A stretch of 64,000 bases of DNA from Candidatus Baltobacteraceae bacterium (GTDB taxonomy: Bacteria; Vulcanimicrobiota; Vulcanimicrobiia; Vulcanimicrobiales; Vulcanimicrobiaceae). Location of the stretch: contig DASXGW010000012.1 of assembly GCA_036488875.1 (NCBI GenBank), positions 62,001 to 126,000 on the forward strand, given 5' to 3'. How positions within the stretch are numbered: position 1 is the first letter of the stretch; each line of letters opens with the position of its first letter. Of this stretch, positions 1-64,000 are shown in pieces. The position numbers and the translations under genes were made by a program. Under the pieces are notes generated by a model that ran no database searches, was not told the origin of the DNA, and was given only the letters and a program-made list of their open reading frames with translations.

Positions 1-411
1 GTCTTTCGTCTTTCGGTGGAGAGCGCGTACGCCGGCGGCGTCGGCAACCGGGGTCAGCTATGGGACGCGGCGCTGCGGATGTGGCGGCGGCATCCGTTGC
101 TCGGTGTCGGCGCGGGCAACTACGAACTCGAGCTTCCGTTTTACGGCGTTCTCGGCGTACGCACGCACGCCAACAGCTGGTATTTGCAATCGCTGGCGGA
201 GGGCGGTATTCTGCTCTTCGGCGCGACCGTGGCGGTGATCGCGGCGATCGCTGCGGCATTCGTCCGCGAGGTGCGCCGTTCGCCGTGGATCGCCGGCGCG
301 GCGGCCGCATCGCTGGCGATCTGCTTGCATCAAATCGCCGATTATTTGATTTTCTTTCCGAAAGTGGGCATGACGTGGTGGCTGCTGCTGGGGATCGCCG
401 CCGCCGCGTAA
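1..411 (+). CDS. O-antigen ligase/polymerase-like membrane protein, C-terminal part
   Basis: The frame is open from the first base and ends with TAA at 409-411, so only about 136 C-terminal residues are inside the window. The fragment carries the pattern typical of the periplasmic end of O-antigen ligase/Wzy-family proteins: an Arg-rich stretch followed by HPLLGVGAGNYE, then HANSWYLQSLAEGG, then two hydrophobic segments. These proteins join or polymerise lipid-linked oligosaccharides at the outer face of the inner membrane. The gene overlaps the next one, a multi-pass glycosyltransferase, which fits an envelope polysaccharide locus extending upstream. Whether it is a ligase or a polymerase cannot be told from this fragment. 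Confidence 0.75.
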   Translation, partial: VFRLSVESAYAGGVGNRGQLWDAALRMWRRHPLLGVGAGNYELELPFYGVLGVRTHANSWYLQSLAEGGILLFGATVAVIAAIAAAFVREVRRSPWIAGAAAASLAICLHQIADYLIFFPKVGMTWWLLLGIAAAA

Positions 412-1757
412 CGCGCGGCACGATCGCAATCGGCGTTCCGGCCGCCTTTCTCTTTGCGGCCGCGATCGCGAGATTGCTGCGGGTCGCCGCGCCGCGCGAA
501 ATCGTCGCCGATCTCGCGCAACCGCTCGTCGTAGCGACCAACTGGGGCGCGTACGGACGAACGATCTTCGGCGTCTTGTTCGCGATGATCGCCATTGCGA
601 CGATTACGTACTTTCACGTCATCCGCAACCTGTGGGACCACGACGATCGCTACGCGCAGCGCGCCGGCTGGATCGCGGTGCTGTCGGCGCTCGGCATGAT
701 CTTCGCGTGGTTCGTTCCTTATTTGCTCTCCAGCGACGTCTATGCGTATGCGGCTTACGGCGAGCTCGCACGCCTCGGCCACGATCCGTACGCCCACGCT
801 GCGCTCCCCGCCGGCGATCCGGTCTTCGACGCGGCGATCTGGCAGTGGGGAAATCCGTTACCCATTTGCGTGTACGGACCGCTCTTCATCGTCGTCGCAC
901 AAGCGGTGATTACGCTGCTGCACGGATTCGCCACGGTGGTACAGCTGGACGGTTTACGTGCGATCGCCATGCTGTCGCTGCTGCTGTGCATTCCGTTAGC
1001 GTACGCCGCATATCCGGGAACGCCGTTCCAGCGCGGCGTCGCCGCCTTTACCATCGGCCTCAATCCCGTCGCGATTTGGTGCGCCGCCGAAGGTCACAAC
1101 GACGCGCTCGCACTCGCCGTCGTTTTGGGCGGCGTCGCCCTGGCGCGCAACGGGCAGCCGTTCGCGGGTGCCGCCATCGCGGCGCTCGCCGGAACGGTGA
1201 AGTTTCAAGGCGTTTTCGGCGCGATTCCCGGCTCGATGGCGCAAGGTCGCGCGCGCATCGGCGCGGCGCTTGGAGCGGTCGCGGCGCTGGGCGCATCGAT
1301 TCCGTTGCTGCACGCGGTGACCACCGAACTTGCGCCGCAGGGACGCTTTGCGCCCGAAGCTTCGCTCGAAGCGCTCGTGAAGCCGCTCGCTTTTGCCGTC
1401 ATGCATAACGACGCTGCGGTAACCATCCTCACCTCGATGGTCGCTGCTATCGGCGCGCTCGCGTGCGTGGCTCGCGGCGTGGCTCGCTTACGCAACGGGC
1501 GCCTCGAAGGCTGGTTATATTTCGCGCTCGGCGCTTGGCTGCTGATTCCAAATCCCTACCCATGGTATTCGCTCTGGCTGCTGCCGCTGGCGGCGGTCGT
1601 CCCGAACACGCGCCCGGCCGCCGTCGCCTTGTGGCTTTCGCTCTTTTCCGTGCTGCGCTACGTGCCCGACGCGGTAGGCGCGCCCACGCCGGCCGGCGCC
1701 GCAATTTTGGGTGCGATTGCAACGCTGCCGTTCCTGGCGCTGTTTCGCGCTAGGTGA
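375..1757 (+). CDS. multi-pass membrane glycosyltransferase (MptB / GT87-like)
   Basis: About 460 residues, mostly hydrophobic helices. The features resemble polyprenol-phosphate-mannose-dependent mannosyltransferases of the MptB/GT87 type: a loop with SSDVYAYAAYGELARLGHDPY, a following YGPLF, a LNPVAIW...GHNDALAL motif mid-protein, and NPYPWYSLW near the end. Such enzymes take a sugar from a lipid-phosphate donor outside the membrane. The start is uncertain. GTG codons at 375 and 378 lie inside the end of the upstream gene and give a first membrane helix soon after; the frame is open further upstream, but only as an overlap. The stop overlaps the mfd start as GTGA, so the two genes look translationally coupled. 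The specific sugar and acceptor are not visible. Confidence 0.7.
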   Translation: MVAAAGDRRRRVTRGTIAIGVPAAFLFAAAIARLLRVAAPREIVADLAQPLVVATNWGAYGRTIFGVLFAMIAIATITYFHVIRNLWDHDDRYAQRAGWIAVLSALGMIFAWFVPYLLSSDVYAYAAYGELARLGHDPYAHAALPAGDPVFDAAIWQWGNPLPICVYGPLFIVVAQAVITLLHGFATVVQLDGLRAIAMLSLLLCIPLAYAAYPGTPFQRGVAAFTIGLNPVAIWCAAEGHNDALALAVVLGGVALARNGQPFAGAAIAALAGTVKFQGVFGAIPGSMAQGRARIGAALGAVAALGASIPLLHAVTTELAPQGRFAPEASLEALVKPLAFAVMHNDAAVTILTSMVAAIGALACVARGVARLRNGRLEGWLYFALGAWLLIPNPYPWYSLWLLPLAAVVPNTRPAAVALWLSLFSVLRYVPDAVGAPTPAGAAILGAIATLPFLALFRAR

Positions 1758-4700
1758 TTCGAAGGATCTCGAGCAGCGCGACGTTCGCGGACGCGATCTC
1801 GCGACTGCGCGCGCTTGCGGCGCTTCCGGCGCGCAAGCCCGGCGCGTACGCGCTGCACGAAACGATTGCGGCCGCGCGCCCGGCGCTGATCGCCGCGTTG
1901 CGCGATACGGCGCAGGCACCGCTGCTCGTCGCCGTACCGACGCCCGACGTCGCCGAGCGCGCCTTCGCCGACCTTCTTTACTACCTCGGTGAGGAGCGGG
2001 CCGCGGAGCTGGCGCTTTTTCGTTCGCGCGACGAAGCGATCGGCGCGATTGAAAGCCCGTCGGAGCGCAGCGCGCGCATGGCGCTCTTGGCCGATCTCGC
2101 CGACGCACGCCCGCGCATCGTTCTCGCACCCGTCGGCGCCCTGCGCCAGCATCTCGTACCGAGAGCCGTCTTTGACGAGCTGCGGTTTCGACTGGTGCCC
2201 GGCGCGCAAGCGGGTTGGGAGCCGACGCAGCAGCGGCTGTATCGTATGGGGTATCGCCGCACCGACGTCGTTAGCGCGGCCGGCGAATACGCGGTACGCG
2301 GCGGCATCCTCGACGTCTTCCCTCCAACCGCGGAGCGGCCGCTGCGCGTCGAGTTCTTCGGCGACGCCGTCGAAAGCGTGCGCGCGTTTTCGATCGAGTC
2401 GCAGCGCAGCGACGAACCGGTCGAGTTCGCGGATCTGGTCGCGTGGACGGAGATTCCGCGCGACGAACGCTATCGCACGCGCGTTCTCGAGCGCTTCAAC
2501 GGTCCCGAAGCGGTGCGCCGCGAGCTGGCCGCGTTCCTTACGGTGCAATCCGACGTGCCCGAGACGTGGCTGCCGCTGGCGTTCGACGAACCCGCGACGC
2601 TCTTCGACTATCTGTCGCCGCAAACGATCGTGATCCTCGACGAGCCCGGCATGATCGCGACGATCTCCAGCGCGCTCGACGAGGAGCGCACGCGCGAGCA
2701 GCACGTGCTCCTCGCAGACCGCGACGGGGGGACCCCAGCGGCTCTGCCGATGGGGGGCGCGCAGCCGCAGGCGGAGCGCATGTTAAGCGAAGCGTTACTG
2801 GCGGAGGTCGCCGTGCCGCACTTGTCGCTCGATGCGCTCGGCGATTCCATCGCGCGCCACGCAACGCTCGTTTTTCCCGGCGCGATCGAGCACGCGGCCT
2901 CGATAACGTGGGTACCGCGCATCCTCGAGGCGTTTACGCTCGAATGCCGCCCGGTCGAACACTTTAACCGGCAAGTCGAGCTCTTTTCCAAGAGCGCGCG
3001 CGAATGGGTCGCCGCCGGCGACACGCTGGTCGTCGTGAGCACCGCGGTAGCGCGCACGACGGATCTGCTGCGTGCGGCGGGGGTCGAACGGGGAGACACC
3101 GTGATCGTCGACCACGGCAGCATCGACGGCGGATTTGCGATACCGTCGCTGCGGCTGCACGTGCTCGGCGATCGTGAAATTTTCGGCGCGCCGCCCAAGC
3201 GCGTCAAGATGCGGGCGGTCAAGGAAGGCGTGCCGGTTACGCTCGCGGATCTGCGCGTCGGCGACTACGTCGTGCACGCGGTGCACGGCGTCGGTCAATA
3301 TCTCGGCCTGCGCGCCGAGACGATTCTCGGCGCGACCCAAGATTATCTCGACCTGAAATATGCGGGCAGCGATCGGATGCTCGTTCCCGTCACGCAGATG
3401 CATCAAGTCGCCAAATACTCGGCGGCCGAAGGCGCGTCGCCCCGGCTATCCAAGATGGGCGGCGCGGATTGGGCCCGCACGAAAACGCGCGTCAGCGAAT
3501 CGCTTGCCAAGATCGCCGACGAGCTCGTCCATCTCTACGCCGAGCGCGAACTCACGCGCGGCTTCGCCTTCGGCCCCGACACGGCGTGGCAGGCCGAAAT
3601 GGAGGAAGCGTTTGCGTACGAGCCCACGCCCGATCAGCAGAAAGCCATCGACGCGGCCAAAGGCGATATGGAAAACGCGCGGCCGATGGATCGCCTCGTC
3701 TGCGGCGACGTCGGTTACGGCAAAACCGAAGTCGCCATGCGCGCCGCGTTCAAGGCCGTTGCCGACAAGAAGCAAGTCGCGGTGCTCGTCCCGACGACCC
3801 TGCTCGCCGACCAGCACTACCGCACGTTCTCGTCGCGCTTCGCGGGCTTTCCGCTGCGCGTCGAGGAGCTGTCGCGGTTTACTCCCAAGCCGAAGCAGAA
3901 AACGATTCTGCGCGATCTTGCCGAGGGCAAGGTGGACATCGTCATCGGCACGCATCGCCTGCTGCAAAAAGACGTCGCGTTCTCAGATCTCGGGCTCATC
4001 GTCGTCGACGAAGAGCAGCGCTTCGGCGTGATGCACAAGGAGCGCCTCAAGGAATACCGCGCCAGCGTCGACGTGCTGACCTTGTCGGCGACGCCGATCC
4101 CGCGAACGCTTCATATGTCGCTCGTGGGCGTGCGCGATTTGTCGCTGATTCAAACCGCGCCGAAAAATCGCATGTCGATCAAAACCGTCGTCGTTCCGTC
4201 CAGCGACGCGGTCGTGCAGCGCGCGATTACGGCCGAGCTCGATCGCGGCGGACAGATCTATTATTTGCACAACCGCATCGAATCGATCTTTGCGGTGCGC
4301 AACGCGCTGCAGCAGCTGGTGCCGCGCGCGCGCATCGGCGTCGGGCACGGCCAGATGGGCGAGTCGGAGCTCGAGCCCGTGATGCAGTCCTTTATCGAGG
4401 GCGATCTGGACATATTGGTCGCCACGACGATCATCGAAAACGGTATCGATATTCCCAACGTCAACACGATGATCGTCAACGATGCCGACAAGTTCGGATT
4501 GGCGCAGCTCTACCAGCTGCGCGGCCGCGTGGGCCGGTCGAACCATCAGGCGTACTGCTATCTGCTGTACCAGGGCCACAAGGCGCTCACCGAAGAGGCC
4601 AAGGCGCGGCTCGAGGCCATTCGCGAGTTCGCGCATTTGGGCTCCGGGCTGCAGATCGCGATGCGCGACCTGGAGATCCGCGGCGCCGGCAATCTCTTGG

Positions 4701-5254
4701 GCTCGGCGCAGTCCGGCTTCATCGCATCGGTGGGATTCGACACGTATTGCGAGCTGCTCGCGGAAGCAATCGCGCAGCGGCGCGGCATGACGGCGTCGCT
4801 GGAGGATCGGCGCGAGGCCGTCATCGACGTGAAGATCAACGCATTCATTCCCAGCGATTACATCGCGCAAGTCTCGCAAAAGATCGCGGTCTATCAACAG
4901 CTCGCCAAAGCGCGCACGCAGGACGAAGTCGAAGACGTGGCCGCCGGCGTGCGCGACCGATTCGGAGCGTTCCCGTTGCCGCTGGAGCATTTGATCGAGC
5001 TCACCAAACTGCGCGCGATCGCGCTGCAGAAACGCGTAACGCGCGTCGTCGTCGACGACAAACGCCTCACGCTCGGCGTCGGCAGCGGCTTTTCGCTCGA
5101 TCCGACGATGATTCCGAAGTTTCAATCGCTGACGAAGAACCGCTTTCGTTTTGCCGAGGGGAAAATTTTAGTCGATCTTCCGGCCCCGCGCGACAAACAG
5201 CGCACCGAAGAGATTTGGATGCCGCTGCTGCGCAAGCTGCTCGAGGCGTTGTAG
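1754..5254 (+). CDS. mfd: transcription-repair coupling factor Mfd
   Basis: This 1166-residue protein has full family length. It strips stalled RNA polymerase from DNA lesions and recruits the UvrA/UvrB excision machinery. Visible parts in order are a UvrB-like N-terminal region, the CarD-like RNA-polymerase-interaction domain near residue 490 (VGDYVVHAVHGVGQYLGL), the translocase core with Walker A GDVGYGKTE near 650, Walker B DEEQ near 751, SATPIPRTL, and GRVGRS in the second RecA fold, then a C-terminal TRCF domain. The GTG start overlaps the upstream stop by four bases. In many Firmicutes mfd sits close to prsA-like and mazG/yabN genes, as it does here. Confidence 0.97.
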   Translation: MIRRISSSATFADAISRLRALAALPARKPGAYALHETIAAARPALIAALRDTAQAPLLVAVPTPDVAERAFADLLYYLGEERAAELALFRSRDEAIGAIESPSERSARMALLADLADARPRIVLAPVGALRQHLVPRAVFDELRFRLVPGAQAGWEPTQQRLYRMGYRRTDVVSAAGEYAVRGGILDVFPPTAERPLRVEFFGDAVESVRAFSIESQRSDEPVEFADLVAWTEIPRDERYRTRVLERFNGPEAVRRELAAFLTVQSDVPETWLPLAFDEPATLFDYLSPQTIVILDEPGMIATISSALDEERTREQHVLLADRDGGTPAALPMGGAQPQAERMLSEALLAEVAVPHLSLDALGDSIARHATLVFPGAIEHAASITWVPRILEAFTLECRPVEHFNRQVELFSKSAREWVAAGDTLVVVSTAVARTTDLLRAAGVERGDTVIVDHGSIDGGFAIPSLRLHVLGDREIFGAPPKRVKMRAVKEGVPVTLADLRVGDYVVHAVHGVGQYLGLRAETILGATQDYLDLKYAGSDRMLVPVTQMHQVAKYSAAEGASPRLSKMGGADWARTKTRVSESLAKIADELVHLYAERELTRGFAFGPDTAWQAEMEEAFAYEPTPDQQKAIDAAKGDMENARPMDRLVCGDVGYGKTEVAMRAAFKAVADKKQVAVLVPTTLLADQHYRTFSSRFAGFPLRVEELSRFTPKPKQKTILRDLAEGKVDIVIGTHRLLQKDVAFSDLGLIVVDEEQRFGVMHKERLKEYRASVDVLTLSATPIPRTLHMSLVGVRDLSLIQTAPKNRMSIKTVVVPSSDAVVQRAITAELDRGGQIYYLHNRIESIFAVRNALQQLVPRARIGVGHGQMGESELEPVMQSFIEGDLDILVATTIIENGIDIPNVNTMIVNDADKFGLAQLYQLRGRVGRSNHQAYCYLLYQGHKALTEEAKARLEAIREFAHLGSGLQIAMRDLEIRGAGNLLGSAQSGFIASVGFDTYCELLAEAIAQRRGMTASLEDRREAVIDVKINAFIPSDYIAQVSQKIAVYQQLAKARTQDEVEDVAAGVRDRFGAFPLPLEHLIELTKLRAIALQKRVTRVVVDDKRLTLGVGSGFSLDPTMIPKFQSLTKNRFRFAEGKILVDLPAPRDKQRTEEIWMPLLRKLLEAL

Positions 5255-5316
5255 CCGAAAGCGACCGAGCGCCGGCCAGCGAGGGTAAGGGCCGGGTTGT
5301 TGAAAAAAAGAAAATC

Positions 5317-5724
5317 GTGCGGTGGAGCTTTGAGGCAGCCGACGCCGGTCGGGCGTACGGCGTGCGGCGCGACTTACTGACGTATTTGCAGAGTCGAGCG
5401 GCGCAGGGCTCCGATTTAGACGCCGCCGCGCTCATTTTCGGCGAGCTGGTCGGCAACGTGGTCCGCCACGCGCCCGGACCCATTGCCGTCGATATTTTTT
5501 GGGATAACGACATAGCCGTGCTGCGCGTCATCGACCGCGGCCCCGGTTTCGATTGGGACGGCAACGCGCGGCTCCCCGAACGGTACGCCGAGTCCGGGCG
5601 CGGCCTGTTCATCGCCTATAGCGTCGCGCGTAATCTGCGCGTCCGCCGCATTCCCGGGAACGGGACGGAGGCGACGGCGTGGCTGCCGGTCCTCCTCAGC
5701 GAGGCGTTCAAGGCGAAAATATAG
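5317..5724 (+). CDS. stand-alone anti-sigma-type ATP-binding protein (HATPase_c, RsbW-like)
   Basis: About 135 residues forming a single histidine-kinase-like ATPase fold: N-box FGELVGNVVRHA, a DRGPGF nucleotide-binding motif and GRGLFIA. Proteins of this kind (RsbW/SpoIIAB family) bind sigma factors or phosphorylate anti-anti-sigma proteins. I chose GTG at 5317 because the alignable domain begins exactly there (RWSFEAADA). The frame also extends upstream into the end of mfd, but without a good start. The domain closely resembles the C-terminal domain of the large phosphatase at 61310-63856 (shared FGEL.GNVV.HAPGP and SERGRGLFI/SGRGLFI patterns). No sigma factor or STAS partner lies next to it. 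Confidence 0.8.
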   Translation: MRWSFEAADAGRAYGVRRDLLTYLQSRAAQGSDLDAAALIFGELVGNVVRHAPGPIAVDIFWDNDIAVLRVIDRGPGFDWDGNARLPERYAESGRGLFIAYSVARNLRVRRIPGNGTEATAWLPVLLSEAFKAKI

Positions 5725-5774
5725 GATCTCGAAAAGGACCTCGGGCCTTCCGGGAGAACGTCGCGACCTTGTTT

Positions 5775-5794
5775 GCGGGGGCTCTCGTCCCCGC
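5775..5794 (+). other. GC-rich hairpin upstream of the foldase gene
   Basis: GCGGGG (5775-5780) pairs with CCCCGC (5789-5794) across an 8-base loop in the 105-base gap between the ATPase gene and the foldase gene. No T run follows, so it is not an obvious intrinsic terminator. It may lie in the 5' leader of the downstream gene, which has GGAG six bases before its ATG. Confidence 0.35.
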
Positions 5795-5829
5795 CTCATT
5801 ACACACCGACTTTTCCAGTGGAGCCGACA

Positions 5830-6777
5830 ATGTCGATAGCCCAACGGATGTTCGCGGGCCTCGCCCTTTTGCTCGCCGCGTCGACCCTCGCGGCCTGTGC
5901 CGGCGGCGGCGGATCGATCGCGACCGTCAACGGCCAGCCGATCAGCCGCGCCGATTTCGAACAGAAATTGGAATCGAGTTCCGTCGCGCGCAACGTTTTG
6001 CAGCAGATGGTGCAAGAAGCGCTAATCAATCAGTACGCCAAAAACAACAACATCAACGTCACCGACGCCGAAATCAGTCAGCGTGAAGACGAGCTGAAGG
6101 CGAACTTCCCCAGCGGTTCGTGGGACGAAATGCTCAAGGCTCGTAACCTGACCGAAGCCGACGTCAAGACGGCGCTGCGCGAGCAGATCATTCTCGATAA
6201 GGCGCTCGAGAAAGACGTCACGATTACGCCGGCTCAAGTGAAGCAGTATTTCGACAAGAATCACGCGGCGTTCGACAAGCCCGAACAGGTTGAAGCGCGC
6301 CACATTCTCGTGCCGGATCTCGCGACGGCGAACAAAATCGAGGCGCAGCTCAAAGCGGGCAAGAACTTTGCGGATCTCGCGAAGCAGTACTCGACCGATC
6401 CGGGCAGCAAGGACAAGGGCGGCGATCTCGGATGGTTCCGCCGCGGTCAGATGGTCCCGGCGTTCGACAAAGTCGCGTTCACGCTTCCCGTCAACGCGAT
6501 CAGCCAGCCCGTGAAGTCGCCGTTCGGCTATCACATCATCCAAGTCGAAGGGAAGCAGCCGGGGCAAACCGGGACGCTTGCAAACAGCACCGAGCGCATC
6601 ACCGAAATGCTTCGCCAGCAGCAAGAAGCGCCGCTGATTCAGCCGTTCTTACAAGGCTTGCAGCAGAAAGCAACGATCACCACCGATCCGCGTTTCCAAG
6701 ACCTCTTCCCCTCGCCCGCACCCGGCGCGGCCGAGAGCGCGGCACCGGCGGCACCCGCACCGGCAGCGACCAAGTAA
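5830..6777 (+). CDS. PrsA/SurA-like peptidyl-prolyl isomerase lipoprotein
   Basis: The 315-residue protein starts with a lipoprotein signal ending in the lipobox LAAC (Cys23). It continues with a SurA-type N-terminal helical region containing VNGQPISRADFEQKL, and a parvulin (PPIC) rotamase domain around residues 155-245 (VEARHILV, KGGDLGWFRRGQMVPAF, SPFGYHIIQVE). It should act outside the membrane, helping exported proteins fold. The tail is Ala/Pro-rich. ATG at 5830 is preferred over earlier in-frame starts because it has GGAG six bases upstream and gives a proper signal peptide. A strong terminator follows directly, and mazG starts right after it. Confidence 0.9.
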   Translation: MSIAQRMFAGLALLLAASTLAACAGGGGSIATVNGQPISRADFEQKLESSSVARNVLQQMVQEALINQYAKNNNINVTDAEISQREDELKANFPSGSWDEMLKARNLTEADVKTALREQIILDKALEKDVTITPAQVKQYFDKNHAAFDKPEQVEARHILVPDLATANKIEAQLKAGKNFADLAKQYSTDPGSKDKGGDLGWFRRGQMVPAFDKVAFTLPVNAISQPVKSPFGYHIIQVEGKQPGQTGTLANSTERITEMLRQQQEAPLIQPFLQGLQQKATITTDPRFQDLFPSPAPGAAESAAPAAPAPAATK

Positions 6778-6797
6778 CCCAAAGCAGGTCAAAACGG

Positions 6798-6830
6798 AAG
6801 ACCCCGGCGGTGGCCGGGGTCTTTTCTTTT
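6798..6830 (+). terminator. intrinsic terminator after the foldase gene
   Basis: AAGACCCCGGC (6798-6808) pairs perfectly with GCCGGGGTCTT (6813-6823) around a GGTG loop, followed by a T-rich run to 6830. This is a textbook rho-independent terminator ending the mfd-to-foldase transcript on the plus strand. Confidence 0.92.
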
Positions 6831-6847
6831 TCGGAGAAGGGTCGCGC

Positions 6848-8044
6848 ATGCTGGTGCGCATCGCCGGATTAGGTCCCGGAGACCCCAAGCTGTTAACGAT
6901 CGGAAGCTTGGAGGCGCTTCGCGAAATCGGGCGCGCCGTCGCCGTGCTCGCACCTCCCGACTTGAGCGCGTACTTGCGCGACAACGGCATCGACGTCGTT
7001 CGCGGTCTCGTCGACGATCCGGCACTCTTCGTGCGCGGCAGCTCCGAAGAGATCGAGCGTTTCGCCGATCGCGTCGCGCAGCTCCAAGACGGACGCGACC
7101 TGGGTTTAGGCGTGCTCGGCAACCCGCTTTCCGATTTCGCCGGGTTGCCGCCCCTACTGCGTACGCTCGAACGCCGCTCGATACGGACCGAGATCGTACC
7201 CGGCATGCCCCGGGCGACGTTGTCGGCGTCGATCGCCATGCCGCTGGTACCGTTGCCGCCGCAATCCGCGCACCATTCGTGGGACGATCTCATCGAGATC
7301 ATGGCGCGGCTGCGCATGGGGTGTCCCTGGGACCGCGAGCAAACGCACCGCACGCTCGTCCCGTATTTGATCGAGGAAACCTACGAGGTCGTCGAAGCGA
7401 TCGAAGGCGACGACCTGGACGCACTGTGCGAGGAACTCGGCGATCTGCTCCTCCAAATCGTGTTCCATTCGCAACTCGCGACCGAAACGGGAAAGTTCAG
7501 CGTGGCCGACGTCGTCGACGCGCTCTCGAACAAAATGGTGCGGCGTCATCCGCACGTCTTCGGCGACGCCGTCATCGAAGACGTCGACGCCCAGTGGAAA
7601 AACTGGGAGAAGCTCAAATCCCAAGAAAAAACCGGACAGAAGCGCAAGAGCCGTCTGGACGGGATTCCAAAAGAGCTCGGCGCGCTGCAACGCGGACAGC
7701 GCATGCAGGAAAAGGCTTCGCGCGTTGGATTCGACTGGCCGAACGTCTACGGCATCCTCGATAAGCTGCACGAAGAGATGACCGAACTCGCCGAGGTCCG
7801 CCGGGATAAACAGGACGACCGGCGCGTGCGCGAGGAGTTGGGAGACGTTTTCTTCACGCTGGTAAACCTCTCGCGCGCGCTCGGCATCGATGCCGAACAG
7901 GCGATGCGCGAGGCCAACGAAAAGTTCCACAAGCGCTTCTTCTTCATGGAAGAGCGCGCGGCCGCCGACGGTAAGACCCTTTCCGATCTTTCACTTGACG
8001 AACTCGAGGAACTGTGGCAACTAGCGAAGAGACTGGCAGCGTAG
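6848..8044 (+). CDS. mazG: YabN-like fusion: tetrapyrrole-methylase-like domain plus MazG nucleotide pyrophosphohydrolase
   Basis: 398 residues. The N-terminal part, about 135 residues, begins with [11 protein letters not shown] and later has [14 protein letters not shown] and EIVPGM, the landmarks of SAM-dependent tetrapyrrole methylases, but it is clearly shorter than the roughly 200-residue family domain. Two MazG modules follow. The first has [14 protein letters not shown] and EELGD; the second has EEMTE and EELGD. These are the acidic EExxE...ExxD metal sites that hydrolyse (d)NTPs to NMPs. Bacillus YabN has the same domain order and lies near mfd. The compacted methylase part may be a remnant with no catalysis. 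GGAGAAGGG lies just upstream of the ATG. Confidence 0.92.
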
Positions 8045-8424
8045 GAAATTCGCTCATTCGTCTGCGTATGAGCGCGCACGACGCGCACTACGGCGGCAAC
8101 CTCGTCGACGGTGCCCGCATGCTTGCGTTGTTTGGCGACGTCGCCACCGAGCTGTTGATCCGCCTAGACGGGGACGAAGGGCTGTTCGTCGCGTACGACA
8201 AGGTCGAGTTTCTCGCACCGGTCTATGCCGGCGACTATATCGAGGCCGAGGGACGCATCGTAAAATTCGGAAACACGTCGCGGCGCATGGAGTTCGAGGC
8301 GCGCAAAGTCGTCGCCGCTCGCACCGACGTTAACGACAGCGCCGCCGACGTGCTCGACCCACCCACGGTGGTCTGCCGCGCTTCCGGAACGTGCGTCACG
8401 CCCAAGGACAAAAAGCGGCGCTGA
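8014..8424 (+). CDS. kal: 3-aminobutyryl-CoA ammonia-lyase-like hotdog protein (Kal family)
   Basis: A 136-residue hotdog-fold protein. The run from [13 protein letters not shown] through [18 protein letters not shown] and [15 protein letters not shown], and the end ASGTCVTPK, is characteristic of the lysine-fermentation enzyme that removes ammonia from 3-aminobutyryl-CoA. The start used is GTG at 8014, which overlaps mazG by 31 bases; an internal ATG at 8068 would cut off the conserved LIRLR. Usual pathway partners (kamA, kamDE, kdd, kce) are not in the window, so the true substrate here is open. A related CoA thioester is an alternative. Confidence 0.78.
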
Positions 8425-8426
8425 GC

Positions 8427-9767
8427 GTGAACGCAAGAGACGCGCTCGCGCTCCTGCTCGCACTCTCGACCGGCGCTTGCGCCGGCCCCGATGCAGACGT
8501 CGCCGCGGGCAGCGGCGGTATGATACCGGCGAGGCCGCTCGCGATCGGCTCGCGCGGCAAGATTCGGCACGTCATCGTCGTCGTTCAAGAGAACCGCAGC
8601 TTCGACAACTTTTTCGCCACGTTTCCCGGCGCCGACGGCGCTCGAAGCGGAGCGACGCATAGCGGCGCGGTGTACCCGCTGAAAAAATCGACCCTCGTTC
8701 AAATCCCCGATTTGTGTCATTCGTACAAGTGCTACCGTTGGGACTACGACCAAAAGAAGATGGACGGATTCGACACGTCGGCGTATTTCGTCGGTGCTAC
8801 GGGATTGGCGCCCTATCAGTACGTCGACCCGGCGCAGATTCGCCCGTACTGGACTTTGGCGCAACGCTACGTCCTTGCCGATCGCATGTTCCAAACGCAG
8901 GGCAGTGCCAGCTTCACCGCCCACCAGGATTTAATTGCCGGCGATACGCCGGTCGATCCGTACGCCGACGTCATCGACGTACCCGACGCCAGTGCCCCGT
9001 GGGGATGCGACGCGCCCGCCGGCACCACCACGCCGACGATCGGACGCTTCGGAGCGTATTCGTTCGGCGGTCCGTTCCCGTGCTTTACGTATCGGACGAT
9101 CCGCGATCTCTTAGATGCGGCGCACGTAACGTGGAAGTATTACACGCCCTCACTCGAGCAAAGAAAAGAAGGCGGTTGGATTTGGAACGCCTTCGAGGCG
9201 ATCGATGCGGTACGGCACGGGCCGGAGTGGCGCACGAACGTCTCGTCGCCGAACACGAACTTCTTCGCGGATATTACGGCCGCGGCGCTGCCGAACGTGT
9301 CCTGGGTGATCCCCGACGGAATCGACTCGGACCATCCGGGGCGGACCTCGGACACGGGACCGTCTTGGGTAGCTCAGATCGTCAACGCGGTTGGAAAGAG
9401 CAAGTACTGGGATTCGACCGCAATCGTCATCGTGTGGGACGATTGGGGTGGTCTCTACGACCACGTCCCGCCGCCGCAGCTCGGATACGGCGGCTTGGGT
9501 TTTCGCGTCCCAGGGATTATCGTCTCCGCCTATGCGAAGAAGGGCTACGTTTCGCACACCCAATACGAGTTCGCGAGCATTTTGAAGTTCGTCGAAGACA
9601 ATTGGCGATTGGGTCGCCTCAATCGTAACGACCGGCGCGCCAACAGCATCGTCGACTCGTTCGACTTCGCGCAGCGGCCGCGCCCGTTCGCTCCGATAAC
9701 GGCAAAATATACGCTGCAGTACTTTTTGCATCGACCGCCAAGCAATGTGCCCGTAGATGATGAATAG
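8427..9767 (+). CDS. exported phosphoesterase (phospholipase C / acid phosphatase family), copy 1
   Basis: 446 residues starting at GTG 8427, two bases after the previous stop. The N-terminus is a lipoprotein-like signal (LALSTGAC). The mature part is a PF04185-type phosphoesterase: VVVQENRSFDNFFATFPG near the start supplies the metal-binding Glu/Asn, HQDLIAGD is mid-protein, and WDDWGGLYDHVPPP is a second metal-site block. Members cleave phosphoric esters, including phospholipids, outside the cell. The protein is very similar along its whole length to the product of 13514-14860, so the two look like a local duplication. The next gene starts within its last codons. Confidence 0.87.
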   Translation: MNARDALALLLALSTGACAGPDADVAAGSGGMIPARPLAIGSRGKIRHVIVVVQENRSFDNFFATFPGADGARSGATHSGAVYPLKKSTLVQIPDLCHSYKCYRWDYDQKKMDGFDTSAYFVGATGLAPYQYVDPAQIRPYWTLAQRYVLADRMFQTQGSASFTAHQDLIAGDTPVDPYADVIDVPDASAPWGCDAPAGTTTPTIGRFGAYSFGGPFPCFTYRTIRDLLDAAHVTWKYYTPSLEQRKEGGWIWNAFEAIDAVRHGPEWRTNVSSPNTNFFADITAAALPNVSWVIPDGIDSDHPGRTSDTGPSWVAQIVNAVGKSKYWDSTAIVIVWDDWGGLYDHVPPPQLGYGGLGFRVPGIIVSAYAKKGYVSHTQYEFASILKFVEDNWRLGRLNRNDRRANSIVDSFDFAQRPRPFAPITAKYTLQYFLHRPPSNVPVDDE

Positions 9768-10770
9768 AAGCAACCGCGTCGCTCTCGCCGGCGTTCTTTT
9801 TGCGTCGATCGCGCTGGCCGCTTGTGCCGGTCGCGGTGGTTTGCCCGCGATTTCACGTTCCGCGCTGCGCTCGATCGACGCCTCCGCTTCGAACGGCCAT
9901 CTGTACGTCGTAAACGGGGGCAGCGACAAGGTTACCGTGTACGCACCCGGAGGCAGCTCGGCGGTGCGCACCATCGGGAAAAACATTCGGTATCCGCAGG
10001 CGCTGGCGTTCGACGCGCGAGGGAATCTCTACGTCGCCAGCGCGAGCGGCCACGTGACCGTTTATGCGGCGGGGCAAAAGAAGCTGCTGCGAACCGTTAG
10101 CCAGGGCATGAAGCACCCGGTGGCCCTGGCTTTCGACGGCAGCGACAACCTGTACGTCGCAAATCTGAACGCGGGCGTTACCGTTTACAGAGCCGGCAGC
10201 ACGTCGGCCTCGAGGACGCTGAAGCACTTGCGTCAGCCGAGCAGCCTCGCCTTCGACGCGTCGGGCAACCTCTACGTCGGCAGCAGCGACGCGGTTACGG
10301 TCTACGCTCCCGCGCGTACGTCGCCGTTGCGCACGATCAAACATGGCATCGTGCCCGAAGGGTTCAACTATCCGCGCGCCCTAGCGTTTGACGCCGCCGG
10401 AAATCTGTACGTCGCCAATGCAGATGCCGGCAGCGTAGTCGTGTACGCTCCCGGCGGCAGCGCTCCGGTAAGGACGATTCGCTCGGGCATCATCTATCCC
10501 GATGCTCTCGCACTCGATGGAGCGGGAAATCTCTACGTTGCCAACGCTTTAGGCTTCGTCACCGTCTACGCACCGGGCAGTACGGCCGTGATGCGAACGA
10601 TCGCGCAGGGCGTCGTGTTTCCCGTCGGGCTCGCGCTCGACGGCAGCGGAAACCTCTACGTCGCAAGCCTCGGCAGCGTCGTCACGGTCTATGGATTTGG
10701 CAGCACCACGGTCAGCCGCGTGATCGCTAGCGGCGTCAGTTATCCGCAAGCCGTTGCGATCGGCCCTTAA
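9757..10770 (+). CDS. NHL-type beta-propeller lipoprotein
   Basis: 337 residues beginning MMNRSNRV with a signal ending in the lipobox LAAC. The rest is about seven copies of a 40-residue unit with the core LAFDASGNLYVAN followed by VTVYAPGS and RTI, typical of NHL/SMP-30-like propeller blades. Function is unknown; such proteins bind ligands or other surface proteins. It overlaps the upstream phosphoesterase by 11 bases, so it is probably co-translated. It also overlaps the convergent propeller gene by four bases. Confidence 0.85.
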   Translation: MMNRSNRVALAGVLFASIALAACAGRGGLPAISRSALRSIDASASNGHLYVVNGGSDKVTVYAPGGSSAVRTIGKNIRYPQALAFDARGNLYVASASGHVTVYAAGQKKLLRTVSQGMKHPVALAFDGSDNLYVANLNAGVTVYRAGSTSASRTLKHLRQPSSLAFDASGNLYVGSSDAVTVYAPARTSPLRTIKHGIVPEGFNYPRALAFDAAGNLYVANADAGSVVVYAPGGSAPVRTIRSGIIYPDALALDGAGNLYVANALGFVTVYAPGSTAVMRTIAQGVVFPVGLALDGSGNLYVASLGSVVTVYGFGSTTVSRVIASGVSYPQAVAIGP

Positions 10771-12176
10771 CGCCGCATAAAGCGGTAAACGTTACCGGCG
10801 CTGTCCGCCTCGTAAACGCCGCTTGGGACGATGGCCGGCGAGGCACCGAAATCCGCGGGCGCCGCGTACTTCCATAGCTCTCTCCCCGTTCGCAGGTCGA
10901 GTGCTACGAGGTTTTGATCGAGCCCGGCGAAGGCGAGGCCGGGAACGATCGCCACATATCCGACCAAACGGCTCTGCATGCTGCGAGACCACAGAACGGT
11001 TCCGCTTTGATTCATCGCTACGACGCGGGCGACGTGACCAACGAAAGCCTCCTTCGGATATCCGCGTGGTTCAATCGCGCATATGACCCGATCCGGCAGC
11101 ATCGCGGCGTCTTCCGACGATGCAAACGTTCCGGCGCCGACGACGATCGTCGATCCGTCCGTGGAAGGCGTGGCGAAGCCTCCGACGCCGCCGTAGCTGT
11201 TGTTGAGCGTGCTCGTCCACGCTTCTCGCCCCGTCGATGCGAGCAGCGAATAGAACGTGCCGTTCTTGTTGATGAAGGACGCGTGGTGGGCGGATACGAG
11301 TACGCCGCCTCCGGTGTCGGAATCTTCGAGGGATTGCTTCACCGCAACGAACGTCCACGCGACTTTTCCGTCGAGTTTCAGTGCGACGGCACCGTCGGCC
11401 GTCGTAACGGGGCTCTGACACGTATTGCCGGTTCCGAAAATCAAATGCGTTCCGTCGTAAGCGAGCGCGCCCCAAACCCCGCCTCCTCCGTATGGAGTGA
11501 CTTTGGGGTTAACGTGCCAGTCCCAGCGGACCGCACCGGTCGCTTCATCGAACGCCGTCACCCCGCCGTTAAGGCATCCCGGGGCATCCCCTCCCGCCGA
11601 TCCCGTGTACACGGTGCCGCCAACAGCGATGGCAGCGGCGTGTGCGATGCCGTCTGTCCGGTGACGCCACAGCATTCTTCCGGTGAGCATGTCGATTGCA
11701 AAGAAAAATGAAGGAGCAGCCAATCCAAGCGGACTGCTGAGCTCGTTCCCGACGAACAGCTTTCCATTTGCGGGATCGATGACCGGCGTTTGCACCGCTT
11801 TGCCGCCGAGAACCGTTTTCCACAGCAGCTTGCCGTCTTGTGCCCGAAAATCGTAAACGGTCGCCCCGAGCTTCGCAAGGCCAAGCGTGACGATGACGAC
11901 GTTACCATCCCATACGAGCGGGCTCGCGATGACCGCGTCTTTGACGGAACTTTTCCACTTGAGGCGCAGGGACTTGACGTTTGCGGCGGTGATGCCGGCG
12001 CTCGACTGAAAACCCGAGCGCTTATCGTCGTGAGCAAACGTCGTCCAGTCGTCCGCAGCGTATGCATTTTCCGCAACGTTTGGTTCCAAGCCGAAAGCGT
12101 TCTGCGCGACGGGCGACCCCGCGGCGCAGCCGGATAAGAGCAAAGCAAGTAAGCAAGCGCGGTAACGCACCGTCAA
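10767..12176 (-). CDS. PQQ-type beta-propeller repeat lipoprotein
   Basis: About 469 residues with a lipobox LSGC close to the N-terminus. Repeats such as DGKLLWKTVLGGKAVQTPV, TGRMLWRHRTDG, TGAVRWDWHV and TGRELWKYAAP are the tryptophan-docking motifs of PQQ-like eight-bladed propellers, as in BamB and quinoprotein dehydrogenases. I see no catalytic dehydrogenase signature, so an adhesive or scaffold role is likelier than redox. The start at 12176 is TTG; a GTG two codons in (12170) gives almost the same signal peptide. It is transcribed after the GloVer-repeat gene, 12 bases away. Confidence 0.83.
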   Translation of the reverse strand: MTVRYRACLLALLLSGCAAGSPVAQNAFGLEPNVAENAYAADDWTTFAHDDKRSGFQSSAGITAANVKSLRLKWKSSVKDAVIASPLVWDGNVVIVTLGLAKLGATVYDFRAQDGKLLWKTVLGGKAVQTPVIDPANGKLFVGNELSSPLGLAAPSFFFAIDMLTGRMLWRHRTDGIAHAAAIAVGGTVYTGSAGGDAPGCLNGGVTAFDEATGAVRWDWHVNPKVTPYGGGGVWGALAYDGTHLIFGTGNTCQSPVTTADGAVALKLDGKVAWTFVAVKQSLEDSDTGGGVLVSAHHASFINKNGTFYSLLASTGREAWTSTLNNSYGGVGGFATPSTDGSTIVVGAGTFASSEDAAMLPDRVICAIEPRGYPKEAFVGHVARVVAMNQSGTVLWSRSMQSRLVGYVAIVPGLAFAGLDQNLVALDLRTGRELWKYAAPADFGASPAIVPSGVYEADSAGNVYRFMRR

Positions 12177-12188
12177 GCCCTCGCGAAG

Positions 12189-13460
12189 TTAGAGCGCAAT
12201 TTTGTAAATCGTCCCGCTGTCATGGCTCCCGCCGATAAATGTGGTGCCGTACAGTGCTCCTTTGAGCTCGACGAGCTGGCCTTGAGCGACGGCGCCGTCG
12301 GAAACTCCCCCGAACTCATGTAAGACGTCGTACGTGCCGTTCTCGTCGATTGCAAAAAGCGTTCCGCACCCCAACGATCGTTGGGAACAATGAACGCTGC
12401 CGCCCACGGTCGTGGTTCCGTACAAAACACCGTCGACGTTGGTCAGATTCTCGTACGGGTTGCCGCCTTCCGAGCCGTTGCCGAATCGTTGACGGATCTT
12501 TTCGGTGCCGGTCGTCGTGATGCTGAACACGGTCCCGCAGCCGCGGCCGCCCGTGCACGCCGTTCCCGCACCGGAAAACGTAACGCCGTAAAGCGAGCCG
12601 TCTACCGCGATCAAGCCGGCACGCGGACTCGCGCCGTCGTTACCGCCTCTGAACGCGTAGAGCACCTTCTCCGCGCCGGTTGGGCTCACCGCGTAAACGG
12701 TACCCTCCCACTTCGAACCTCCCGCTACCGTCGTGCCGTAGAACGCGCCGTTGAGATACGTAAGATTTCCGATTGGCACGTCGCCGTCGCCCGCAGCACC
12801 GCCGCCTTTGAAATGGTACACCGTTCGAAACACACCCGACGGGCTCACTTTGAAGACGGTGCCGCAACCGTTTAACACCTTACACGTACCGCCGCCGCCG
12901 AACGTTGAAGTACCGTAGAGCCAGCCGTTGAGCTCGACGAGATTGGTTTGGGGAGTCGAGCCATCGGTCGTTCCATGAAATCTGTAGAGGATCCGCTCGT
13001 TCCCCGACGCGTCGACGGAAAATACCGTACCGCAGCCGCTGCCGTAGCCGTAGTTTCCATAATGGCAATGTCCGCCGCCGCCGCTCGTCGTTACGCCGTA
13101 AAGCAGCCCGTTTACGGCAGTCAGACCTGCGTAGGGATTCGATCCGTCCTCGGTAGCTCTGAAGCTATAGATCACCTTTTCTCGACCGCGGGTCGTGATC
13201 TCGAAAACCGAGCCTTGACCGTAGGCTCCCCCGTTGTAGGTTGTCCCGTAGAGCTTGTCACCCATGACGACCAATCCCATCTCCGGGTTCACCCCATCGG
13301 GAACGCCTTTAAAGCCGTACAGAAGCTGGTACGTAGGCGCACGCGGGGGGATAAGCGGACGCGCAACGACGTTCGGAGTCGTGCCGGCGGTGCCGCCAAG
13401 CGGGCCGCACCCCGCAATGGTAAGGCAAAGAAGAACACGCATCAGGGTGGTCTTGGACAT
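12189..13460 (-). CDS. GloVer-type tandem-repeat lipoprotein (TIGR03803-like)
   Basis: 423 residues with the lipobox IAGC (Cys18). Seven tandem units carry LYGTTYNGG-type cores, each followed by a G.VF.I/V hydrophobic strand and KVLYAFRGGNDG-type linkers, matching the repeat family named for its Gly-Leu-Val-like pattern. The function is unknown. The family is common in soil bacteria and probably forms an exported propeller. The gene is divergent from the second phosphoesterase, with only 53 bases between the starts, so promoters must overlap. Confidence 0.85.
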   Translation of the reverse strand: MSKTTLMRVLLCLTIAGCGPLGGTAGTTPNVVARPLIPPRAPTYQLLYGFKGVPDGVNPEMGLVVMGDKLYGTTYNGGAYGQGSVFEITTRGREKVIYSFRATEDGSNPYAGLTAVNGLLYGVTTSGGGGHCHYGNYGYGSGCGTVFSVDASGNERILYRFHGTTDGSTPQTNLVELNGWLYGTSTFGGGGTCKVLNGCGTVFKVSPSGVFRTVYHFKGGGAAGDGDVPIGNLTYLNGAFYGTTVAGGSKWEGTVYAVSPTGAEKVLYAFRGGNDGASPRAGLIAVDGSLYGVTFSGAGTACTGGRGCGTVFSITTTGTEKIRQRFGNGSEGGNPYENLTNVDGVLYGTTTVGGSVHCSQRSLGCGTLFAIDENGTYDVLHEFGGVSDGAVAQGQLVELKGALYGTTFIGGSHDSGTIYKIAL

Positions 13461-13513
13461 GCGGTATCGTTCTGCCGAAAGGCAACCATAGGCCTGCCGA
13501 CCAACATCGCGAC

Positions 13514-14860
13514 GTGCCGCGTGGCGTATTGCTGCTTTTCATCGCGATCGCAACAGCGTGCTCCCCATCGCCGGGGAGCATCTCTGCTTCGGGCGCTTTT
13601 CCGATCGGGCTTCCCGCTCGCGCGCCGTCCGCGCGTCCCGGAAAGATCGCGCATCTGGTGATCGTCGTCCAGGAAAACCGTAGCTTCGATAACTTCTTCG
13701 CGACGTTCCCGGGTGCGGACGGCACCACGAGCGGTCGAGTCCACAGCGGCGCAACCTATCCGCTCAAAAAGTCCGGTCTGATTCAGATACAGGACATATG
13801 CCATTCGTATCAGTGCTACCGTTGGGATTACGACCACAAGAAAATGGACGGTTTCGATCTTTCGGCAAATCTTGTGGGTGCTTCAGGACTCGCACCGTAC
13901 CAATACGTCGATCCCGCGCAGATTGCGCCGTATTGGACCATTGCGCGGCGCTACGTTCTCGGCGACCGGATGTTCCAGACGCAAGGCAGCTCGAGTTTTA
14001 CCGCGCATCAGGATTTAATTGCCGGCGATACCGCGTTTGCTCCCGACGAGCGCGCCATCGACCTGCCCAACGGCCTTCCATGGGGATGCGACGCGCCGGC
14101 CGGAACGCACACCGCGGCGATCAAGCGCTTCGGCCAATACATCCCCCTCGGCGGTCCGTTTCCGTGCTACAAGTATGCGACCTTGCGCGATCTCCTCGAC
14201 GCCAAGGGACAGTCCTGGAAGTATTACACGCCCTCAAGCCATCCGCGTCAGCAAGGCGGACGTATCTGGGATGCGTTCGACGCGATCGACGCGGTGCGGC
14301 ACGGGCCGGAGTGGGCCACCAACGTGTCCTGGCCGAACACGAATCTCTTCTCCGATCTGAGCGGCGGCCGGCTCGCGGCTGTCTCGTGGGTGATACCGCA
14401 AGGTGGAGATTCCGATCATCCCGGTTATAAGTCCGACACGGGTCCATCGTGGGTCGCCCAGGTCGTCAACGCGATCGGCAAGAGCAAGTATTGGAACTCG
14501 ACGGCGATCGTCATCGTATGGGACGATTGGGGCGGCATGTACGACCACGTGCCGCCGCCGCAGCTCGGCTACGGCGGTTTAGGGTTTCGTGTCCCGATGC
14601 TCGTGGTTTCACCGTACGCCAAGCGAGGCTACGTTTCGCACACGCAGTACGAGTTTGCCAGCATTCTCAAGTTCGCCGAGGACAACTGGCATTTGGGCCG
14701 GCTCGGACATAACGACCGCCGCGCGACGAGCATCGCCGACTGCTTCGACTTCACGCAGGCGCCCCGCAAGTTCGCGCCGATCTCCGCAAAATATCGTCTC
14801 GAGTATTTCCTGAAGCGCCCGCCGTTTAGCGGCAAAGAAGCGATCGTCGACTCATACTAG
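13514..14860 (+). CDS. exported phosphoesterase (phospholipase C / acid phosphatase family), copy 2
   Basis: 448 residues from a GTG start, with a signal ending in the lipobox-like ATAC. It has the same family landmarks as the copy at 8427: VVQENRSFDNFFATFPG, CYRWDYDHKKMDGFD, SFTAHQDLIAGD and WDDWGGMYDHVPPP. Long blocks are identical between the two, while the signal peptides and a few loops differ. A paralogous pair with distinct substrates or expression is likely. Its 3' end overlaps the convergent MATE gene by nine bases. Confidence 0.87.
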   Translation: MPRGVLLLFIAIATACSPSPGSISASGAFPIGLPARAPSARPGKIAHLVIVVQENRSFDNFFATFPGADGTTSGRVHSGATYPLKKSGLIQIQDICHSYQCYRWDYDHKKMDGFDLSANLVGASGLAPYQYVDPAQIAPYWTIARRYVLGDRMFQTQGSSSFTAHQDLIAGDTAFAPDERAIDLPNGLPWGCDAPAGTHTAAIKRFGQYIPLGGPFPCYKYATLRDLLDAKGQSWKYYTPSSHPRQQGGRIWDAFDAIDAVRHGPEWATNVSWPNTNLFSDLSGGRLAAVSWVIPQGGDSDHPGYKSDTGPSWVAQVVNAIGKSKYWNSTAIVIVWDDWGGMYDHVPPPQLGYGGLGFRVPMLVVSPYAKRGYVSHTQYEFASILKFAEDNWHLGRLGHNDRRATSIADCFDFTQAPRKFAPISAKYRLEYFLKRPPFSGKEAIVDSY

Positions 14861-16270
14861 GCGCTCGTGCGTCTTGCGCTTCCAGACGAACTCGTAGTAG
14901 CAAAACTGTAATAGCAAGCTCACGCAGTACGCGGCCGGATAACCGATCCAGACGCCGTCGAGTCCGACCTTCTGCATGAGGATCCACGCAACCGGAACTT
15001 CGACACCCCAAATGACCGCGATGCCGATGACGGTCGGCCATAAGACGTCGCCGCTGCCGCGCATGGTACCGCTGAGCACGGCGCTGTTGCCGAAGACGGC
15101 GTAGCTCCACAAGGTAATCATCAGCAGCTCGTGCGCGATCTGCAAGGTGTGCGAATCGGTGATGAACCACCCGAGAATCACCCATGCGAAAATGTAACAG
15201 AGCGCGATCAAGATGCCGCCGACGACGTAGTTGAGCCCCACCGCCGAGCGGATCACGCTGCCGAGCTTGTCCTCGCGCTTGGCTCCGATGCACTGCGCGC
15301 CGAAGATCGAAGCCGCGATGCCGATCGAGATGGCCGGAAACTGGACGTAGCCGACGATCTGGTTGACGGCGCCGTACGCCGCCGTTGCGCTCGAACCGAA
15401 ATGGTTGACGAACGTGATGACCGCGATCTCGGCCAGCGAGACCATCATGACCTGAACGCCGGTGGGCACGCCGATCTTGAGCACCGACCACAGGATGCTC
15501 CAGTCGATGACGAAATCGGAAATCGTTTCGCGATCGATCTTCAACGGATTGTCCCGCCACCGCAAGTAGAAGATCATCCAGGTCAACGCCGCGACGTTGG
15601 CGATGAGACCGGCGACGGCGGCGCTGACCACGCCGAGCTTCGGCAGACCGAACCAGCCCACGATGAAGAGCGGCGTGATCGCAATCGCCAAAACGCTGGA
15701 AACGATCAGCGCGTAGAAGGGCGTCGTGGAGTCGCCGGTTCCCCGCAAAATCGTCGCGTAAACGAAATAGACGAAGAAGGCGGGCATGACCAAAAAGATG
15801 ACCTTCGCATAGGCGTCGGCCATGCCGATGATGTCGGACGGCGTGCGCAACCACGCGAGCATCGCCGCCGATCCGAAGTATCCGACGACGGCGACGACGA
15901 TGCCGAGATAGAGCGCCGCACCGAGTACCGTTCCCGCGATGCGCTTGACTTTATGGATGTCGCGCGCGCCGAAGGCCTGACCCACCAGGACCGTTCCGCC
16001 GCTGCTGACGCCGAAGACGAACGAGAATAGCAAAAAAACGACCGGAAAGACCGCCGACACCGCGCCGAGCGCCTGCGTGGAAATCAGCCGCCCGATCCAA
16101 ATGCTGGCGAACGTCTGCGACGCGGACTGCAGCGCGTTGCTGAGCATCAAGGGGACGAGAAAGACGAGGAGGATCTGCCACATCGGCTTCCCCTCCTCGA
16201 AAACGTTGACGCCGTGCCGTCGCGCCTGCTGCGGCGTCTCCGCCGGCGGCGCAGTCTCGGCCTGACTCAT
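14852..16270 (-). CDS. MATE-family multidrug/metabolite efflux pump
   Basis: 472 residues of a twelve-helix MATE transporter. Family features include MLSNALQSASQTFASIWIGR near the first helices, VFPVVFLLFSF, the loop GGTVLVGQAFGARD, and the symmetric second half with SIGIAASIFGAQCIGAKR. These pumps export drugs or metabolites in exchange for Na+ or H+. It lies two bases downstream of the PadR-type regulator on the same strand, so pump and regulator are probably one transcript controlled by the operator at 16806-16837. Confidence 0.92.
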   Translation of the reverse strand: MSQAETAPPAETPQQARRHGVNVFEEGKPMWQILLVFLVPLMLSNALQSASQTFASIWIGRLISTQALGAVSAVFPVVFLLFSFVFGVSSGGTVLVGQAFGARDIHKVKRIAGTVLGAALYLGIVVAVVGYFGSAAMLAWLRTPSDIIGMADAYAKVIFLVMPAFFVYFVYATILRGTGDSTTPFYALIVSSVLAIAITPLFIVGWFGLPKLGVVSAAVAGLIANVAALTWMIFYLRWRDNPLKIDRETISDFVIDWSILWSVLKIGVPTGVQVMMVSLAEIAVITFVNHFGSSATAAYGAVNQIVGYVQFPAISIGIAASIFGAQCIGAKREDKLGSVIRSAVGLNYVVGGILIALCYIFAWVILGWFITDSHTLQIAHELLMITLWSYAVFGNSAVLSGTMRGSGDVLWPTVIGIAVIWGVEVPVAWILMQKVGLDGVWIGYPAAYCVSLLLQFCYYEFVWKRKTHERLV

Positions 16271-16272
16271 GA

Positions 16273-16791
16273 TTACTCCTGTGCGAGCAGCGTGTAAATC
16301 TCTTTGCGCGTTTTGTTCAACACGTCTTGAACCTTTTCGATCGTTTCCGGTTTCGACGACGGCCCGATTTGCGCGATCGCCTGCATCAACCGCTCCGCGG
16401 CTTCACGCAGCGCCGAGTTCGGCGTAGCCTTGGCCTCGCTCTCTTCGGAATCGTCCTCAAAAAGATGTTCGAAGAAGTTTCCCGCGCCGGCGGTGTGCTC
16501 TTCCAAATGACGCCGTCCTTTTTCGGTGATCTCGTAGATGCGGCGCTCGCCCTCGGCGCGACTGCGAACCAGTCCCTCTTCCTCGAGCGCATTGAGAATC
16601 GGATAGATCGAACCCGGACGCGGCGGCCGCCAACCCTTCTCGGCAAACAGCCGCATCAGGTCGTAGCCGTGCCGCTCGCTTTCAGCCAGAAACTTGAGAA
16701 TGACGAACTTCAGAATGCCCCGGCGCAGCTTTCGGCCGGCTTTCCAGTGCCTGCCGACGTCGCCCATTCGGAACGCAAACCCGTGATGCAT
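16273..16791 (-). CDS. PadR-family transcriptional regulator
   Basis: 172 residues. The winged-helix part (residues about 25-95) shows FVILKFLAESERHGYDL, RPGSIYPILNALEEEGLV and RRIYEITEKGRRHLEE, the PadR/Vir signature. The C-terminal helices would dimerise. PadR proteins usually repress their own operon and a pump until a toxic ligand binds. A GGGAGGA ribosome site (16801-16807) lies nine bases before ATG 16791. A consensus-like promoter with an inverted repeat lies immediately upstream, and a MATE pump immediately downstream, which together support an autoregulated efflux operon. Confidence 0.92.
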   Translation of the reverse strand: MHHGFAFRMGDVGRHWKAGRKLRRGILKFVILKFLAESERHGYDLMRLFAEKGWRPPRPGSIYPILNALEEEGLVRSRAEGERRIYEITEKGRRHLEEHTAGAGNFFEHLFEDDSEESEAKATPNSALREAAERLMQAIAQIGPSSKPETIEKVQDVLNKTRKEIYTLLAQE

Positions 16792-16805
16792 GAACCCACA
16801 TCCTC

Positions 16806-16837
16806 CCGATATATCGATATGCTATTCGATATATCGG
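16806..16837 (-). promoter_or_regulatory. palindromic operator for the PadR regulator
   Basis: CCGATATATCG (16806-16816) and CGATATATCGG (16827-16837) form a perfect 11-base inverted repeat with a 10-base centre; each arm is itself palindromic. The arms lie in the promoter spacer and just downstream of the -10 box of padR, where bound repressor would block RNA polymerase. Assignment to PadR is inference from position. Confidence 0.8.
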
Positions 16838-16847
16838 AATATGTCAA
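16819..16847 (-). promoter_or_regulatory. sigma-70 promoter of the padR-MATE operon
   Basis: On the minus strand TTGACA (16847-16842) is followed after exactly 17 bases by TAGCAT (16824-16819). A perfect -35, a 4/6 match at -10 and ideal spacing make this the clearest promoter in the window. It is interleaved with the operator repeat. Confidence 0.82.
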
Positions 16848-16860
16848 TAAATACGACCGC

Positions 16861-18195
16861 CTACGCGGGCGGCAGGGGCGTTCGGGCGATTGCGCCCGGA
16901 GTAGTAAACCAGATGCCGCCGTCCGGACCGAAGGTCAAGCCGTCGGGCCCGTGGCTGCCCATGTTGAAGAGCGTAACGACGCCCGTGGTGGTCGCGCGGC
17001 CAAGATACACACCCCCGCGCTCGCTGTCGGACGCGGCGAACCATAAATTGCCGTCAGGGCCCGATGCGATCGCGGTTATCCAACTTTCTCCAGCACCGGT
17101 TAAGCCCGTGGGGTACCGCGTTATGGTTCCGCTCGAAGTGGCGTTGCCGACCTCGGGTTCGGATCCCGTCACAAACCACTCGTTACCGTCCGGGCCTTCC
17201 GTCACGGACGTGACCTCTTCGTCGCCGTAAAGAAAGTTAAACGCACCACTCGAGCTACCGAACTCCGCTACGCAACTTCCGCCGCCGGTCCACACCGTGT
17301 TGCCGGCACCAGAGGCAATACTGAATGGCCCCGATGGGTAACCCGTGTCGCATGCCGCGCGACCGATGAACGCGATCGTGCCAGTCGTGCTAACCGAGTA
17401 GGCCCCGCAGCCGTCCGTGGAATCGCACCCGGAAACGGCCAGCGCGCCTCCCTGCACGCTCGCGATACCCGCAGGCGCGAACCCGGGGTACGAAGATTTG
17501 AAGAGCGTAACCGCCCCGGACGTCGTAATCCGTCCGACGCCAAATTTTCCGGTGAACCACACGTTACCGTCCGCGCCGGCGGCAATGCCCTGAAGACCGC
17601 TTGCAACGGGAATGCCCTTCGTAAAAAGAGAGATCTTGCCGCTCGTCGTGATGCGTCCGATGGCGCCGCTCGAGATCGTAAACCAAAGATTCCTATCTGC
17701 ACCAACGGTAATACCGATGGGGTCGTTGCCGCCGCCACTACTAACTGGGATTGAGTAAAGCTTCACATTGGGCGGCGTCGGCGACGGCGAGGGCGTCGGC
17801 TGCACCGTAACGCGAGCCCATGCCACGCTCTTTCCGATCGCGTTCGTTAATCCGAAGACACAGTAACCCGGTGCGACGCCCTTGACCGTAACGTGCAGCG
17901 TTGGGCCCGATCCTCGATGGGGGGACCACGTCGCAACGCCTTTGCACGGTTGTCGCGAACCAACGCTATGGAATTTGCCGTGGTAGTTCTTCTGCTTCGC
18001 CGTAAAGCTCGTCGACTTACCCATCTCGACGCCAAGCGACGACGGCGAGATCTTGATATCCGGCTTCACGACGATTGCGGGCGCTTGGGACGCGATCTGC
18101 GGAACCTGCGAGCTCGGACCCGAACAACCGGCGACCCAAGCGGCAGTCGCGAAAACGACGACGCCGCCGAAGGTCAACCCCGAACGGTAACGCAT
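16861..18195 (-). CDS. exported Vgb-like (streptogramin-lyase-type) beta-propeller lipoprotein
   Basis: 444 residues with a lipobox VAGC. Residues about 45-130 form an Ig-like domain, followed by a short Pro-rich linker (PSPSPTPP). The remainder has blades of the form DGNVWFTGKFGVGRITTSG, resembling virginiamycin B lyase. Vgb lyases need specific His and Glu residues that I cannot confirm here, so antibiotic resistance should not be assumed. It is the fourth propeller or tandem-repeat lipoprotein within ten kilobases. Its start is 61 bases from the divergent rqcP start. Confidence 0.8.
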   Translation of the reverse strand: MRYRSGLTFGGVVVFATAAWVAGCSGPSSQVPQIASQAPAIVVKPDIKISPSSLGVEMGKSTSFTAKQKNYHGKFHSVGSRQPCKGVATWSPHRGSGPTLHVTVKGVAPGYCVFGLTNAIGKSVAWARVTVQPTPSPSPTPPNVKLYSIPVSSGGGNDPIGITVGADRNLWFTISSGAIGRITTSGKISLFTKGIPVASGLQGIAAGADGNVWFTGKFGVGRITTSGAVTLFKSSYPGFAPAGIASVQGGALAVSGCDSTDGCGAYSVSTTGTIAFIGRAACDTGYPSGPFSIASGAGNTVWTGGGSCVAEFGSSSGAFNFLYGDEEVTSVTEGPDGNEWFVTGSEPEVGNATSSGTITRYPTGLTGAGESWITAIASGPDGNLWFAASDSERGGVYLGRATTTGVVTLFNMGSHGPDGLTFGPDGGIWFTTPGAIARTPLPPA

Positions 18196-18207
18196 ACCAG
18201 CAGTATA

Positions 18208-18243
18208 TCGACCCTTCTAAGGATGCGCATTAAAGAGGGTCGA
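18208..18243. promoter_or_regulatory. 8-base inverted repeat between divergent genes
   Basis: TCGACCCT (18208-18215) and AGGGTCGA (18236-18243) are perfect inverted arms with a 20-base spacer. They sit in the gap between the Vgb-like gene and the rqcP-whiA-glycolysis run. The spacing would suit a dimeric regulator. This is a weak, position-based guess. Confidence 0.4.
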
Positions 18244-18256
18244 ATGGCCCATCATC

Positions 18257-18532
18257 GTGCGCTTAGATAAGTTCATGAAGGTGTCGCGCCTGTCGAAGCG
18301 GCGCAGCGAAGCGCACGAAGCGCTCGAGCACGGACGCATCACCAAAGACGGCAAGACGCTCAAGCCCGGTTATCAGGTCAAAGCGGGCGACGTGCTGGAG
18401 ATCCATTATGCGACGCGGTTCGTCACCGTGCGCGTGATCGACGTCCCGCTGCGCGTAACGCCTGCGGTCAAGCCCGCCGAACTTTACGAGGTGCTCGACA
18501 CGCGTAAAGACGACCCGGCCGACTGGATCTAA
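18257..18532 (+). CDS. rqcP: S4-domain RNA-binding protein RqcP (YabO/Hsp15-like)
   Basis: 91 residues, nearly all one S4 RNA-binding domain: MRLDKFMKVSRLSKRRS, AHEALEHGRITKDGK and KAGDVLEIHY. In Bacillus RqcP works with RqcH on stalled 50S subunits to add alanine tails in ribosome quality control. The GTG start gives the canonical MRLDKF N-terminus. In Bacillus this gene is next to yabN (mazG); here mazG is 10 kb away and rqcP instead leads a run with whiA, whose ATG overlaps its stop (TAATG). Confidence 0.88.
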   Translation: MRLDKFMKVSRLSKRRSEAHEALEHGRITKDGKTLKPGYQVKAGDVLEIHYATRFVTVRVIDVPLRVTPAVKPAELYEVLDTRKDDPADWI

Positions 18533-19407
18533 TGATTTCCGCCGACACGAAAGATGCGCTCGCGCGCGACGTTCCCGAAGCGGCACACTGCCGGCAAGCG
18601 CTGCTGGCGGGACTTGCGCTGTACGGCACCGCGGGACGGCGTCACGAGTTCGTGACGCATCGCAACGCCGTCGCACGGCTGTTCTGGTCGCTGCTGGACA
18701 AAGACCGAAAGTCGCATCCGATTGAAACGCGTGCCGTGACGCGTCTGCAGCGCCTTCCCACCTTTGCAATCGGCGTGCCCGAGCGGCTGCGCGGCGTTCC
18801 GTCGAAACCGCCGCACAAGTGCGACCGTTTGGTCGAGATTCGTGCGGCGTTTCTCGCCTGCGGATCGCTGACGGCCGGCGCGCACGGCTATCATCTGGAG
18901 TTCGTCGTTTCCAACGACGAGCTCGCGGCGCGGTTGATCTGGATGCTGCGCAGCGCCGGCACGTCGCCCAAGACGACGCAGCGCAAAGGGCGCACGGTCG
19001 TCTATTACAAGGATTTCGACGCGATCGTCGAGGTGCTCACGCTCGTCGGCGCGTTCTCGGCCGTTCTGCGTCTGGAAGACGTGCGTGCGCTGCGCGAAAC
19101 GAAAAACCGCATTCACCGGCTGGTCAATACCGAAGCCGCCAACCTCGAGCGGACCGCCGCCGCCGCCGCCGCTCAGCGCAGCACGATCGCGTTCATCGAA
19201 AACGCCTACGGTTTAGCGCGCCTGTCGCCGGCGTTGCGCGAGATCGCCGAGCTGCGTCTGGGTTATCCCGACGAGTCGCTGGCGGAGCTGGGGTGCCGAT
19301 GCAACCCACCGATTGCCAAGCCCACCGTCGGCAGCCGTCTGGGGGCGCTGACCCGCCTGGCCGCGCGGCTGCGCGGCGGGAAGGGGCCGGATAATCGGGC
19401 CCGGTAA
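18532..19407 (+). CDS. whiA: WhiA-family DNA-binding regulator
   Basis: 291 residues with WhiA organisation: an N-terminal LAGLIDADG-like fold (RQALLAGLALYGTAGRRHEF, RAAFLACGSLTAGAHGYHLEF, KDFDAIVEVLTLVGA) and a C-terminal helix-turn-helix region (LREIAELRLGYPDESLAELG...AKPTVGSRLGAL). WhiA is a developmental or cell-division regulator known from Actinobacteria and Firmicutes. It overlaps rqcP by one base and is followed 35 bases later by gap. In Firmicutes whiA normally travels with yvcJ and yvcK, which are absent here. Placement ahead of the glycolytic genes is unusual and might couple growth state to carbon flow. Confidence 0.9.
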   Translation: MISADTKDALARDVPEAAHCRQALLAGLALYGTAGRRHEFVTHRNAVARLFWSLLDKDRKSHPIETRAVTRLQRLPTFAIGVPERLRGVPSKPPHKCDRLVEIRAAFLACGSLTAGAHGYHLEFVVSNDELAARLIWMLRSAGTSPKTTQRKGRTVVYYKDFDAIVEVLTLVGAFSAVLRLEDVRALRETKNRIHRLVNTEAANLERTAAAAAAQRSTIAFIENAYGLARLSPALREIAELRLGYPDESLAELGCRCNPPIAKPTVGSRLGALTRLAARLRGGKGPDNRAR

Positions 19408-19442
19408 AAGCCGGGGCTACTCTTTCCAGTACGGAGTTATAC

Positions 19443-20456
19443 ATGCGCATCGGGATCAACGGCTTCGGCCGCATTGGAAGAAATTTCACTAAGGCGCTGC
19501 TGGAGCACTATCCGCATGTCGACATCGCGGCCGTCAACGATCTGACCAGCGCGGCCGAGTGCGCCCACCTCTTCAAGTACGATAGCAACTACGGTATCTA
19601 CGACGGCGCCGTTTCCGCCGACGGCGACACGATCGCACTGGGCAGCAAACGCGTCAAAGTGCTGGCCGAACGCGATCCCGGCAAGCTTCCCTGGAAAGAT
19701 CTCGGCGTCGATCTCGTGATCGAGTCGACCGGGCTGTTCACCGACGCCGTCAAAGCGCGCGCGCACATCGACGGCGGCGGCGCGAAGAAAGTGATCATCT
19801 CGGCGCCGGCCAAAGGTGAGGATATCACGCTCGTTCTCGGCGTCAACGACAAGTCGTACGATCCGAGCAAGCACAACGTCATTTCGAACGCGTCGTGCAC
19901 CACCAACTGTCTGGCGACCGCGGTCAAGCCGATCGTCGACAACTTAGGATGGGTCAAGGGTTTTATGACGACCATCCACTCGTACACCAACGACCAGAAC
20001 ATCCTCGATGCGCCGCACAAGGATATCCGCCGCGCGCGCAACGCCGCAACCAACATCGTACCGACGTCGACCGGCGCCGCCAAAGCGTTGTTTCTCACGA
20101 TCCCCGAAGTCGAAGGAACGTTCGACGGCTTCGCGCTGCGCGTGCCGACGCCGACCGTCTCGATGATCTACCTCGTCGCACAGACGAAAAAAGCCACGAC
20201 CAAGGACGAGCTCAACCGGATTCTGCGCAGCGCGGCCGACGGCGAGCTGCAGAAGTACGTGCAGTACACCGAGGAAGAGCTCGTATCGGCCGACTTCAAG
20301 CGCAATCCGCACAGCTCGATCATCGACTCCAAGCTCAACAACGCCAACGGCGATATGGTGCAGATCGCCGCCTGGTACGACAACGAGTGGGGATATTCGT
20401 GCCGGCTCGCGGATCTGACCGCGATGGTATTGGATAAAATCCCGGCCCGAGCGTAG
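19443..20456 (+). CDS. gap: glyceraldehyde-3-phosphate dehydrogenase, type I
   Basis: 337 residues. The NAD-binding fold starts MRIGINGFGRIGRNF; the catalytic block SNASCTTNCLA holds the nucleophilic Cys, with the base His in a later strand and the C-terminal WYDNEWGYS. It oxidises glyceraldehyde-3-phosphate to 1,3-bisphosphoglycerate. CGGAG lies six bases before the ATG. It is the first of four consecutive lower-glycolysis genes with almost no spacing (gap, pgk, tpiA, gpmI). Enolase is not in the window. Confidence 0.97.
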   Translation: MRIGINGFGRIGRNFTKALLEHYPHVDIAAVNDLTSAAECAHLFKYDSNYGIYDGAVSADGDTIALGSKRVKVLAERDPGKLPWKDLGVDLVIESTGLFTDAVKARAHIDGGGAKKVIISAPAKGEDITLVLGVNDKSYDPSKHNVISNASCTTNCLATAVKPIVDNLGWVKGFMTTIHSYTNDQNILDAPHKDIRRARNAATNIVPTSTGAAKALFLTIPEVEGTFDGFALRVPTPTVSMIYLVAQTKKATTKDELNRILRSAADGELQKYVQYTEEELVSADFKRNPHSSIIDSKLNNANGDMVQIAAWYDNEWGYSCRLADLTAMVLDKIPARA

Positions 20457-20463
20457 CGCAGGG

Positions 20464-21663
20464 GTGGCGTTTCCGTTCGTAGAGGATCTCGACGTTGCCG
20501 GCAAGCGCGTCTTGGTCCGGGAAGATCTCAACGTCCCCATGAACGGCACGGAGATTGCCGACTACACTCGCGTCGACGCAGCTATCGAGACGTTGCGCTG
20601 GCTGCACGACCACGACGCGCGCACGATCGTGATGTCCCACCTCGGCCGGCCCAACGGTAAGCCCGATCCGAAGTACTCGCTGCGTCCGGTCGCGCAGGCG
20701 CTTGCCGACCGGCTGGGCATTCGCGTCGGATTCGTCGGCGATTGCGTGGGTCCCGAAGCCGAAAAAGCCGTGTCGGAGCTCAAGGATGGCGACGTCCTTC
20801 TGCTCGAGAACGTGCGCTTTCATCCCGAGGAAGAGCGCAACGATCCCGCCTTCGCCGCGCAGCTGGCGAAGCTGGGCGACGTGTACGTCAACGACGCGTT
20901 CGGAACGGCGCATCGCGCGCACGCCTCGACCGAGGGCGTCGCGCACCTGCTGCCGCACGCTGCGGGCGATCTGATGCTCGCGGAGTTGTCTGCGCTGCAT
21001 CGTTTGATCGAACATCCCGCCAAGCCGTTCGTCTGCGTCATCGGCGGCGCGAAGATCAAAGACAAGATCGACTTCTTTCGCAAGCTGATGGAGAGCGTCG
21101 ACGCGTTTTGCATCGGCGGGGGCATGGCCAATACGTTTCTGGCCGCTCAAGGCGTCAACGTCGGCAAATCGCTGCGCGACGACGACCTCACGCCCGCCAA
21201 CGATATTCTCGCGCTCGCCAAGCAGCGCCACGTCGACCTGCATCTGCCGATCGATGCCGTCGTCGCACCGGCCTTCGACGCCGACGACCAAGCTCACGTC
21301 GTGTCGATCAACAAGGTCGGCGCCGGCGACATGATCCTCGACATCGGCCCCGAGACGGCAAAAGCGTACGCCAAAGCCATCGAACAGGCCAAGACGGTCG
21401 TCTTCAACGGGCCGATGGGTGTGTACGAGAAACCCGCGTATCGCGCCGGAACGGCGGTCGTGGGCGACGCGATCGCGCGCGCGACGCAAAACGGCGCGGT
21501 CAGCGTCGTCGGCGGCGGCGACGCGGCGGCAGCGGCGCACATCCTCGGCTTTGCCGATAAAATGACGCACGTCTCGACCGGCGGCGGCGCTACTCTGGAA
21601 TACTTAGAAGGGCACACGCTTCCCGGCGTCGCCGCGTTGGAATCTGCACAACCGCGTGCCTAG
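20464..21663 (+). CDS. pgk: phosphoglycerate kinase
   Basis: 399 residues from a GTG start seven bases after gap. It has the PGK signature VLVREDLNVPMN, substrate residues in HLGRPNG, the ADP-binding region FVCVIGGAKIKDK, FNGPMGVYEKPAY and the terminal STGGGATLEYLEG. It converts 1,3-bisphosphoglycerate to 3-phosphoglycerate while making ATP. The product overlaps tpiA by eight bases, indicating coupled translation. Confidence 0.97.
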   Translation: MAFPFVEDLDVAGKRVLVREDLNVPMNGTEIADYTRVDAAIETLRWLHDHDARTIVMSHLGRPNGKPDPKYSLRPVAQALADRLGIRVGFVGDCVGPEAEKAVSELKDGDVLLLENVRFHPEEERNDPAFAAQLAKLGDVYVNDAFGTAHRAHASTEGVAHLLPHAAGDLMLAELSALHRLIEHPAKPFVCVIGGAKIKDKIDFFRKLMESVDAFCIGGGMANTFLAAQGVNVGKSLRDDDLTPANDILALAKQRHVDLHLPIDAVVAPAFDADDQAHVVSINKVGAGDMILDIGPETAKAYAKAIEQAKTVVFNGPMGVYEKPAYRAGTAVVGDAIARATQNGAVSVVGGGDAAAAAHILGFADKMTHVSTGGGATLEYLEGHTLPGVAALESAQPRA

Positions 21664-22399
21664 AACGATCGTCGCCGCCAACTGGAAGATGCACAAGACG
21701 GCGCAGGAAGCCGGCGCGTTCCTCGATGCGTTCCTCGCGCGCGCGGCTTCGCTGCCGCCGGCGGTCGAAGTGGTGATCGCGCCGCCGTTTACGGCGATTC
21801 CCGCCGTCGCGACGCGCTTGTCGGGCACCAACATCAAACTCGGCGCGCAAACGATGCATTGGGAGCTGCAGGGGCCGTTCACCGGTGAGGTCAGCGCGAC
21901 GATGCTGCTGGAGTTCGGCGTCAGCTACGTCATCGTGGGCCACTCGGAGCGCCGCGCGTACTGCAACGAGTCCGACCGAAGCGTCAACCTCAAGGTTTCC
22001 ACCGCACTCGCCCAGGGCATTACGCCCATCGTCGCCGTCGGCGAGACCGCCGACGAGCGCAACGCCGGACAGACCGACGACCGCGTCATCGCGCAAACGC
22101 GCGAGGCCTTCGACGGCATCGCTCGCAACCTGCTCGACCGAGTCGTGCTCGCATACGAACCGATCTGGGCGATCGGCACCGGAAAGAACTGCGATCCCGG
22201 GGAGGCCAATCGCGTCATGACCGTCATTCGCGATTGCGTTTCGGGGTTAGAGGATACGCCGATTCTCTACGGCGGCAGCATGAAACCCGAAAACGTCGCG
22301 TCGTACATGGAGCGACCGAACGTCAACGGCGGATTGGTCGGCGGTGCGTCGCTCGATCCCAACGGCTTCGCCGCGCTCGTCGAGAACGCCGCAGTATGA
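21656..22399 (+). CDS. tpiA: triosephosphate isomerase
   Basis: 247 residues starting at GTG 21656. The family residues are present: ANWKMHK (Lys13-type), VIVGHSERR (catalytic His), VLAYEPIWAIGTGK (catalytic Glu) and LYGGSMKPENV. It interconverts dihydroxyacetone phosphate and glyceraldehyde-3-phosphate. Its stop overlaps the gpmI start as ATGA. Confidence 0.97.
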   Translation: MPRTIVAANWKMHKTAQEAGAFLDAFLARAASLPPAVEVVIAPPFTAIPAVATRLSGTNIKLGAQTMHWELQGPFTGEVSATMLLEFGVSYVIVGHSERRAYCNESDRSVNLKVSTALAQGITPIVAVGETADERNAGQTDDRVIAQTREAFDGIARNLLDRVVLAYEPIWAIGTGKNCDPGEANRVMTVIRDCVSGLEDTPILYGGSMKPENVASYMERPNVNGGLVGGASLDPNGFAALVENAAV

Positions 22400-23943
22400 A
22401 GTTCCGGCCCGTCGTGCTGTGCGTGCTCGACGGTTGGGGCTGCAGTGACAAGACGCACGGGAACGCCATCGCAGCCGCGGACCTGCCGCACTGGCACGCG
22501 TTCTTCAACAAGTATCCCTGGACGATGCTCGACGCTTCGGGCGAAGAGGTTGGACTGCCCAAGGGCATCATGGGCAACAGCGAGGTCGGCCATCTCAACA
22601 TCGGCAGCGGCCGCGTCGTGCCGCAAGGCGTCGTCATCATCGACGACGACATCGCATCGGGCGCTTTCGCGAAGAACACGACGCTGCAAGACGCGATCGC
22701 GCACGCCAAAGCCAACGGCGGCAAGCTTCACCTCATGGGACTGCTCTCGGACGGTCAGGTGCACAGCTCGATCGAGCATCTCTTCGCGCTCGTCGACGCC
22801 GCGGTCGCCGCGGACGTGCCCCTCGTGGTCCACTGCTTTCTCGACGGCCGCGACACGCCGCCGCGCTCCGCGCTAACGTACGTCGATCGGCTGGAGAAAA
22901 AGCTCGCGGCCGTCGGCCGGCAAGGGTCGATTGCCGACGTGTGCGGCCGCTTTTACGCGATGGATCGCGACAAGCGCTGGGATCGTACCGAACGCGCGTA
23001 CGCGATGTTGACGACGGGCAAGAGCGGCTTCCACGCCGGCACTGCGGCCGATGCGGTGAACATGGGATACGGTCGCAAGGAGGACGACGAGTTCGTGCAG
23101 CCCACGACCGTCGGCGACGCTCGCCCGGTCGAAGACGGCGACGCATGCATCTTCTTCAACTTCCGGCCCGACCGCGCGCGCCAGCTGACGACCGCGTTCG
23201 ATGCGGGAACGACGATCTATTTTCACGGCGACTTCCACGAGTTCGCGCCGAAGCGCTACGACAAGCTCCTCTTCGCGACGATGACGAAGTACGACGAGAA
23301 CTACACCAATCCGGTGTTGTTCGGTCCGCGCCCGCAGCACGACACGTTCGGCGACGTCGTCTCGAAAGCGGGACTACGCCAGCTGCGGCTGGCCGAAACC
23401 GAAAAGTACGCGCACGTGACGTACTTCTTCAACGGCGGACGCGAGGAGCAGCTGCCGGGCGAAGACCGCAAGCTCATTGCGTCGGATCGCAGCGTCGCGA
23501 CTTACGATCTCGCGCCGGCGATGCGCGCACGCGAGATTACCGATTTCGCCGTCGACGCAATCAAGGCCGGTACCTACGACGTCATCGTGATGAACTACGC
23601 CAACGCCGACATGATCGGACACACCGGCAAGTGGCAGCCGACGATCGAAGGCGTCGAGGTGCTCGACGCGTGCCTGGAACGATTGGCCGAATCGACGCTC
23701 GCCGCGGGCGGCCTGCTCGCCATCACCGCCGATCACGGCAACGCCGAAGAGAAGATCGACGCCGACGGCAATCCGCTCACCGCTCATACGACCAACCCCG
23801 TTCCGTTTCTCCTGATCGCAAAGGGTCTGCACGGCACGCTAGAGTCCGGCGGAAAGCTCGGCGACCTCGCGCCCACGCTGCTCGAGATCATGGGCCTTGC
23901 CGTACCCAAAGCGATGACCGGTAGAGAGCTTTTCTCATCCTAG
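22396..23943 (+). CDS. gpmI: 2,3-bisphosphoglycerate-independent phosphoglycerate mutase
   Basis: 515 residues, alkaline-phosphatase-like fold. Start ATG 22396 overlaps the tpiA stop. Visible markers are VLCVLDGWG (first metal Asp), GIMGNSEVGHLNIGSGR (the phosphorylated serine in NSEVGH), FLDGRDTPP, NYANADMIGHTG and ITADHGNAE. It interconverts 3- and 2-phosphoglycerate using Mn2+. The frame is also open upstream, but only as an overlap of tpiA. Confidence 0.97.
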   Translation: MKFRPVVLCVLDGWGCSDKTHGNAIAAADLPHWHAFFNKYPWTMLDASGEEVGLPKGIMGNSEVGHLNIGSGRVVPQGVVIIDDDIASGAFAKNTTLQDAIAHAKANGGKLHLMGLLSDGQVHSSIEHLFALVDAAVAADVPLVVHCFLDGRDTPPRSALTYVDRLEKKLAAVGRQGSIADVCGRFYAMDRDKRWDRTERAYAMLTTGKSGFHAGTAADAVNMGYGRKEDDEFVQPTTVGDARPVEDGDACIFFNFRPDRARQLTTAFDAGTTIYFHGDFHEFAPKRYDKLLFATMTKYDENYTNPVLFGPRPQHDTFGDVVSKAGLRQLRLAETEKYAHVTYFFNGGREEQLPGEDRKLIASDRSVATYDLAPAMRAREITDFAVDAIKAGTYDVIVMNYANADMIGHTGKWQPTIEGVEVLDACLERLAESTLAAGGLLAITADHGNAEEKIDADGNPLTAHTTNPVPFLLIAKGLHGTLESGGKLGDLAPTLLEIMGLAVPKAMTGRELFSS

Positions 23944-23977
23944 CCTCAGCCGCGATCCAGCCGCCTACCAGCCTAAG

Positions 23978-23992
23978 CCGCCACAATGGCGG
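23978..23992 (+). other. small hairpin over the start of a mini-gene
   Basis: CCGCCA (23978-23983) and TGGCGG (23987-23992) form a perfect 6-base stem with a 3-base loop that ends one base before the ATG at 23994. It would bury the only G-rich, ribosome-site-like stretch. It could serve as the end of the gpmI transcript or limit translation of the mini-gene; no T run follows. Confidence 0.4.
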
Positions 23993-23993
23993 A

Positions 23994-24095
23994 ATGAAAC
24001 GCACCGAAGAAATCCAGATCGCGTCCGCTCTGATCTACTTCGTGTTCATCGGCGCGGCGACGGTCGCCGCAGCGGTCGCAGCGCACCTGCGCTAA
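23994..24095 (+). CDS. 33-residue predicted single-helix membrane protein
   Basis: The frame ATG 23994 to TAA 24095 encodes MKRTEEIQIASA followed by a hydrophobic helix (residues about 12-30) and ends AAHLR. A charged N-terminus with one membrane span is typical of small bacterial membrane proteins, but I know no family. It lies 50 bases downstream of gpmI, with its stop overlapping the convergent gene by four bases. Conservation in relatives would be needed to call it real. Confidence 0.45.
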   Translation: MKRTEEIQIASALIYFVFIGAATVAAAVAAHLR

Positions 24096-24400
24096 GACTC
24101 GATTCTGTAGCTGCCGCTCGCGTCGACGCCGACGCGGCGGCCGCCTATGGCGATGCAGCGCACGCCGTGATCCCAGATCGTCAGCACCCCGATGACGATC
24201 GGTCTGAGCCGCGCGACGAGGTCGCGCGCCGCACGTGAGATCGCGACGGCGTCGCGCACCCACCGCGGATGATCGTTGGGCAGCTGGTTGTCATCCAGGT
24301 TCGCCTCGGCCAGCGCGGTAACCGCCGGTTCGGAAGCGCGCGTTACGGTAGCCGCACCGAGCGCGCTTGCACGCTCGTCCGCTTCAACGCTGCGCAGCAC
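24092..24400 (-). CDS. hypothetical protein downstream of the sigma factor
   Basis: 102 residues from a GTG start that overlaps the sigma-factor 3' end by 17 bases, so it is probably co-translated with it. It has an acidic/alanine-rich first half, HPRWVRDAVAISRAARDLVARLRP, and a C-terminal part (VLTIWDHGVRCIAIGGRRVGVDASGSYRI) that looks like beta strands. I do not recognise a family. As the last gene of the flagellar/sigma block it could modulate the sigma factor, but nothing in the sequence proves it. Confidence 0.55.
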   Translation of the reverse strand: MLRSVEADERASALGAATVTRASEPAVTALAEANLDDNQLPNDHPRWVRDAVAISRAARDLVARLRPIVIGVLTIWDHGVRCIAIGGRRVGVDASGSYRIES

Positions 24401-25052
24401 GCGCGCGCTCCCTCAAGGCGGCAATGGCGGTAAGATGCAGCTGCGATACGCGCTGCGGCGAGACTGCGAGCTGCGCGCCGATCGCGCGCAGCGATCGGCC
24501 TCCGAAATAGTGCGACGTCACGACGCGCCGCTGTCGCGGCGGCAGCGTTCCGATCAGCTGCTGCAGCGCGGCCCGATCGTGACGCGACTCCACGACGCGC
24601 GCAGGATCCCCGTGCCAGTTCGTGGTCACGCTCTCGCCTTCGGGCAACGGCGCGTCGAGGGAGAGCGGTTGTCCCCACCGCGTTGCAGCGACCGCGCGTT
24701 CGAAGCCCGGCGTCCGCCGGTTCATCTCGGCCATCGATGGAAGCTCGCCCCGTTCCACCGCGATTGCGTAGCGCTGATTCTCACCATCGCGCGCGGTGCG
24801 CCGCGCGCGTTCGGAAACCGGATCCATGCGGCGGATCCCGTTGAGCATCGCGCCGACGATCAAGCGGCGCGCGTATTGCCGTAACAACGGCCCGCGCTGC
24901 GGATCGAACGTATCGATCGCGCGAATCAAGCCGACGCTGCCGTCGCCGACCAAGTCGTCGAGATCGAGACCGGGAACCAGACGTTTGATCCGACGTGCGA
25001 TCTTGCGAACCAGCGGCAAATACGACGCGATCGTCGCCTCGCGATCGTTCAC
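24384..25052 (-). CDS. FliA/WhiG-type RNA polymerase sigma factor
   Basis: 222 residues from GTG 25052. Region 2 shows YLPLVRKIARRIKRLVPGLDLDDLVGDGSVGLIRAIDTFDP, split here as YLPLVRKIARR and DLDDLVGDGSVGLIRAI; region 4 ends with LPPRQRRVV, SLRAIGAQLAVSPQRVSQL and a recognition helix. Order and length match alternative sigma-28 factors for flagellar or developmental genes. The GTG start overlaps the stop of a 50-residue gene as GTGA, which decides the start over longer open sequence upstream. Its position after flgF and flgG supports a flagellar role. Confidence 0.87.
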   Translation of the reverse strand: MNDREATIASYLPLVRKIARRIKRLVPGLDLDDLVGDGSVGLIRAIDTFDPQRGPLLRQYARRLIVGAMLNGIRRMDPVSERARRTARDGENQRYAIAVERGELPSMAEMNRRTPGFERAVAATRWGQPLSLDAPLPEGESVTTNWHGDPARVVESRHDRAALQQLIGTLPPRQRRVVTSHYFGGRSLRAIGAQLAVSPQRVSQLHLTAIAALRERARAAQR

Positions 25053-25201
25053 GGCCGCACCTGCAGCTGCTTTGCGAGTTGGAGGGCGAACTCGCCGGCT
25101 TCGACTTGTCCGATCGCATCGCACCCGGCGAAGAGCGGCGCGAGCACCGGCTCGAGCAGCATCGCCTCCGCCGGAACGATGACTTGTGCGGAAAAGTTCA
25201 T
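25049..25201 (-). CDS. 50-residue protein coupled to the sigma factor
   Basis: ATG 25201 to TGA 25049, encoding MNFSAQVIVPAEAMLLEPVL followed by LFAGCDAIGQVEAGEFALQLAKQLQVRP. Its stop overlaps the sigma-factor GTG start (GTGA), a hallmark of a real upstream cistron. An earlier TTG (25231) would add ten residues. A 7-base hairpin, GCCGCGA/TCGCGGC at 25202-25222, abuts the ATG. No family is recognised. A small anti-sigma or flagellar chaperone role is a guess from position only. Confidence 0.5.
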   Translation of the reverse strand: MNFSAQVIVPAEAMLLEPVLAPLFAGCDAIGQVEAGEFALQLAKQLQVRP

Positions 25202-25282
25202 GCCGCGATAGTACGTCGCGGCTATTGCCAAATTGTCGCCCGTGCGTTACCGATTAGCGACCGCAGTACGAGCCGGCGTAAG

Positions 25283-25564
25283 CTAAGCCGGCGACGCCAT
25301 GACCTCGTCGAGCCTGGATGCGTAATGCGATATGCGCGTGTTGAAGAACATCTGGCCGTAGATGCCTTGCTTAAAAATCTTCAAGCGATATCCCAACCAG
25401 CGGCCGTCTGCCGAAACGATTCGGTTGTACGTCAGCGTTCCTTGCCCCTCAACCGTCAGATCGACGAGGGCGGGGAAGAAATCGTCGGCAATGCGATACT
25501 TTGCATCCGGCGTGTCGTCGCGGATGATGACGGCGCCCGCGACTCCCGCTAACTTCGCTGCAAA
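25283..25564 (-). CDS. coding-looking frame without a standard start codon, after flgG
   Basis: Between flgG and the sigma block the minus strand is open from 25564 to TAG 25283 with GC-rich third positions and a protein-like translation: VAGAVIIRDDTPDAKYRIADDF, ALVDLTVEGQGTLTYNRIV, WLGYRLKIFKQGIYGQMFF, ending DEVMASPA. No ATG, GTG or TTG occurs before residue about 50; possible starts are rare ATC codons at 25528 or 25525, or coupling to the flgG stop at 25549-25551 in another frame. It may be a real gene with a non-canonical start or a decayed 5' end. No family is recognised. Confidence 0.5.
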   Translation of the reverse strand, partial: FAAKLAGVAGAVIIRDDTPDAKYRIADDFFPALVDLTVEGQGTLTYNRIVSADGRWLGYRLKIFKQGIYGQMFFNTRISHYASRLDEVMASPA

Positions 25565-26274
25565 TTATTCGCGATCCGCAACAGTTCGTCGGCGGCCTGT
25601 ACGCCCTTGGCGTTGGCTTCGTACGCGCGCTGCGCGGTAAGAATTTGCATCATCGCGTCGACGATCGAGACGTTGGACTGCTCGAGCATCCCGAAGCGAA
25701 TCGTGGGACCGCTCGTGCGACCCGACTCGATCGCGTGCGGTGCGCCGGATTCGTGCGTACGCTGGAAGAGCGTTCCGCCAACCGCGCGTAAACGGTCGGG
25801 TGCGGGAAACTCGTAGAGTTGGAGCCTGCCGATCGTGCGCGTGCCGCCGGCAAACGTCGCACGAACGCTGCCGTTTTCCGCGATCGTCATCGACAGGACG
25901 TCGCTCGGCACGGTGATGCCGTGCAGACGCAAACCGCGTTCGTCGCGCAGGCCGCCGTCGGCGCTGCGAGCGAACGCGCCGCCACGCACGTACGCGATGC
26001 CGCCGCGCGGGTCGTCGACGGCAAAAAATCCCGGACCGTCGATCGCCAGATCGCACGGGCCGCCGCCTTTAGTGAGTTTTCCCTGCGTAAGCAGCACGCG
26101 TTCGCCCAGCGCAATGGTACCGAGCGACTCGCCGGGCGCGTCGAGCTCGGCGAACCGGCGCACCGATCCTTTGAATCCCGCAACGTCGGCGTTAGCGAGA
26201 TTGGCGGCAATGGTGTCGAGATTCTGCTGTTGCGCGGCCATGCCGCCCGCCGCGATGAAGAGCGCGCGATCCAT
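25549..26274 (-). CDS. flgG: flagellar rod protein FlgG-like
   Basis: 241 residues. The N-terminal rod helix motif (LFIAAGGMAAQQQNLDTIAANLANADVAGFK) has the ANNLAN-type and GFK signatures, there is a flagellar basal-body domain in the middle (GPCDLAIDGPGFFAV, YVRGGAFA), and the C-terminal helix NVSIVDAMMQILTAQRAYEAN ends in ADELLRIANNL. It polymerises into the distal rod that crosses the envelope. It is slightly shorter than the typical 260 residues. It follows flgF by nine bases. Confidence 0.88.
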   Translation of the reverse strand: MDRALFIAAGGMAAQQQNLDTIAANLANADVAGFKGSVRRFAELDAPGESLGTIALGERVLLTQGKLTKGGGPCDLAIDGPGFFAVDDPRGGIAYVRGGAFARSADGGLRDERGLRLHGITVPSDVLSMTIAENGSVRATFAGGTRTIGRLQLYEFPAPDRLRAVGGTLFQRTHESGAPHAIESGRTSGPTIRFGMLEQSNVSIVDAMMQILTAQRAYEANAKGVQAADELLRIANNLQRS

Positions 26275-26283
26275 CCCGAGCGC

Positions 26284-26799
26284 CTACTTCAGCCGCGCGG
26301 CGTCGGCCGCGCGCTGACGAGCACCGTCGATAGCTGAAACTGCCTTTTGGGCGCTTTCGAACGAGCGCTGCGCCCACAGGACGTCGATCATCTCCGCGAT
26401 CGCGTCGGCGCCCGACGTTTCCAGGAAGCCGTGGCGAACGGCGCTGCCGCGCGATACATCGGTTCGCACGAGCGTGCGGCCCAATGGATCGCTCAGCGAG
26501 CCGTCGCGATTGCGCACGAACGCGCCGTCACGCGTGCGCCAAAGCTTTCCGTTTCGATCGCGAACGATAAACGCACCGTCGCCGGCAATAGCCAAATCGA
26601 GGTCGCGGCCGGTCGGCCGCAGCGCCCCGTGCCGTTCGCCGCGCTCGACGACGATCGATACCCCGTTTTTGGTCAGCGCACCGCGCGCGACGAGCGGCTC
26701 GAAGCCGCCGGTGGAGACGTTGGCGAGATTCCCGGTTGCAATGTCGAGTCGCGACTGCGCCGCCTCCATCGCGCTGCCCGCCCATGCGATGCCGTCCAT
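26284..26799 (-). CDS. flgF: short flagellar rod protein, FlgF-like
   Basis: 171 residues, well below the 240-270 usual for FlgF. The ends are conserved: AMEAAQSRLDIATGNLANVSTGGFEP at the start, LDLAIAGDGAFIVRD in the middle, and a C-terminal helix ISDVL-like stretch (AEMIDVLWAQRSFESAQKAV). The missing material is the central hypervariable domain. Paired with flgG, it probably forms the proximal rod. An equivalent alternative is a second FlgG-type rod protein. Confidence 0.8.
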   Translation of the reverse strand: MDGIAWAGSAMEAAQSRLDIATGNLANVSTGGFEPLVARGALTKNGVSIVVERGERHGALRPTGRDLDLAIAGDGAFIVRDRNGKLWRTRDGAFVRNRDGSLSDPLGRTLVRTDVSRGSAVRHGFLETSGADAIAEMIDVLWAQRSFESAQKAVSAIDGARQRAADAARLK

Positions 26800-26843
26800 G
26801 GACGCATGGTATCGAGCGTGAGTGACCGAAACGATGCCGGTAT

Positions 26844-27206
26844 ATGTTCGGAATGTCTCGCTTTATTGCCGCGGCGGCAATCGTGCTGCTGGCGTCGTGT
26901 TCTTCGCCTTCGCCGCAGGAAGCCGCGCAAAACCAGGAGCTGGCGACCTTGACGCCCCTCAAGCAGAAGTATCAAGACGTCGTGATGGGCTTCGATTTCA
27001 AGCCCAACGAGACGCTGATCGTCAGCCTCGACCTACAGAACTATAACGGGATGGGTGACGACGATCAGGACGCGATGGAAAAGGTCATCTCCGCGACGTG
27101 GCGCAAGGCGTGGCAACAAGCTCACCCCGGCCAACACGCAACGATCCACTTAAAGCTCATGGATTTTATCGGCCGCACGATCTGGACCAATCAAGCCAAA
27201 CTTTAA
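26844..27206 (+). CDS. small lipoprotein of unknown function
   Basis: 120 residues. Two ATG codons (26844, 26853) precede a signal peptide ending in the lipobox LASC. The mature part is soluble: DVVMGFDFKPNETLIVSLDL, MGDDDQDAMEKVI, TWRKAWQQAHPG, TIHLKLMDFIGRTIW. I know no family. It is divergent from the flagellar genes and its stop codon lies in the left arm of the structured element at 27203-27308. Confidence 0.7.
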   Translation: MFGMSRFIAAAAIVLLASCSSPSPQEAAQNQELATLTPLKQKYQDVVMGFDFKPNETLIVSLDLQNYNGMGDDDQDAMEKVISATWRKAWQQAHPGQHATIHLKLMDFIGRTIWTNQAKL

Positions 27207-27308
27207 GAGGTTCTGATGTATTCCAGATCGAGGAGCCTAGGGCCGAAGTGTACTACGGTACACGAGGACCGTAGCGACGAAGAGCTGGGATAGATCAGGA
27301 CCTCTTAA
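27203..27308. ncRNA. 106-base structured intergenic element between convergent genes
   Basis: A long closing stem joins TTAAGAGGTTCTGAT (27203-27217) with ATCAGGACCTCTTAA (27294-27308), 14 of 15 pairs plus one G-U. A second stem joins ATTCCAG (27220-27226) to CTGGGAT (27285-27291). Inside, GTGTAC (27248-27253) pairs with GTACAC (27258-27263), and the competing stem CTACGG (27253-27258) with CCGTAG (27269-27274) cannot coexist with it. Both neighbouring genes end inside the arms. It may be a bidirectional terminator, a mobile palindromic repeat or an RNA element; there are no T tracts. Confidence 0.6.
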
Positions 27309-28305
27309 GTCCAAACAAGGACGCTGCCGGCGGTGACTAAGCCGCCGCCGAAGCCCATGAGCAGGATACGCTGCCCCGGCTGCACCCGGCCGTCGCGTAC
27401 CGCCGGAACGAGCGCGAGGGGAATGCTCACCGCCGACGTGTTGCCGTACTCTTCCACCGAAAGCAACGTGCGCTCGATCGGAAACGGCAAGCGTTTGCAA
27501 AGCGCTTCGATCATGCGCAAGTTGGCGCTGTGCGGCACGAACCAATCGATATCTTCGAGCGCCAAGCCGGCACGCGCGACGACGCGATACGTAAATTCGG
27601 GCACGTTTTCCATCACCCAGCGATAAACCGCCTGGCCTTCTTGGCGTAAGAGTCGCGACGGGTCTTCGATACCGTTGATTTCCGTGCGCATCGCGGTGCG
27701 ATAGAGAAACTTGCCCCCGTTGCCGTCGGCGCCGGCATCCATACCGAAGATGGCCGGGTGGCGGCTGTACTCGAGCAACGCGGCGCCCGCGCCGTCGCCG
27801 AAAAGAACGCACGTCGAGCGATCGGTGTAGTCGACCGAGCGCGTCAGCGCGTCGGCCGTGACGATCAAGACGCGATTGGCCTGGCCCGTGCCGATCAATC
27901 CGGCACCGAGGTTCAGACCGTACGCAAAGGCCGCACACGCCGTGCTGATGTCGAACGCTCCGACCGTCAGCGGCAACTTGTAGTGCGCCTGAAGCATCGC
28001 CGACAGGCTCGGATACTCGTAATCTCGGGTGGTGGAGCCGACGACGATGTAGTCGATCGTTTCGATGTTCACGTCGGGATGATGCGCCAAGAGATCGTCG
28101 ACGGCCGCGATTGCCAAGTCGCTCGTATACTGGCCTTCGCTCACGACGTGGCGACGCCGGATGCCCGTACGCTTGACGATCCACTCGTCGGTGGTGTCGA
28201 CCATGCGCTCGAAGTCGGCATTGGTCAGCACGCGCGGCGGCGCGTACATGCCCAGCCCCGCGATTCGCGCCGGCGCGCTAACGACCCGTTGCCGCGTATC
28301 GGTCG

Positions 28306-28309
<4 letters not shown>
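27305..28309 (-). CDS. fabH: 3-oxoacyl-ACP synthase III (FabH)
   Basis: 334 residues. It has the KASIII features: TTDEWIVKRTGIRRR, the nucleophile in FDISTACAAFAYGL, the His in WFVPHSANLRMI, the Asn in VEEYGNTSAVSIPLAL and the C-terminal LMGFGGGLVTAGSVLV. It condenses an acyl-CoA with malonyl-ACP to start fatty acid synthesis. The start overlaps the leuB stop (ATGA), and the gene ends inside the structured element. It is the last gene of the lgt-to-fabH run; other fab genes are not in the window. Confidence 0.93.
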
Positions 28310-29375
<1,066 letters not shown>

Positions 29376-29379
<4 letters not shown>

Positions 29380-29903
29380 ACCACGTTGATTCGCGTGGTG
29401 TCGGTGCTGGGCGTACCGCCGTTGACGGCGTTGCCGCTCGACGGCGCCGGCGGCTCGATCGTGGCTTTTTCCAGCAGCGCGAGGTGCGTCATCAGCAGGC
29501 TGCGCAGCTCGCTGCGCGCCTTCTCGGCGGCCTCGACGGCGCGTTGGTGCTCGCGGCGAGCGTCGGAGGTCGCGTCGTTATAGTTGGCCAGCTCGCGCTC
29601 GGCGGCAAGCCGCGCTTGCTCTTTGATCAGATCGGCTTCCTTGTGCGCCGAGGCTTTAACCTCATCGGCGGTGCGCTGGGCCAGTACGAGCGTGTTCTGC
29701 AGCGACTCTTCCATCGCTTTGAAATGGCTGATGCGCTCTTTGAGATCGGCAATATCCGCTTCGAGCGCCGCGCGGTGCTGCGCCTCGTCTTCGAGCGTCT
29801 CGATGACCTCGTCGAGAAACCCGTCGACCTCCGCGCGGTCGTAGCCTTGCAGCGCTTTTTTGAACTGCTTGTGCTGGATGTCGATCGGCGTAATCTTTTC
29901 CAC
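29376..29903 (-). CDS. divIVA: DivIVA-family cell-division/polarity protein
   Basis: 175 residues. The N-terminal membrane-curvature domain is recognisable (TPIDIQHKQFKKALQGYDRAEVDGFLDEV), followed by a long coiled coil rich in Glu/Lys/Ala to about residue 145 and a short unstructured tail. DivIVA marks cell poles or septa and recruits division and growth proteins. The GTG start overlaps the sepF stop by one base; sepF-divIVA adjacency is the usual Firmicutes/Actinobacteria arrangement. Confidence 0.9.
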
Positions 29904-30328
29904 TAAATGGTGCCCCTCGTAGACATGAAGTCTAACGTGGTGTCGTTACCCAACATCGAGTCGCGCAATCCGGCGGCGTTGACGACTACTCCGGCCGGGA
30001 CCACCAGGTAGATGGCCTCCGCGAGTTTTTGAATTTTTCCGTCGATGGTGTAGGCGACGCCCGACGTAAAATCCACCACGCGCTGCAGCAGCGTCCGGTC
30101 GGCGTTTTGCAGATTGATGATGACGACTTGACGGTTGCGCAGCGAATCGGCGATTTCGACGACGTCTTGATACGTACGCGGCGAATAGACGCTGACTTCG
30201 GTGCCGCCCCGGCGCGGATGCGCGAGCGGAACGACGCGGCCGCCGGCCGGCACGGGGTCGTCGTCGTAGAGTTCTTCCTCGTCATCACGGATCGAGAAGA
30301 ACGACCCGATCTTGCTGAACACGCTCAC
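29903..30328 (-). CDS. sepF: cell-division protein SepF
   Basis: 141 residues. There is an N-terminal amphipathic, membrane-binding segment (MSVFSKIGSFF), an acidic linker, and the SepF core with VSVYSPRTYQDVVEIADSLR, VIINLQNAD and RVVDFTSGVAYTIDGKIQKL. SepF anchors FtsZ to the membrane and bundles it. It begins directly after the yggS stop, within a run of six genes reading lgt to fabH. Confidence 0.93.
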   Translation of the reverse strand: MSVFSKIGSFFSIRDDEEELYDDDPVPAGGRVVPLAHPRRGGTEVSVYSPRTYQDVVEIADSLRNRQVVIINLQNADRTLLQRVVDFTSGVAYTIDGKIQKLAEAIYLVVPAGVVVNAAGLRDSMLGNDTTLDFMSTRGTI

Positions 30329-30982
30329 CTAATGCCTCCCACCGAACAATGCGGTCCCGATGCGAATCATCGTCGACCCTGCGCGCACGGCCTGCGGCCA
30401 GTCGCCCGACATGCCGATGGACAGCGTACTTCCACCAACCAGGGCAAACGTCTTGGCTGCCAGCTCGAAGCCACGCGATATCTCATCCGCGCTTGAGGTG
30501 AACGGGCCGATCGCCATGACGCCGTCCAAGCGGAGGCCTTCCAAGGCACGCAGCCCCTCGGCGAGCTGCGGCGCCTGGGCGGGCGGACAGCCGAAGCGCT
30601 CCGACGGCGAGACGTTGACTTGCAGCAGCACGGGCAATGTCTTCCCCAAGGCGCGAGCGGCCCGCGCCAGAGCCTCGCCGGCCTCGATGCGATCGACGCT
30701 TTGAACGACGTCGAAGAGCTGCGCCACGGCTTTGGCCTTGTTGGTCTGCAGGTGGCCGATGAAGTGCTTCCTCACCGGCGCAAGCGAGGCGAACTTGGCC
30801 TGCGCCTCCTGGAGATAGTTTTCGCCGATGTCCGTCAGGCCGGCGGCGATCGCCGCCGCGACACGCTCGAGCGGCTGGCGCTTGCTCACGCCGACGACCG
30901 TCACGCTCCCGCGCGAGCGGCCGTACTTCACGAGCTCCTCATCGACCTCACGAACGAGCGATTGGTAACGATCCGCGATCAC
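30329..30982 (-). CDS. yggS: YggS/PLPBP-family pyridoxal-phosphate homeostasis protein
   Basis: 217 residues from GTG 30982, which overlaps the lgt stop (GTGA). The alanine-racemase-like barrel is marked by VTVVGVSKRQPLE (PLP lysine), IGENYLQEAQAKF, HFIGHLQTNKAK, LLQVNVSPSERFGC, LSIGMSGDWPQAV and STMIRIGTALFG. The protein binds PLP without catalysis and balances B6 vitamers. yggS beside sepF/divIVA is a widespread division-cluster arrangement. Longer open sequence upstream belongs to the lgt overlap. Confidence 0.94.
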   Translation of the reverse strand: MIADRYQSLVREVDEELVKYGRSRGSVTVVGVSKRQPLERVAAAIAAGLTDIGENYLQEAQAKFASLAPVRKHFIGHLQTNKAKAVAQLFDVVQSVDRIEAGEALARAARALGKTLPVLLQVNVSPSERFGCPPAQAPQLAEGLRALEGLRLDGVMAIGPFTSSADEISRGFELAAKTFALVGGSTLSIGMSGDWPQAVRAGSTMIRIGTALFGGRH

Positions 30983-31830
30983 ACCGCCGGTGTAGAAGAC
31001 GGCGCGACGTCGGTGCGCGGTCCTGGACGGCGCATGCAGAACGCGATGCCGATGACGCCGATAACGATCATCGGAAGCGCGTAGAGCTGACCTCCGGTCA
31101 ATCCCATCCACGTAAAATCGGCCTGGCGCCAAATTTCGGCGATCGTGCGCGTGATGCCGTAGAGCGTAAACCACGTCCACGCAACCACGCCGTCCTTGGG
31201 TTTGAGCCGGTAGACCAGCAGCACGATCGGGAACGTGAGAATATCGAGGATCGCCTCGTAAATTTGGGCCGGGTGACGATAGTAGCCCTGCCAAACCGTC
31301 GTGTCTTTGGGAACCATGCACCACGGATGGTCGGGATTGCAGACGTCGCCCCACAGCTCGTCGTTGATGAAGTTGACGATGCGAACGAGCGCGATGCCGA
31401 TCGAAAGCGTCACGACGACTTCGTCGCCCAAAACGGTATAGCGCAAACCCTTGTGTTTTCGCACGAATAAGGCGATCGCCACGATCACGCCCACCAGACC
31501 GCCGTGAAACGCCATGCCTCCGTTCCAGACGGCGACGAAATTAACGGGGTTTGACGTATAAAACGAAAGGTCGTGCTTGCTGATGATGTCGTTGATGACG
31601 AAAAAGGTGCGGCCGCCGACCAAAACGCCGATCAGCGCATAAAAAAGGAAGTCCTGTATCTGTTCCCTGGTCAAACCCAGCCTAGCCCGCCCCGCCGGGC
31701 GGCTCAGCCACAGGTAGACGAGGGCGAACGCAACCAGATAGGCGATTCCGTACCAATGGATCTGGATGGGCCCCAGGTGGATGGCTACGGGGTCGATATT
31801 CGTCGGATAGGTGAACCAATGTTGCATCAA
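30979..31830 (-). CDS. lgt: prolipoprotein diacylglyceryl transferase
   Basis: 283 residues with seven membrane helices. Lgt landmarks are HWYGIAYLVAF, WNGGMAFHGGLVG (the family signature with catalytic His), RIVNFINDELWG (RxxNFxNxE) and HPAQIYEAILD. It adds diacylglycerol to the lipobox cysteine of exported lipoproteins, of which about ten are encoded in this window. It is divergent from ccdA with only 17 bases between, and the next-but-one plus-strand gene encodes LspA, the following step of lipoprotein maturation. Confidence 0.95.
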   Translation of the reverse strand: MMQHWFTYPTNIDPVAIHLGPIQIHWYGIAYLVAFALVYLWLSRPAGRARLGLTREQIQDFLFYALIGVLVGGRTFFVINDIISKHDLSFYTSNPVNFVAVWNGGMAFHGGLVGVIVAIALFVRKHKGLRYTVLGDEVVVTLSIGIALVRIVNFINDELWGDVCNPDHPWCMVPKDTTVWQGYYRHPAQIYEAILDILTFPIVLLVYRLKPKDGVVAWTWFTLYGITRTIAEIWRQADFTWMGLTGGQLYALPMIVIGVIGIAFCMRRPGPRTDVAPSSTPAV

Positions 31831-31847
31831 AAATCCACTTCAATCGC

Positions 31848-32579
31848 ATGAGCTCGACAACGCATCTTACGGCCGGCATTGCCTTCCTGGCGGGCCTGGT
31901 TTCCTTCGTTTCGCCGTGCGTCCTCCCGCTGGTGCCCGCGTACCTGTCGCTGCTCACCGGCGAGAGTCTCGAGGATTTGAAGGCGGAAACGGCGGCAAAC
32001 GCGCGCGCGCAGACGATGGGGCACGCGGTCGCCTTCGTGCTCGGGTTCAGCGTCGTCTTCATCGCGCTGGGGCTCACGGCCAGCGCCATCGGCGGCGCGC
32101 TCAACGCGAACCGAACGCTCATTTCGCAGATCGGCGGCGTGCTGGTCGTTATTCTCGGCCTGCAAATGATGGGTCTTCTTCGAATTCCGTTTCTCATGAT
32201 GGACAAACGCGCGCACCTGCAGCACGACCGGCGATCGTTTTGGACGTCGCTCGTAGTCGGCATGGCGTTTGCGGCCGGCTGGTCGCCGTGCATCGGCCCG
32301 ATTCTCGCTGGGATTCTTGCGCTCGCGTCGCAACAGCATAACGGCGAAGCCGCCGCGCTGCTCTCCTTCTACTCCCTCGGCCTGGCGCTGCCGTTTCTCA
32401 TTACGGCCGCCGCCATCGGCGCCGTGCTTCCCGCACTGGCGCGACTGCGCCGTTACCTTCGCGCGATCGAGTTCGCTTCGGGTGCGTTTCTCATCGCCGT
32501 CGGCTTCGTCTTGATCAACAACGCATTTCTCAACGTCGCAGGATGGTTTTACAGTTTTGTTCCGCAACCGAAAATTTAA
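31848..32579 (+). CDS. ccdA: CcdA-type thiol-disulfide transmembrane protein
   Basis: 243 residues with six membrane helices. The two redox cysteines lie in FVSPCVLPLVPAYLS and GWSPCIGPILAG, the arrangement by which CcdA/DsbD-type proteins carry electrons across the membrane for cytochrome c maturation or thiol repair. No thioredoxin-like partner or cytochrome gene is adjacent. It overlaps lspA by 23 bases. Confidence 0.92.
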   Translation: MSSTTHLTAGIAFLAGLVSFVSPCVLPLVPAYLSLLTGESLEDLKAETAANARAQTMGHAVAFVLGFSVVFIALGLTASAIGGALNANRTLISQIGGVLVVILGLQMMGLLRIPFLMMDKRAHLQHDRRSFWTSLVVGMAFAAGWSPCIGPILAGILALASQQHNGEAAALLSFYSLGLALPFLITAAAIGAVLPALARLRRYLRAIEFASGAFLIAVGFVLINNAFLNVAGWFYSFVPQPKI

Positions 32580-33045
32580 TATCGGCCTCGTCAACGCGCT
32601 CGTGATCGCGGCGGTGGCCATCGCCGTTCTTTGGCTCGATCAGTACACCAAACACCTCGTCGTCGGGTCGTTCTTGCCGGGAGAAAGCCGCTACGTCGTT
32701 CCCCACTTTCTCAAGTGGACGTACGAGCGAAACTTTCACGGCGCGTTCGGCCTCTTCGGCAGCAACGCGGTATTGCTCATCGGCATGGCGATCGTCGTCT
32801 TGGTCCTCTTCTGGTACAGCTTCCGCGACGCGGCGGAACGCTCGCGGCTCGTCCGCGTCGCGTTCGGCATGATCGTCGGCGGCGCGATCGGGAACATCGT
32901 CGACCGGCTGCACTACGGATACGTCATCGATTTCGTCGACTTCTACCGCATTTGGCCCAACATTTTCAACGTAGCCGACTCCTGCATTACCGTGGGCGTC
33001 GCGCTGCTGCTCCTTTCTTCCCTTGTCTCACGCCGTCACGCCTGA
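32557..33045 (+). CDS. lspA: lipoprotein signal peptidase (signal peptidase II)
   Basis: 162 residues from a TTG start inside ccdA. It has four membrane helices and the two catalytic aspartates in GNIVDRLHYGYVIDFVDFY and FNVADSCITVG. It cleaves the signal peptide of Lgt-modified lipoproteins. The TTG start is supported by the charged MFRNRKF before the first helix. It overlaps rluD by 23 bases; lspA-rluD pairing is common in Firmicutes. Confidence 0.94.
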   Translation: MFRNRKFNIGLVNALVIAAVAIAVLWLDQYTKHLVVGSFLPGESRYVVPHFLKWTYERNFHGAFGLFGSNAVLLIGMAIVVLVLFWYSFRDAAERSRLVRVAFGMIVGGAIGNIVDRLHYGYVIDFVDFYRIWPNIFNVADSCITVGVALLLLSSLVSRRHA

Positions 33046-33922
33046 GGAGGCCGGCAAGCGCGTCGACGTCGCCGTCGCGCGGCGCACCGGCGCGTCCCGT
33101 TCGCTCGTCGCCACCGCGATTAGAAACGGAAGCGTGCGCGTCAATGGCGAGACGGCTAAGGCAAGCCGCCTGCTCGAAGACGGCGACCTGCTCGAGTACG
33201 AGGTTGCGCCGGCGCCGCCGCTGATCGCACAGCCCGAGGCGATCGATATCCCGATCGTCTACGAAGACGAGGACATCATCGTGGTCGACAAACCGGCCGG
33301 GATGATCACGCATCCCGCGCGCAGCGCCACGAGCGGAACTCTGGTAAACGCGCTGCTCGCGCACGCCGGCGGCGCGCTGCCCGGGCACGAGGTCCGTCCG
33401 GGCTTGGTGCACCGGCTCGATCGCGATACGTCGGGGCTGCTGGTCGTGGCCAAGACCGAGCGCGCGCTATCGGCGTTAGGCATCGCGATGAAACGGCGCG
33501 AGATTTCGCGCGAGTATCTCGGCCTCGTACACGGGGTTCCCGAGCACGCGCGCGGCACGATCGACGGTCCGATCGGCCGCGATCCTCACAACCGTTTGAA
33601 GTTCGCGATCGTCGCCGACGGCAAACCCGCGGTCACGCACTATGCGGTACGCCAAACGTTCGCACGCCACGCGGAACTCACGTTTACCTTGGAGACGGGA
33701 CGGACGCATCAGATTCGCGTGCACGTCGCCGCGATGGGTCATCCGATTCTCAACGATCCGGTCTACGGACGGTCCGAGTCGCAGTACGGAATGCCCGGAC
33801 AAGCACTTCACGCGTGGCGTCTTTCGCTCGACCATCCACGCACGGGCAAGACGCTCGTCTTCGAAGCCGATCCTCCGCCCGAATACACGCAAGCCCGCGA
33901 GTCGCTGCGTGTTCGCCCTTAA
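33023..33922 (+). CDS. rluD: RluD-family 23S rRNA pseudouridine synthase
   Basis: 299 residues from TTG 33023. An N-terminal S4 domain (GKRVDVAVARRTGASRS, SVRVNGETAKASRLLEDGDLLEY) is followed by the RluA-type catalytic domain with HRLDRDTSGLLVVAKT (catalytic Asp), REYLGLVHG and TGRTHQIRVHVA. It converts specific uridines of helix 69 in 23S rRNA, or a related site, to pseudouridine. It overlaps tgt by 14 bases. Confidence 0.93.
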   Translation: MSHAVTPEEAGKRVDVAVARRTGASRSLVATAIRNGSVRVNGETAKASRLLEDGDLLEYEVAPAPPLIAQPEAIDIPIVYEDEDIIVVDKPAGMITHPARSATSGTLVNALLAHAGGALPGHEVRPGLVHRLDRDTSGLLVVAKTERALSALGIAMKRREISREYLGLVHGVPEHARGTIDGPIGRDPHNRLKFAIVADGKPAVTHYAVRQTFARHAELTFTLETGRTHQIRVHVAAMGHPILNDPVYGRSESQYGMPGQALHAWRLSLDHPRTGKTLVFEADPPPEYTQARESLRVRP

Positions 33923-35006
33923 CGCAACCGACGGGCAGGCACGCCGCGGGACGCTGCGGCTCACGCACGGCACCGTCGAAACGCCCTGCTTCATGCCGGT
34001 CGGAACTGCGGCAACGGTCAAAGGTTTGACGCCGCGCGACCTGCGCGAAGCGCACGCACAAATCGTGCTTGCGAATACGTATCACCTGTGGCTGCGTCCG
34101 GGTTTGGCGACGATCGAGGCCGCCGGGGGTCTGCATCGCTTCATGGCGTGGGACGGCCCGATTCTGACCGACTCGGGCGGGTTTCAAGTGTTTAGCCTCG
34201 AGGGCCGCCGGAAGCTCGACGACGAGGGCGTGACGTTTCGGTCGCATCTCGACGGCAGCGAGCATCGTTTCACGCCGGAAAACGTCGTCGCATTTCAAGA
34301 GAACATCGGCGTTGACGTCGCGATGGTGCTCGACGTCTGCGTGAAGCTTCCCGCGACGCGCGAGCAACTCGAAGAATCCGTAAGGCTCACGACCGATTGG
34401 GCGCGCCGTTCTGCCGCCGCGCGAACGCGATCCGGATGCGCGCTCTTCGGCATCGTGCAAGGCGGTTTAGACTCGAGCTTAAGGGAGCGCAGCGCGCGCG
34501 AAATCGCCGAGCTCGATCTGCCGGGATACGCGATCGGCGGGCTTTCGGTCGGCGAAACTCGCGAAGAGATGTACGGGACGGCGCGCGCGACGGCGGCGCT
34601 GCTGCCCGCGGAGAAACCGCGTTACCTCATGGGCGTCGGAACGGTGCGCGATCTCTTGACCGCAGTCGATTGCGGCATCGATATGTTCGACTGCGTCTAC
34701 CCGACGCGCTGCGGACGCAACGGGCGCGCGATGACGCGCGACGGCGAGTTCAACATCTTCAATGCGGCCTTCGTCAACGACTTCGCGCCCGTCGATGCAT
34801 CGTGCGGCTGTTACACGTGCACGACGTTCTCACGCGCGTATCTCGCGCATCTCTTTCGCTCGAAGGAGATGCTCGGACCGCGGCTGCTCTCGCTCCATAA
34901 CGTCTGCGTTCTCGACGAACTCATGTCTGCGGCTCGCGACGCGATCGCGTCGCATCGTTGGTTAGATTTCAGGGACGCGCACCTCAAGCAAGCGGGTCCA
35001 TCGTAA
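33909..35006 (+). CDS. tgt: tRNA-guanine transglycosylase
   Basis: 365 residues from GTG 33909. Landmarks are LANTYHLWLRPG, TDSGGFQVFSL (catalytic Asp), FGIVQGG, YAIGGLSVGE, FDCVYPTRCGRNG (second Asp and tRNA-binding) and the zinc site CGCYTCTTFSRAYLAHLF. It exchanges guanine 34 of GUN anticodons for a queuosine precursor. Other queuosine genes (queA, queC-F) are not in the window; queA often lies directly beside tgt. Confidence 0.96.
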   Translation: MFALNATDGQARRGTLRLTHGTVETPCFMPVGTAATVKGLTPRDLREAHAQIVLANTYHLWLRPGLATIEAAGGLHRFMAWDGPILTDSGGFQVFSLEGRRKLDDEGVTFRSHLDGSEHRFTPENVVAFQENIGVDVAMVLDVCVKLPATREQLEESVRLTTDWARRSAAARTRSGCALFGIVQGGLDSSLRERSAREIAELDLPGYAIGGLSVGETREEMYGTARATAALLPAEKPRYLMGVGTVRDLLTAVDCGIDMFDCVYPTRCGRNGRAMTRDGEFNIFNAAFVNDFAPVDASCGCYTCTTFSRAYLAHLFRSKEMLGPRLLSLHNVCVLDELMSAARDAIASHRWLDFRDAHLKQAGPS

Positions 35007-35027
35007 CCGTCTGGGTAGAACGGGCAG

Positions 35028-35321
35028 ATGAAACAGCACATCGCAGCGGCTGTGCTGGCGGCTGTTACGTTCTTCGCAGCGGCTCTGCCGGCAGCGGCCC
35101 AAGTCTACGTTACCGTCGCCCCACCGGCGCCGGTAGTCGAAACCATTCCCGTTTCGCCCGGGCACGGCTACGTTTGGGTGCCGGGTTACTACCGATGGAA
35201 CGGCGTGCGGTACGTGTGGGTACACGGGCATTATGTACTGCATGCGGGACACTGGTGCCCCGGCGGGTGGCACCACACACCAGCGCGCGGATGGTGGTAC
35301 ACTCCGGGTCACTGGTGCTAA
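35028..35321 (+). CDS. small exported Tyr/Trp/Gly/His-rich repeat protein (YXWGXW-like)
   Basis: 97 residues. A Sec signal ([19 protein letters not shown]...AAA) is followed by a mature part made of repeats resembling [19 protein letters not shown] and [17 protein letters not shown]. This pattern matches the YXWGXW/BcpO-type repeat found in exported proteins of many Gram-negative bacteria, of unknown function. It is 21 bases after tgt and not obviously functionally linked. Confidence 0.75.
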
Positions 35322-35381
35322 CCTAGCGACCGACCCGACCCCTGAATCCCGTCACGGTGCTGCGCTGTTCGAAGGTGAGTT

Positions 35382-36047
35382 ATGGCGAAGATACTGATAA
35401 TCGTCACCGGACACTCCGAAATCGACGCGCAGCACCCAACGGGACTGTGGTACGAGGAATATGCCGCGCCGTACGCGGCCTTCCGGCGCGAGGGCTTCGA
35501 CGTCGTTACCGCGAGTCTACGGGGCGGAGCGACGCCGGTCGATCCGCGCTCGTTCGAAGGTGTCAAAGCCGACGATGCGGTGATGCACGCGCTCGAGAAC
35601 ACCGTGACTTTGCAGCAGGCCGGCGACGCCTACCAATACGACGCGGTCTTTCTTCCCGGCGGTCACGGAACGATGTTCGACCTCGCGAAGAGCCAGCCGC
35701 TCAAAGCGCTCGTCAGCGAGCTCGACGCGCAGGGAAAGATCGTCGCGGCGGTCTGCCACGGACCGGCCGCGTTCGTCGACGCCATTCGCGCCGCCCAGCC
35801 GCGCACGCTCGTCGACGGACGGCGTATCACGTGCTTTACCGATGCCGAAGAGCGCGCGACCAAACTCGACGCGTTGATGCCGTTTCTGCTCGCGTCCAAG
35901 CTGCGCTCGCAAGGCGCGAACGTGGTCGAAGGGCCGGATTGGTCCGATCACGTCGAGGTCGACGGGAACTGGGTCACCGGACAGAATCCGCAATCGAGCG
36001 AGAGCGCCGCTCGAGCCGTGATCGAAGCGCTACGCGCGCGCGTGTGA
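35382..36047 (+). CDS. DJ-1/PfpI-family class I amidotransferase-like protein (Hsp31-type)
   Basis: 221 residues. The fold is marked by ILIIVTGHSE near the start, a GLWYEEYAAPY acidic pocket, DAVFLPGGHG and the nucleophile elbow VAAVCHGPAA with its Cys. The longer insert groups it with Hsp31/type 1 GATase-domain proteins, which act as glyoxalase III or deglycase-like enzymes. GAAGGTGAG lies just upstream of the ATG. It overlaps the convergent ileS by 18 bases. Confidence 0.88.
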   Translation: MAKILIIVTGHSEIDAQHPTGLWYEEYAAPYAAFRREGFDVVTASLRGGATPVDPRSFEGVKADDAVMHALENTVTLQQAGDAYQYDAVFLPGGHGTMFDLAKSQPLKALVSELDAQGKIVAAVCHGPAAFVDAIRAAQPRTLVDGRRITCFTDAEERATKLDALMPFLLASKLRSQGANVVEGPDWSDHVEVDGNWVTGQNPQSSESAARAVIEALRARV

Positions 36048-38861
36048 GACGACCGCGGCGCAATCCGCGCAGATCGCCGGGTGCTCGGGGTCGACACCCA
36101 ACGGCCGAAACTTCCAGCAGCGCTGGCACTTCTCGCCGGCGGCGTTGCGTAGCTCGAATCCAGTTACACCCGTCGCGCCGTCCGTAGTCTGCGCCTCGTT
36201 GAGCTCGAGCTGCGAGACGACGAGCGCCTCGCGCAGGTTGTCGCCGAGTGCCGCCAGTTTCGCGTACAACGGTTTGGCCACGTCCAGGCGCAGCTGTGCT
36301 TCGAAATCGCGCGGCGATTCGCTGGCCGCGACGCGCGCGCGCAAGGCGCGCAGGTCGTCCCACAGCGCGAGGTCCGCTTCCAGCGATTCCGCCTTTCCGT
36401 GCACGGTGCGGAACGACGTGTCGAAGACGCTTTCGGCGTCGCCGCGCAGCGCCTCGGGGAGCGCCTGCCACGCTTCCTCGGCCGTAAACGACAGCACCGG
36501 CGCGATCGCGGTCAGAAAGCTGGTTAACACGTAGAGCAGCGCCGATTGCGCGCTGCGCCGTCGCGGATCGTTGCTCGCGCGCGAGTAGAGCGGATCCTTG
36601 AGCGCGTCGAAATACAGGCCCGACATCGCGCTCTCGAAATTGACGATCTCCAAATATGCGTCGTGCAAGTTCGTCCGGTCGTACGCGAGCTTGACGCCGG
36701 TAACGAACAGATCGGTGACGTTGCACGCGAGCCGGTCGAGCGGCTGCATCGCGTCGCGTTCGACGACGTCCGCGGGCGCGAGATCCTCGAGATTGGAGAG
36801 CATGAAGCGGATGCGATTACGCAGGTTCCGGTAGACGCGGCCGATCTGATCGACCACGTTCGGACCGAAGCGCACGTCGTCGAAGAACTCGACCGACGCA
36901 ACCCAGAGGCGCAATACGTCGGCGCCGAACTTCTCCATTGCCTCGCGCGCCCCGATGCCGGTGCCGAGCGATTTGGACATCGCGCGACCCTGTTCGTCGT
37001 TGACCCAGCCGTGAGTCACGACGTGCTTGTACGGCGCGCGCCCTTTTATCGCAACGCCCGTGATGAGCGAGCTGCGGAACCAGCCGCGATACTGGTCGGC
37101 GCCCTCGAGCACCATGTCCGACGGCCACGGAAGACCCTCGCGCCCCAGGACTGCCAGATGCGTGACGCCGGACTCAAACCAGATGTCGACGATGTTGAAC
37201 TCTTTTTCGAACGTCGTACCGGCGCACGACGGACAGGCAAAACCTTCCGGAAGGTACGTTTCGACCGGATCGCTCCACCACGCGCCGGCACCCACGTCGG
37301 CAAAGCGTTTTGCGGCCAGCCGCGCCACCCGCGGGTCGAGCGTCGATTCGCCGCAGTTCAGACAGACGATCGCCGGAATCGGTGTGCCCCACGTACGCTG
37401 CCGTGAGATGCACCACTCCGGATGCGTCTCGATCATCTGGCGCTGGCGCATTTTGCCCCATTGGGGCGTGTACTCGACGTCGTCGATTGCGTCGACGGCG
37501 CGCTGACGCAGCACGTTTTGATCCATCGCGATGAACCACTGCGCGGTCGCGCGGAAGATCACCGGATTGTGGCAGCGCCAGCAGTGCGGATACGAATGCT
37601 CGATTTCGCCGGCGCTCCACAGCGCGCCGCTGCGCTCGAGATCTTCCACAATTGCTTTGTTGGCCTTGAAGATGAACTGGCCGGCGTACGGACCCGCTTC
37701 CGATGTGAAGTGTCCGCGCGCGTCGACGGGATTGAGAATCGGCAGATTGTATTTGACGCCCGTATCGAAGTCGTCGGCTCCGTGCCCCGGCGCCGTGTGC
37801 ACCGCGCCCGTTCCGGTTTCGAGGTCGACGTAATCGGCGAGCACGATTGCGCAATCGCGATCCATGAACGGATGGCGCACCGCTAATCCGTCGAGCTCCT
37901 TGCCGGCAACCTGCGCGAGCAGCTCGGCATCCTTGAACCGCTCGCCCAGCGCCTGCGGCGCGAGCGCGGTCGCAAGGATGAGCAACTCTTCGCCGATGCG
38001 ATACAACCCGTAGGTGGCGTCCGGGCGCAGCGCGATTGCCACGTTAGCCGGCAACGTCCACGGCGTCGTCGTCCAAATGAGAAACGAGAGCCGGATCTTG
38101 CTATCGTGGAGAAACGCCTGCCCTTCGACTTCGCGCCCTTCGGGCGCTACGCTCAGGATGACATTAGCAATTGCGCTGCGCTGTTCGTCATTAGCGGTAA
38201 AGCGGACGTAGATCGAGGGCGACTTCTTCGTCTCGTACTCGATCTCGGCTTCGGCCAGCGCGGTTTCGTCGTGCACGCACCACAACGTCGAGCGCAAACC
38301 TTTATAGATTTGCTGCTTCTCGGCGAGATCGGCGAGGGCGTTGACGATGGTCGCTTCGAACGAAGGATCGATCGTGCGATACGGCTGATCCCACAACCCG
38401 AAGTTCCCCATGCGGATGCGAATCTCGCGCTGCTTGTCCAGCCAAAAGAGCGCGCGTTCCGCGCACTGACGGCGCAGCTCGAGCGGGTCGATGTCGTGGA
38501 AATCCTTGATGCCCAAATGCTTGAGCGTCTCCAGCTCGATGGGCAGTCCGTGCATGTCCCAGCCCGGAACGAACTTTGCGTACTTGCCGCCGAGCAGCGC
38601 GATCTTCACGAACATGTCCTTGAGAACCATGTTGAAGAAACCGCCCATGTGCGGCTCGTTATTGGCGTACGGCGGTCCGTCGTGAAAGACCCAGGGGCCG
38701 TTGGGAGCGTTATGCTCCAAGCGGCGCTCGTACGTCCGGTGCTCTTTCCACCAGCGCACGCGGTCGGGTTCCCGTTTCGGCAAATCCGCCTTCATCGGGA
38801 ACTCGGTCTTGGGTAGGTTCAACGTCTCGCGATAATCGCGGGCCACGGTGTTCTCGCTCAC
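36030..38861 (-). CDS. ileS: isoleucyl-tRNA synthetase
   Basis: 943 residues, full length, from GTG 38861 overlapping the csaB stop. The active-site motif is PPYANNEPHMGGFFN, so the HIGH box reads HMGG (residues 71-74). FVPGWDMHGLPIE and the CP1 editing domain follow, with VHTAPGHGADDF. The KMSKS loop near residue 625 reads AMSKS. The C-terminus holds the zinc pair CQRCW...CADC. It charges tRNA-Ile with isoleucine and edits valine. Altered HIGH and KMSKS letters are unusual but the rest is normal. Confidence 0.95.
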   Translation of the reverse strand: MSENTVARDYRETLNLPKTEFPMKADLPKREPDRVRWWKEHRTYERRLEHNAPNGPWVFHDGPPYANNEPHMGGFFNMVLKDMFVKIALLGGKYAKFVPGWDMHGLPIELETLKHLGIKDFHDIDPLELRRQCAERALFWLDKQREIRIRMGNFGLWDQPYRTIDPSFEATIVNALADLAEKQQIYKGLRSTLWCVHDETALAEAEIEYETKKSPSIYVRFTANDEQRSAIANVILSVAPEGREVEGQAFLHDSKIRLSFLIWTTTPWTLPANVAIALRPDATYGLYRIGEELLILATALAPQALGERFKDAELLAQVAGKELDGLAVRHPFMDRDCAIVLADYVDLETGTGAVHTAPGHGADDFDTGVKYNLPILNPVDARGHFTSEAGPYAGQFIFKANKAIVEDLERSGALWSAGEIEHSYPHCWRCHNPVIFRATAQWFIAMDQNVLRQRAVDAIDDVEYTPQWGKMRQRQMIETHPEWCISRQRTWGTPIPAIVCLNCGESTLDPRVARLAAKRFADVGAGAWWSDPVETYLPEGFACPSCAGTTFEKEFNIVDIWFESGVTHLAVLGREGLPWPSDMVLEGADQYRGWFRSSLITGVAIKGRAPYKHVVTHGWVNDEQGRAMSKSLGTGIGAREAMEKFGADVLRLWVASVEFFDDVRFGPNVVDQIGRVYRNLRNRIRFMLSNLEDLAPADVVERDAMQPLDRLACNVTDLFVTGVKLAYDRTNLHDAYLEIVNFESAMSGLYFDALKDPLYSRASNDPRRRSAQSALLYVLTSFLTAIAPVLSFTAEEAWQALPEALRGDAESVFDTSFRTVHGKAESLEADLALWDDLRALRARVAASESPRDFEAQLRLDVAKPLYAKLAALGDNLREALVVSQLELNEAQTTDGATGVTGFELRNAAGEKCQRCWKFRPLGVDPEHPAICADCAAVVSHARA

Positions 38862-39943
38862 TCCTTCATTAACTCGTCCAGGACGTCGAAGTTCCGCTCG
38901 GCCAACCGCCGTACCGCCTCGACCCGCCCGGACAGGTGGGCGGAAAGAGCGTCGCGCTCGGCAACCAGCCTGTCGACGAGTGCGTCGACCGTTTCGTCGT
39001 CGGACTTGGGCCGCCCGGGAGTCCATAGCGGTTCGAGCGGATACGCGAGATCGCTGCACAGCGCCGCGACCTTGGGATCGTAGGGAACCGCCAAGAACGG
39101 CACTGCGTACCGCGCGGCCAGGATCAACGCGTGCAGCCGCATGCCGACGACCACGCGCGCGCCGCGCAACACCGCGGCCGCCCGCGGTAAGGTCGACTCG
39201 GGCAGCAACACCGGCGTCGAGGTGCATTGCCGAATGATCGCCGTCGACACCTCGGCGTCGCCGATCCCGCCCAGAGGCAAAAATGCCGTCCGGATGCCGT
39301 GCTCTTTGGCTAACCGGTCGACCGCGCGCGCGATGACGCGGCCGCCGTCCTGCATTCCGCTCGTTTTGCGCACGCTCACGACGGCGTACGGTCCGCTTTC
39401 CGGTCCTAACCCTTCGCCTGAGAGATCGACCTCCGCGTCGGGTGCGTCGTACAGAAACACCGGATCCGACGTACGCTCGACGGGAGTCCGCGGCAGCATC
39501 GATTGCAGCAGCTCGCGCGAGCGCTCGTCGCGAACGGTCGCGCGTTTGAGGCCGCGGCAGTAGCGCCCCACGATGAAGCGCCCCAATCCGTCGAGCGGCC
39601 CGACCGATTGCGCGAAGATCATCGTTTTGCGTTTCGAGCGAATCGCGTCGCGCAGAATCGCCACGTAATACAGCAGGCTGCGCAAGCTGGTGGCGTTTTG
39701 CAGCAGTCCGCCGCCGCCCGAAACCACGACGTCGGCGCGCCCGATCGCTTCGCGTACCGATCGCCACTGCCAACGCGGCACGCTGGCAACGTTATATGCC
39801 GCGGCGGTCGCTTGCGGCGTGGCCGACAGCACCTCGAGATCGAGCTGCGGAAAGCGCTCGCGCAGACGCTGCACGATGACTTCCAGCAACGCCTCGTCGC
39901 CGAGGTTGCCGAACCCGTAGTAGCCCGAGATCAGAACGCGCAT
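38858..39943 (-). CDS. csaB: polysaccharide pyruvyl transferase CsaB
   Basis: 361 residues. It has the CsaB N-terminus SGYYGFGNLGDEALL, VVSGGGGLLQNATS, IFAQSVGPL, VSVRKTSG, and the ligand region GMRLHALILAARYAVPFLAV. It transfers pyruvate to wall or envelope glycans, which in Bacillus and Thermus lets S-layer homology (SLH) proteins bind. It directly follows the DUF5693 gene (TAAATG junction), its usual partner. This implies a pyruvylated surface polymer and probably SLH-anchored proteins elsewhere. Confidence 0.93.
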   Translation of the reverse strand: MRVLISGYYGFGNLGDEALLEVIVQRLRERFPQLDLEVLSATPQATAAAYNVASVPRWQWRSVREAIGRADVVVSGGGGLLQNATSLRSLLYYVAILRDAIRSKRKTMIFAQSVGPLDGLGRFIVGRYCRGLKRATVRDERSRELLQSMLPRTPVERTSDPVFLYDAPDAEVDLSGEGLGPESGPYAVVSVRKTSGMQDGGRVIARAVDRLAKEHGIRTAFLPLGGIGDAEVSTAIIRQCTSTPVLLPESTLPRAAAVLRGARVVVGMRLHALILAARYAVPFLAVPYDPKVAALCSDLAYPLEPLWTPGRPKSDDETVDALVDRLVAERDALSAHLSGRVEAVRRLAERNFDVLDELMKE

Positions 39944-41965
39944 TTATCGTGTCGTTGTGGAGACAGGCCGAGCGAACCGGCGATAGAGCCAAATGAGCGC
40001 GATGCCGATGATGGCTCCAACCCACAGGCCGTTGAAGACGCGCAATATCGAGACGGCCAGCGGCGTGTGCAGGTGCGAAAACGTATCGACAACGTCGCCG
40101 ATGCCGACGCCGATCCCGAGCGCGAGCAGCCAGCCGATCGCGCGCCGGTGCAGCGGCAACAGCGCGGACACGAGCATCATGCACGGGAATCCGATCAAGA
40201 ACTCTTTGAAGCGCGGACGCACGCTCAAAATACTCGTCAGCACGTGCCGCAACGTCAGCTCGATCTGCGACGGCGAGACGTCGCTCTCGTTGCCGCTGCG
40301 CATCACCAGCAATATGCCGGCGGCGACGATAACGATGCCCGCGAAGAGTTGATACGTCAGTACGGGCGACAGGAACACGTCGCGCGGACGCTCGACGCCC
40401 GAGCCGTACCGCTTGTCGAACATATAGAGCACCAGCGCGGCGAACGGCGCGAAGGCCAGTACCGCTTTGACGCCGCGGAAACGCTCGATCTCCTCCATCG
40501 CCAGCGGCGAGCTCATCAAGCCCACGACGACGAGCGCGCCGAGCAGCGCGACGCCGGTTGCGGCGAGCGTCCAGCCGAGGCTGCGCGCGATCTGTTCGCC
40601 GCTGCGCGGGGACGGCGTCTCGGCAAACGCCGGAATCAATACGAGGAATGCGGCGATCTCAAAGAGCAGCGCGCCGGCGAGCGCGACGATCGAACGCGCC
40701 ACCAAGTCGTGATGACTGGCGACACCCGCCGCGTACACGAGGATCGTCAGCGCGTAGGCCGCGATGGCCCAGCCGGGACGATACCAGCCGAAGAAGCCGA
40801 GCAGCAGCACGAAGATCGACGGAACGGCAAGCGCGCAGATTCCCACGAGAGCCCGGTTGTTGCCGCGATACGGCAGAATCGGCGTCGCGCGTCCAAGTTT
40901 GAACCCGTTGGCTTTTAGCTCGTCGGCGACGGCCTTGACCATTTCCACGTTGGTGGCTTCGATCGACAGCGATCCGTCTTGATGGTCCCACGGCCGCAAG
41001 TACACGACGCGAACGTTGCGCTCGCGCACGCCGAGCACGTAGCGCCCGACGACCTCGTCGAGCTTGATCTTGTCCAGCTCGGTCTTGGCGATCGCCTGCA
41101 CGCGAACGGTGCGGCCCGGGATGAGCCGCGCCAAGCTGACGTTGCCTTTTTGGATCTGACTGTCGTCGTACGTCTCGATCGTTCCGAAGTTGAACGTGTG
41201 CGCTTTGAACGCTGCCGCCGCGTCGTCGATGTGATCGGGATATCCGAGCACCTGATTGCGCAGCCCGAAGAAAATGACGGTCGATACTTTCGGATCGTAT
41301 TTCAGTACGTCGCGAAAGAGCGCGTTCATCTGCGGCTCTTGGAAACGCTCGTCGTTTTGGAAGCGCGGAATGACGAGCAGGCCGAGATGATGCGCGAGCT
41401 CGAGTTGATCGGTCGGAATTCCCAGTGCGGTGTTGTTGAAGTAATCGATCTGCGTGCGCACTTCGATGAGATACGGCTTGGAGGCGTGCAGCACGCGCAC
41501 GCTCTTAGGCTCGAAGTGCAGCGCCAGCTGCGATAAGTAGCGATGGTACGACGAGGGATCGGCAACGAGCAGGTACACCGCGCCGGGGTCGAGGCGCTTG
41601 GCCGCCATGAGTCCCGCGATCGTGGGGTTGCCGATGGGCGAGATGTCCGCCTGATTCAAAAGCTGCGCGCCCGTCGAGACGGAGGCCTTACCGTCGTAGC
41701 CGACGGCCCCGCCGAGCTCCTCGGTCAGCGCGAGCGACGTGAGCCCCGCGCGCCGCAACGCGATCAAAAACGCGCTGGGATTATAGTTATACGAGCGCGC
41801 GAGCGCGGCGAAATCTTGGAAGTCCATCGCTAGCTCGACGCGTTTGGCGTGCGATTCGGCGCGCGCTCGAAACGCCGCGACGGCGAGCGAAGCGAGCAGG
41901 GCAACGAGCAAGACGATTGCGGCATAACGCGTACGCGAGTCGATGAATTTCACGAAGCCGCCCAT
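39944..41965 (-). CDS. DUF5693-family membrane protein linked to CsaB
   Basis: 673 residues from ATG 41965. One N-terminal helix precedes a large extracytoplasmic domain (about residues 35-355; AMDFQDFAALARSYN, LTSLALTEELGGAV, VIPRFQND, VVYLRPWDHQDG), and then roughly nine membrane helices (about 370-665). This matches DUF5693, a family that travels with csaB and is thought to help make or export the wall polymer CsaB modifies. No enzymatic motif is obvious. An earlier in-frame ATG at 42049 would translate through the terminator hairpin and is rejected. Confidence 0.85.
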   Translation of the reverse strand: MGGFVKFIDSRTRYAAIVLLVALLASLAVAAFRARAESHAKRVELAMDFQDFAALARSYNYNPSAFLIALRRAGLTSLALTEELGGAVGYDGKASVSTGAQLLNQADISPIGNPTIAGLMAAKRLDPGAVYLLVADPSSYHRYLSQLALHFEPKSVRVLHASKPYLIEVRTQIDYFNNTALGIPTDQLELAHHLGLLVIPRFQNDERFQEPQMNALFRDVLKYDPKVSTVIFFGLRNQVLGYPDHIDDAAAAFKAHTFNFGTIETYDDSQIQKGNVSLARLIPGRTVRVQAIAKTELDKIKLDEVVGRYVLGVRERNVRVVYLRPWDHQDGSLSIEATNVEMVKAVADELKANGFKLGRATPILPYRGNNRALVGICALAVPSIFVLLLGFFGWYRPGWAIAAYALTILVYAAGVASHHDLVARSIVALAGALLFEIAAFLVLIPAFAETPSPRSGEQIARSLGWTLAATGVALLGALVVVGLMSSPLAMEEIERFRGVKAVLAFAPFAALVLYMFDKRYGSGVERPRDVFLSPVLTYQLFAGIVIVAAGILLVMRSGNESDVSPSQIELTLRHVLTSILSVRPRFKEFLIGFPCMMLVSALLPLHRRAIGWLLALGIGVGIGDVVDTFSHLHTPLAVSILRVFNGLWVGAIIGIALIWLYRRFARPVSTTTR

Positions 41966-41970
41966 TTCGA

Positions 41971-42008
41971 GCCAAAAACAACAGGACCCGCCATAGGCGA
42001 GTCCTGTT
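41971..42008 (-). terminator. intrinsic terminator upstream of DUF5693
   Basis: On the minus strand AACAGGAC pairs with GTCCTGTT (42008-42001 and 41987-41980), continued after one mismatch by CGCC/GGCG around a 3-base loop, then TTTTT. It would stop transcripts coming from the enoyl-CoA hydratase gene, and leaves about six bases before the DUF5693 start; a transcript starting between hairpin and ATG would be near-leaderless. Confidence 0.78.
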
Positions 42009-42126
42009 GCCGTCGCGTATGCGCGATGCCCTTTTTGTCGGGTTTGCACATACCGGGTGTGGGCGACGTCTGTGGTTCATCGCGCGTGCCGTAAGCCCAC
42101 GATTCGGCAGCGCGGACGGCTACGTT

Positions 42127-42918
42127 TCAACCCTTCGAAGTCGACCCCTTCCACTGCGGAACGCGCTTGTTCAAGAAGGCACTCATGCCTTCCTGAGCGT
42201 CTTCCTCGAGCGCATTTGACGTCATCACTTCCTTAGCGTACTCGTAGGCACTCGACTGTTCCAAATCGATCTGACGATAAAACGCGGCCTTACCGATTCC
42301 AACGACCACGCCGCTGGCCGCGGCGATCTTTCGCGCCAGCTCGACGGCTTCGGCGTGCACCTCGTCCGGCGGCACGACCCGGTTGACCAGCCCCCAGTCG
42401 CGCGCCGTTTCCGCGTCGATCGAATCTCCTGTAAGCAGCATCTCCATCGCGCGCTTGCGGCCGACGGCACGGGTCAGCGCGACCATCGGGGTGCTGCAGA
42501 AAAGGCCGATGCGTACCCCCGGCGTGGCGAAGGTCGCCTGCGTCGACGCCACCGCGAGATCGCAGGTCGCCACCAGCTGGCATCCCGCCGCGGTCGCCAC
42601 GCCGGCAACCTCGGCGATGACCGGTTGAGCAATAGACTGGACGCGCTCCATGAGCTTGACGCAGACGTCGAACACCTCGCGATAGGCCTCGACGTCGCGG
42701 CCCACGAGCTGGCGCAGATCGTGGCCCGCCGAGAACGCGGGGCCCTCGGCGCGCAGGATGACGGCGCGAACCTCGGGATCGGCCCCGGCGCTGGCCAGTG
42801 CGCCGTCCAGCTCGCGCATCATGTCGAGCGACAGCGCATTGCGCTTCTCGGGACGGCTCAGGGTGAGAACGGCGACATCGCCGTCGCGCTCGACGTTAAC
42901 GCATGAACTTGTTTGCAT
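42127..42918 (-). CDS. enoyl-CoA hydratase/isomerase family protein
   Basis: 263 residues from ATG 42918. Crotonase-fold marks: LSRPEKRNALSLDMM, FSAGHDLRQLVG (first oxyanion-hole segment), IAEVAGVATAAGCQLVATCDLAVAS (second segment), and the helix with GRKRAMEMLLTGDSIDAETA. It hydrates or isomerises acyl-CoA esters; the exact substrate is unclear, with similarity to the ECHDC3-like branch. It stands alone, with no other beta-oxidation genes nearby. Confidence 0.88.
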   Translation of the reverse strand: MQTSSCVNVERDGDVAVLTLSRPEKRNALSLDMMRELDGALASAGADPEVRAVILRAEGPAFSAGHDLRQLVGRDVEAYREVFDVCVKLMERVQSIAQPVIAEVAGVATAAGCQLVATCDLAVASTQATFATPGVRIGLFCSTPMVALTRAVGRKRAMEMLLTGDSIDAETARDWGLVNRVVPPDEVHAEAVELARKIAAASGVVVGIGKAAFYRQIDLEQSSAYEYAKEVMTSNALEEDAQEGMSAFLNKRVPQWKGSTSKG

Positions 42919-42943
42919 CTGAATCCTTGGTCCCGTAAGGGGG

Positions 42944-42960
42944 CCCCAACGCAGTTGGGG
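42944..42960 (-). other. hairpin in the enoyl-CoA hydratase leader
   Basis: CCCCAAC (42944-42950) pairs with GTTGGGG (42954-42960) with a GCA loop, flanked by further G and C runs. It lies 26 bases upstream of the hydratase start and resembles the hairpin at 43011-43035 (both have CCCCAA arms). No T run follows on either strand. Confidence 0.45.
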
Positions 42961-43010
42961 GGGCGCGCAGCATCGCGCACGATGCGGAGTGCCTATCAAA
43001 CTTCAGGGGT

Positions 43011-43035
43011 CCCCAAACGCGACTAGCGTTTGGGG
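43011..43035 (-). other. perfect hairpin immediately 3' of tRNA-Val
   Basis: CCCCAAACGC (43011-43020) pairs perfectly with GCGTTTGGGG (43026-43035) around a 5-base loop, five bases beyond the mature tRNA end. It probably marks transcript end or processing, though a U tract is missing. Confidence 0.55.
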
Positions 43036-43040
43036 AATCA

Positions 43041-43113
43041 TGGGCGATGACGGGCTCGAACCGCCGACATCCTCCTTGTAAGGGAGGCGCTCTCCCAGCT
43101 GAGCTAATCGCCC
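43041..43113 (-). tRNA. tRNA-Val (anticodon UAC)
   Basis: The minus strand folds into a complete cloverleaf: acceptor GGGCGAT/ATCGCCC, a D arm GCTC...GAGC with AGCTGGGA loop, an anticodon stem CCTCC/GGAGG around CTTACAA (anticodon TAC, valine), a T arm GGCGG-TTCGAGC-CCGTC with one G-U, and discriminator A. The 3' CCA is not encoded. It is 73 bases long. Confidence 0.95.
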
Positions 43114-43273
43114 ACAGCGCGTGCGCAAGCATCTTCGCACGAGCGGGACGGGTGCGTCAAACCGATAGTGCGGGCGGCTGCCCGGAGGACCGAAGTTACC
43201 ATCGGCGAACGCCACACGCAAGAACCGGCTGCGGCAATTGCCACATTCGGTATTCGTTATAGGTGAGGTTTTC

Positions 43274-44506
43274 ATGCGTCGCTTGACCGTTGCGTTTTTA
43301 GTGCTGATCTCCGCCGCGATTCTCGCGGCATGCGGCGATACAGGGGATCATTTCGGGGAGTTCCGTCAGACAACGCCGGGACCGACGGTCGTCAAGAGAC
43401 TTGCGCTGTCGATGCCGATCGTCGCCGGTCCGAACACCAAGCACGCGGTCTTCAAACTGTACATCACGGCCTACACTGGTAAGGGTCAAGCGATACCGCA
43501 AGGAACGACGCTCGCGAATCCGATCACGCTGCACACCAACTGGACGGGCGTGACGTTTGCCGTTAACGGCAAGCAAGTCAACTCGGCCGCGTTCGGATCG
43601 GCGCCGGCGACGATTACGGTAACGTATACCGCACCGTCGGATCCTTGCAATCCGGTGGTCGGCATCGTGGCGTTCAACCAGAACGCCAGTCCGCAAAACG
43701 ACACCTTTAACGTCGTCGCCGATTGTCCGTCGACGAAGCCCTCGGCAACGCCGTCGACTGGACCGACGTCCAAACCGACGAAGTCACCGACGCCGCCGCC
43801 GCAGCCGATCGTGAAGAAGATCTCGCTCGCGATGCCGGCGACGCCGAACCCGCTGAGCCCCGGAACCTTCACGCTCGTCGTAACGGCCTTCGGACCGACC
43901 GGAACGGCGCTCACGCCCGGTACGACGCTCGTTAATCCCATCCAGCTGACGAGCAACTCGTCGTGCAGCATCAGCTACTCGGCAAACGGCACCTCGGGAA
44001 CGTCCGTAACTCTGGCGAAGGCGCCGGGTTCGGTAACCGTTACGTACTCGCCGCCGAGCACGACGTGCACGCCGCCGACGACGATCGTTCTTACGGCCTT
44101 CGACGTCGATGCGTCACCCAACACGGCGCAGTTCTCGATATTAGGAGGAACGGCGACCGTCACCGGGCTCACGCTATCGTTCTTGAACAATCCGGACACG
44201 GCGGCCACGGGCGTGTATCCGCTGTTCGTCGCGGCCTCCGGCTCGGGCGGAACGATTCCGTTCGGTGAGTCGCTCACCAACCCGATCCAGTTCTCGAGCA
44301 ACTCCTGCGCCGTAACGTTTGGGACGACGACCAATCCGGCGACGTTTACGTCGACGTACCGGTTGACGAGCACGCAAACGCAAGTGTACGTGCAGTTCGC
44401 CCCCACGGAGAATCCGACGCACTGTACGCCGGCGGGTGGCGCGAACGTCACCGTCACCGGAATCGCTGCGGGCGGCGTTTCGAATACGGTGAGCTTCCCG
44501 TACTAA
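43274..44506 (+). CDS. lipoprotein with three tandem extracellular repeats
   Basis: 410 residues from ATG 43274. GGTGAGG lies upstream, and the signal peptide ends in the lipobox LAAC. Three related units of about 110 residues follow, opening with VVKRLALSMP, IVKKISLAMP and VTGLTLSFLN. Each continues with an ALTPGTTLVNPIQLTSN-like stretch and a VTVTY.PPS..C.P end; a Ser/Thr/Pro/Lys linker separates units one and two. They are probably Ig-like beta sandwiches. Cysteine pairs recur in each unit. Function is unknown, and the repeat is not one I can name. A strong terminator follows. Confidence 0.78.
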   Translation: MRRLTVAFLVLISAAILAACGDTGDHFGEFRQTTPGPTVVKRLALSMPIVAGPNTKHAVFKLYITAYTGKGQAIPQGTTLANPITLHTNWTGVTFAVNGKQVNSAAFGSAPATITVTYTAPSDPCNPVVGIVAFNQNASPQNDTFNVVADCPSTKPSATPSTGPTSKPTKSPTPPPQPIVKKISLAMPATPNPLSPGTFTLVVTAFGPTGTALTPGTTLVNPIQLTSNSSCSISYSANGTSGTSVTLAKAPGSVTVTYSPPSTTCTPPTTIVLTAFDVDASPNTAQFSILGGTATVTGLTLSFLNNPDTAATGVYPLFVAASGSGGTIPFGESLTNPIQFSSNSCAVTFGTTTNPATFTSTYRLTSTQTQVYVQFAPTENPTHCTPAGGANVTVTGIAAGGVSNTVSFPY

Positions 44507-44532
44507 CGCGTTAACGTCGCGTATACGCGTTG

Positions 44533-44570
44533 ACGAGCGCCGGCACTTTGCCGGCGCTCGTTCGTTTATT
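44533..44570 (+). terminator. intrinsic terminator after the three-repeat lipoprotein
   Basis: ACGAGCGCCGGCA (44533-44545) pairs perfectly with TGCCGGCGCTCGT (44549-44561) around a CTT loop, followed by a T-rich stretch (TCGTTTATT). Confidence 0.9.
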
Positions 44571-44615
44571 CACAATGGCTTTCGGGTAGAGCCTTAGCGT
44601 CCCGGAACAACTATC

Positions 44616-45044
44616 GTGAGCACTAGTTACCGCGCCACCTTCACCAGCGATCCACGAAATGCGTCACTCGCACGTAGGAGCATCGCGAGTTTTGCCTGCG
44701 TGTGCGGCTTCTCTGAAGAAGAGGTCGCGGACATTCGATTAGCGGCTGGAGAAGCGCTCGGCAACGCGGTCGAGCATGGAAAGAGCCCTCGCTCGAGTGG
44801 TTTCTCGGTGCGCTGCACCTTCGACGGCGATCAGCTCGTGGTCGAAGTGCGCGACAACGGTTCCGGCTTCTCGCCCTTCGACGACGTTTCGACTCCGCCG
44901 ATCGATCGCGAACGCGGTCTGGGCATTTATTTAATGCGTCGTTTGATGGACGACGTCTCGTACTCGCACAACGGCACGCTCGTTCGGCTGGCGCGTAAGC
45001 GGCAGGCCGAGGTCGATCAGACCGTTCGAGCGATCTTCGACTAA
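44616..45044 (+). CDS. RsbW-like anti-sigma regulatory ATPase
   Basis: 142 residues from a GTG start. HATPase features: IRLAAGEALGNAVEHG (N box), VEVRDNGSGFSPFDD and RERGLGIYLMRRLMDDVSY. This is a closer match to classical RsbW/SpoIIAB than the protein at 5317. It would sequester a sigma factor or phosphorylate an STAS-domain antagonist. No sigma or STAS gene is adjacent. It lies between a strong terminator and a convergent protease gene, so it is probably a single-gene transcript. Confidence 0.87.
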   Translation: MSTSYRATFTSDPRNASLARRSIASFACVCGFSEEEVADIRLAAGEALGNAVEHGKSPRSSGFSVRCTFDGDQLVVEVRDNGSGFSPFDDVSTPPIDRERGLGIYLMRRLMDDVSYSHNGTLVRLARKRQAEVDQTVRAIFD

Positions 45045-46378
45045 GGCTTCGCCGACGCGATCTTGCGCTGCAACAGCTGCAGCGCCGCGCGCAGTTGCGC
45101 GTCCTTGTCCACGTCGCCGAATCGCGCGTCGCGCGGCTCCTCGACGCGCACGTCGGGATCGATGCCGCGTAGATTGATGTCGCGATGATTCGGCGTCAAA
45201 TAGTGCGCCGTCGTGATTTTGATCGCCGCGCCGTCCGGAAGCGGGGTGAGCGTCTGCATGACACCCTTGCCGTACGTCTTCGTTCCGACTAGATCGCCGA
45301 TGCCGTCGTCCTGCAGAGCTCCGGCCGTGATCTCCGACGCCGACGCCGTATATTGGTTGACCAGCACCGTAACCGGCAACCCAATCGTCGCTTGATTGTC
45401 GGCCTCGATCGTCGTGGCGTGCTCGCCGCGCTCCTCGACGGTCACGAGGGCTTTGTTGGCGATGAATCGCTGGCTGATTCGCAGCGCCGAGTCGACGTAT
45501 CCGCCGCCGTCGTTGCGCAAATCGAACACGAGCGCGCGGGCGCCTTGATCCTTGAGCCGCGTGATCGCGGTATTGAACTCATCCGGCGTTCCTTTTCCAA
45601 ACGCCATCACCCACACGTAGCCGACGTCACCCTGCAGCATGCGGAAAACGACCGTCGGCGGCTGGACTTCCTCGCGCTTGATCGAAAACGCGAGCGGTTG
45701 CGCGTCACCCTGACGCTGCACGTTCACCGCGACGAGCGTTCCGGCGCTTCCGCGCAGCAAACGGCTGGCGTTGTCGACCGTCATGCCTTTCACGACCGTC
45801 CCGTCGATCGCGATAAACACGTCGCCGACGCGCAAACCGGCGTGCTCCGCGGGCGTCCCAGGAACGACGTACGTTACGTGCACGCTACCCGACGCATCGT
45901 CGGCCGCGATCATGACGCCGATGCCGCTGATCTTTTCCGGATCGAGTGCATCGTTGAACTGCCGAAACTGTTCGGGCGTAAAGAACTGCGTGTAGCGATC
46001 GCCGATGGCGTGCGTCATTCCCTCGATCGCGGCGTAGGCGAACTCGGTGACCGGGGCGTGTGCGGAATCGGCGGCCGATGCGATGGCGGCGTCGAGCTCG
46101 GCCATGATTTCGTCGTTTTGTCCGTCCGCGCGCAAGGTCGCGGGCTGGATCGTCGTGCCGTGTTTGCGGGCCGCGGCGACGAGCGCGTCGGAAGCGGCGG
46201 CCAGCAGCGTCTGCGGATCGACGGGATCGTAGTAACTCGACGTCAGGAGCCGATAGCTTTCGTGAACGTCGGCGGCAACCGGACCGGGAATCGGTTGGTC
46301 GGGCGCCGCCCCCAAACAAAAGAACAGAGACATGGCAAACGCGGCCATCGGCCGCGCTGCGGAAAAGGTTCTCGTCAT
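45041..46378 (-). CDS. ctpA: S41-family C-terminal processing protease
   Basis: 445 residues from ATG 46378 with an N-terminal signal peptide. In order: an N-terminal helical part, a PDZ domain (about 145-235; GIGVMIAADDASGSVHVTYVV, GLRVGDVFIAIDG), and the tail-specific protease core with LVFDLRNDGGGYV, the nucleophile in YTASASEITAGALQD and the Lys in TKTYGKGVMQT. It trims or degrades proteins outside the membrane. It follows tsaC by 28 bases on the same strand. Confidence 0.93.
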   Translation of the reverse strand: MTRTFSAARPMAAFAMSLFFCLGAAPDQPIPGPVAADVHESYRLLTSSYYDPVDPQTLLAAASDALVAAARKHGTTIQPATLRADGQNDEIMAELDAAIASAADSAHAPVTEFAYAAIEGMTHAIGDRYTQFFTPEQFRQFNDALDPEKISGIGVMIAADDASGSVHVTYVVPGTPAEHAGLRVGDVFIAIDGTVVKGMTVDNASRLLRGSAGTLVAVNVQRQGDAQPLAFSIKREEVQPPTVVFRMLQGDVGYVWVMAFGKGTPDEFNTAITRLKDQGARALVFDLRNDGGGYVDSALRISQRFIANKALVTVEERGEHATTIEADNQATIGLPVTVLVNQYTASASEITAGALQDDGIGDLVGTKTYGKGVMQTLTPLPDGAAIKITTAHYLTPNHRDINLRGIDPDVRVEEPRDARFGDVDKDAQLRAALQLLQRKIASAKP

Positions 46379-46406
46379 CGCTATTCCTCTATCGGCCAAA
46401 CCCAAG

Positions 46407-47360
46407 TCAAGCTGAGGCTACGGCGCGGCGCAGGCGTTCCATCATCGCCGCGCCGAGCCCCGTCTCCGGCAGCGGCTCCGCGTCAATGCGCGACGGTCCC
46501 GCCGCGTCGAGATCGTGCATACACTCAAAGAAACGAGCGGCCGCCTCGCGTAGTTCGCCGCGCTCGGATAATACGCGTACGTGGGCGTACCCTGCGGGGG
46601 CGTCGCGGAACGCTAGTGCCGCCGCTCCCGCTCGGTCGTCCGACGGCACGGCTGCGAACTCGACGATCCGAACCGGGGTCGCGGGGGCGTAGTGTTGCGG
46701 GAGCCGGCCTGGCGAAAGCGGCGACGCTTCGCCCTCGGGCTCGGAGAGGGGACCGGCGACCGCTTCGATCTCCTCGACCGCAATGGCGCCGCGGCGCAGC
46801 AGTTCGGGCCGAGGGGTGAGGCGTACGATCGTCGACTCCAAGCCGAAGTCGCTGGGGCCTCCGTCGAGGATGAGATCGGCACGGTCGCCCAACATGCGCG
46901 CGACGTGCTGCGCACGAGTCGGACTCAGGTAGCCGAATGGATTGGCACTTGGAGCTGCCAGTGGCCGGGCGGCAAGCTCGAGCAGCGCGCGAGCGACGGG
47001 ATGGGCCGGCATGCGAACCGCGACGGTCGGCAAACCCGCGGTAACGATTTCCGGGACCTCCGGGCGTTTGCTCAGCACCAGCGTAAGCGGCCCGGGCCAG
47101 AAGCGGGCCGCAAGCTCCGAGGCCGCGGGTGAGATGTCGGCTGCGACGCGCCGGAGCATCGCTTCGTCGAGAACGTGAACGATCAGCGGATCGAACGCGG
47201 GCCGGCCTTTGATTTCGAAGATGCGTGCGACGGCTTTCGCGTCGAACGCGTCGGCGCCGAGCCCGTAGACGGTTTCCGTCGGAAAGGCGACCACGCCGCC
47301 GGCGCGCAGCAGCGATGCTGCGCGGTTTAGGCTTTCGGCGTTCGCGTCGACGACGGGCAC
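46407..47360 (-). CDS. tsaC: L-threonylcarbamoyladenylate synthase (Sua5/TsaC)
   Basis: 317 residues: a YrdC domain (VVAFPTETVYGLGADAFD, KGRPAFDPLIVHV, RFWPGPLTLVL, AAPSANPFGYLSPT, DGGPSDFGLESTIV) plus the C-terminal Sua5 extension (LPQHYAPATPVRIVE). This is the longer Sua5 type. It makes the threonylcarbamoyl-AMP used for the t6A37 modification of ANN-decoding tRNAs. It begins four bases after the small exported protein gene. Confidence 0.94.
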   Translation of the reverse strand: MPVVDANAESLNRAASLLRAGGVVAFPTETVYGLGADAFDAKAVARIFEIKGRPAFDPLIVHVLDEAMLRRVAADISPAASELAARFWPGPLTLVLSKRPEVPEIVTAGLPTVAVRMPAHPVARALLELAARPLAAPSANPFGYLSPTRAQHVARMLGDRADLILDGGPSDFGLESTIVRLTPRPELLRRGAIAVEEIEAVAGPLSEPEGEASPLSPGRLPQHYAPATPVRIVEFAAVPSDDRAGAAALAFRDAPAGYAHVRVLSERGELREAAARFFECMHDLDAAGPSRIDAEPLPETGLGAAMMERLRRAVASA

Positions 47361-47364
47361 ACCG

Positions 47365-47643
47365 TTATTGAACTACGTAAACCGGAACGATACCTTTGAT
47401 CAGCGAGACTTTGATGACGTCGTTCGTCTTCACTTTGTTGAAATCGATGTTGCTGCGCGCGATCAACGTCGTCTCGACGCCGTTCTGCATCACGACCAGA
47501 ACGTGCTGCGAGTCTTGCACCTTCTCGACTTTGACGACGTAGGTGCCGTCCGGAATCAAACCGGAATCCACCGTTGCGGCAAACGATGCGACCGGCGCGA
47601 TGGCCGCAGCAGCGAACAACATGGTGGCAGCGAGCTTCTTCAA
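47365..47643 (-). CDS. small exported protein of unknown function
   Basis: 92 residues. A TTG at 47643 is the likely start: GGAGG lies five bases upstream and it yields MKKLAATMLFAAAAIAPVAS, a classic Sec signal cleaved after SFA. The mature part of about 70 residues (IPDGTYVVKVEKVQDSQHV, NGVETTLIARSNIDF, DVIKVSLIKGIVPVYVV) looks like a small beta barrel. I recognise no family. A 131-base leader containing a stable hairpin precedes it. Confidence 0.72.
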   Translation of the reverse strand: MKKLAATMLFAAAAIAPVASFAATVDSGLIPDGTYVVKVEKVQDSQHVLVVMQNGVETTLIARSNIDFNKVKTNDVIKVSLIKGIVPVYVVQ

Positions 47644-47712
47644 ACGATCCTCCGAAAAACGAAGTGAAACTGTTTGGAGAGCATGCCTTCCGCGCACACG
47701 TCGCGGATACGA

Positions 47713-47732
47713 CCGAAGGGGCACCCCTCCGG
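47713..47732 (-). other. hairpin between phzF and the small exported gene
   Basis: On the plus strand CCGAAGGGG (47713-47721) faces CCCCTCCGG (47724-47732), nine pairs including one G-U type mismatch and a minimal loop. It could end the phzF transcript or lie in the leader of the small exported protein. There is no T run after it. Confidence 0.4.
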
Positions 47733-47774
47733 CCAAAAAGCCGAACCTTTACAGAAAGCGCCTTGCAGCGCCGG

Positions 47775-48650
47775 TTAAGACGGAACTCTGAGTTTCCCCT
47801 CGCCCATGAAGACGGCGCTGCCGCCGACTTCCACGGCGCGAAGGTCGTTGCCGTCCCACGCGAGTTTGACGTGCAGCACCGACCGCCGGCCCATCGCCAC
47901 GCCTTGTTCGGCCGTGAATCGCTCCTTGCGCTCGAGCTTGTCGTGTCGTGCCAGATAGGCGTAGAGCGGACCGGTGGCGCTTCCGGTCGCCGGGTCTTCG
48001 GCGATGCCGAACATCGGCGCGAACATGCGCGCGTACGCGCCGTCGCTGGACTGCGCGAAGCAATAGGCGTCCACGATCGGGGCCCAGGGCAGCAGCCGGC
48101 GAATCGCGCTCGTATCGTAGATGGCTGCGTCCACGGCCTCCTTCGATACCAGCGGCACGTACAAGAAGATGTTGCCGGCACCGGCAAACTCGCACGGAAG
48201 ATCGTCGCGCACGTCGCCGGTGTCGAGGCCCAAGATGGCGGCGGCGTCCGGCCGGCTGACGGTGCCGCCGAACTCCACCGGCGGCGTCGTGAGCCACGCG
48301 GTGGTGGGCTTTGTGCGCTCGACGCGGATCGCCACGTCGCCGATCTTTTCGCGCAGCACGAACTCCGTTTCGTTCGGTCCGATCCACCAGAGGTGATCGA
48401 CGAGGGCGATCGAGGCACCGACGGTAGGGTGTCCCGCAAACGGCACTTCGGCCAGCGGCGTAAAGATGCGCAGCGATGCGACGACGTCCTCGGCCGGCGT
48501 CAAGAAGACGCTTTCGGCGAGATTGAGCTCGCGCGCGACGCGCTGCATCGTCGCGTCGTCCAGCGCGGCATCGGGAAATACTGCGAGTTGATTGCCGGCA
48601 AACGCCACGTCGGTGAAGACGTCGAACAGCATGTACCTCACTTCGCGCAT
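47775..48650 (-). CDS. PhzF-family isomerase
   Basis: 291 residues with the twin-domain diaminopimelate-epimerase-like fold of PhzF. The start has FDVFTDVAFAGNQLAVF, the catalytic Glu lies in ARELNLAESVFLT, followed by FTPLAEVPFAGHPTVG and MFGIAEDPATGSATGPL. PhzF itself isomerises a phenazine precursor, but most relatives have unknown substrates and no other phenazine genes are here. An internal ATG at 48632 is an alternative start. It is divergent from the polyketide synthase gene. Confidence 0.87.
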   Translation of the reverse strand: MREVRYMLFDVFTDVAFAGNQLAVFPDAALDDATMQRVARELNLAESVFLTPAEDVVASLRIFTPLAEVPFAGHPTVGASIALVDHLWWIGPNETEFVLREKIGDVAIRVERTKPTTAWLTTPPVEFGGTVSRPDAAAILGLDTGDVRDDLPCEFAGAGNIFLYVPLVSKEAVDAAIYDTSAIRRLLPWAPIVDAYCFAQSSDGAYARMFAPMFGIAEDPATGSATGPLYAYLARHDKLERKERFTAEQGVAMGRRSVLHVKLAWDGNDLRAVEVGGSAVFMGEGKLRVPS

Positions 48651-48780
48651 ATAAAGTTGACTCTAGTTACCTTTCAGTGATGCTTGGTTTGCCAAATGGG
48701 TCTTAATCACTAACGGAAAGCTCATGCGCTACTCAGGCGCTAGCTGCATCCGCCGATTTACTATATGCTCTAACGGCTCT
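48651..48780. promoter_or_regulatory. divergent promoter region, phzF / polyketide synthase
   Basis: This 130-base gap is AT-richer than its surroundings. Toward the right, TTGACT (48657-48662) with a weak ATGCTT 17 bases later is one candidate promoter; TATGCT at 48764-48769 is a possible -10 only twelve bases before the synthase ATG, which would give an almost leaderless mRNA. Both assignments are tentative. Confidence 0.35.
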
Positions 48781-50052
48781 ATGACTCCGGACAGATCATC
48801 CGCTTTCGCGCAACCGCGGACCGCAACCCACGACGCCGGCACCATCGAAGGGGCCGCGCCGCTGCGCGTTCCGGTGGTGCTTTCCGATTTCCAGCGCGTC
48901 CAGCTTACCGAGCCCTGTCCGCAAGACGAGCTCAAGCGCATCCAAGTGCACTTCATGACCTTGGCGCAGTCCGCCAAGCGCGGTTTGACCTCGGCGACCG
49001 AGCGCGAGGCGATGGGCCAAACGATCGCCGATCGCATGGAACGCTTCGGAACCTCGGCCGAATACATTGCGGCGCGCCAGGTCAGCGTTTTGAGCTCCTA
49101 CTTCGTCAAACACATCGACGGCGCGACGGGAGCGGTCGCGCAATACGGCGGCTTGCGCACGCCGACCGGCGAAATGCTCGACGCCAGGATGTCGCTCTTC
49201 GAAGACACCGCGGAGACCGTTTTCGAACGCATCTACGCCGAAGCCACGGCCGCGCCCGACGATATCGTGCACGTCAGCTGCTCCGGTTATCTCTCGCCCA
49301 GCCCCGTACAGACCTATTTGTCTAAACGCAGCTGGTATCGCACCGGGGTCACGCATTCGTATCACATGGGATGTTACGGTGCGTTCCCGGCAGTTCGCAC
49401 CGCGGTCGGCCTAGTCGGCTCGTCGTACTCGTCGCTTCCGCAGCCTAGACGGCGCGTGGATTTGGTGCACACCGAGTTTCTTTCGCTGCACTTCGACCTG
49501 CTCGGCGAAGCGCCCGACAACTTCGTTACCTCGACGCTGTTTGCCGACGGTTTCATCAAGTACACCGCGTCGCCGCAGGCCGAGTTCGCGCGCACCGGCA
49601 AGAGCGGACTGCAGGTTCTGGCGATCGAGGAACAAATTCTTCCCGCTTCGCTTCCGGAAATGACCTTGCGCCCGGGACCGTTCCAGTTCGACATGTCGCT
49701 ATCGAAGAAGGTTCCGTTTTTGATCCGCGACAACGTCGGCGATTTCGTGACGTCGCTCTGCGGCCAAGCCGGCCTCGACTTCGAGAGCGCAAAAGGCGAC
49801 ATGGTCTTCGCAATTCATCCCGGCGGTCCGGCGATTCTCAACCAAATCCGCAACAAGCTGGGCATTGACGAATCGCAGATCGCATTGAGCCGTCAGGTGC
49901 TTCGCGATCACGGCAATATGGCTTCGGCCACCGCACCCCATATCTGGCAGCGCATCGCCGAATCGCCCGAGATTCCGGCGGGGACGAAGGTCCTTAGCAT
50001 GGCCTTCGGACCCGGGCTGACAGTAATCGGGGCCATTTTCGAAAAAGTCTAG
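48781..50052 (+). CDS. type III polyketide synthase (chalcone-synthase-like)
   Basis: 423 residues from ATG 48781. The thiolase-fold catalytic triad is visible: Cys198 in HMGCYGAFPAVRTA, His346 in FAIHPGGPAIL and Asn379 in RDHGNMASATAPHIW. FADGFIKY corresponds to the FGDGAAA block, and the C-terminal GPGLTVIGAIFEKV to the usual GFGPG.T.E. These homodimeric enzymes extend a CoA starter with malonyl-CoA and cyclise it to pyrones, resorcinols or quinolones. The sequence is divergent, so no product is implied. A further in-frame ATG (48724) lies upstream of the likely promoter. Sulfotransferase and methyltransferase genes follow. Confidence 0.85.
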   Translation: MTPDRSSAFAQPRTATHDAGTIEGAAPLRVPVVLSDFQRVQLTEPCPQDELKRIQVHFMTLAQSAKRGLTSATEREAMGQTIADRMERFGTSAEYIAARQVSVLSSYFVKHIDGATGAVAQYGGLRTPTGEMLDARMSLFEDTAETVFERIYAEATAAPDDIVHVSCSGYLSPSPVQTYLSKRSWYRTGVTHSYHMGCYGAFPAVRTAVGLVGSSYSSLPQPRRRVDLVHTEFLSLHFDLLGEAPDNFVTSTLFADGFIKYTASPQAEFARTGKSGLQVLAIEEQILPASLPEMTLRPGPFQFDMSLSKKVPFLIRDNVGDFVTSLCGQAGLDFESAKGDMVFAIHPGGPAILNQIRNKLGIDESQIALSRQVLRDHGNMASATAPHIWQRIAESPEIPAGTKVLSMAFGPGLTVIGAIFEKV

Positions 50053-50059
50053 GAGCTCG

Positions 50060-51217
50060 ATGGCCAGTAACGATACGAAGCCGCAGCGCTTCTCGGTTCC
50101 TCCTGCATTCTATTGGGGCGTTCGCGGCGTGCACGCCGGTGCCGGATTCTTCGTGGGCCTTGGCAACCTGGAGTCGAAGCTGCTCGCAGGCAAGCTGCGC
50201 GGCGCCGCCATCGACCGGCCGATTTATATCTGCGGCCTTCCGCGCGCGGGCACGACGATCTCGCTGCAGATGCTCAGCGAGCATCCCGACGTCGGAACGC
50301 ACAAGTACGCCGATTTCTTGATGCCGTACGCGCCGTACGCCTGGAACTGGATCTTTCCGAAGGTACCGGTCAACACGATGAAGGAGCCGGTCGCGCGCAT
50401 TCATCGCGATCGCATATCGGTTACCCGCGATAGCGTCGAGATGGTCGAAGAGATTATTTGGGACAGATTCTTCGATCTCTACGACGAGTCGCAGCCCAGC
50501 ACGCTCGACGCGACTACGTCGAACCCCGCGTTTGAAAAGTTCTATCGCGAAAACATCGCCAAGCTGCTGCTCGTGCATCGTCGCTCGCGGTACGCGTCGA
50601 AGGCGATTATGTGCGTGTTGCGGATGCAGTACATCCGCAAGCTCTTTCCAAGCGCGCGTTTCCTGCTGTACGTTCGCAACCCGGTCGACCAGATAGCCTC
50701 GATTCTCAAACAAGACCGCATCTTCGACGAAGTAGCGGCCAACGATCCGCGGCAAATCGAGATTCTCGAAATGACGGCGCACCACGAGTTCGGTTCGCAT
50801 CAAGTGCTCGCCAACGTCGGCAACGGGGAGCAGATCCGCGAGATCCGCGCGATGCTCGACGGCGGCGACAAGGTTCGCGCTCGCATTCGCATTTGGGCGT
50901 ACATTTACGACTACGTGCTGCGGCTACTCGCGGCGGATCCGTCGCTTCGCGAGGCGGTCGAGGTCGTACGGTACGAGGATCTCTGCAGTACGCCTTCCGA
51001 GACCATCGATCGCATCGTCGCACATACCGGGCTGGCCGAAGAGCCGTTCCGCGCGACGCGCGCGGCGTACGTCGAGAAATTATCGTTCCCAGACTACTAC
51101 AAGCCGAGCTTCAGCCCGGCCGAGCTGGCGGACATCGTCAACGTTACGGGCGACGTCGCCGCCAAGTTCGGTTACGACGTCGAAGCGCTCGCGGCGAGGA
51201 GCGGCGCGCCGGCGTGA
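50060..51217 (+). CDS. PAPS-dependent sulfotransferase-like protein
   Basis: 385 residues, starting eight bases after the polyketide synthase. The PAPS 5'-phosphosulfate loop is CGLPRAGTTISLQML (about residues 57-71), and the 3'-phosphate region is LFPSARFLLYVRNPVDQIAS (Arg and Ser). Near the C-terminus VVRYEDLCSTPSETIDRI is typical of bacterial sulfotransferases. It should move a sulfo group from PAPS to a hydroxyl. Its location inside the polyketide trio suggests the polyketide as acceptor. Its stop overlaps the next start (GTGA). Confidence 0.86.
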   Translation: MASNDTKPQRFSVPPAFYWGVRGVHAGAGFFVGLGNLESKLLAGKLRGAAIDRPIYICGLPRAGTTISLQMLSEHPDVGTHKYADFLMPYAPYAWNWIFPKVPVNTMKEPVARIHRDRISVTRDSVEMVEEIIWDRFFDLYDESQPSTLDATTSNPAFEKFYRENIAKLLLVHRRSRYASKAIMCVLRMQYIRKLFPSARFLLYVRNPVDQIASILKQDRIFDEVAANDPRQIEILEMTAHHEFGSHQVLANVGNGEQIREIRAMLDGGDKVRARIRIWAYIYDYVLRLLAADPSLREAVEVVRYEDLCSTPSETIDRIVAHTGLAEEPFRATRAAYVEKLSFPDYYKPSFSPAELADIVNVTGDVAAKFGYDVEALAARSGAPA

Positions 51218-51708
51218 GCGTGCTGTGGATCGCGCTCGCGGTCGTCGCCGCGCAGCGGATCGTCACAGTGATCTACTCCGCCGGCAATACGAAGAAGATG
51301 CTCGCCGCAGGCGGCGTCGAGGTTGGCAAGGCTCAATTCCCGACGATCGCGTTGGCGCAGTTCGCGTGGCTGGCGAGTATGGCTATCCTCATACCGGCGC
51401 ACGGGAATCCCAACTGGTGGATTCTCGGCGCCGCGGCGATGGTTGAGATCTTTCATTCCTGGGCGATCGCCTCGCTCGGACCGTACTGGTCGACGCGCGT
51501 CGTGCTCGTTCCGGGCGCGCGGCTGGTACGCCGCGGACCGTACGGCATTCTTCGACATCCGAACTACGTCGCCGTCTTGGCCGAGATCGTGCTGCTGCCG
51601 GCTGCGTTCGGCCGCTGGGATATCGGCCTTATCTTTGGGGCGCTGTACGCGTCGCTGATTCTGTGGCGCATTCGGGACGAGGATCGTCTCCTCGCCCCGG
51701 CGCGATAG
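51214..51708 (+). CDS. isoprenylcysteine-carboxyl-methyltransferase-like membrane protein
   Basis: 164 residues from GTG 51214 overlapping the sulfotransferase stop. It has four to five membrane helices and the ICMT core GARLVRRGPYGILRHPNYVAVLAEI, where the RHPNY motif binds SAM; the end is RIRDEDRLLAPAR. In bacteria this family is coupled to type III polyketide synthases (BpsB in Bacillus, SrsB in Streptomyces), where it methylates the phenolic or pyrone oxygen. That pairing here strongly suggests a methylated lipidic polyketide. Confidence 0.85.
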   Translation: MSVLWIALAVVAAQRIVTVIYSAGNTKKMLAAGGVEVGKAQFPTIALAQFAWLASMAILIPAHGNPNWWILGAAAMVEIFHSWAIASLGPYWSTRVVLVPGARLVRRGPYGILRHPNYVAVLAEIVLLPAAFGRWDIGLIFGALYASLILWRIRDEDRLLAPAR

Positions 51709-51733
51709 CGTCCGTCGCAACCGCGAAACGCCG

Positions 51734-53008
51734 CTAGTACTCGTTCTCGAAGTTGATCACGGGTAAATCGGGCGGCGTGTGATACGGAGCGCCGACTTCC
51801 AGCCAAATCGCCGTGTGTGAGTAGAGCGCGATGGCGTTGGGATCGCCGAAGTACTCGGAGTAGCTGCTGGAGTACACGTACTGACTACCGTATTTTGCCT
51901 GGCCGATAAAGACGCGAACGGGCCCCTGGAACGGCCCCACGCCGTTGCTATTGACCGTCATGCCCCACACGTCCATGACGTTCTGCAACGTGAACATCGA
52001 TGAGCTTTTCGGGGCGGTGCTGGGCGATTCGATATGGATCTTGCCCGACGCATCGTGCGTGTGGATGTAATAGAAACACTTCGCCGTGTTCGTAAAGCCG
52101 TTCGAAATCGGTCCCGGCTGGTACAGACCAATTTGATCGGGAATCGCGACCTGGTTGCCGTTGACGTAGAGGCCGAGGTAGACGTGGACGTGGTACTCGT
52201 TCACGGTCATGGTCGGCGAACACGGAATACCGTCAACGGTCTGGCTCTGTCCGCCGCTTGCCGTGTTGCCGTCGGGCGGTGTGAAGAGATTATCCTCCCC
52301 CACGACCTCGCCGTCATACAGCGAGATCCCCCTGGGCGGCTTCGGCGTCGCGGTGGGCTTGGGCGTGGGCGTAGGAGCCGGCGTGGGAGTCGGCTTAGGC
52401 GTAGGGGTCGGTTTCGGCGTCGCGGTCGGGGCAGACGTACCGGTTGGTGCGACGCTCGGCGACGGAGACGGCGACGCCGCATTCAGCGCGACGCGGGTCG
52501 CGACGATGCCGCGCGCCGCGGAGCCAAAACCGACCACGGTAACGTCTTGACCGACCGGTAGCGACGGCGGCGTTTTCGTCGACGACGCGAGGACGACGAT
52601 CGTTGCCGACGAGCTGCCCGTCCGATCGAGTGAAAACCCCAGCTCGCTCGATGCCGCCACGCTCCCGGTCACGGTAAGCAGCGATGGAGCGGAGCGCCAC
52701 ACCGCAACGTAGCGCGCGCGGTCGGGTCGCTCGCCGTGGCCGACGACTTGCGCGAATTCGCCCTTATGCAAGCGGCCGCGCACGACCGTGTGCGAGGAGA
52801 GATTCACCGGAATGCGCCCGTCGTGCGTTCGAAGCACGAATCGATCGGATCCGACGTCCTCGACGATCCCGCGCAGCGAAACGACGGCCGCGGCGGTGCG
52901 CTCCGCGGCGGCACGCTCGGTCCCCGCGACTTGGGGTTGCCGCTCTGCCGGTAAGAGCTGGGTGCACGCGGCGAGTGCGCAGAGAGCGAATGGGGCGAGG
53001 CGCGGCAT
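51734..53008 (-). CDS. lipoprotein with Thr/Pro linker and His-rich C-terminal domain
   Basis: 424 residues. The lipobox-like LAAC lies in a short signal. Residues about 35-175 hold two OB-like segments resembling DUF5666 (VVSLRGIVEDVGSDRFVLRT, SLLTVTGSVAASSELGFSL). A TPKPTPTPKPTP-type linker spans about 185-225. The C-terminal domain has NEYHVHVYLGLYVNGNQVAIP and CFYYIHTHDASGKIHIESP, a His-rich pattern I have seen in exported proteins of unknown function; metal binding is plausible. It is divergent from selD, with a possible TATAGT -10 near its start. Confidence 0.75.
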   Translation of the reverse strand: MPRLAPFALCALAACTQLLPAERQPQVAGTERAAAERTAAAVVSLRGIVEDVGSDRFVLRTHDGRIPVNLSSHTVVRGRLHKGEFAQVVGHGERPDRARYVAVWRSAPSLLTVTGSVAASSELGFSLDRTGSSSATIVVLASSTKTPPSLPVGQDVTVVGFGSAARGIVATRVALNAASPSPSPSVAPTGTSAPTATPKPTPTPKPTPTPAPTPTPKPTATPKPPRGISLYDGEVVGEDNLFTPPDGNTASGGQSQTVDGIPCSPTMTVNEYHVHVYLGLYVNGNQVAIPDQIGLYQPGPISNGFTNTAKCFYYIHTHDASGKIHIESPSTAPKSSSMFTLQNVMDVWGMTVNSNGVGPFQGPVRVFIGQAKYGSQYVYSSSYSEYFGDPNAIALYSHTAIWLEVGAPYHTPPDLPVINFENEY

Positions 53009-53074
53009 GCTTTCACTATAAAAGACGCGCGCGCTTCGGCGGAGAGCCGAACGTCCTAAGCGAAAGCGAGCGTC

Positions 53075-54091
53075 GTGAACGAAGCCGGCGCGGTGCGGTT
53101 AACGCACCTTACGTCTTGCGTGGGTTGAGCACCTAACCTCGACGCTCGCGTCCTCGCGCAGGTTCTGCGCGAACTGCCCGTCGCGGATGAGAACGTTTTC
53201 GAGCTCGATGCCGAGCGAGCGCTCGTCAGCGCAGTAGATTTTTCCACGCCCGTCGTCGACGATCCCTACGATTTCGGCCGCATCGCCGCGTCGAACGCTC
53301 TCAATCGCATCTACGCTATGGGCGCCACAGCGCTGTGCGCGGTTGCAATCGCCGCGTTTCCCGAAGATCTCGATGCAAACGTCGTCGCGTCGGTGCTGCG
53401 CGGCGGCGTTGAGAAATGCGCTGAGGCCGGGATCGCGGTCGTGGGCGGACACACGATCAAAGACGCCGTGCCGAAATACGGCCTTTCCGTTACCGGGATT
53501 GTTGCACCGCAAACGATCCTACGCGCCTGCGGCGGCCGGCCCGGTGACGTGCTCGTTCTAACCAAAGCGCTCGGCACGGGAATTCTCACCACTGCGCGGC
53601 ACGACGATGCGATCGCGCAAGACGAGCTCGAACCGGCGATCGAATCGATGCTGGAGCTCGACGCCGCCGCAAGCGAAGCGGCGTTGCGTCACGGCGTACG
53701 TGCGATGACGCCCGTCGGCGTTTACGGTTTGCTAGCGCACGTTCGCGAAATGCTCGGTGAAGAGTTGGGCGCGTGCGTCGATGCGGGTACGGTTCCGCTA
53801 TTTTCGCGAGCGCTGGCTTTGGCCGCGCACGATGCGATTCCCAGCGGCACGCGCGCCAATCTGCGCGACGCGCGCGCGGCCGGAGCGCGCTTTGCGACCG
53901 GGCTTCCGTTGGGACTCGCGGCGGTGTTGTGCGACATGCAAACGTCGGGCGGGCTCTTGATGGCGGTGCCGCCCGATCGTGCCGCCGCGCTTTTGGCGGA
54001 TCTCCGCGCGGGCGCCGCGGCTTCGCGCGCGATTGGAACGCTGACGCAGCAGCGTGGAATCGAAGTCGTCTGGAGACCGGCCAAGCAATAA
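53075..54091 (+). CDS. selD: selenide, water dikinase with an in-frame UGA (putative selenocysteine)
   Basis: 338 residues if TGA 53126-53128 is read as selenocysteine (residue 18). The frame begins at GTG 53075 (MNEAGAVRLTHLTSCVG, then U, then APNLDARVLAQVLRELP). The SelD family has LT..T.C.G-C/U-AAK..P..L at this spot. Downstream are VDFSTPVVDDPYDFGRIAASN, GGHTIKDAVPKYGLSVTG, PGDVLVLTKALGTGI and DMQTSGGLLMAVP. SelD makes selenophosphate from selenide and ATP. A SECIS-like hairpin follows the UGA. Odd points: the catalytic Lys three residues after the Cys/Sec is Asn, and GGHTIKD has Lys where Asp is usual. A nonsense mutation in a drifting copy is the alternative. Confidence 0.72.
53154..53172 (+). 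promoter_or_regulatory. SECIS-like hairpin downstream of the selD UGA
   Basis: TCGCGCAG (53154-53161) pairs perfectly with CTGCGCGA (53165-53172) around GTT. The tip GCAGGTTCTGC closely resembles the E. coli fdhF SECIS tip GCAGGTCTGC. The loop starts 33 bases after the UGA, within the spacing accepted for bacterial SECIS elements. GC-rich coding DNA forms hairpins often, so this is supportive, not proof. Confidence 0.55.
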
Positions 54092-54113
54092 CGCCGGGTA
54101 CAGTCGACGTACC

Positions 54114-55052
54114 ATGCTGCACGAAGCTTACTCGGATATCCGCGAAACGCTCGCAGACTTCGGACGCCACAACGGGCAGTGGGCGGCTGCGGCGATGGCC
54201 TACTTTACACTTTTTGCCGTTGCGCCGCTCTTCATCATCGTGGTCGAGATCGCGGGCGCGGTTCTGGGCCGGCATCAGCAAGTGCTCGACGCGCTCTACG
54301 GTTATCTCGCGCGCTCGGCTCGCCCGGAAGCGGCCAACGATATACGTTCGATCGTCCAAGCGACGTTCGCACGCCAGCACTCCGGACCGTTCGCACAGAT
54401 CGTCGGTTGGGTGCTGTTCGTGTTAGGCGCGGTCGGTTTGTTCAGCGCGTTCCAGCACGCGCTCAATACCATCTGGGAAGTTCCGCTTAAGAAGAACGGT
54501 TTGGCCGCCGCCATTGCGAGCCGAGCGGTTTCCTTCGGCATCGTGGTGGTCGTGGCGCTGCTGCTCTTGCTATCGCTGCTGGTGAACTCATTTCTCGGGG
54601 GCGCCGAACAGGCGCTCGCGCAGATCGCGCCGTTTCTTCCGGCCGTTGCCAAGTTGGGGGATTACGTTCTTTCCATCGCGGTCATCGCAGCGCTGTTTGC
54701 CGTGATGTACGAGTACCTGCCCGACGTCAAGATCGAATGGCGTCACGTGTGGCCCGGTGCGGTCGTGTCGGCCGTGCTCTTCGTCGTCGGTCAGGCATTG
54801 TTATCGTGGTATCTCGGTTATACCGGCATGGCCTCGACGTTCGGCGTGCTCGGCGGCATCGTCGCGTTTTTGATCTGGGCGAACTACTCCGCGCAGATCG
54901 TGCTGCTCGGCGCCGAGTTCACGCACGTGTACGCCCGCCGGCACGGCGCCATTAGGCCGGCGCCGGCTTCCGCTGGTGTATCGCGAATCGGTTCCCTTCC
55001 GGGTCGCTCGCAAAGCACACAAAGCACACCGGAGTATCGTGCACCTCGCTAA
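54114..55052 (+). CDS. YihY/UPF0761-family inner-membrane protein
   Basis: 312 residues from ATG 54114. It has six membrane helices and the family marks QWAAAAMAYFTLFAVAPLFII, LFSAFQHALNTIWEVP, YEYLPDVKIEWRHVWPGA, and YTGMASTFGVLGGIVAFLIWANYSAQIVLLGAEFTHVYA. The protein was once called ribonuclease BN by mistake; its role is not settled. The last 35 residues are low-complexity and lie over the convergent VOC gene (101-base overlap). It starts 23 bases after selD. Confidence 0.87.
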   Translation: MLHEAYSDIRETLADFGRHNGQWAAAAMAYFTLFAVAPLFIIVVEIAGAVLGRHQQVLDALYGYLARSARPEAANDIRSIVQATFARQHSGPFAQIVGWVLFVLGAVGLFSAFQHALNTIWEVPLKKNGLAAAIASRAVSFGIVVVVALLLLLSLLVNSFLGGAEQALAQIAPFLPAVAKLGDYVLSIAVIAALFAVMYEYLPDVKIEWRHVWPGAVVSAVLFVVGQALLSWYLGYTGMASTFGVLGGIVAFLIWANYSAQIVLLGAEFTHVYARRHGAIRPAPASAGVSRIGSLPGRSQSTQSTPEYRAPR

Positions 55053-55311
55053 CCTCCACGCCGCTTTCACGCAGACGTTCGCGCATCGCCGGTACGTCGT
55101 CGACTTCGAACGCGGCTCCGGTGGACGCACCCGGTGCGTACCCCAGCGGCTCGCCGTTGCCCACGCCGAACGTCGCGTTGCCGACGTCGAACTCGCTCCA
55201 GTGCTCGCTGAACATCTTGCTGGGCTTTAACCCAAGCACGTCCCGATAAAACGCTTGGGCGCGCGGTACGTCGCGCACCGAGTACGCGAAAAATGCGATC
55301 TCTTTCACCAT
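54952..55311 (-). CDS. VOC-family (glyoxalase/bleomycin-resistance-like) protein
   Basis: 119 residues from ATG 55311. The VOC fold is clear: IAFFAYSVRDVPRAQAFYRDVLGLKP, then SEFDVGNATFGVGN, AAFEVDDVPAMRERLRESGVEV, and CFVCFASDPEGNRFAIHQR. Family members are metal-dependent lyases, dioxygenases or drug-binding proteins; the substrate is not predictable. It overlaps the preceding exported protein gene by seven bases and is convergent with the YihY-like gene over 101 bases. Confidence 0.87.
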   Translation of the reverse strand: MVKEIAFFAYSVRDVPRAQAFYRDVLGLKPSKMFSEHWSEFDVGNATFGVGNGEPLGYAPGASTGAAFEVDDVPAMRERLRESGVEVSEVHDTPVCFVCFASDPEGNRFAIHQRKPAPA

Positions 55312-56762
55312 GGGTATCGTCCCAAAGCCTCCCACTGATCGTTACGAGTGTCGTTCCAGGCGAAAAAGCATTCTCCGAGCGCGCCGATCTTTCTGCTTAC
55401 TTCGAGCGACGCGAGAATTTCCGTTGGTCCGGGAGGGCCGGCCGGACCGGCGGCCGTCTGCCCTCCCATGCTGATCGGAACGTCGCTGCCGGCTTCCCGA
55501 CGCACCGTTGAAAACGACTCTCGAAGAATCGCGCGCACCTGCGCGGGCGTGGCCTTACCCTTGACCATTGCCCAATACGCCATCGGCTGCAGCACCGAGC
55601 TCGCGCGCGCGATCTGGGCGTACGGATACGATGCTTCGTCGAGATGCTCTAAATACGGATCTTCGACGTTCGTGACGATGAGATACCGCGGGCCAAGCGC
55701 TTGGCGAACGAGCGCGACGTATTGCCACAGCGCCGCAAGGCCCTCGGGCGCGTCGCCCATGAAATCGTCGCCGCGTTCGACGTCGATCGCCAGCCCCCGA
55801 ACCGGCGTGCCGTTGGACGTTCGGTAGTACGCCGCGCGCACCGACGCCGCCACGTCCTCGAACGAGCGGTCGCGCGGCACCGTCCAAGCAATCGTGCCGA
55901 TGCCGTGCGCGGCAAGACCGTCGACGATCGCGTCGACGGTGGGTTTGGCTTGTGGGGCGACTTCCCAGTAGGCTCCGTACGTGAAGCGCAGTTCGACGTA
56001 ATGCAATCCGGCGCGCACCGCCTGCGCGACGATGGCGTTCGGATCGAGATGAGCGTAGTAGATGTCGTCGACCGGGTTGTCGGTAAAGAACAGCCACATC
56101 CCTTTGCCGTAGACGTTTGCGATCGACGTGCGCGGCGGGCCGGCCGGCGTCTCGACCTCCACTACGACGGGGCGCCGGTCGCGCCGGTACACCGCATAGC
56201 GGTACGCCCTCCCTTCGGCGACGGTCGTATCGAGGAATGCCGAACTGGGTTCGGAGACGATCGTGCGAGTGCGTCGTCCGCGCGCGTCGAAGCGATCGAC
56301 GCGCACCGCGTATCGCTCGCGAGGAAACCACCCGATCGAAACGGCTCGCGGACCGAGCGCTTCGCCAACGACGCGCGGCTGCGGCCACCGCCGCGTGTCG
56401 GTGCGCACCGTCAGCGTCCCCAGCTTCGGCTGGTTTGCGTGCACGCGCATGCGCAGCGGTCCGTCGCGGTTAGTGATGAGAATCGCTGCCGGCTGGCCGA
56501 AACGCATGCGCGTTTGCCACTGAACGCGCCCGTCGCGCGACGTCCAGCTGAAATCGCTGTTGGCGAGGATCAGCGTTGGATTGCCCTGCCAGTCGAAGAA
56601 CTTCGTAAGCACCAGCCAGCGCGCGTTTCCGTCGGGATCGAAGCCGAGCGGCTGCGTCGCAAGCGTCATGCGCGCCGGCGGCGCCCCGAGCAGCCCGGCC
56701 GGAACCGGCGTCGTGCGCGGCGCCGGTGCAAAGAACGGCGCGAGAAAGAAGCCGGCGAGCAC
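55305..56762 (-). CDS. exported TIM-barrel-like protein of unknown function
   Basis: 485 residues from a GTG start with an N-terminal hydrophobic segment (MLAGFFLAPFFAPAP). Residues about 30-210 are beta-rich, with fibronectin-like stretches (PRAVSIGWFPRERYAVRVDRF, LDTTVAEGRAYRYAVYRRD). The C-terminal 280 residues look like a glycoside-hydrolase-type barrel: GMWLFFTDN, AGLHYVELRFTYGAYW, GIGTIAWTVP, VRGLAIDVERGDDF, YLIVTNVEDPYLEHL, QPMAYWAM. Acidic residues at strand ends could be catalytic, but I cannot assign a family. It lies in an operon with the small membrane protein and the VOC gene. Confidence 0.65.
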   Translation of the reverse strand: MLAGFFLAPFFAPAPRTTPVPAGLLGAPPARMTLATQPLGFDPDGNARWLVLTKFFDWQGNPTLILANSDFSWTSRDGRVQWQTRMRFGQPAAILITNRDGPLRMRVHANQPKLGTLTVRTDTRRWPQPRVVGEALGPRAVSIGWFPRERYAVRVDRFDARGRRTRTIVSEPSSAFLDTTVAEGRAYRYAVYRRDRRPVVVEVETPAGPPRTSIANVYGKGMWLFFTDNPVDDIYYAHLDPNAIVAQAVRAGLHYVELRFTYGAYWEVAPQAKPTVDAIVDGLAAHGIGTIAWTVPRDRSFEDVAASVRAAYYRTSNGTPVRGLAIDVERGDDFMGDAPEGLAALWQYVALVRQALGPRYLIVTNVEDPYLEHLDEASYPYAQIARASSVLQPMAYWAMVKGKATPAQVRAILRESFSTVRREAGSDVPISMGGQTAAGPAGPPGPTEILASLEVSRKIGALGECFFAWNDTRNDQWEALGRYPW

Positions 56763-56779
56763 CTAGACGCTATTCGGGC

Positions 56780-57040
56780 CTAGGGTTTTTTTTGCCGCTC
56801 CGCCCCTGCGGTCACCTCGATGCCCGCCTTTTCGTGAAGCACGCGAATTAACAACACGACGACGGCAAAGAAGAAAAGGATCGCTGCCTTGATCCATACG
56901 TTCAGCCGAGGGATCAACACCAGCCCCGCCGATACGTACGGCAGTATCGTCACCAGGTAGCCCGTGTACTCCTTGAACCAGCTCCAGCTGCCGGGCGGTG
57001 CCTCGACGTGCAGCTCCTCGAGCTTTTGTTTTGCCCTCAT
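56780..57040 (-). CDS. small two-helix membrane protein
   Basis: 86 residues from ATG 57040. A charged N-terminus (MRAKQKLEELHVEAPPGSWS) leads into two adjacent hydrophobic helices (about residues 27-43 and 50-68), with a charged C-terminal tail ending RQKKP. No family is recognised. It is divergent from ppa and followed 17 bases later by the exported TIM-barrel-like protein gene. Confidence 0.62.
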   Translation of the reverse strand: MRAKQKLEELHVEAPPGSWSWFKEYTGYLVTILPYVSAGLVLIPRLNVWIKAAILFFFAVVVLLIRVLHEKAGIEVTAGAERQKKP

Positions 57041-57053
57041 TGCCACGGCTTGG

Positions 57054-57082
57054 TTGTACCCCGCCGTTACTGTGGTTAAGAT
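57054..57082 (+). promoter_or_regulatory. candidate promoter of ppa
   Basis: TTGTAC (57054-57059), a 17-base spacer and TAAGAT (57077-57082) form a plausible sigma-70 promoter. Its expected start site is only a few bases before the ppa ATG at 57092, and there is no ribosome-binding site, so the mRNA may be leaderless. Confidence 0.5.
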
Positions 57083-57091
57083 GCATTTAAG

Positions 57092-57658
57092 ATGAAACAG
57101 ATTAACCCCACGAACTTCGAAGCGATCCCGGCATTCCCGGACGGCAAAAATAGCGGCGAGCGGCGCGTGCACGCCGTCATCGAAACGCCCCGCGATACTC
57201 GGCACAAGTATGCCTTCGACCCTAAGCTCGGCCTGTTCAAGCTCAAGCTCACGCTCCCCGAAGGGATGCAATGGCCTTACGACTATGGCTTCGTGCCGCG
57301 CACGCTGGCCGACGACGGAGACCCGCTCGACATTCTCGTTCTCAACCAGATTCCGACGTTCACCGGGTGCCTGCTCGAAACGCGCGTGCTCGGTATCGTG
57401 CGATTGAAGAAAAACGGCGTCGAGAACGATCGCGTTCTGGCCGCACCCGTCGTTCAACCGGGTGTTTCACAACCCAGCGATGCGTTCGCCGATGCAGACG
57501 ACATTCCGAAAGACACCATGAGCGACATCTGCCGTTTTCTCGTCGAATACTCCGAGGAAGAGGGCAATCGGGTGGAGTTCAAACAGGTGCGTTCCCGCAA
57601 GAAGGCCATGGCGGCCATTGAGGCCGCCATGAAGACGTACGAAAAGAAGTCCAAGTAG
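57092..57658 (+). CDS. ppa: family I inorganic pyrophosphatase
   Basis: 188 residues. The soluble PPase pattern is present: HAVIETPRDTRHKYAFDPKL, PYDYGFVPRTLADDGDPLDILVL (the metal-binding DGDPLD motif), and ISPD-region DIPKDTMSDICRFL. It hydrolyses pyrophosphate to drive biosynthesis. It has no clear Shine-Dalgarno sequence. It is convergent with the MacB-type permease gene with six bases between stops. Confidence 0.94.
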   Translation: MKQINPTNFEAIPAFPDGKNSGERRVHAVIETPRDTRHKYAFDPKLGLFKLKLTLPEGMQWPYDYGFVPRTLADDGDPLDILVLNQIPTFTGCLLETRVLGIVRLKKNGVENDRVLAAPVVQPGVSQPSDAFADADDIPKDTMSDICRFLVEYSEEEGNRVEFKQVRSRKKAMAAIEAAMKTYEKKSK

Positions 57659-57663
57659 CCGGC

Positions 57664-58881
57664 TTACTCGAACCGCAGCGCTTCGATCGGGTGGAGCGCG
57701 GCCGCCTTACGCGCCGGTGCGTATCCGAAAAAGATGCCGACCATGGCGGCAAACGCGACCGATGCGCCGACCCATCCGAACGGAATCGACGTCGGCCATT
57801 TTGCAAGCAGCGATACGAAGCCGGTACCCATCAGGCCGAAGATGACCCCGATGACGCCGCCGATGGTCGCCAGCACGATCGACTCGGTAAGAAACTGTTG
57901 CAGGATCACACGGCCCGGCGCGCCGACCGCCATGCGCAAGCCGATCTCGCGCGTGCGCTCCGTTACCGACACCATCATGATGTTCATGATGCCGATGCCT
58001 CCGACGAGCAGTGAGACCGCGGCAACGCCGGCAAGGAGAAACTCCATCACGGCGCTGGTCTGCGAAGCGGCTTGCGCGATCGATTGCAGATTGCGAACTT
58101 GGAAATCGTCGCTCTGCGGGGGAACGATGCGATGCCGCTGCTCGAGCAGCCGCACGATCTCGTCTTGCGCCGAATCGATCGACTGCGTGTCGGTCGCGGA
58201 AACCATCAGCGCGTTGACGGTCGTCAATCCGGTCAGGCGCTCCATCGCCGACGTGTACGGAATGAGTACCGTGTCGTCTTGATCCTGGCCCATCGCACTT
58301 TGACCGAGCGGCGTGAGCACGCCGATCACCGCAAACGGTGCGCCTTTGATGATGACCGTGGCGCCGATCGGCGAGCCGCCGTTAGGGAACAGCTCGGAGA
58401 CGACGGTTTGACCTAGTACGGCGACCTTAGCGGCCGAAGCCGCTTCGCTCTGCGAAAAGAACCGGCCCGAGGCCAGCGACTGCGAACGAATAAACGTATA
58501 GGTAGGGGCGACGCCGTTGACGGTCGTCTGCCAGTTGTTGTTGCCGGCGACGACCTGCGTCCGCACGGTAACCTGCGGCGAAACGCTTGCGACACCAGGC
58601 AGACTCGCAATCGCCAGACCGTCGGCCGGCGTCAAGGTCGACGCACCGCCGAACCCGCTTCGCGCGCCGCCGGAGGTCACGCTTCCCGGCTGCACCACGA
58701 TGAGATTGGAGCCGAGGCTGCTGATCGAGTTTTGCACGGAGATGCGCGCGCCCGCGCCGATGGCAACGGTCACGATCACCGCCGCGACGCCGATCACGAT
58801 GCCCAGCATCGTCAGGAACGAGCGTCCTTTGTTGCGCGCCAGCGCCTGCAGCGCCAAGCGTAAAGTAGCGCGGGGTGTCAT
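57664..58881 (-). CDS. MacB/FtsX-type ABC transporter permease
   Basis: 405 residues: one N-terminal helix (KGRSFLTMLGIVIGVAAVIVTVAIG), a large periplasmic MacB-PCD domain (about 45-260; LGSNLIVVQPGS, VTVRTQVVAGNNNWQTTVNG) and three C-terminal helices with EFLLAGVAAVSLLVGGIGIMNIMMVSVTERTREIGLRMAVGA. It works with the adjacent ATPase and MacA-like adaptor to export a substrate such as a peptide, lipid or antibiotic. The start overlaps the ATPase stop (ATGA). Confidence 0.93.
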   Translation of the reverse strand: MTPRATLRLALQALARNKGRSFLTMLGIVIGVAAVIVTVAIGAGARISVQNSISSLGSNLIVVQPGSVTSGGARSGFGGASTLTPADGLAIASLPGVASVSPQVTVRTQVVAGNNNWQTTVNGVAPTYTFIRSQSLASGRFFSQSEAASAAKVAVLGQTVVSELFPNGGSPIGATVIIKGAPFAVIGVLTPLGQSAMGQDQDDTVLIPYTSAMERLTGLTTVNALMVSATDTQSIDSAQDEIVRLLEQRHRIVPPQSDDFQVRNLQSIAQAASQTSAVMEFLLAGVAAVSLLVGGIGIMNIMMVSVTERTREIGLRMAVGAPGRVILQQFLTESIVLATIGGVIGVIFGLMGTGFVSLLAKWPTSIPFGWVGASVAFAAMVGIFFGYAPARKAAALHPIEALRFE

Positions 58882-59579
58882 GCTGCCCTCCTGTCGTTAA
58901 CGGCATCGCCGACAATGTGGCCGTCGCGGAAAGTCACGATGCGCTGCGCGTATGCCGCGATATCCGGCTCGTGCGTGACGAGCATGATGGTGGTACCGCG
59001 CTCCTCGTTTACCCGCTTGAAGATGCGCATGACTTCGTTCGACGTCTTGGTGTCGAGTGCGCCGGTGGGCTCGTCGGCCAAAATCATGGCGGGATCGTTG
59101 ACCAGCGACCGCGCGATTGCGACGCGCTGCTGTTGACCGCCCGACATCTGATTCGGATTGTGCTGCGCCAGCTTGTCGACGCCGACCAGCGCCATCATCT
59201 CGAGGGCGATTCGGTTGCGCTCGCCTTCGGGCACGCCGGCGTAGACCATCGGCAGCTCGACGTTCTCGAGCGCACTCGTGCGCGGTAAGAGGTTGTAGGC
59301 TTGGAAGACGAATCCGAGCCGGCGGCTGCGAATCGCCGCGCGCGCGTCGCCGTCGAGGCACGAAACGTCGGCGCCTTCGAAACGGTACGTTCCCGACGTC
59401 GGCGTGTCGAGCAGGCCGGCGATCTGCATGAACGTCGATTTGCCGGAGCCCGACGGACCCATGACGGCCACGAACTCGCCGCGTTCTAAGGTGAGGTCGA
59501 TACCGTCGAGGGCGCGCACTTCGGCGTCGCCCAGCACGTAATGCTTCGTCAGACTTGCGACGTTGAGGACCGGTTCCAT
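58878..59579 (-). CDS. MacB/LolD-type ABC transporter ATPase
   Basis: 233 residues. Walker A GPSGSGKST, the signature QMSGGQQQRVAIARSLVND, Walker B MILADEPTGALDTKT and the switch His in VTHEPD are all intact. It powers the permease encoded next. It begins in the MacA-like adaptor stop (TAATG) and ends in the permease start, so the three cistrons are translationally coupled. Confidence 0.95.
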   Translation of the reverse strand: MEPVLNVASLTKHYVLGDAEVRALDGIDLTLERGEFVAVMGPSGSGKSTFMQIAGLLDTPTSGTYRFEGADVSCLDGDARAAIRSRRLGFVFQAYNLLPRTSALENVELPMVYAGVPEGERNRIALEMMALVGVDKLAQHNPNQMSGGQQQRVAIARSLVNDPAMILADEPTGALDTKTSNEVMRIFKRVNEERGTTIMLVTHEPDIAAYAQRIVTFRDGHIVGDAVNDRRAA

Positions 59580-61141
59580 TAGTGGATCCCCCTCATCGCG
59601 CCGCCCATCGGCGCGCCCGACATCGGCGAGCGCGTTCCCGAGGTCCGCGCGGATCCGCCGGACTTGCTCGTCCCGTTGGACGAAACGACGACGGGATCGC
59701 CCGATTGCAGCGAGCTGCCTTGTGCCGGCACGACGGCGGCCTGCGTGGCCGTTGCCAGCGTAACCGTAACCGGTATGCGCTGCAGCTTGCCGCTGCGCTC
59801 GACGAAGAGCGTTCCGCTCGATCCACCGGTTATCGCGCTAGCGGTAACCGCGGTGGTGTTGACCGCGCCCCACGGAGAGCCCGAGCTCGCTCCGGTCGCC
59901 GAGGCGGTCCCGTGCGCACCGGTGTACGGTTTCCACTGCAGCGCGGAGATCGGTACCACCACCGCGTTCTTCGCGGTCGCGACGTCGATCGACGCGTTTG
60001 CGGTCATACCCGGCAGCAGCGCGCTGTCCGTGTTGTCGACGAGAACCACGACGTCGTAGGTTACCACGTTATTGACGGTTTGCGGATTGATGCGCACCTC
60101 GGAAACCGAGCCGTGGAAGGTACGGTTCGGATAGGCGAGCACGCTGAAGTCGACGTTCTCGCCCTTCTTGACGTTGCCGATGTCCGGCTCGCCGACGTTG
60201 ATGTCGACTTCCATCTTGCCGAGGTCTTGCGCGATCGCGAATAGGGTCGGCGTCTGCAGCGACGCGGCGACGGTCTGTCCGACCGAAACGTCGCGTGCCA
60301 CGACCGTTCCGTCGACCGGCGAGCGAATGATGGTGTGTTCGAGGTTGAGCTCGTCCTGCTGCACGACCGCCTCGGCGGCGGCGACGTTCGCCTGCGCGCC
60401 TTGCGCGGTGGCTGCCTGCGCGGCCTGCGTGCTGCCGCTCTGACCGATTCCAGCGGCACCGGCTTGCGCCAGTGCCTGCGATTGCGCAATCGAGGCCTGC
60501 GCCGAGGCGACGTCGGCTTCGTCCGAAGCGACGTTCGCGCGATCGGAATCGACGGTGCTCTGCGCGAGGTAACCCTGCGAGAGCAGTGACGAGTCACGCG
60601 TCAAAGTCGTTTGCGCGAGCTTGAGGGCCGCTTGCGTTTTCTGCGCGCCGGCTTGCGCCGCGCCGACCGCCGCCGATTGAGCGCGTGCGTTGGCCGCGGC
60701 AACGTCGGTTGCCGACGCCGCGCCGCTCACGTTCGCGTTTGCCGCCGAGACTTGCGACTCGGCCTGAGCCAGCGCCGCCCGCGCCTGATCGAGCTGCGCT
60801 TGCAGCGTGCTCGGATCGAGCCGCGCGAGGATCTGGCCTTTTTTAACCTTGCTGTTATAGTCGACGTCGAGCTCCGATATCGTCCCGGAGACTTGCGTGC
60901 CGACGGAAATATTGTTTTGCGGGTTGACGACGCCCGACGCCGTTACGGTTTGCACCAGCGTCTGCTGCGTCGCGGGCGCCGTAACGTATGAAACGCGCGA
61001 CTTCGCGCGCACCAATCCCGCCGTGGCAGCCGCGATGCAGAGCAGCGCGAGACCTGCAACGAGAATCCAGCGCGTCCGCGCTCCGAGCGCACCGAACGTA
61101 CGCGTCAGTGGGGTAAGTTTTGGCACCGCTATAGTTGACAT
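59579..61141 (-). CDS. MacA-like periplasmic adaptor (membrane fusion protein)
   Basis: 520 residues from ATG 61141. One N-terminal helix precedes the biotinyl-lipoyl half-motif (VVNPQNNISVGTQVSGTISEL and HTIIRSPVDGTVVARDV), between which lies a long Ala/Gln/Ser-rich coiled-coil hairpin (about residues 110-250). A beta barrel (VDINVGEPDIGNVKKGENVDF) and membrane-proximal domain follow, with a Gly/Ser/Met-rich tail. It bridges the ABC transporter to the outer envelope. The hairpin is unusually long and alanine-rich. Open sequence upstream of 61141 is antisense to the next gene and is not part of it. Confidence 0.9.
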   Translation of the reverse strand: MSTIAVPKLTPLTRTFGALGARTRWILVAGLALLCIAAATAGLVRAKSRVSYVTAPATQQTLVQTVTASGVVNPQNNISVGTQVSGTISELDVDYNSKVKKGQILARLDPSTLQAQLDQARAALAQAESQVSAANANVSGAASATDVAAANARAQSAAVGAAQAGAQKTQAALKLAQTTLTRDSSLLSQGYLAQSTVDSDRANVASDEADVASAQASIAQSQALAQAGAAGIGQSGSTQAAQAATAQGAQANVAAAEAVVQQDELNLEHTIIRSPVDGTVVARDVSVGQTVAASLQTPTLFAIAQDLGKMEVDINVGEPDIGNVKKGENVDFSVLAYPNRTFHGSVSEVRINPQTVNNVVTYDVVVLVDNTDSALLPGMTANASIDVATAKNAVVVPISALQWKPYTGAHGTASATGASSGSPWGAVNTTAVTASAITGGSSGTLFVERSGKLQRIPVTVTLATATQAAVVPAQGSSLQSGDPVVVSSNGTSKSGGSARTSGTRSPMSGAPMGGAMRGIH

Positions 61142-61309
61142 GACGCTAGCATCGTACGGTAAGTCGCGAAGTCGTATTCTGTGAAAGCCGGGGTGCGCGT
61201 TTAAGGGCAGATTAGTTTGGTTCGTCGGGATGGGCACTTGAGCGCCTGCTTGCTTCGTCGGCAAGAAGAAAGTCCGCGCCCGCCCGGGTCGAAAAGACGC
61301 TTTCCAAGG

Positions 61310-63856
61310 ATGCAGAAGCGACGCGTCACCCCAGGGGAGAATCTTGGCGCCGAGCTCGACGTCGGCTTTCGAATGATTGCCGAGGCGATGCCTCAACTCG
61401 TCTGGTCGGCGACCGCCGACGGCGTTATCGATTATCTCAACCAGCGCTGGATCGACTATACCGGCGTAACGCTCCACGACTACACACTCGAAGACCGCGC
61501 GGCACTGGGCATCGTTCACGCCAACGAGCTGGAAGCGACGTGGGAGCGCTGGAAGCGCGCGTTGGCCACCGGCGAACCGTACGAGATCGAGCACCGCATC
61601 AAGCGAGGGAGTGACGGCACCTACCGCTGGTTCCTCGAGCGAGCCGTGCCCGTCACGGACGCGCGCGGACACATCGCCCGTTGGATCGGCACCGCTACCG
61701 ACATCGACGAGCAGCGCCGCTCGCGCGATCGGCTCGACTTCGTCGTCGAAGCCGGCAACGCACTCGCGTCGACGCTGGACGTCTACGCCGTGTGCGACGC
61801 GCTGGCCCGAGTAACCATCGAACGCTTCGCCGACTGGTGCTTCGTCGTGCTGCGTGAGGACGGTGCGGCAAAGACCGTGGCGATCGCGCACAAAGATAAA
61901 CGCTTGGTGCGCTACGTCAAAGAGTTTCGCGATCGCAGTGCGAGCGGTCCCGACGAACAGCTCGACGCGGTTTTGGCACAACGCAGCGGCTACGTCGTGG
62001 AACGCCTTTTGCCCGAGCAGCTCGAAGCCGCGGCGCGCGACGAACGCCACCTCGAAGTGCTCAAGCGTCTGCAGATCCATTCGCTGATGGTCGTGCCGCT
62101 GGTTACCGATCACAATGCGTACGGCGCAATCACGATGGTCTCGTCGGAATCGGGAAGAGTTTTCAGCGCGACCGATCTCGAGATTGCGACGAGCGTCGCT
62201 AAGCGGGCCGGCATCGCGCTCGAGAATTCCACCGCTTTCGAACGCGAGCGCCGAACGGCGCAGACGCTGCGATTCATCGGCCGCGTCAATCAGCTGCTCT
62301 TCGAGTCTTCGGACGTCGGTGCCACGTTCGAACGTCTCGCACGTATGGTCGCGGCGGAGGTCGCCGACGCCTGCACGATCGTGCGGTTGGAAGGCGACGC
62401 GGTGCGCGTTGCGTGCGCGGCGCATCGCGATCCGACGAAAAATGCAATCGTGGGCGAGATGCGCGGAAAACGCACGCTGCGGCCCGAGGCCGAGGCCGAG
62501 CTCGCGACGAGTTTACGCAAACATCAGAGCATCGTGCGCCACCCCGACGACATCGAGGCGGTCCGCGCTCGCGCATGGCCGTACTTGTCGCCGCAGATTG
62601 AAGCCACCGATCCGAAGACCACGGTCATCGTTCCGCTCTATTCGGCACCGGCGACGTACGGCGCGCTGATCGTGTATTACTCCGAACGCTCCTTCGACCG
62701 CGACCGGGATTGCGCGTTGCACGAAGAGATCGCGGCGCGCCTTTCCGTCGCGCTGGCGCGCGCCGAGACGTTCGAACGGGAGCGCCGGATCGCAACGACC
62801 TTACAGCAAGCCTCGCTGCCGTCGCTCATTCCCAAACCTCAAGGCATGCGCCTGGATGCCGCCTATCTGCCGGCCGGCGACGAAGCGGAAGTCGGCGGCG
62901 ACTGGTACGACGTCGTCGAGCTGGACGACGGGTCGGTCGTCGTGAGCGTCGGCGACGTGACCGGACACGGTATCGAAGCCGCGGCGATCATGAGCAAAGT
63001 CCGCCACGCCATGGGCATCGTGCCCAAGCACGTTTCCGATCCGACGAAAATCCTCGATTCCGCCGAGTGGTTTTTGCGTAAACGCTATCCGGAGGCCATC
63101 GTTACCGCCTTCGTCGGCATCGTGAGTCCCGATCGTAAGACGATCCGTTACGCCAATGCCGGGCATCCGTGGCCGTATTTGCGGCACCGCAACGGTGGGC
63201 TGAGCCAACTCGCGTGCGGCGGCCTGCCGCTGGGGATTCGGCACGCGCACGAACCGGCGGCTTCGCAGACGATCGAGCTCGACGCCGGCGACGCCCTCGT
63301 TCTCTATACCGACGGATTGGTCGAGTGGAATCAAGACGTGCTCGAAGGGGAAGCGTCGTTGGAACGCCTGTTGACCAGCGAGGCGATCGTGGCGTCGGTG
63401 GCGCCGGCAAAACTCGTCGCGCGAACGTGTCTGCCGAGTAAGCCGCGCGACGACGTCGCCGTCTTAACGGTGGTACTCGGAGAAACGCCGGTGTGGTCGT
63501 TTGCTACCGAAGACGCGCGCGCCGCCGCCGACGCACGCCTGCATTTCGTTCAGTTCCTGCAAACGCGCACGGACGATCCCGATTGCATCGCGCAAGCCGA
63601 GCTCGTGTTCGGCGAGTTGCTCGGAAACGTCGTATCCCACGCTCCCGGACCCGTCGAGACGCAGCTGTTTTGGACCGGCGGACACGCCGTGCTGCACGTC
63701 ATCGACACGGGGACGGCGTTCGACGTGCAAGCACACTTACCGATCGATATCCTGAGCGAGCGAGGCCGCGGACTCTTCATCGTGCGCCAACTCGCGCGAA
63801 GCGTACGCGTCGAACATATCTTCAACTGCGGCAATCACATCCGCGTCGAACTCTAG
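61310..63856 (+). CDS. PAS-GAF-GAF-PP2C-HATPase sensor phosphatase
   Basis: 848 residues from ATG 61310; earlier starts, such as 61217, are possible. Order: PAS (about 15-135; PQLVWSATADGVIDYLNQRW, YRWFLERAVPV), GAF1 (about 145-310), GAF2 (about 325-480), RsbU/SpoIIE-type PP2C phosphatase (about 500-705; GDEAEVGGDWYDVVELDDG, VGDVTGHGIEAA, YANAGHPWPYL, LYTDGLVEW), and a C-terminal RsbW-like ATPase (WSFATEDARA, FGELLGNVVSHAPGP, SERGRGLFIVRQL). It likely senses a small molecule or light and both dephosphorylates and phosphorylates an STAS antagonist controlling a sigma factor. It is divergent from the MacAB genes. Confidence 0.92.
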   Translation: MQKRRVTPGENLGAELDVGFRMIAEAMPQLVWSATADGVIDYLNQRWIDYTGVTLHDYTLEDRAALGIVHANELEATWERWKRALATGEPYEIEHRIKRGSDGTYRWFLERAVPVTDARGHIARWIGTATDIDEQRRSRDRLDFVVEAGNALASTLDVYAVCDALARVTIERFADWCFVVLREDGAAKTVAIAHKDKRLVRYVKEFRDRSASGPDEQLDAVLAQRSGYVVERLLPEQLEAAARDERHLEVLKRLQIHSLMVVPLVTDHNAYGAITMVSSESGRVFSATDLEIATSVAKRAGIALENSTAFERERRTAQTLRFIGRVNQLLFESSDVGATFERLARMVAAEVADACTIVRLEGDAVRVACAAHRDPTKNAIVGEMRGKRTLRPEAEAELATSLRKHQSIVRHPDDIEAVRARAWPYLSPQIEATDPKTTVIVPLYSAPATYGALIVYYSERSFDRDRDCALHEEIAARLSVALARAETFERERRIATTLQQASLPSLIPKPQGMRLDAAYLPAGDEAEVGGDWYDVVELDDGSVVVSVGDVTGHGIEAAAIMSKVRHAMGIVPKHVSDPTKILDSAEWFLRKRYPEAIVTAFVGIVSPDRKTIRYANAGHPWPYLRHRNGGLSQLACGGLPLGIRHAHEPAASQTIELDAGDALVLYTDGLVEWNQDVLEGEASLERLLTSEAIVASVAPAKLVARTCLPSKPRDDVAVLTVVLGETPVWSFATEDARAAADARLHFVQFLQTRTDDPDCIAQAELVFGELLGNVVSHAPGPVETQLFWTGGHAVLHVIDTGTAFDVQAHLPIDILSERGRGLFIVRQLARSVRVEHIFNCGNHIRVEL

Positions 63857-64000
63857 TCCAGATAGGAACGGTCGAGCGCACCGACGTCGTGACACCCGAG
63901 CAGCCGCAGCGTGCGAACGACACCGTCGCGCAGAATTGCAATCGCTCGCGCGACGCCGGGGCCGCCGGCAGCGCCTAAACCGTACGCGTAAGCTCGTCCG
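63853..64000 (-). CDS. FMN-dependent alpha-hydroxy-acid dehydrogenase, C-terminal fragment
   Basis: The minus strand is open from the window edge to TAG 63855-63853, encoding 48 residues: GRAYAYGLGAAGGPGVARAI, AILRDGVVRTLRLLGC, HDVGALDRSYLD. This is the conserved C-terminus of the lactate/glycolate oxidase family (usual form GRPYLYGLAA.GE.GV...L..L..E......LLG). The start lies beyond the window. It converges on the sensor phosphatase, the two stops overlapping by three bases. Confidence 0.78.
   Translation of the reverse strand, partial: GRAYAYGLGAAGGPGVARAIAILRDGVVRTLRLLGCHDVGALDRSYLD

Follow-up and report, generated by a model that had tools for sequence, protein, structure and literature searches.

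Here we report that the selD gene in the analysed stretch of a Candidatus Baltobacteraceae genome (64,000 nucleotides, hereafter the window) is probably a redundant and catalytically dead duplicate that is decaying, with its selenocysteine (Sec) codon and the hairpin behind it still present. An intact Sec-type selD lies elsewhere in the same genome, within a selenoneine cluster. The features on which this reading is based are collected in Table 1.

Table 1. Features of the window copy of selD, its neighbours and related loci of the same genome (G000, the assembly containing the window). Positions are those of the window unless a genome locus is named; E. coli residue numbers are counted on the E. 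coli SelD sequence.
Feature	Position	Strand	Details
Degenerate selD paralogue	53075..54091	+	GTG to TAA, 338 codons, the UGA counted as Sec
In-frame TGA	53126..53128	+	Sec codon 18, equivalent of E. coli Cys17; from sequence and alignment
Codon 21, AAC	53135..53137	+	Asn replacing catalytic Lys (E. coli K20); from alignment
SECIS-like hairpin	53154..53172	+	8-bp stem UCGCGCAG/CUGCGCGA; loop GUU at 53162-53164
Site of 13-residue deletion	53177..53191	+	39 nt, in frame; loop immediately preceding the E. coli D51 equivalent; from alignment
Codons 77-78	53303..53308	+	Asn-Arg replacing Ser-Asp (E. coli S90-D91, metal ligand); from alignment
Altered D227 motif	53705..53740	+	MTPVGVYGLLAH replacing MTDVTGFGLIGH; residue 213 Pro, not Asp; from alignment
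Upstream divergent gene	51734..53008	-	Weak DUF5666 match below its cut-off; syntenic neighbour, also in sister species
Downstream glyoxalase-family gene	54952..55335	-	Syntenic neighbour, also in sister species
Formate dehydrogenase-type UGA genes L167, L168	G000:C4:75437-77341, G000:C1:66248-66985
senB-senA-arsP-selD cluster (L053:4240-8622)	G000:C12:157239-161621		SelD there also a selenoprotein

The first-pass annotation of the window had described a GTG-initiated frame with a TGA at the position where SelD proteins carry the reactive Cys or Sec, 320 open codons after it and SelD homology on both sides, all of which holds on the sequence. The GTG aligns with the starts of the SelDs of relatives, and the read-through protein matches the NCBIfam SelD model TIGR00476 with 265.3 bits (cut-off 125 bits) over residues 8-302, spanning both sides of the UGA, with the Pfam domains AIRS and AIRS_C matched downstream of it. 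The same annotation had singled out two oddities, of which one stood: the Lys20-to-Asn change is real, while the motif GGHTIKD is unremarkable, most intact relatives having GGHTIKD or GGHTVKD. It missed the D91 and D227 losses, the deletion of 13 residues and a further selD that lies outside the window.

At the Sec-x-x-Lys motif the window copy reads Sec-Ala-Pro-Asn, and the Asn is exceptional since Lys occupies this position in 45 of 45 relatives and in all 79 of the other SelDs with coverage there. Among the metal-binding aspartates (E. coli D51, D68, D91 and D227), D91 has become Arg and D227 Pro, the motif MTDVTGFG reading MTPVGVYG; D68 is kept, and the D51 equivalent is possibly kept with its loop deleted, the position of the 13-residue gap varying by a few codons between alignments. 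Also retained are the Sec, the N87 equivalent and GGHT. Measured against 45 SelDs, 15 of 74 invariant positions are altered in the window copy, compared with 0-2 in any other sequence under leave-one-out, and 80 SelDs from many phyla keep K20, D50, D51, D68, N87, D91, H and D227 wherever these are covered, the lone exception at their catalytic positions being the T229 equivalent, where Thr has been replaced by Ser once. With the catalytic Lys, two of these four conserved aspartates and an active-site loop of 13 residues gone, the window copy should not make selenophosphate, and is thus predicted to be inactive as a selenophosphate synthetase.

A whole-genome search found the other TGA-containing SelD at G000:C12:160575-161615, on the same contig and about 45 kb downstream of the window copy, scoring 370-376 bits versus 260-265 for the window protein. 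It adjoins a SenB match (299.1 bits, cut-off 300, with SenB as the nearest solved structures) and a SenA match (474.8 bits, cut-off 420), with an ArsP-type permease gene between senA and selD, and therefore corresponds to the SenC of selenoneine clusters (PMC9814287, PMC10891094). Several relatives have this arrangement, whole or in part, and in these the cluster selD is the only strong one. The window copy has neither senA nor senB beside it, both genes lying at about 157-161 kb of the contig next to the other copy; the likeness to the Variovorax paradoxus type of SenC thus belongs to the intact paralogue, whereas the window copy sits outside the cluster, at a locus of its own that the sister species also has. 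Selenouridine as an alternative selenium sink was rejected, the search for selU giving no match above cut-off. The earlier remark that the window protein may be divergent was apt: it is a degenerate paralogue of this intact Sec-SelD. That the window gene is instead the cell's functional selenophosphate synthetase, as the title of the first-pass reading implies, agrees with its above-cut-off homology and with the Sec machinery of the genome, but is very improbable given the loss of the catalytic Lys, of the D50 loop and of the residues equivalent to D91 and D227, and given an intact SelD elsewhere in the genome.

The first-pass annotation had proposed looking in the same genome for selA, selB, selC and other UGA-containing genes, all of which are present in the assembly (3.7 Mb, 97.6% complete). 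The tRNA-Sec gene (selC) scores 78.1 bits against a cut-off of 47, with ARAGORN in agreement (anticodon TCA); selB scores 309 bits including a neighbouring match (cut-off 242) and selA 508 bits (cut-off 268). Two formate dehydrogenase-type genes have an in-frame TGA at a position that corresponds to the known Sec site (CNRT-U-HAPSV in one, NQARI-U-HSSTV in the other), and a hairpin is predicted behind each TGA. An extra short Fdh-alpha match with one TGA, at G000:C4:72773-72976, is possibly a further UGA gene or a fragment. In 46 aligned SelDs, taken from relatives and from the window genome itself, the Sec/Cys codon is TGA in 40 and TGC (Cys) in six; leaving out the window copy, the counts are 39 and six, and the TGA set includes the sister orthologue.

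The TGA of the window copy is followed by a SECIS-like hairpin, CGCGCAG-GUU-CUGCGCG, at a UGA-to-loop distance of 33 nt. Published bSECIS constraints ask for a loop of 3-9 nt, a stem of 4-16 bp, a G within the first two loop positions and a spacing of 16-37 nt (PMC13188914), and the GUU loop, 8-bp stem and 33-nt spacing of the window hairpin fall within them. As a single sequence its folding z-score is weak (-1.75). Across the aligned SelDs, 34 of the 40 Sec genes form a hairpin of 6 bp or more in a common register, whereas none of the six Cys genes does, and the stem covaries through synonymous changes, CAG pairing with CTG in 26 genes and CAA with TTG in nine, with one CAA/CTG exception (Fisher p 1e-7, the relatedness of the genes being ignored). 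Pair counting over 20 sequences gave 95.7% paired cells, and the covariation score lies above all 500 shuffles and every slid register. The six Sec-type genes lacking a hairpin of at least 6 bp in the common register are L029, L035, L036, L039, L043 and L048; in L043 a hairpin with a 5-nt loop is possible by eye.

Because the genome has selA, selB, tRNA-Sec and other UGA genes, and because the covarying hairpin is absent from Cys-SelDs, the window UGA is a Sec codon by descent, on which point the first-pass assignment of a likely selenocysteine is upheld. Were the window copy transcribed, it would by this sequence evidence be read through as a dead selenoprotein. The annotation had also entertained a nonsense mutation. 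A TGA arising by ordinary mutation or sequencing error in a Cys-type selD would suit a gene that is otherwise degenerate, but can hardly be credited here: the UGA is common to the sister orthologue and 38 further SelDs, the hairpin behind it covaries, and tRNA-Sec, selA and selB are at hand. That SelDs throughout the phylum share this UGA refutes the nonsense mutation as such.

Alignment with sister genomes, likewise proposed earlier, places the duplication in context. In the sister species (G001) the only detected selD occupies the window's locus, with flanking genes conserved on both sides; it carries the same UGA and encodes a canonical, Sec-containing and intact orthologue of the window copy. 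In this assembly, which is 90% complete, senA was not found, and the best matches to the oxidoreductase flanking the sen copy have merely 32% identity. The tree groups the window copy with the G001 protein (100/97) and places the sen-cluster copy as sister to both (94/87), the window branch being 2.3-fold longer than that of G001 (0.55 versus 0.24). The simplest reading would be that a cluster-type selD was duplicated in this lineage and that the copies were then lost reciprocally, G001 keeping the stand-alone gene and the window genome coming to use the cluster copy. Only one other genome of the order was found with two selDs (G112; L176 and L177), one of Cys and one of Sec type, the catalytic residues being intact in both. 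Within the order, no SelD match reached E <= 1e-30 in 24 of 103 genomes, some of them more than 90% complete, which suggests a scattered loss of selenium use. Judged by some of the nearest named SelD matches, such as L087, L134 and L085, the organism probably belongs to Eremiobacterota (WPS-2).

We infer the following course for the window copy. After selD was duplicated, the copy in the selenoneine cluster would have supplied selenophosphate for both selenocysteine and selenoneine, rendering the window copy dispensable. With constraint gone, the window copy would then have lost its catalytic Lys, the two metal-binding aspartates and the active-site loop. Its decay would be incomplete, a stop or frameshift having yet to arise and the Sec UGA and SECIS hairpin being intact.

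The constraint on the window copy is altered. In codon models, omega on the window branch is 0.22, compared with 0.10 for the background branches (2dlnL 5.9 relative to a single shared omega), and lies below 1 (2dlnL 14.9 against a fixed value of 1); these values are rough because synonymous change is near saturation, and the window branch pools a constrained period with a later one, so that its omega covers both. The window branch changed 18% of phylum-invariant sites, 15% of those with two states and 16% of those with three to four states, compared with 0 of 59 invariant sites on the G001 branch. Such similar rates at invariant and moderately variable sites suggest a general relaxation, as expected for lost constraint. 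The changed invariant sites are not clustered along the sequence (p 0.72), and functional divergence through local, clustered change of the active site was rejected on this ground.

Several observations count against decay and would be consistent with a retained pseudoenzyme, a bacterial analogue of SPS1 that makes no selenophosphate and is kept as, for example, a heterodimer partner, a regulator or a Sec-using selenium-binding protein. The 338-codon frame is intact and both indels are in frame; the UGA and hairpin stem are unchanged; the Sec, D68, N87-equivalent and GGHT positions are retained; omega over the whole branch is below 1; and function-altered SelD duplicates are known from animals (PMC4561486). 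Neutral mutation simulated to about 16-19% amino-acid change, however, left the frame free of stops in about 17-36% of runs. Selection is thus not needed to explain the open frame, which is weak evidence against neutral decay; we rejected the absence of stops as proof of selection. Against retention also stand the alteration of phylum-invariant sites as fast as moderately variable ones, their lack of clustering, and the fact that no comparable altered SelD copy was found in a second species among the relatives searched, including 103 genomes of the order, so that long-term retention cannot be shown. We therefore regard a retained pseudoenzyme as unlikely, though a serious alternative. The specific form in which the protein kept its Sec, gave up ATP- and metal-dependent catalysis and now partners the selenoneine-cluster SelD in a selenium-binding or regulatory role appears somewhat less likely again.

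The window copy differs from each of the systems it most resembles. It shares with Sec-containing bacterial SelDs (TIGR00476) near-full-length homology, the Sec position, a SECIS-like hairpin, D68, the N87 equivalent and GGHT, but is without the Lys20, D91 and D227 equivalents and 13 residues at the D50/D51 loop. The window copy and metazoan SPS1/SEPHS1 (PMC4561486) are both SelD duplicates that exist beside a working Sec-SelD of the same genome; SPS1, however, lost its Sec, whereas in the window copy the Sec codon remains and other catalytic residues are gone. The crenarchaeal SelD-like family is likewise a divergent SelD homologue, but retains its catalytic residues according to its authors (PMC4210487), which the window copy does not. 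In a literature search at title and abstract level, with incomplete coverage, we found no description of a SelD that retains its Sec codon and SECIS element alongside catalytic losses.

Selenocysteine-containing SelDs are well known, which makes the window UGA in itself ordinary, and both duplications of SelD and selenoneine clusters are known as well. Less usual is a catalytically broken SelD that retains its Sec codon and hairpin while all selenium use of the genome appears to be served by the selenoneine-cluster SelD; the sister species, by contrast, keeps the stand-alone selD and has no detected senA. Annotation could mistake the window copy for a functional gene, or overlook both copies, and a Sec UGA with a SECIS element is alone no proof of a working selenoprotein. 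Based on these observations, we suggest duplication and reciprocal loss as a route by which selD may relocate between pathways.
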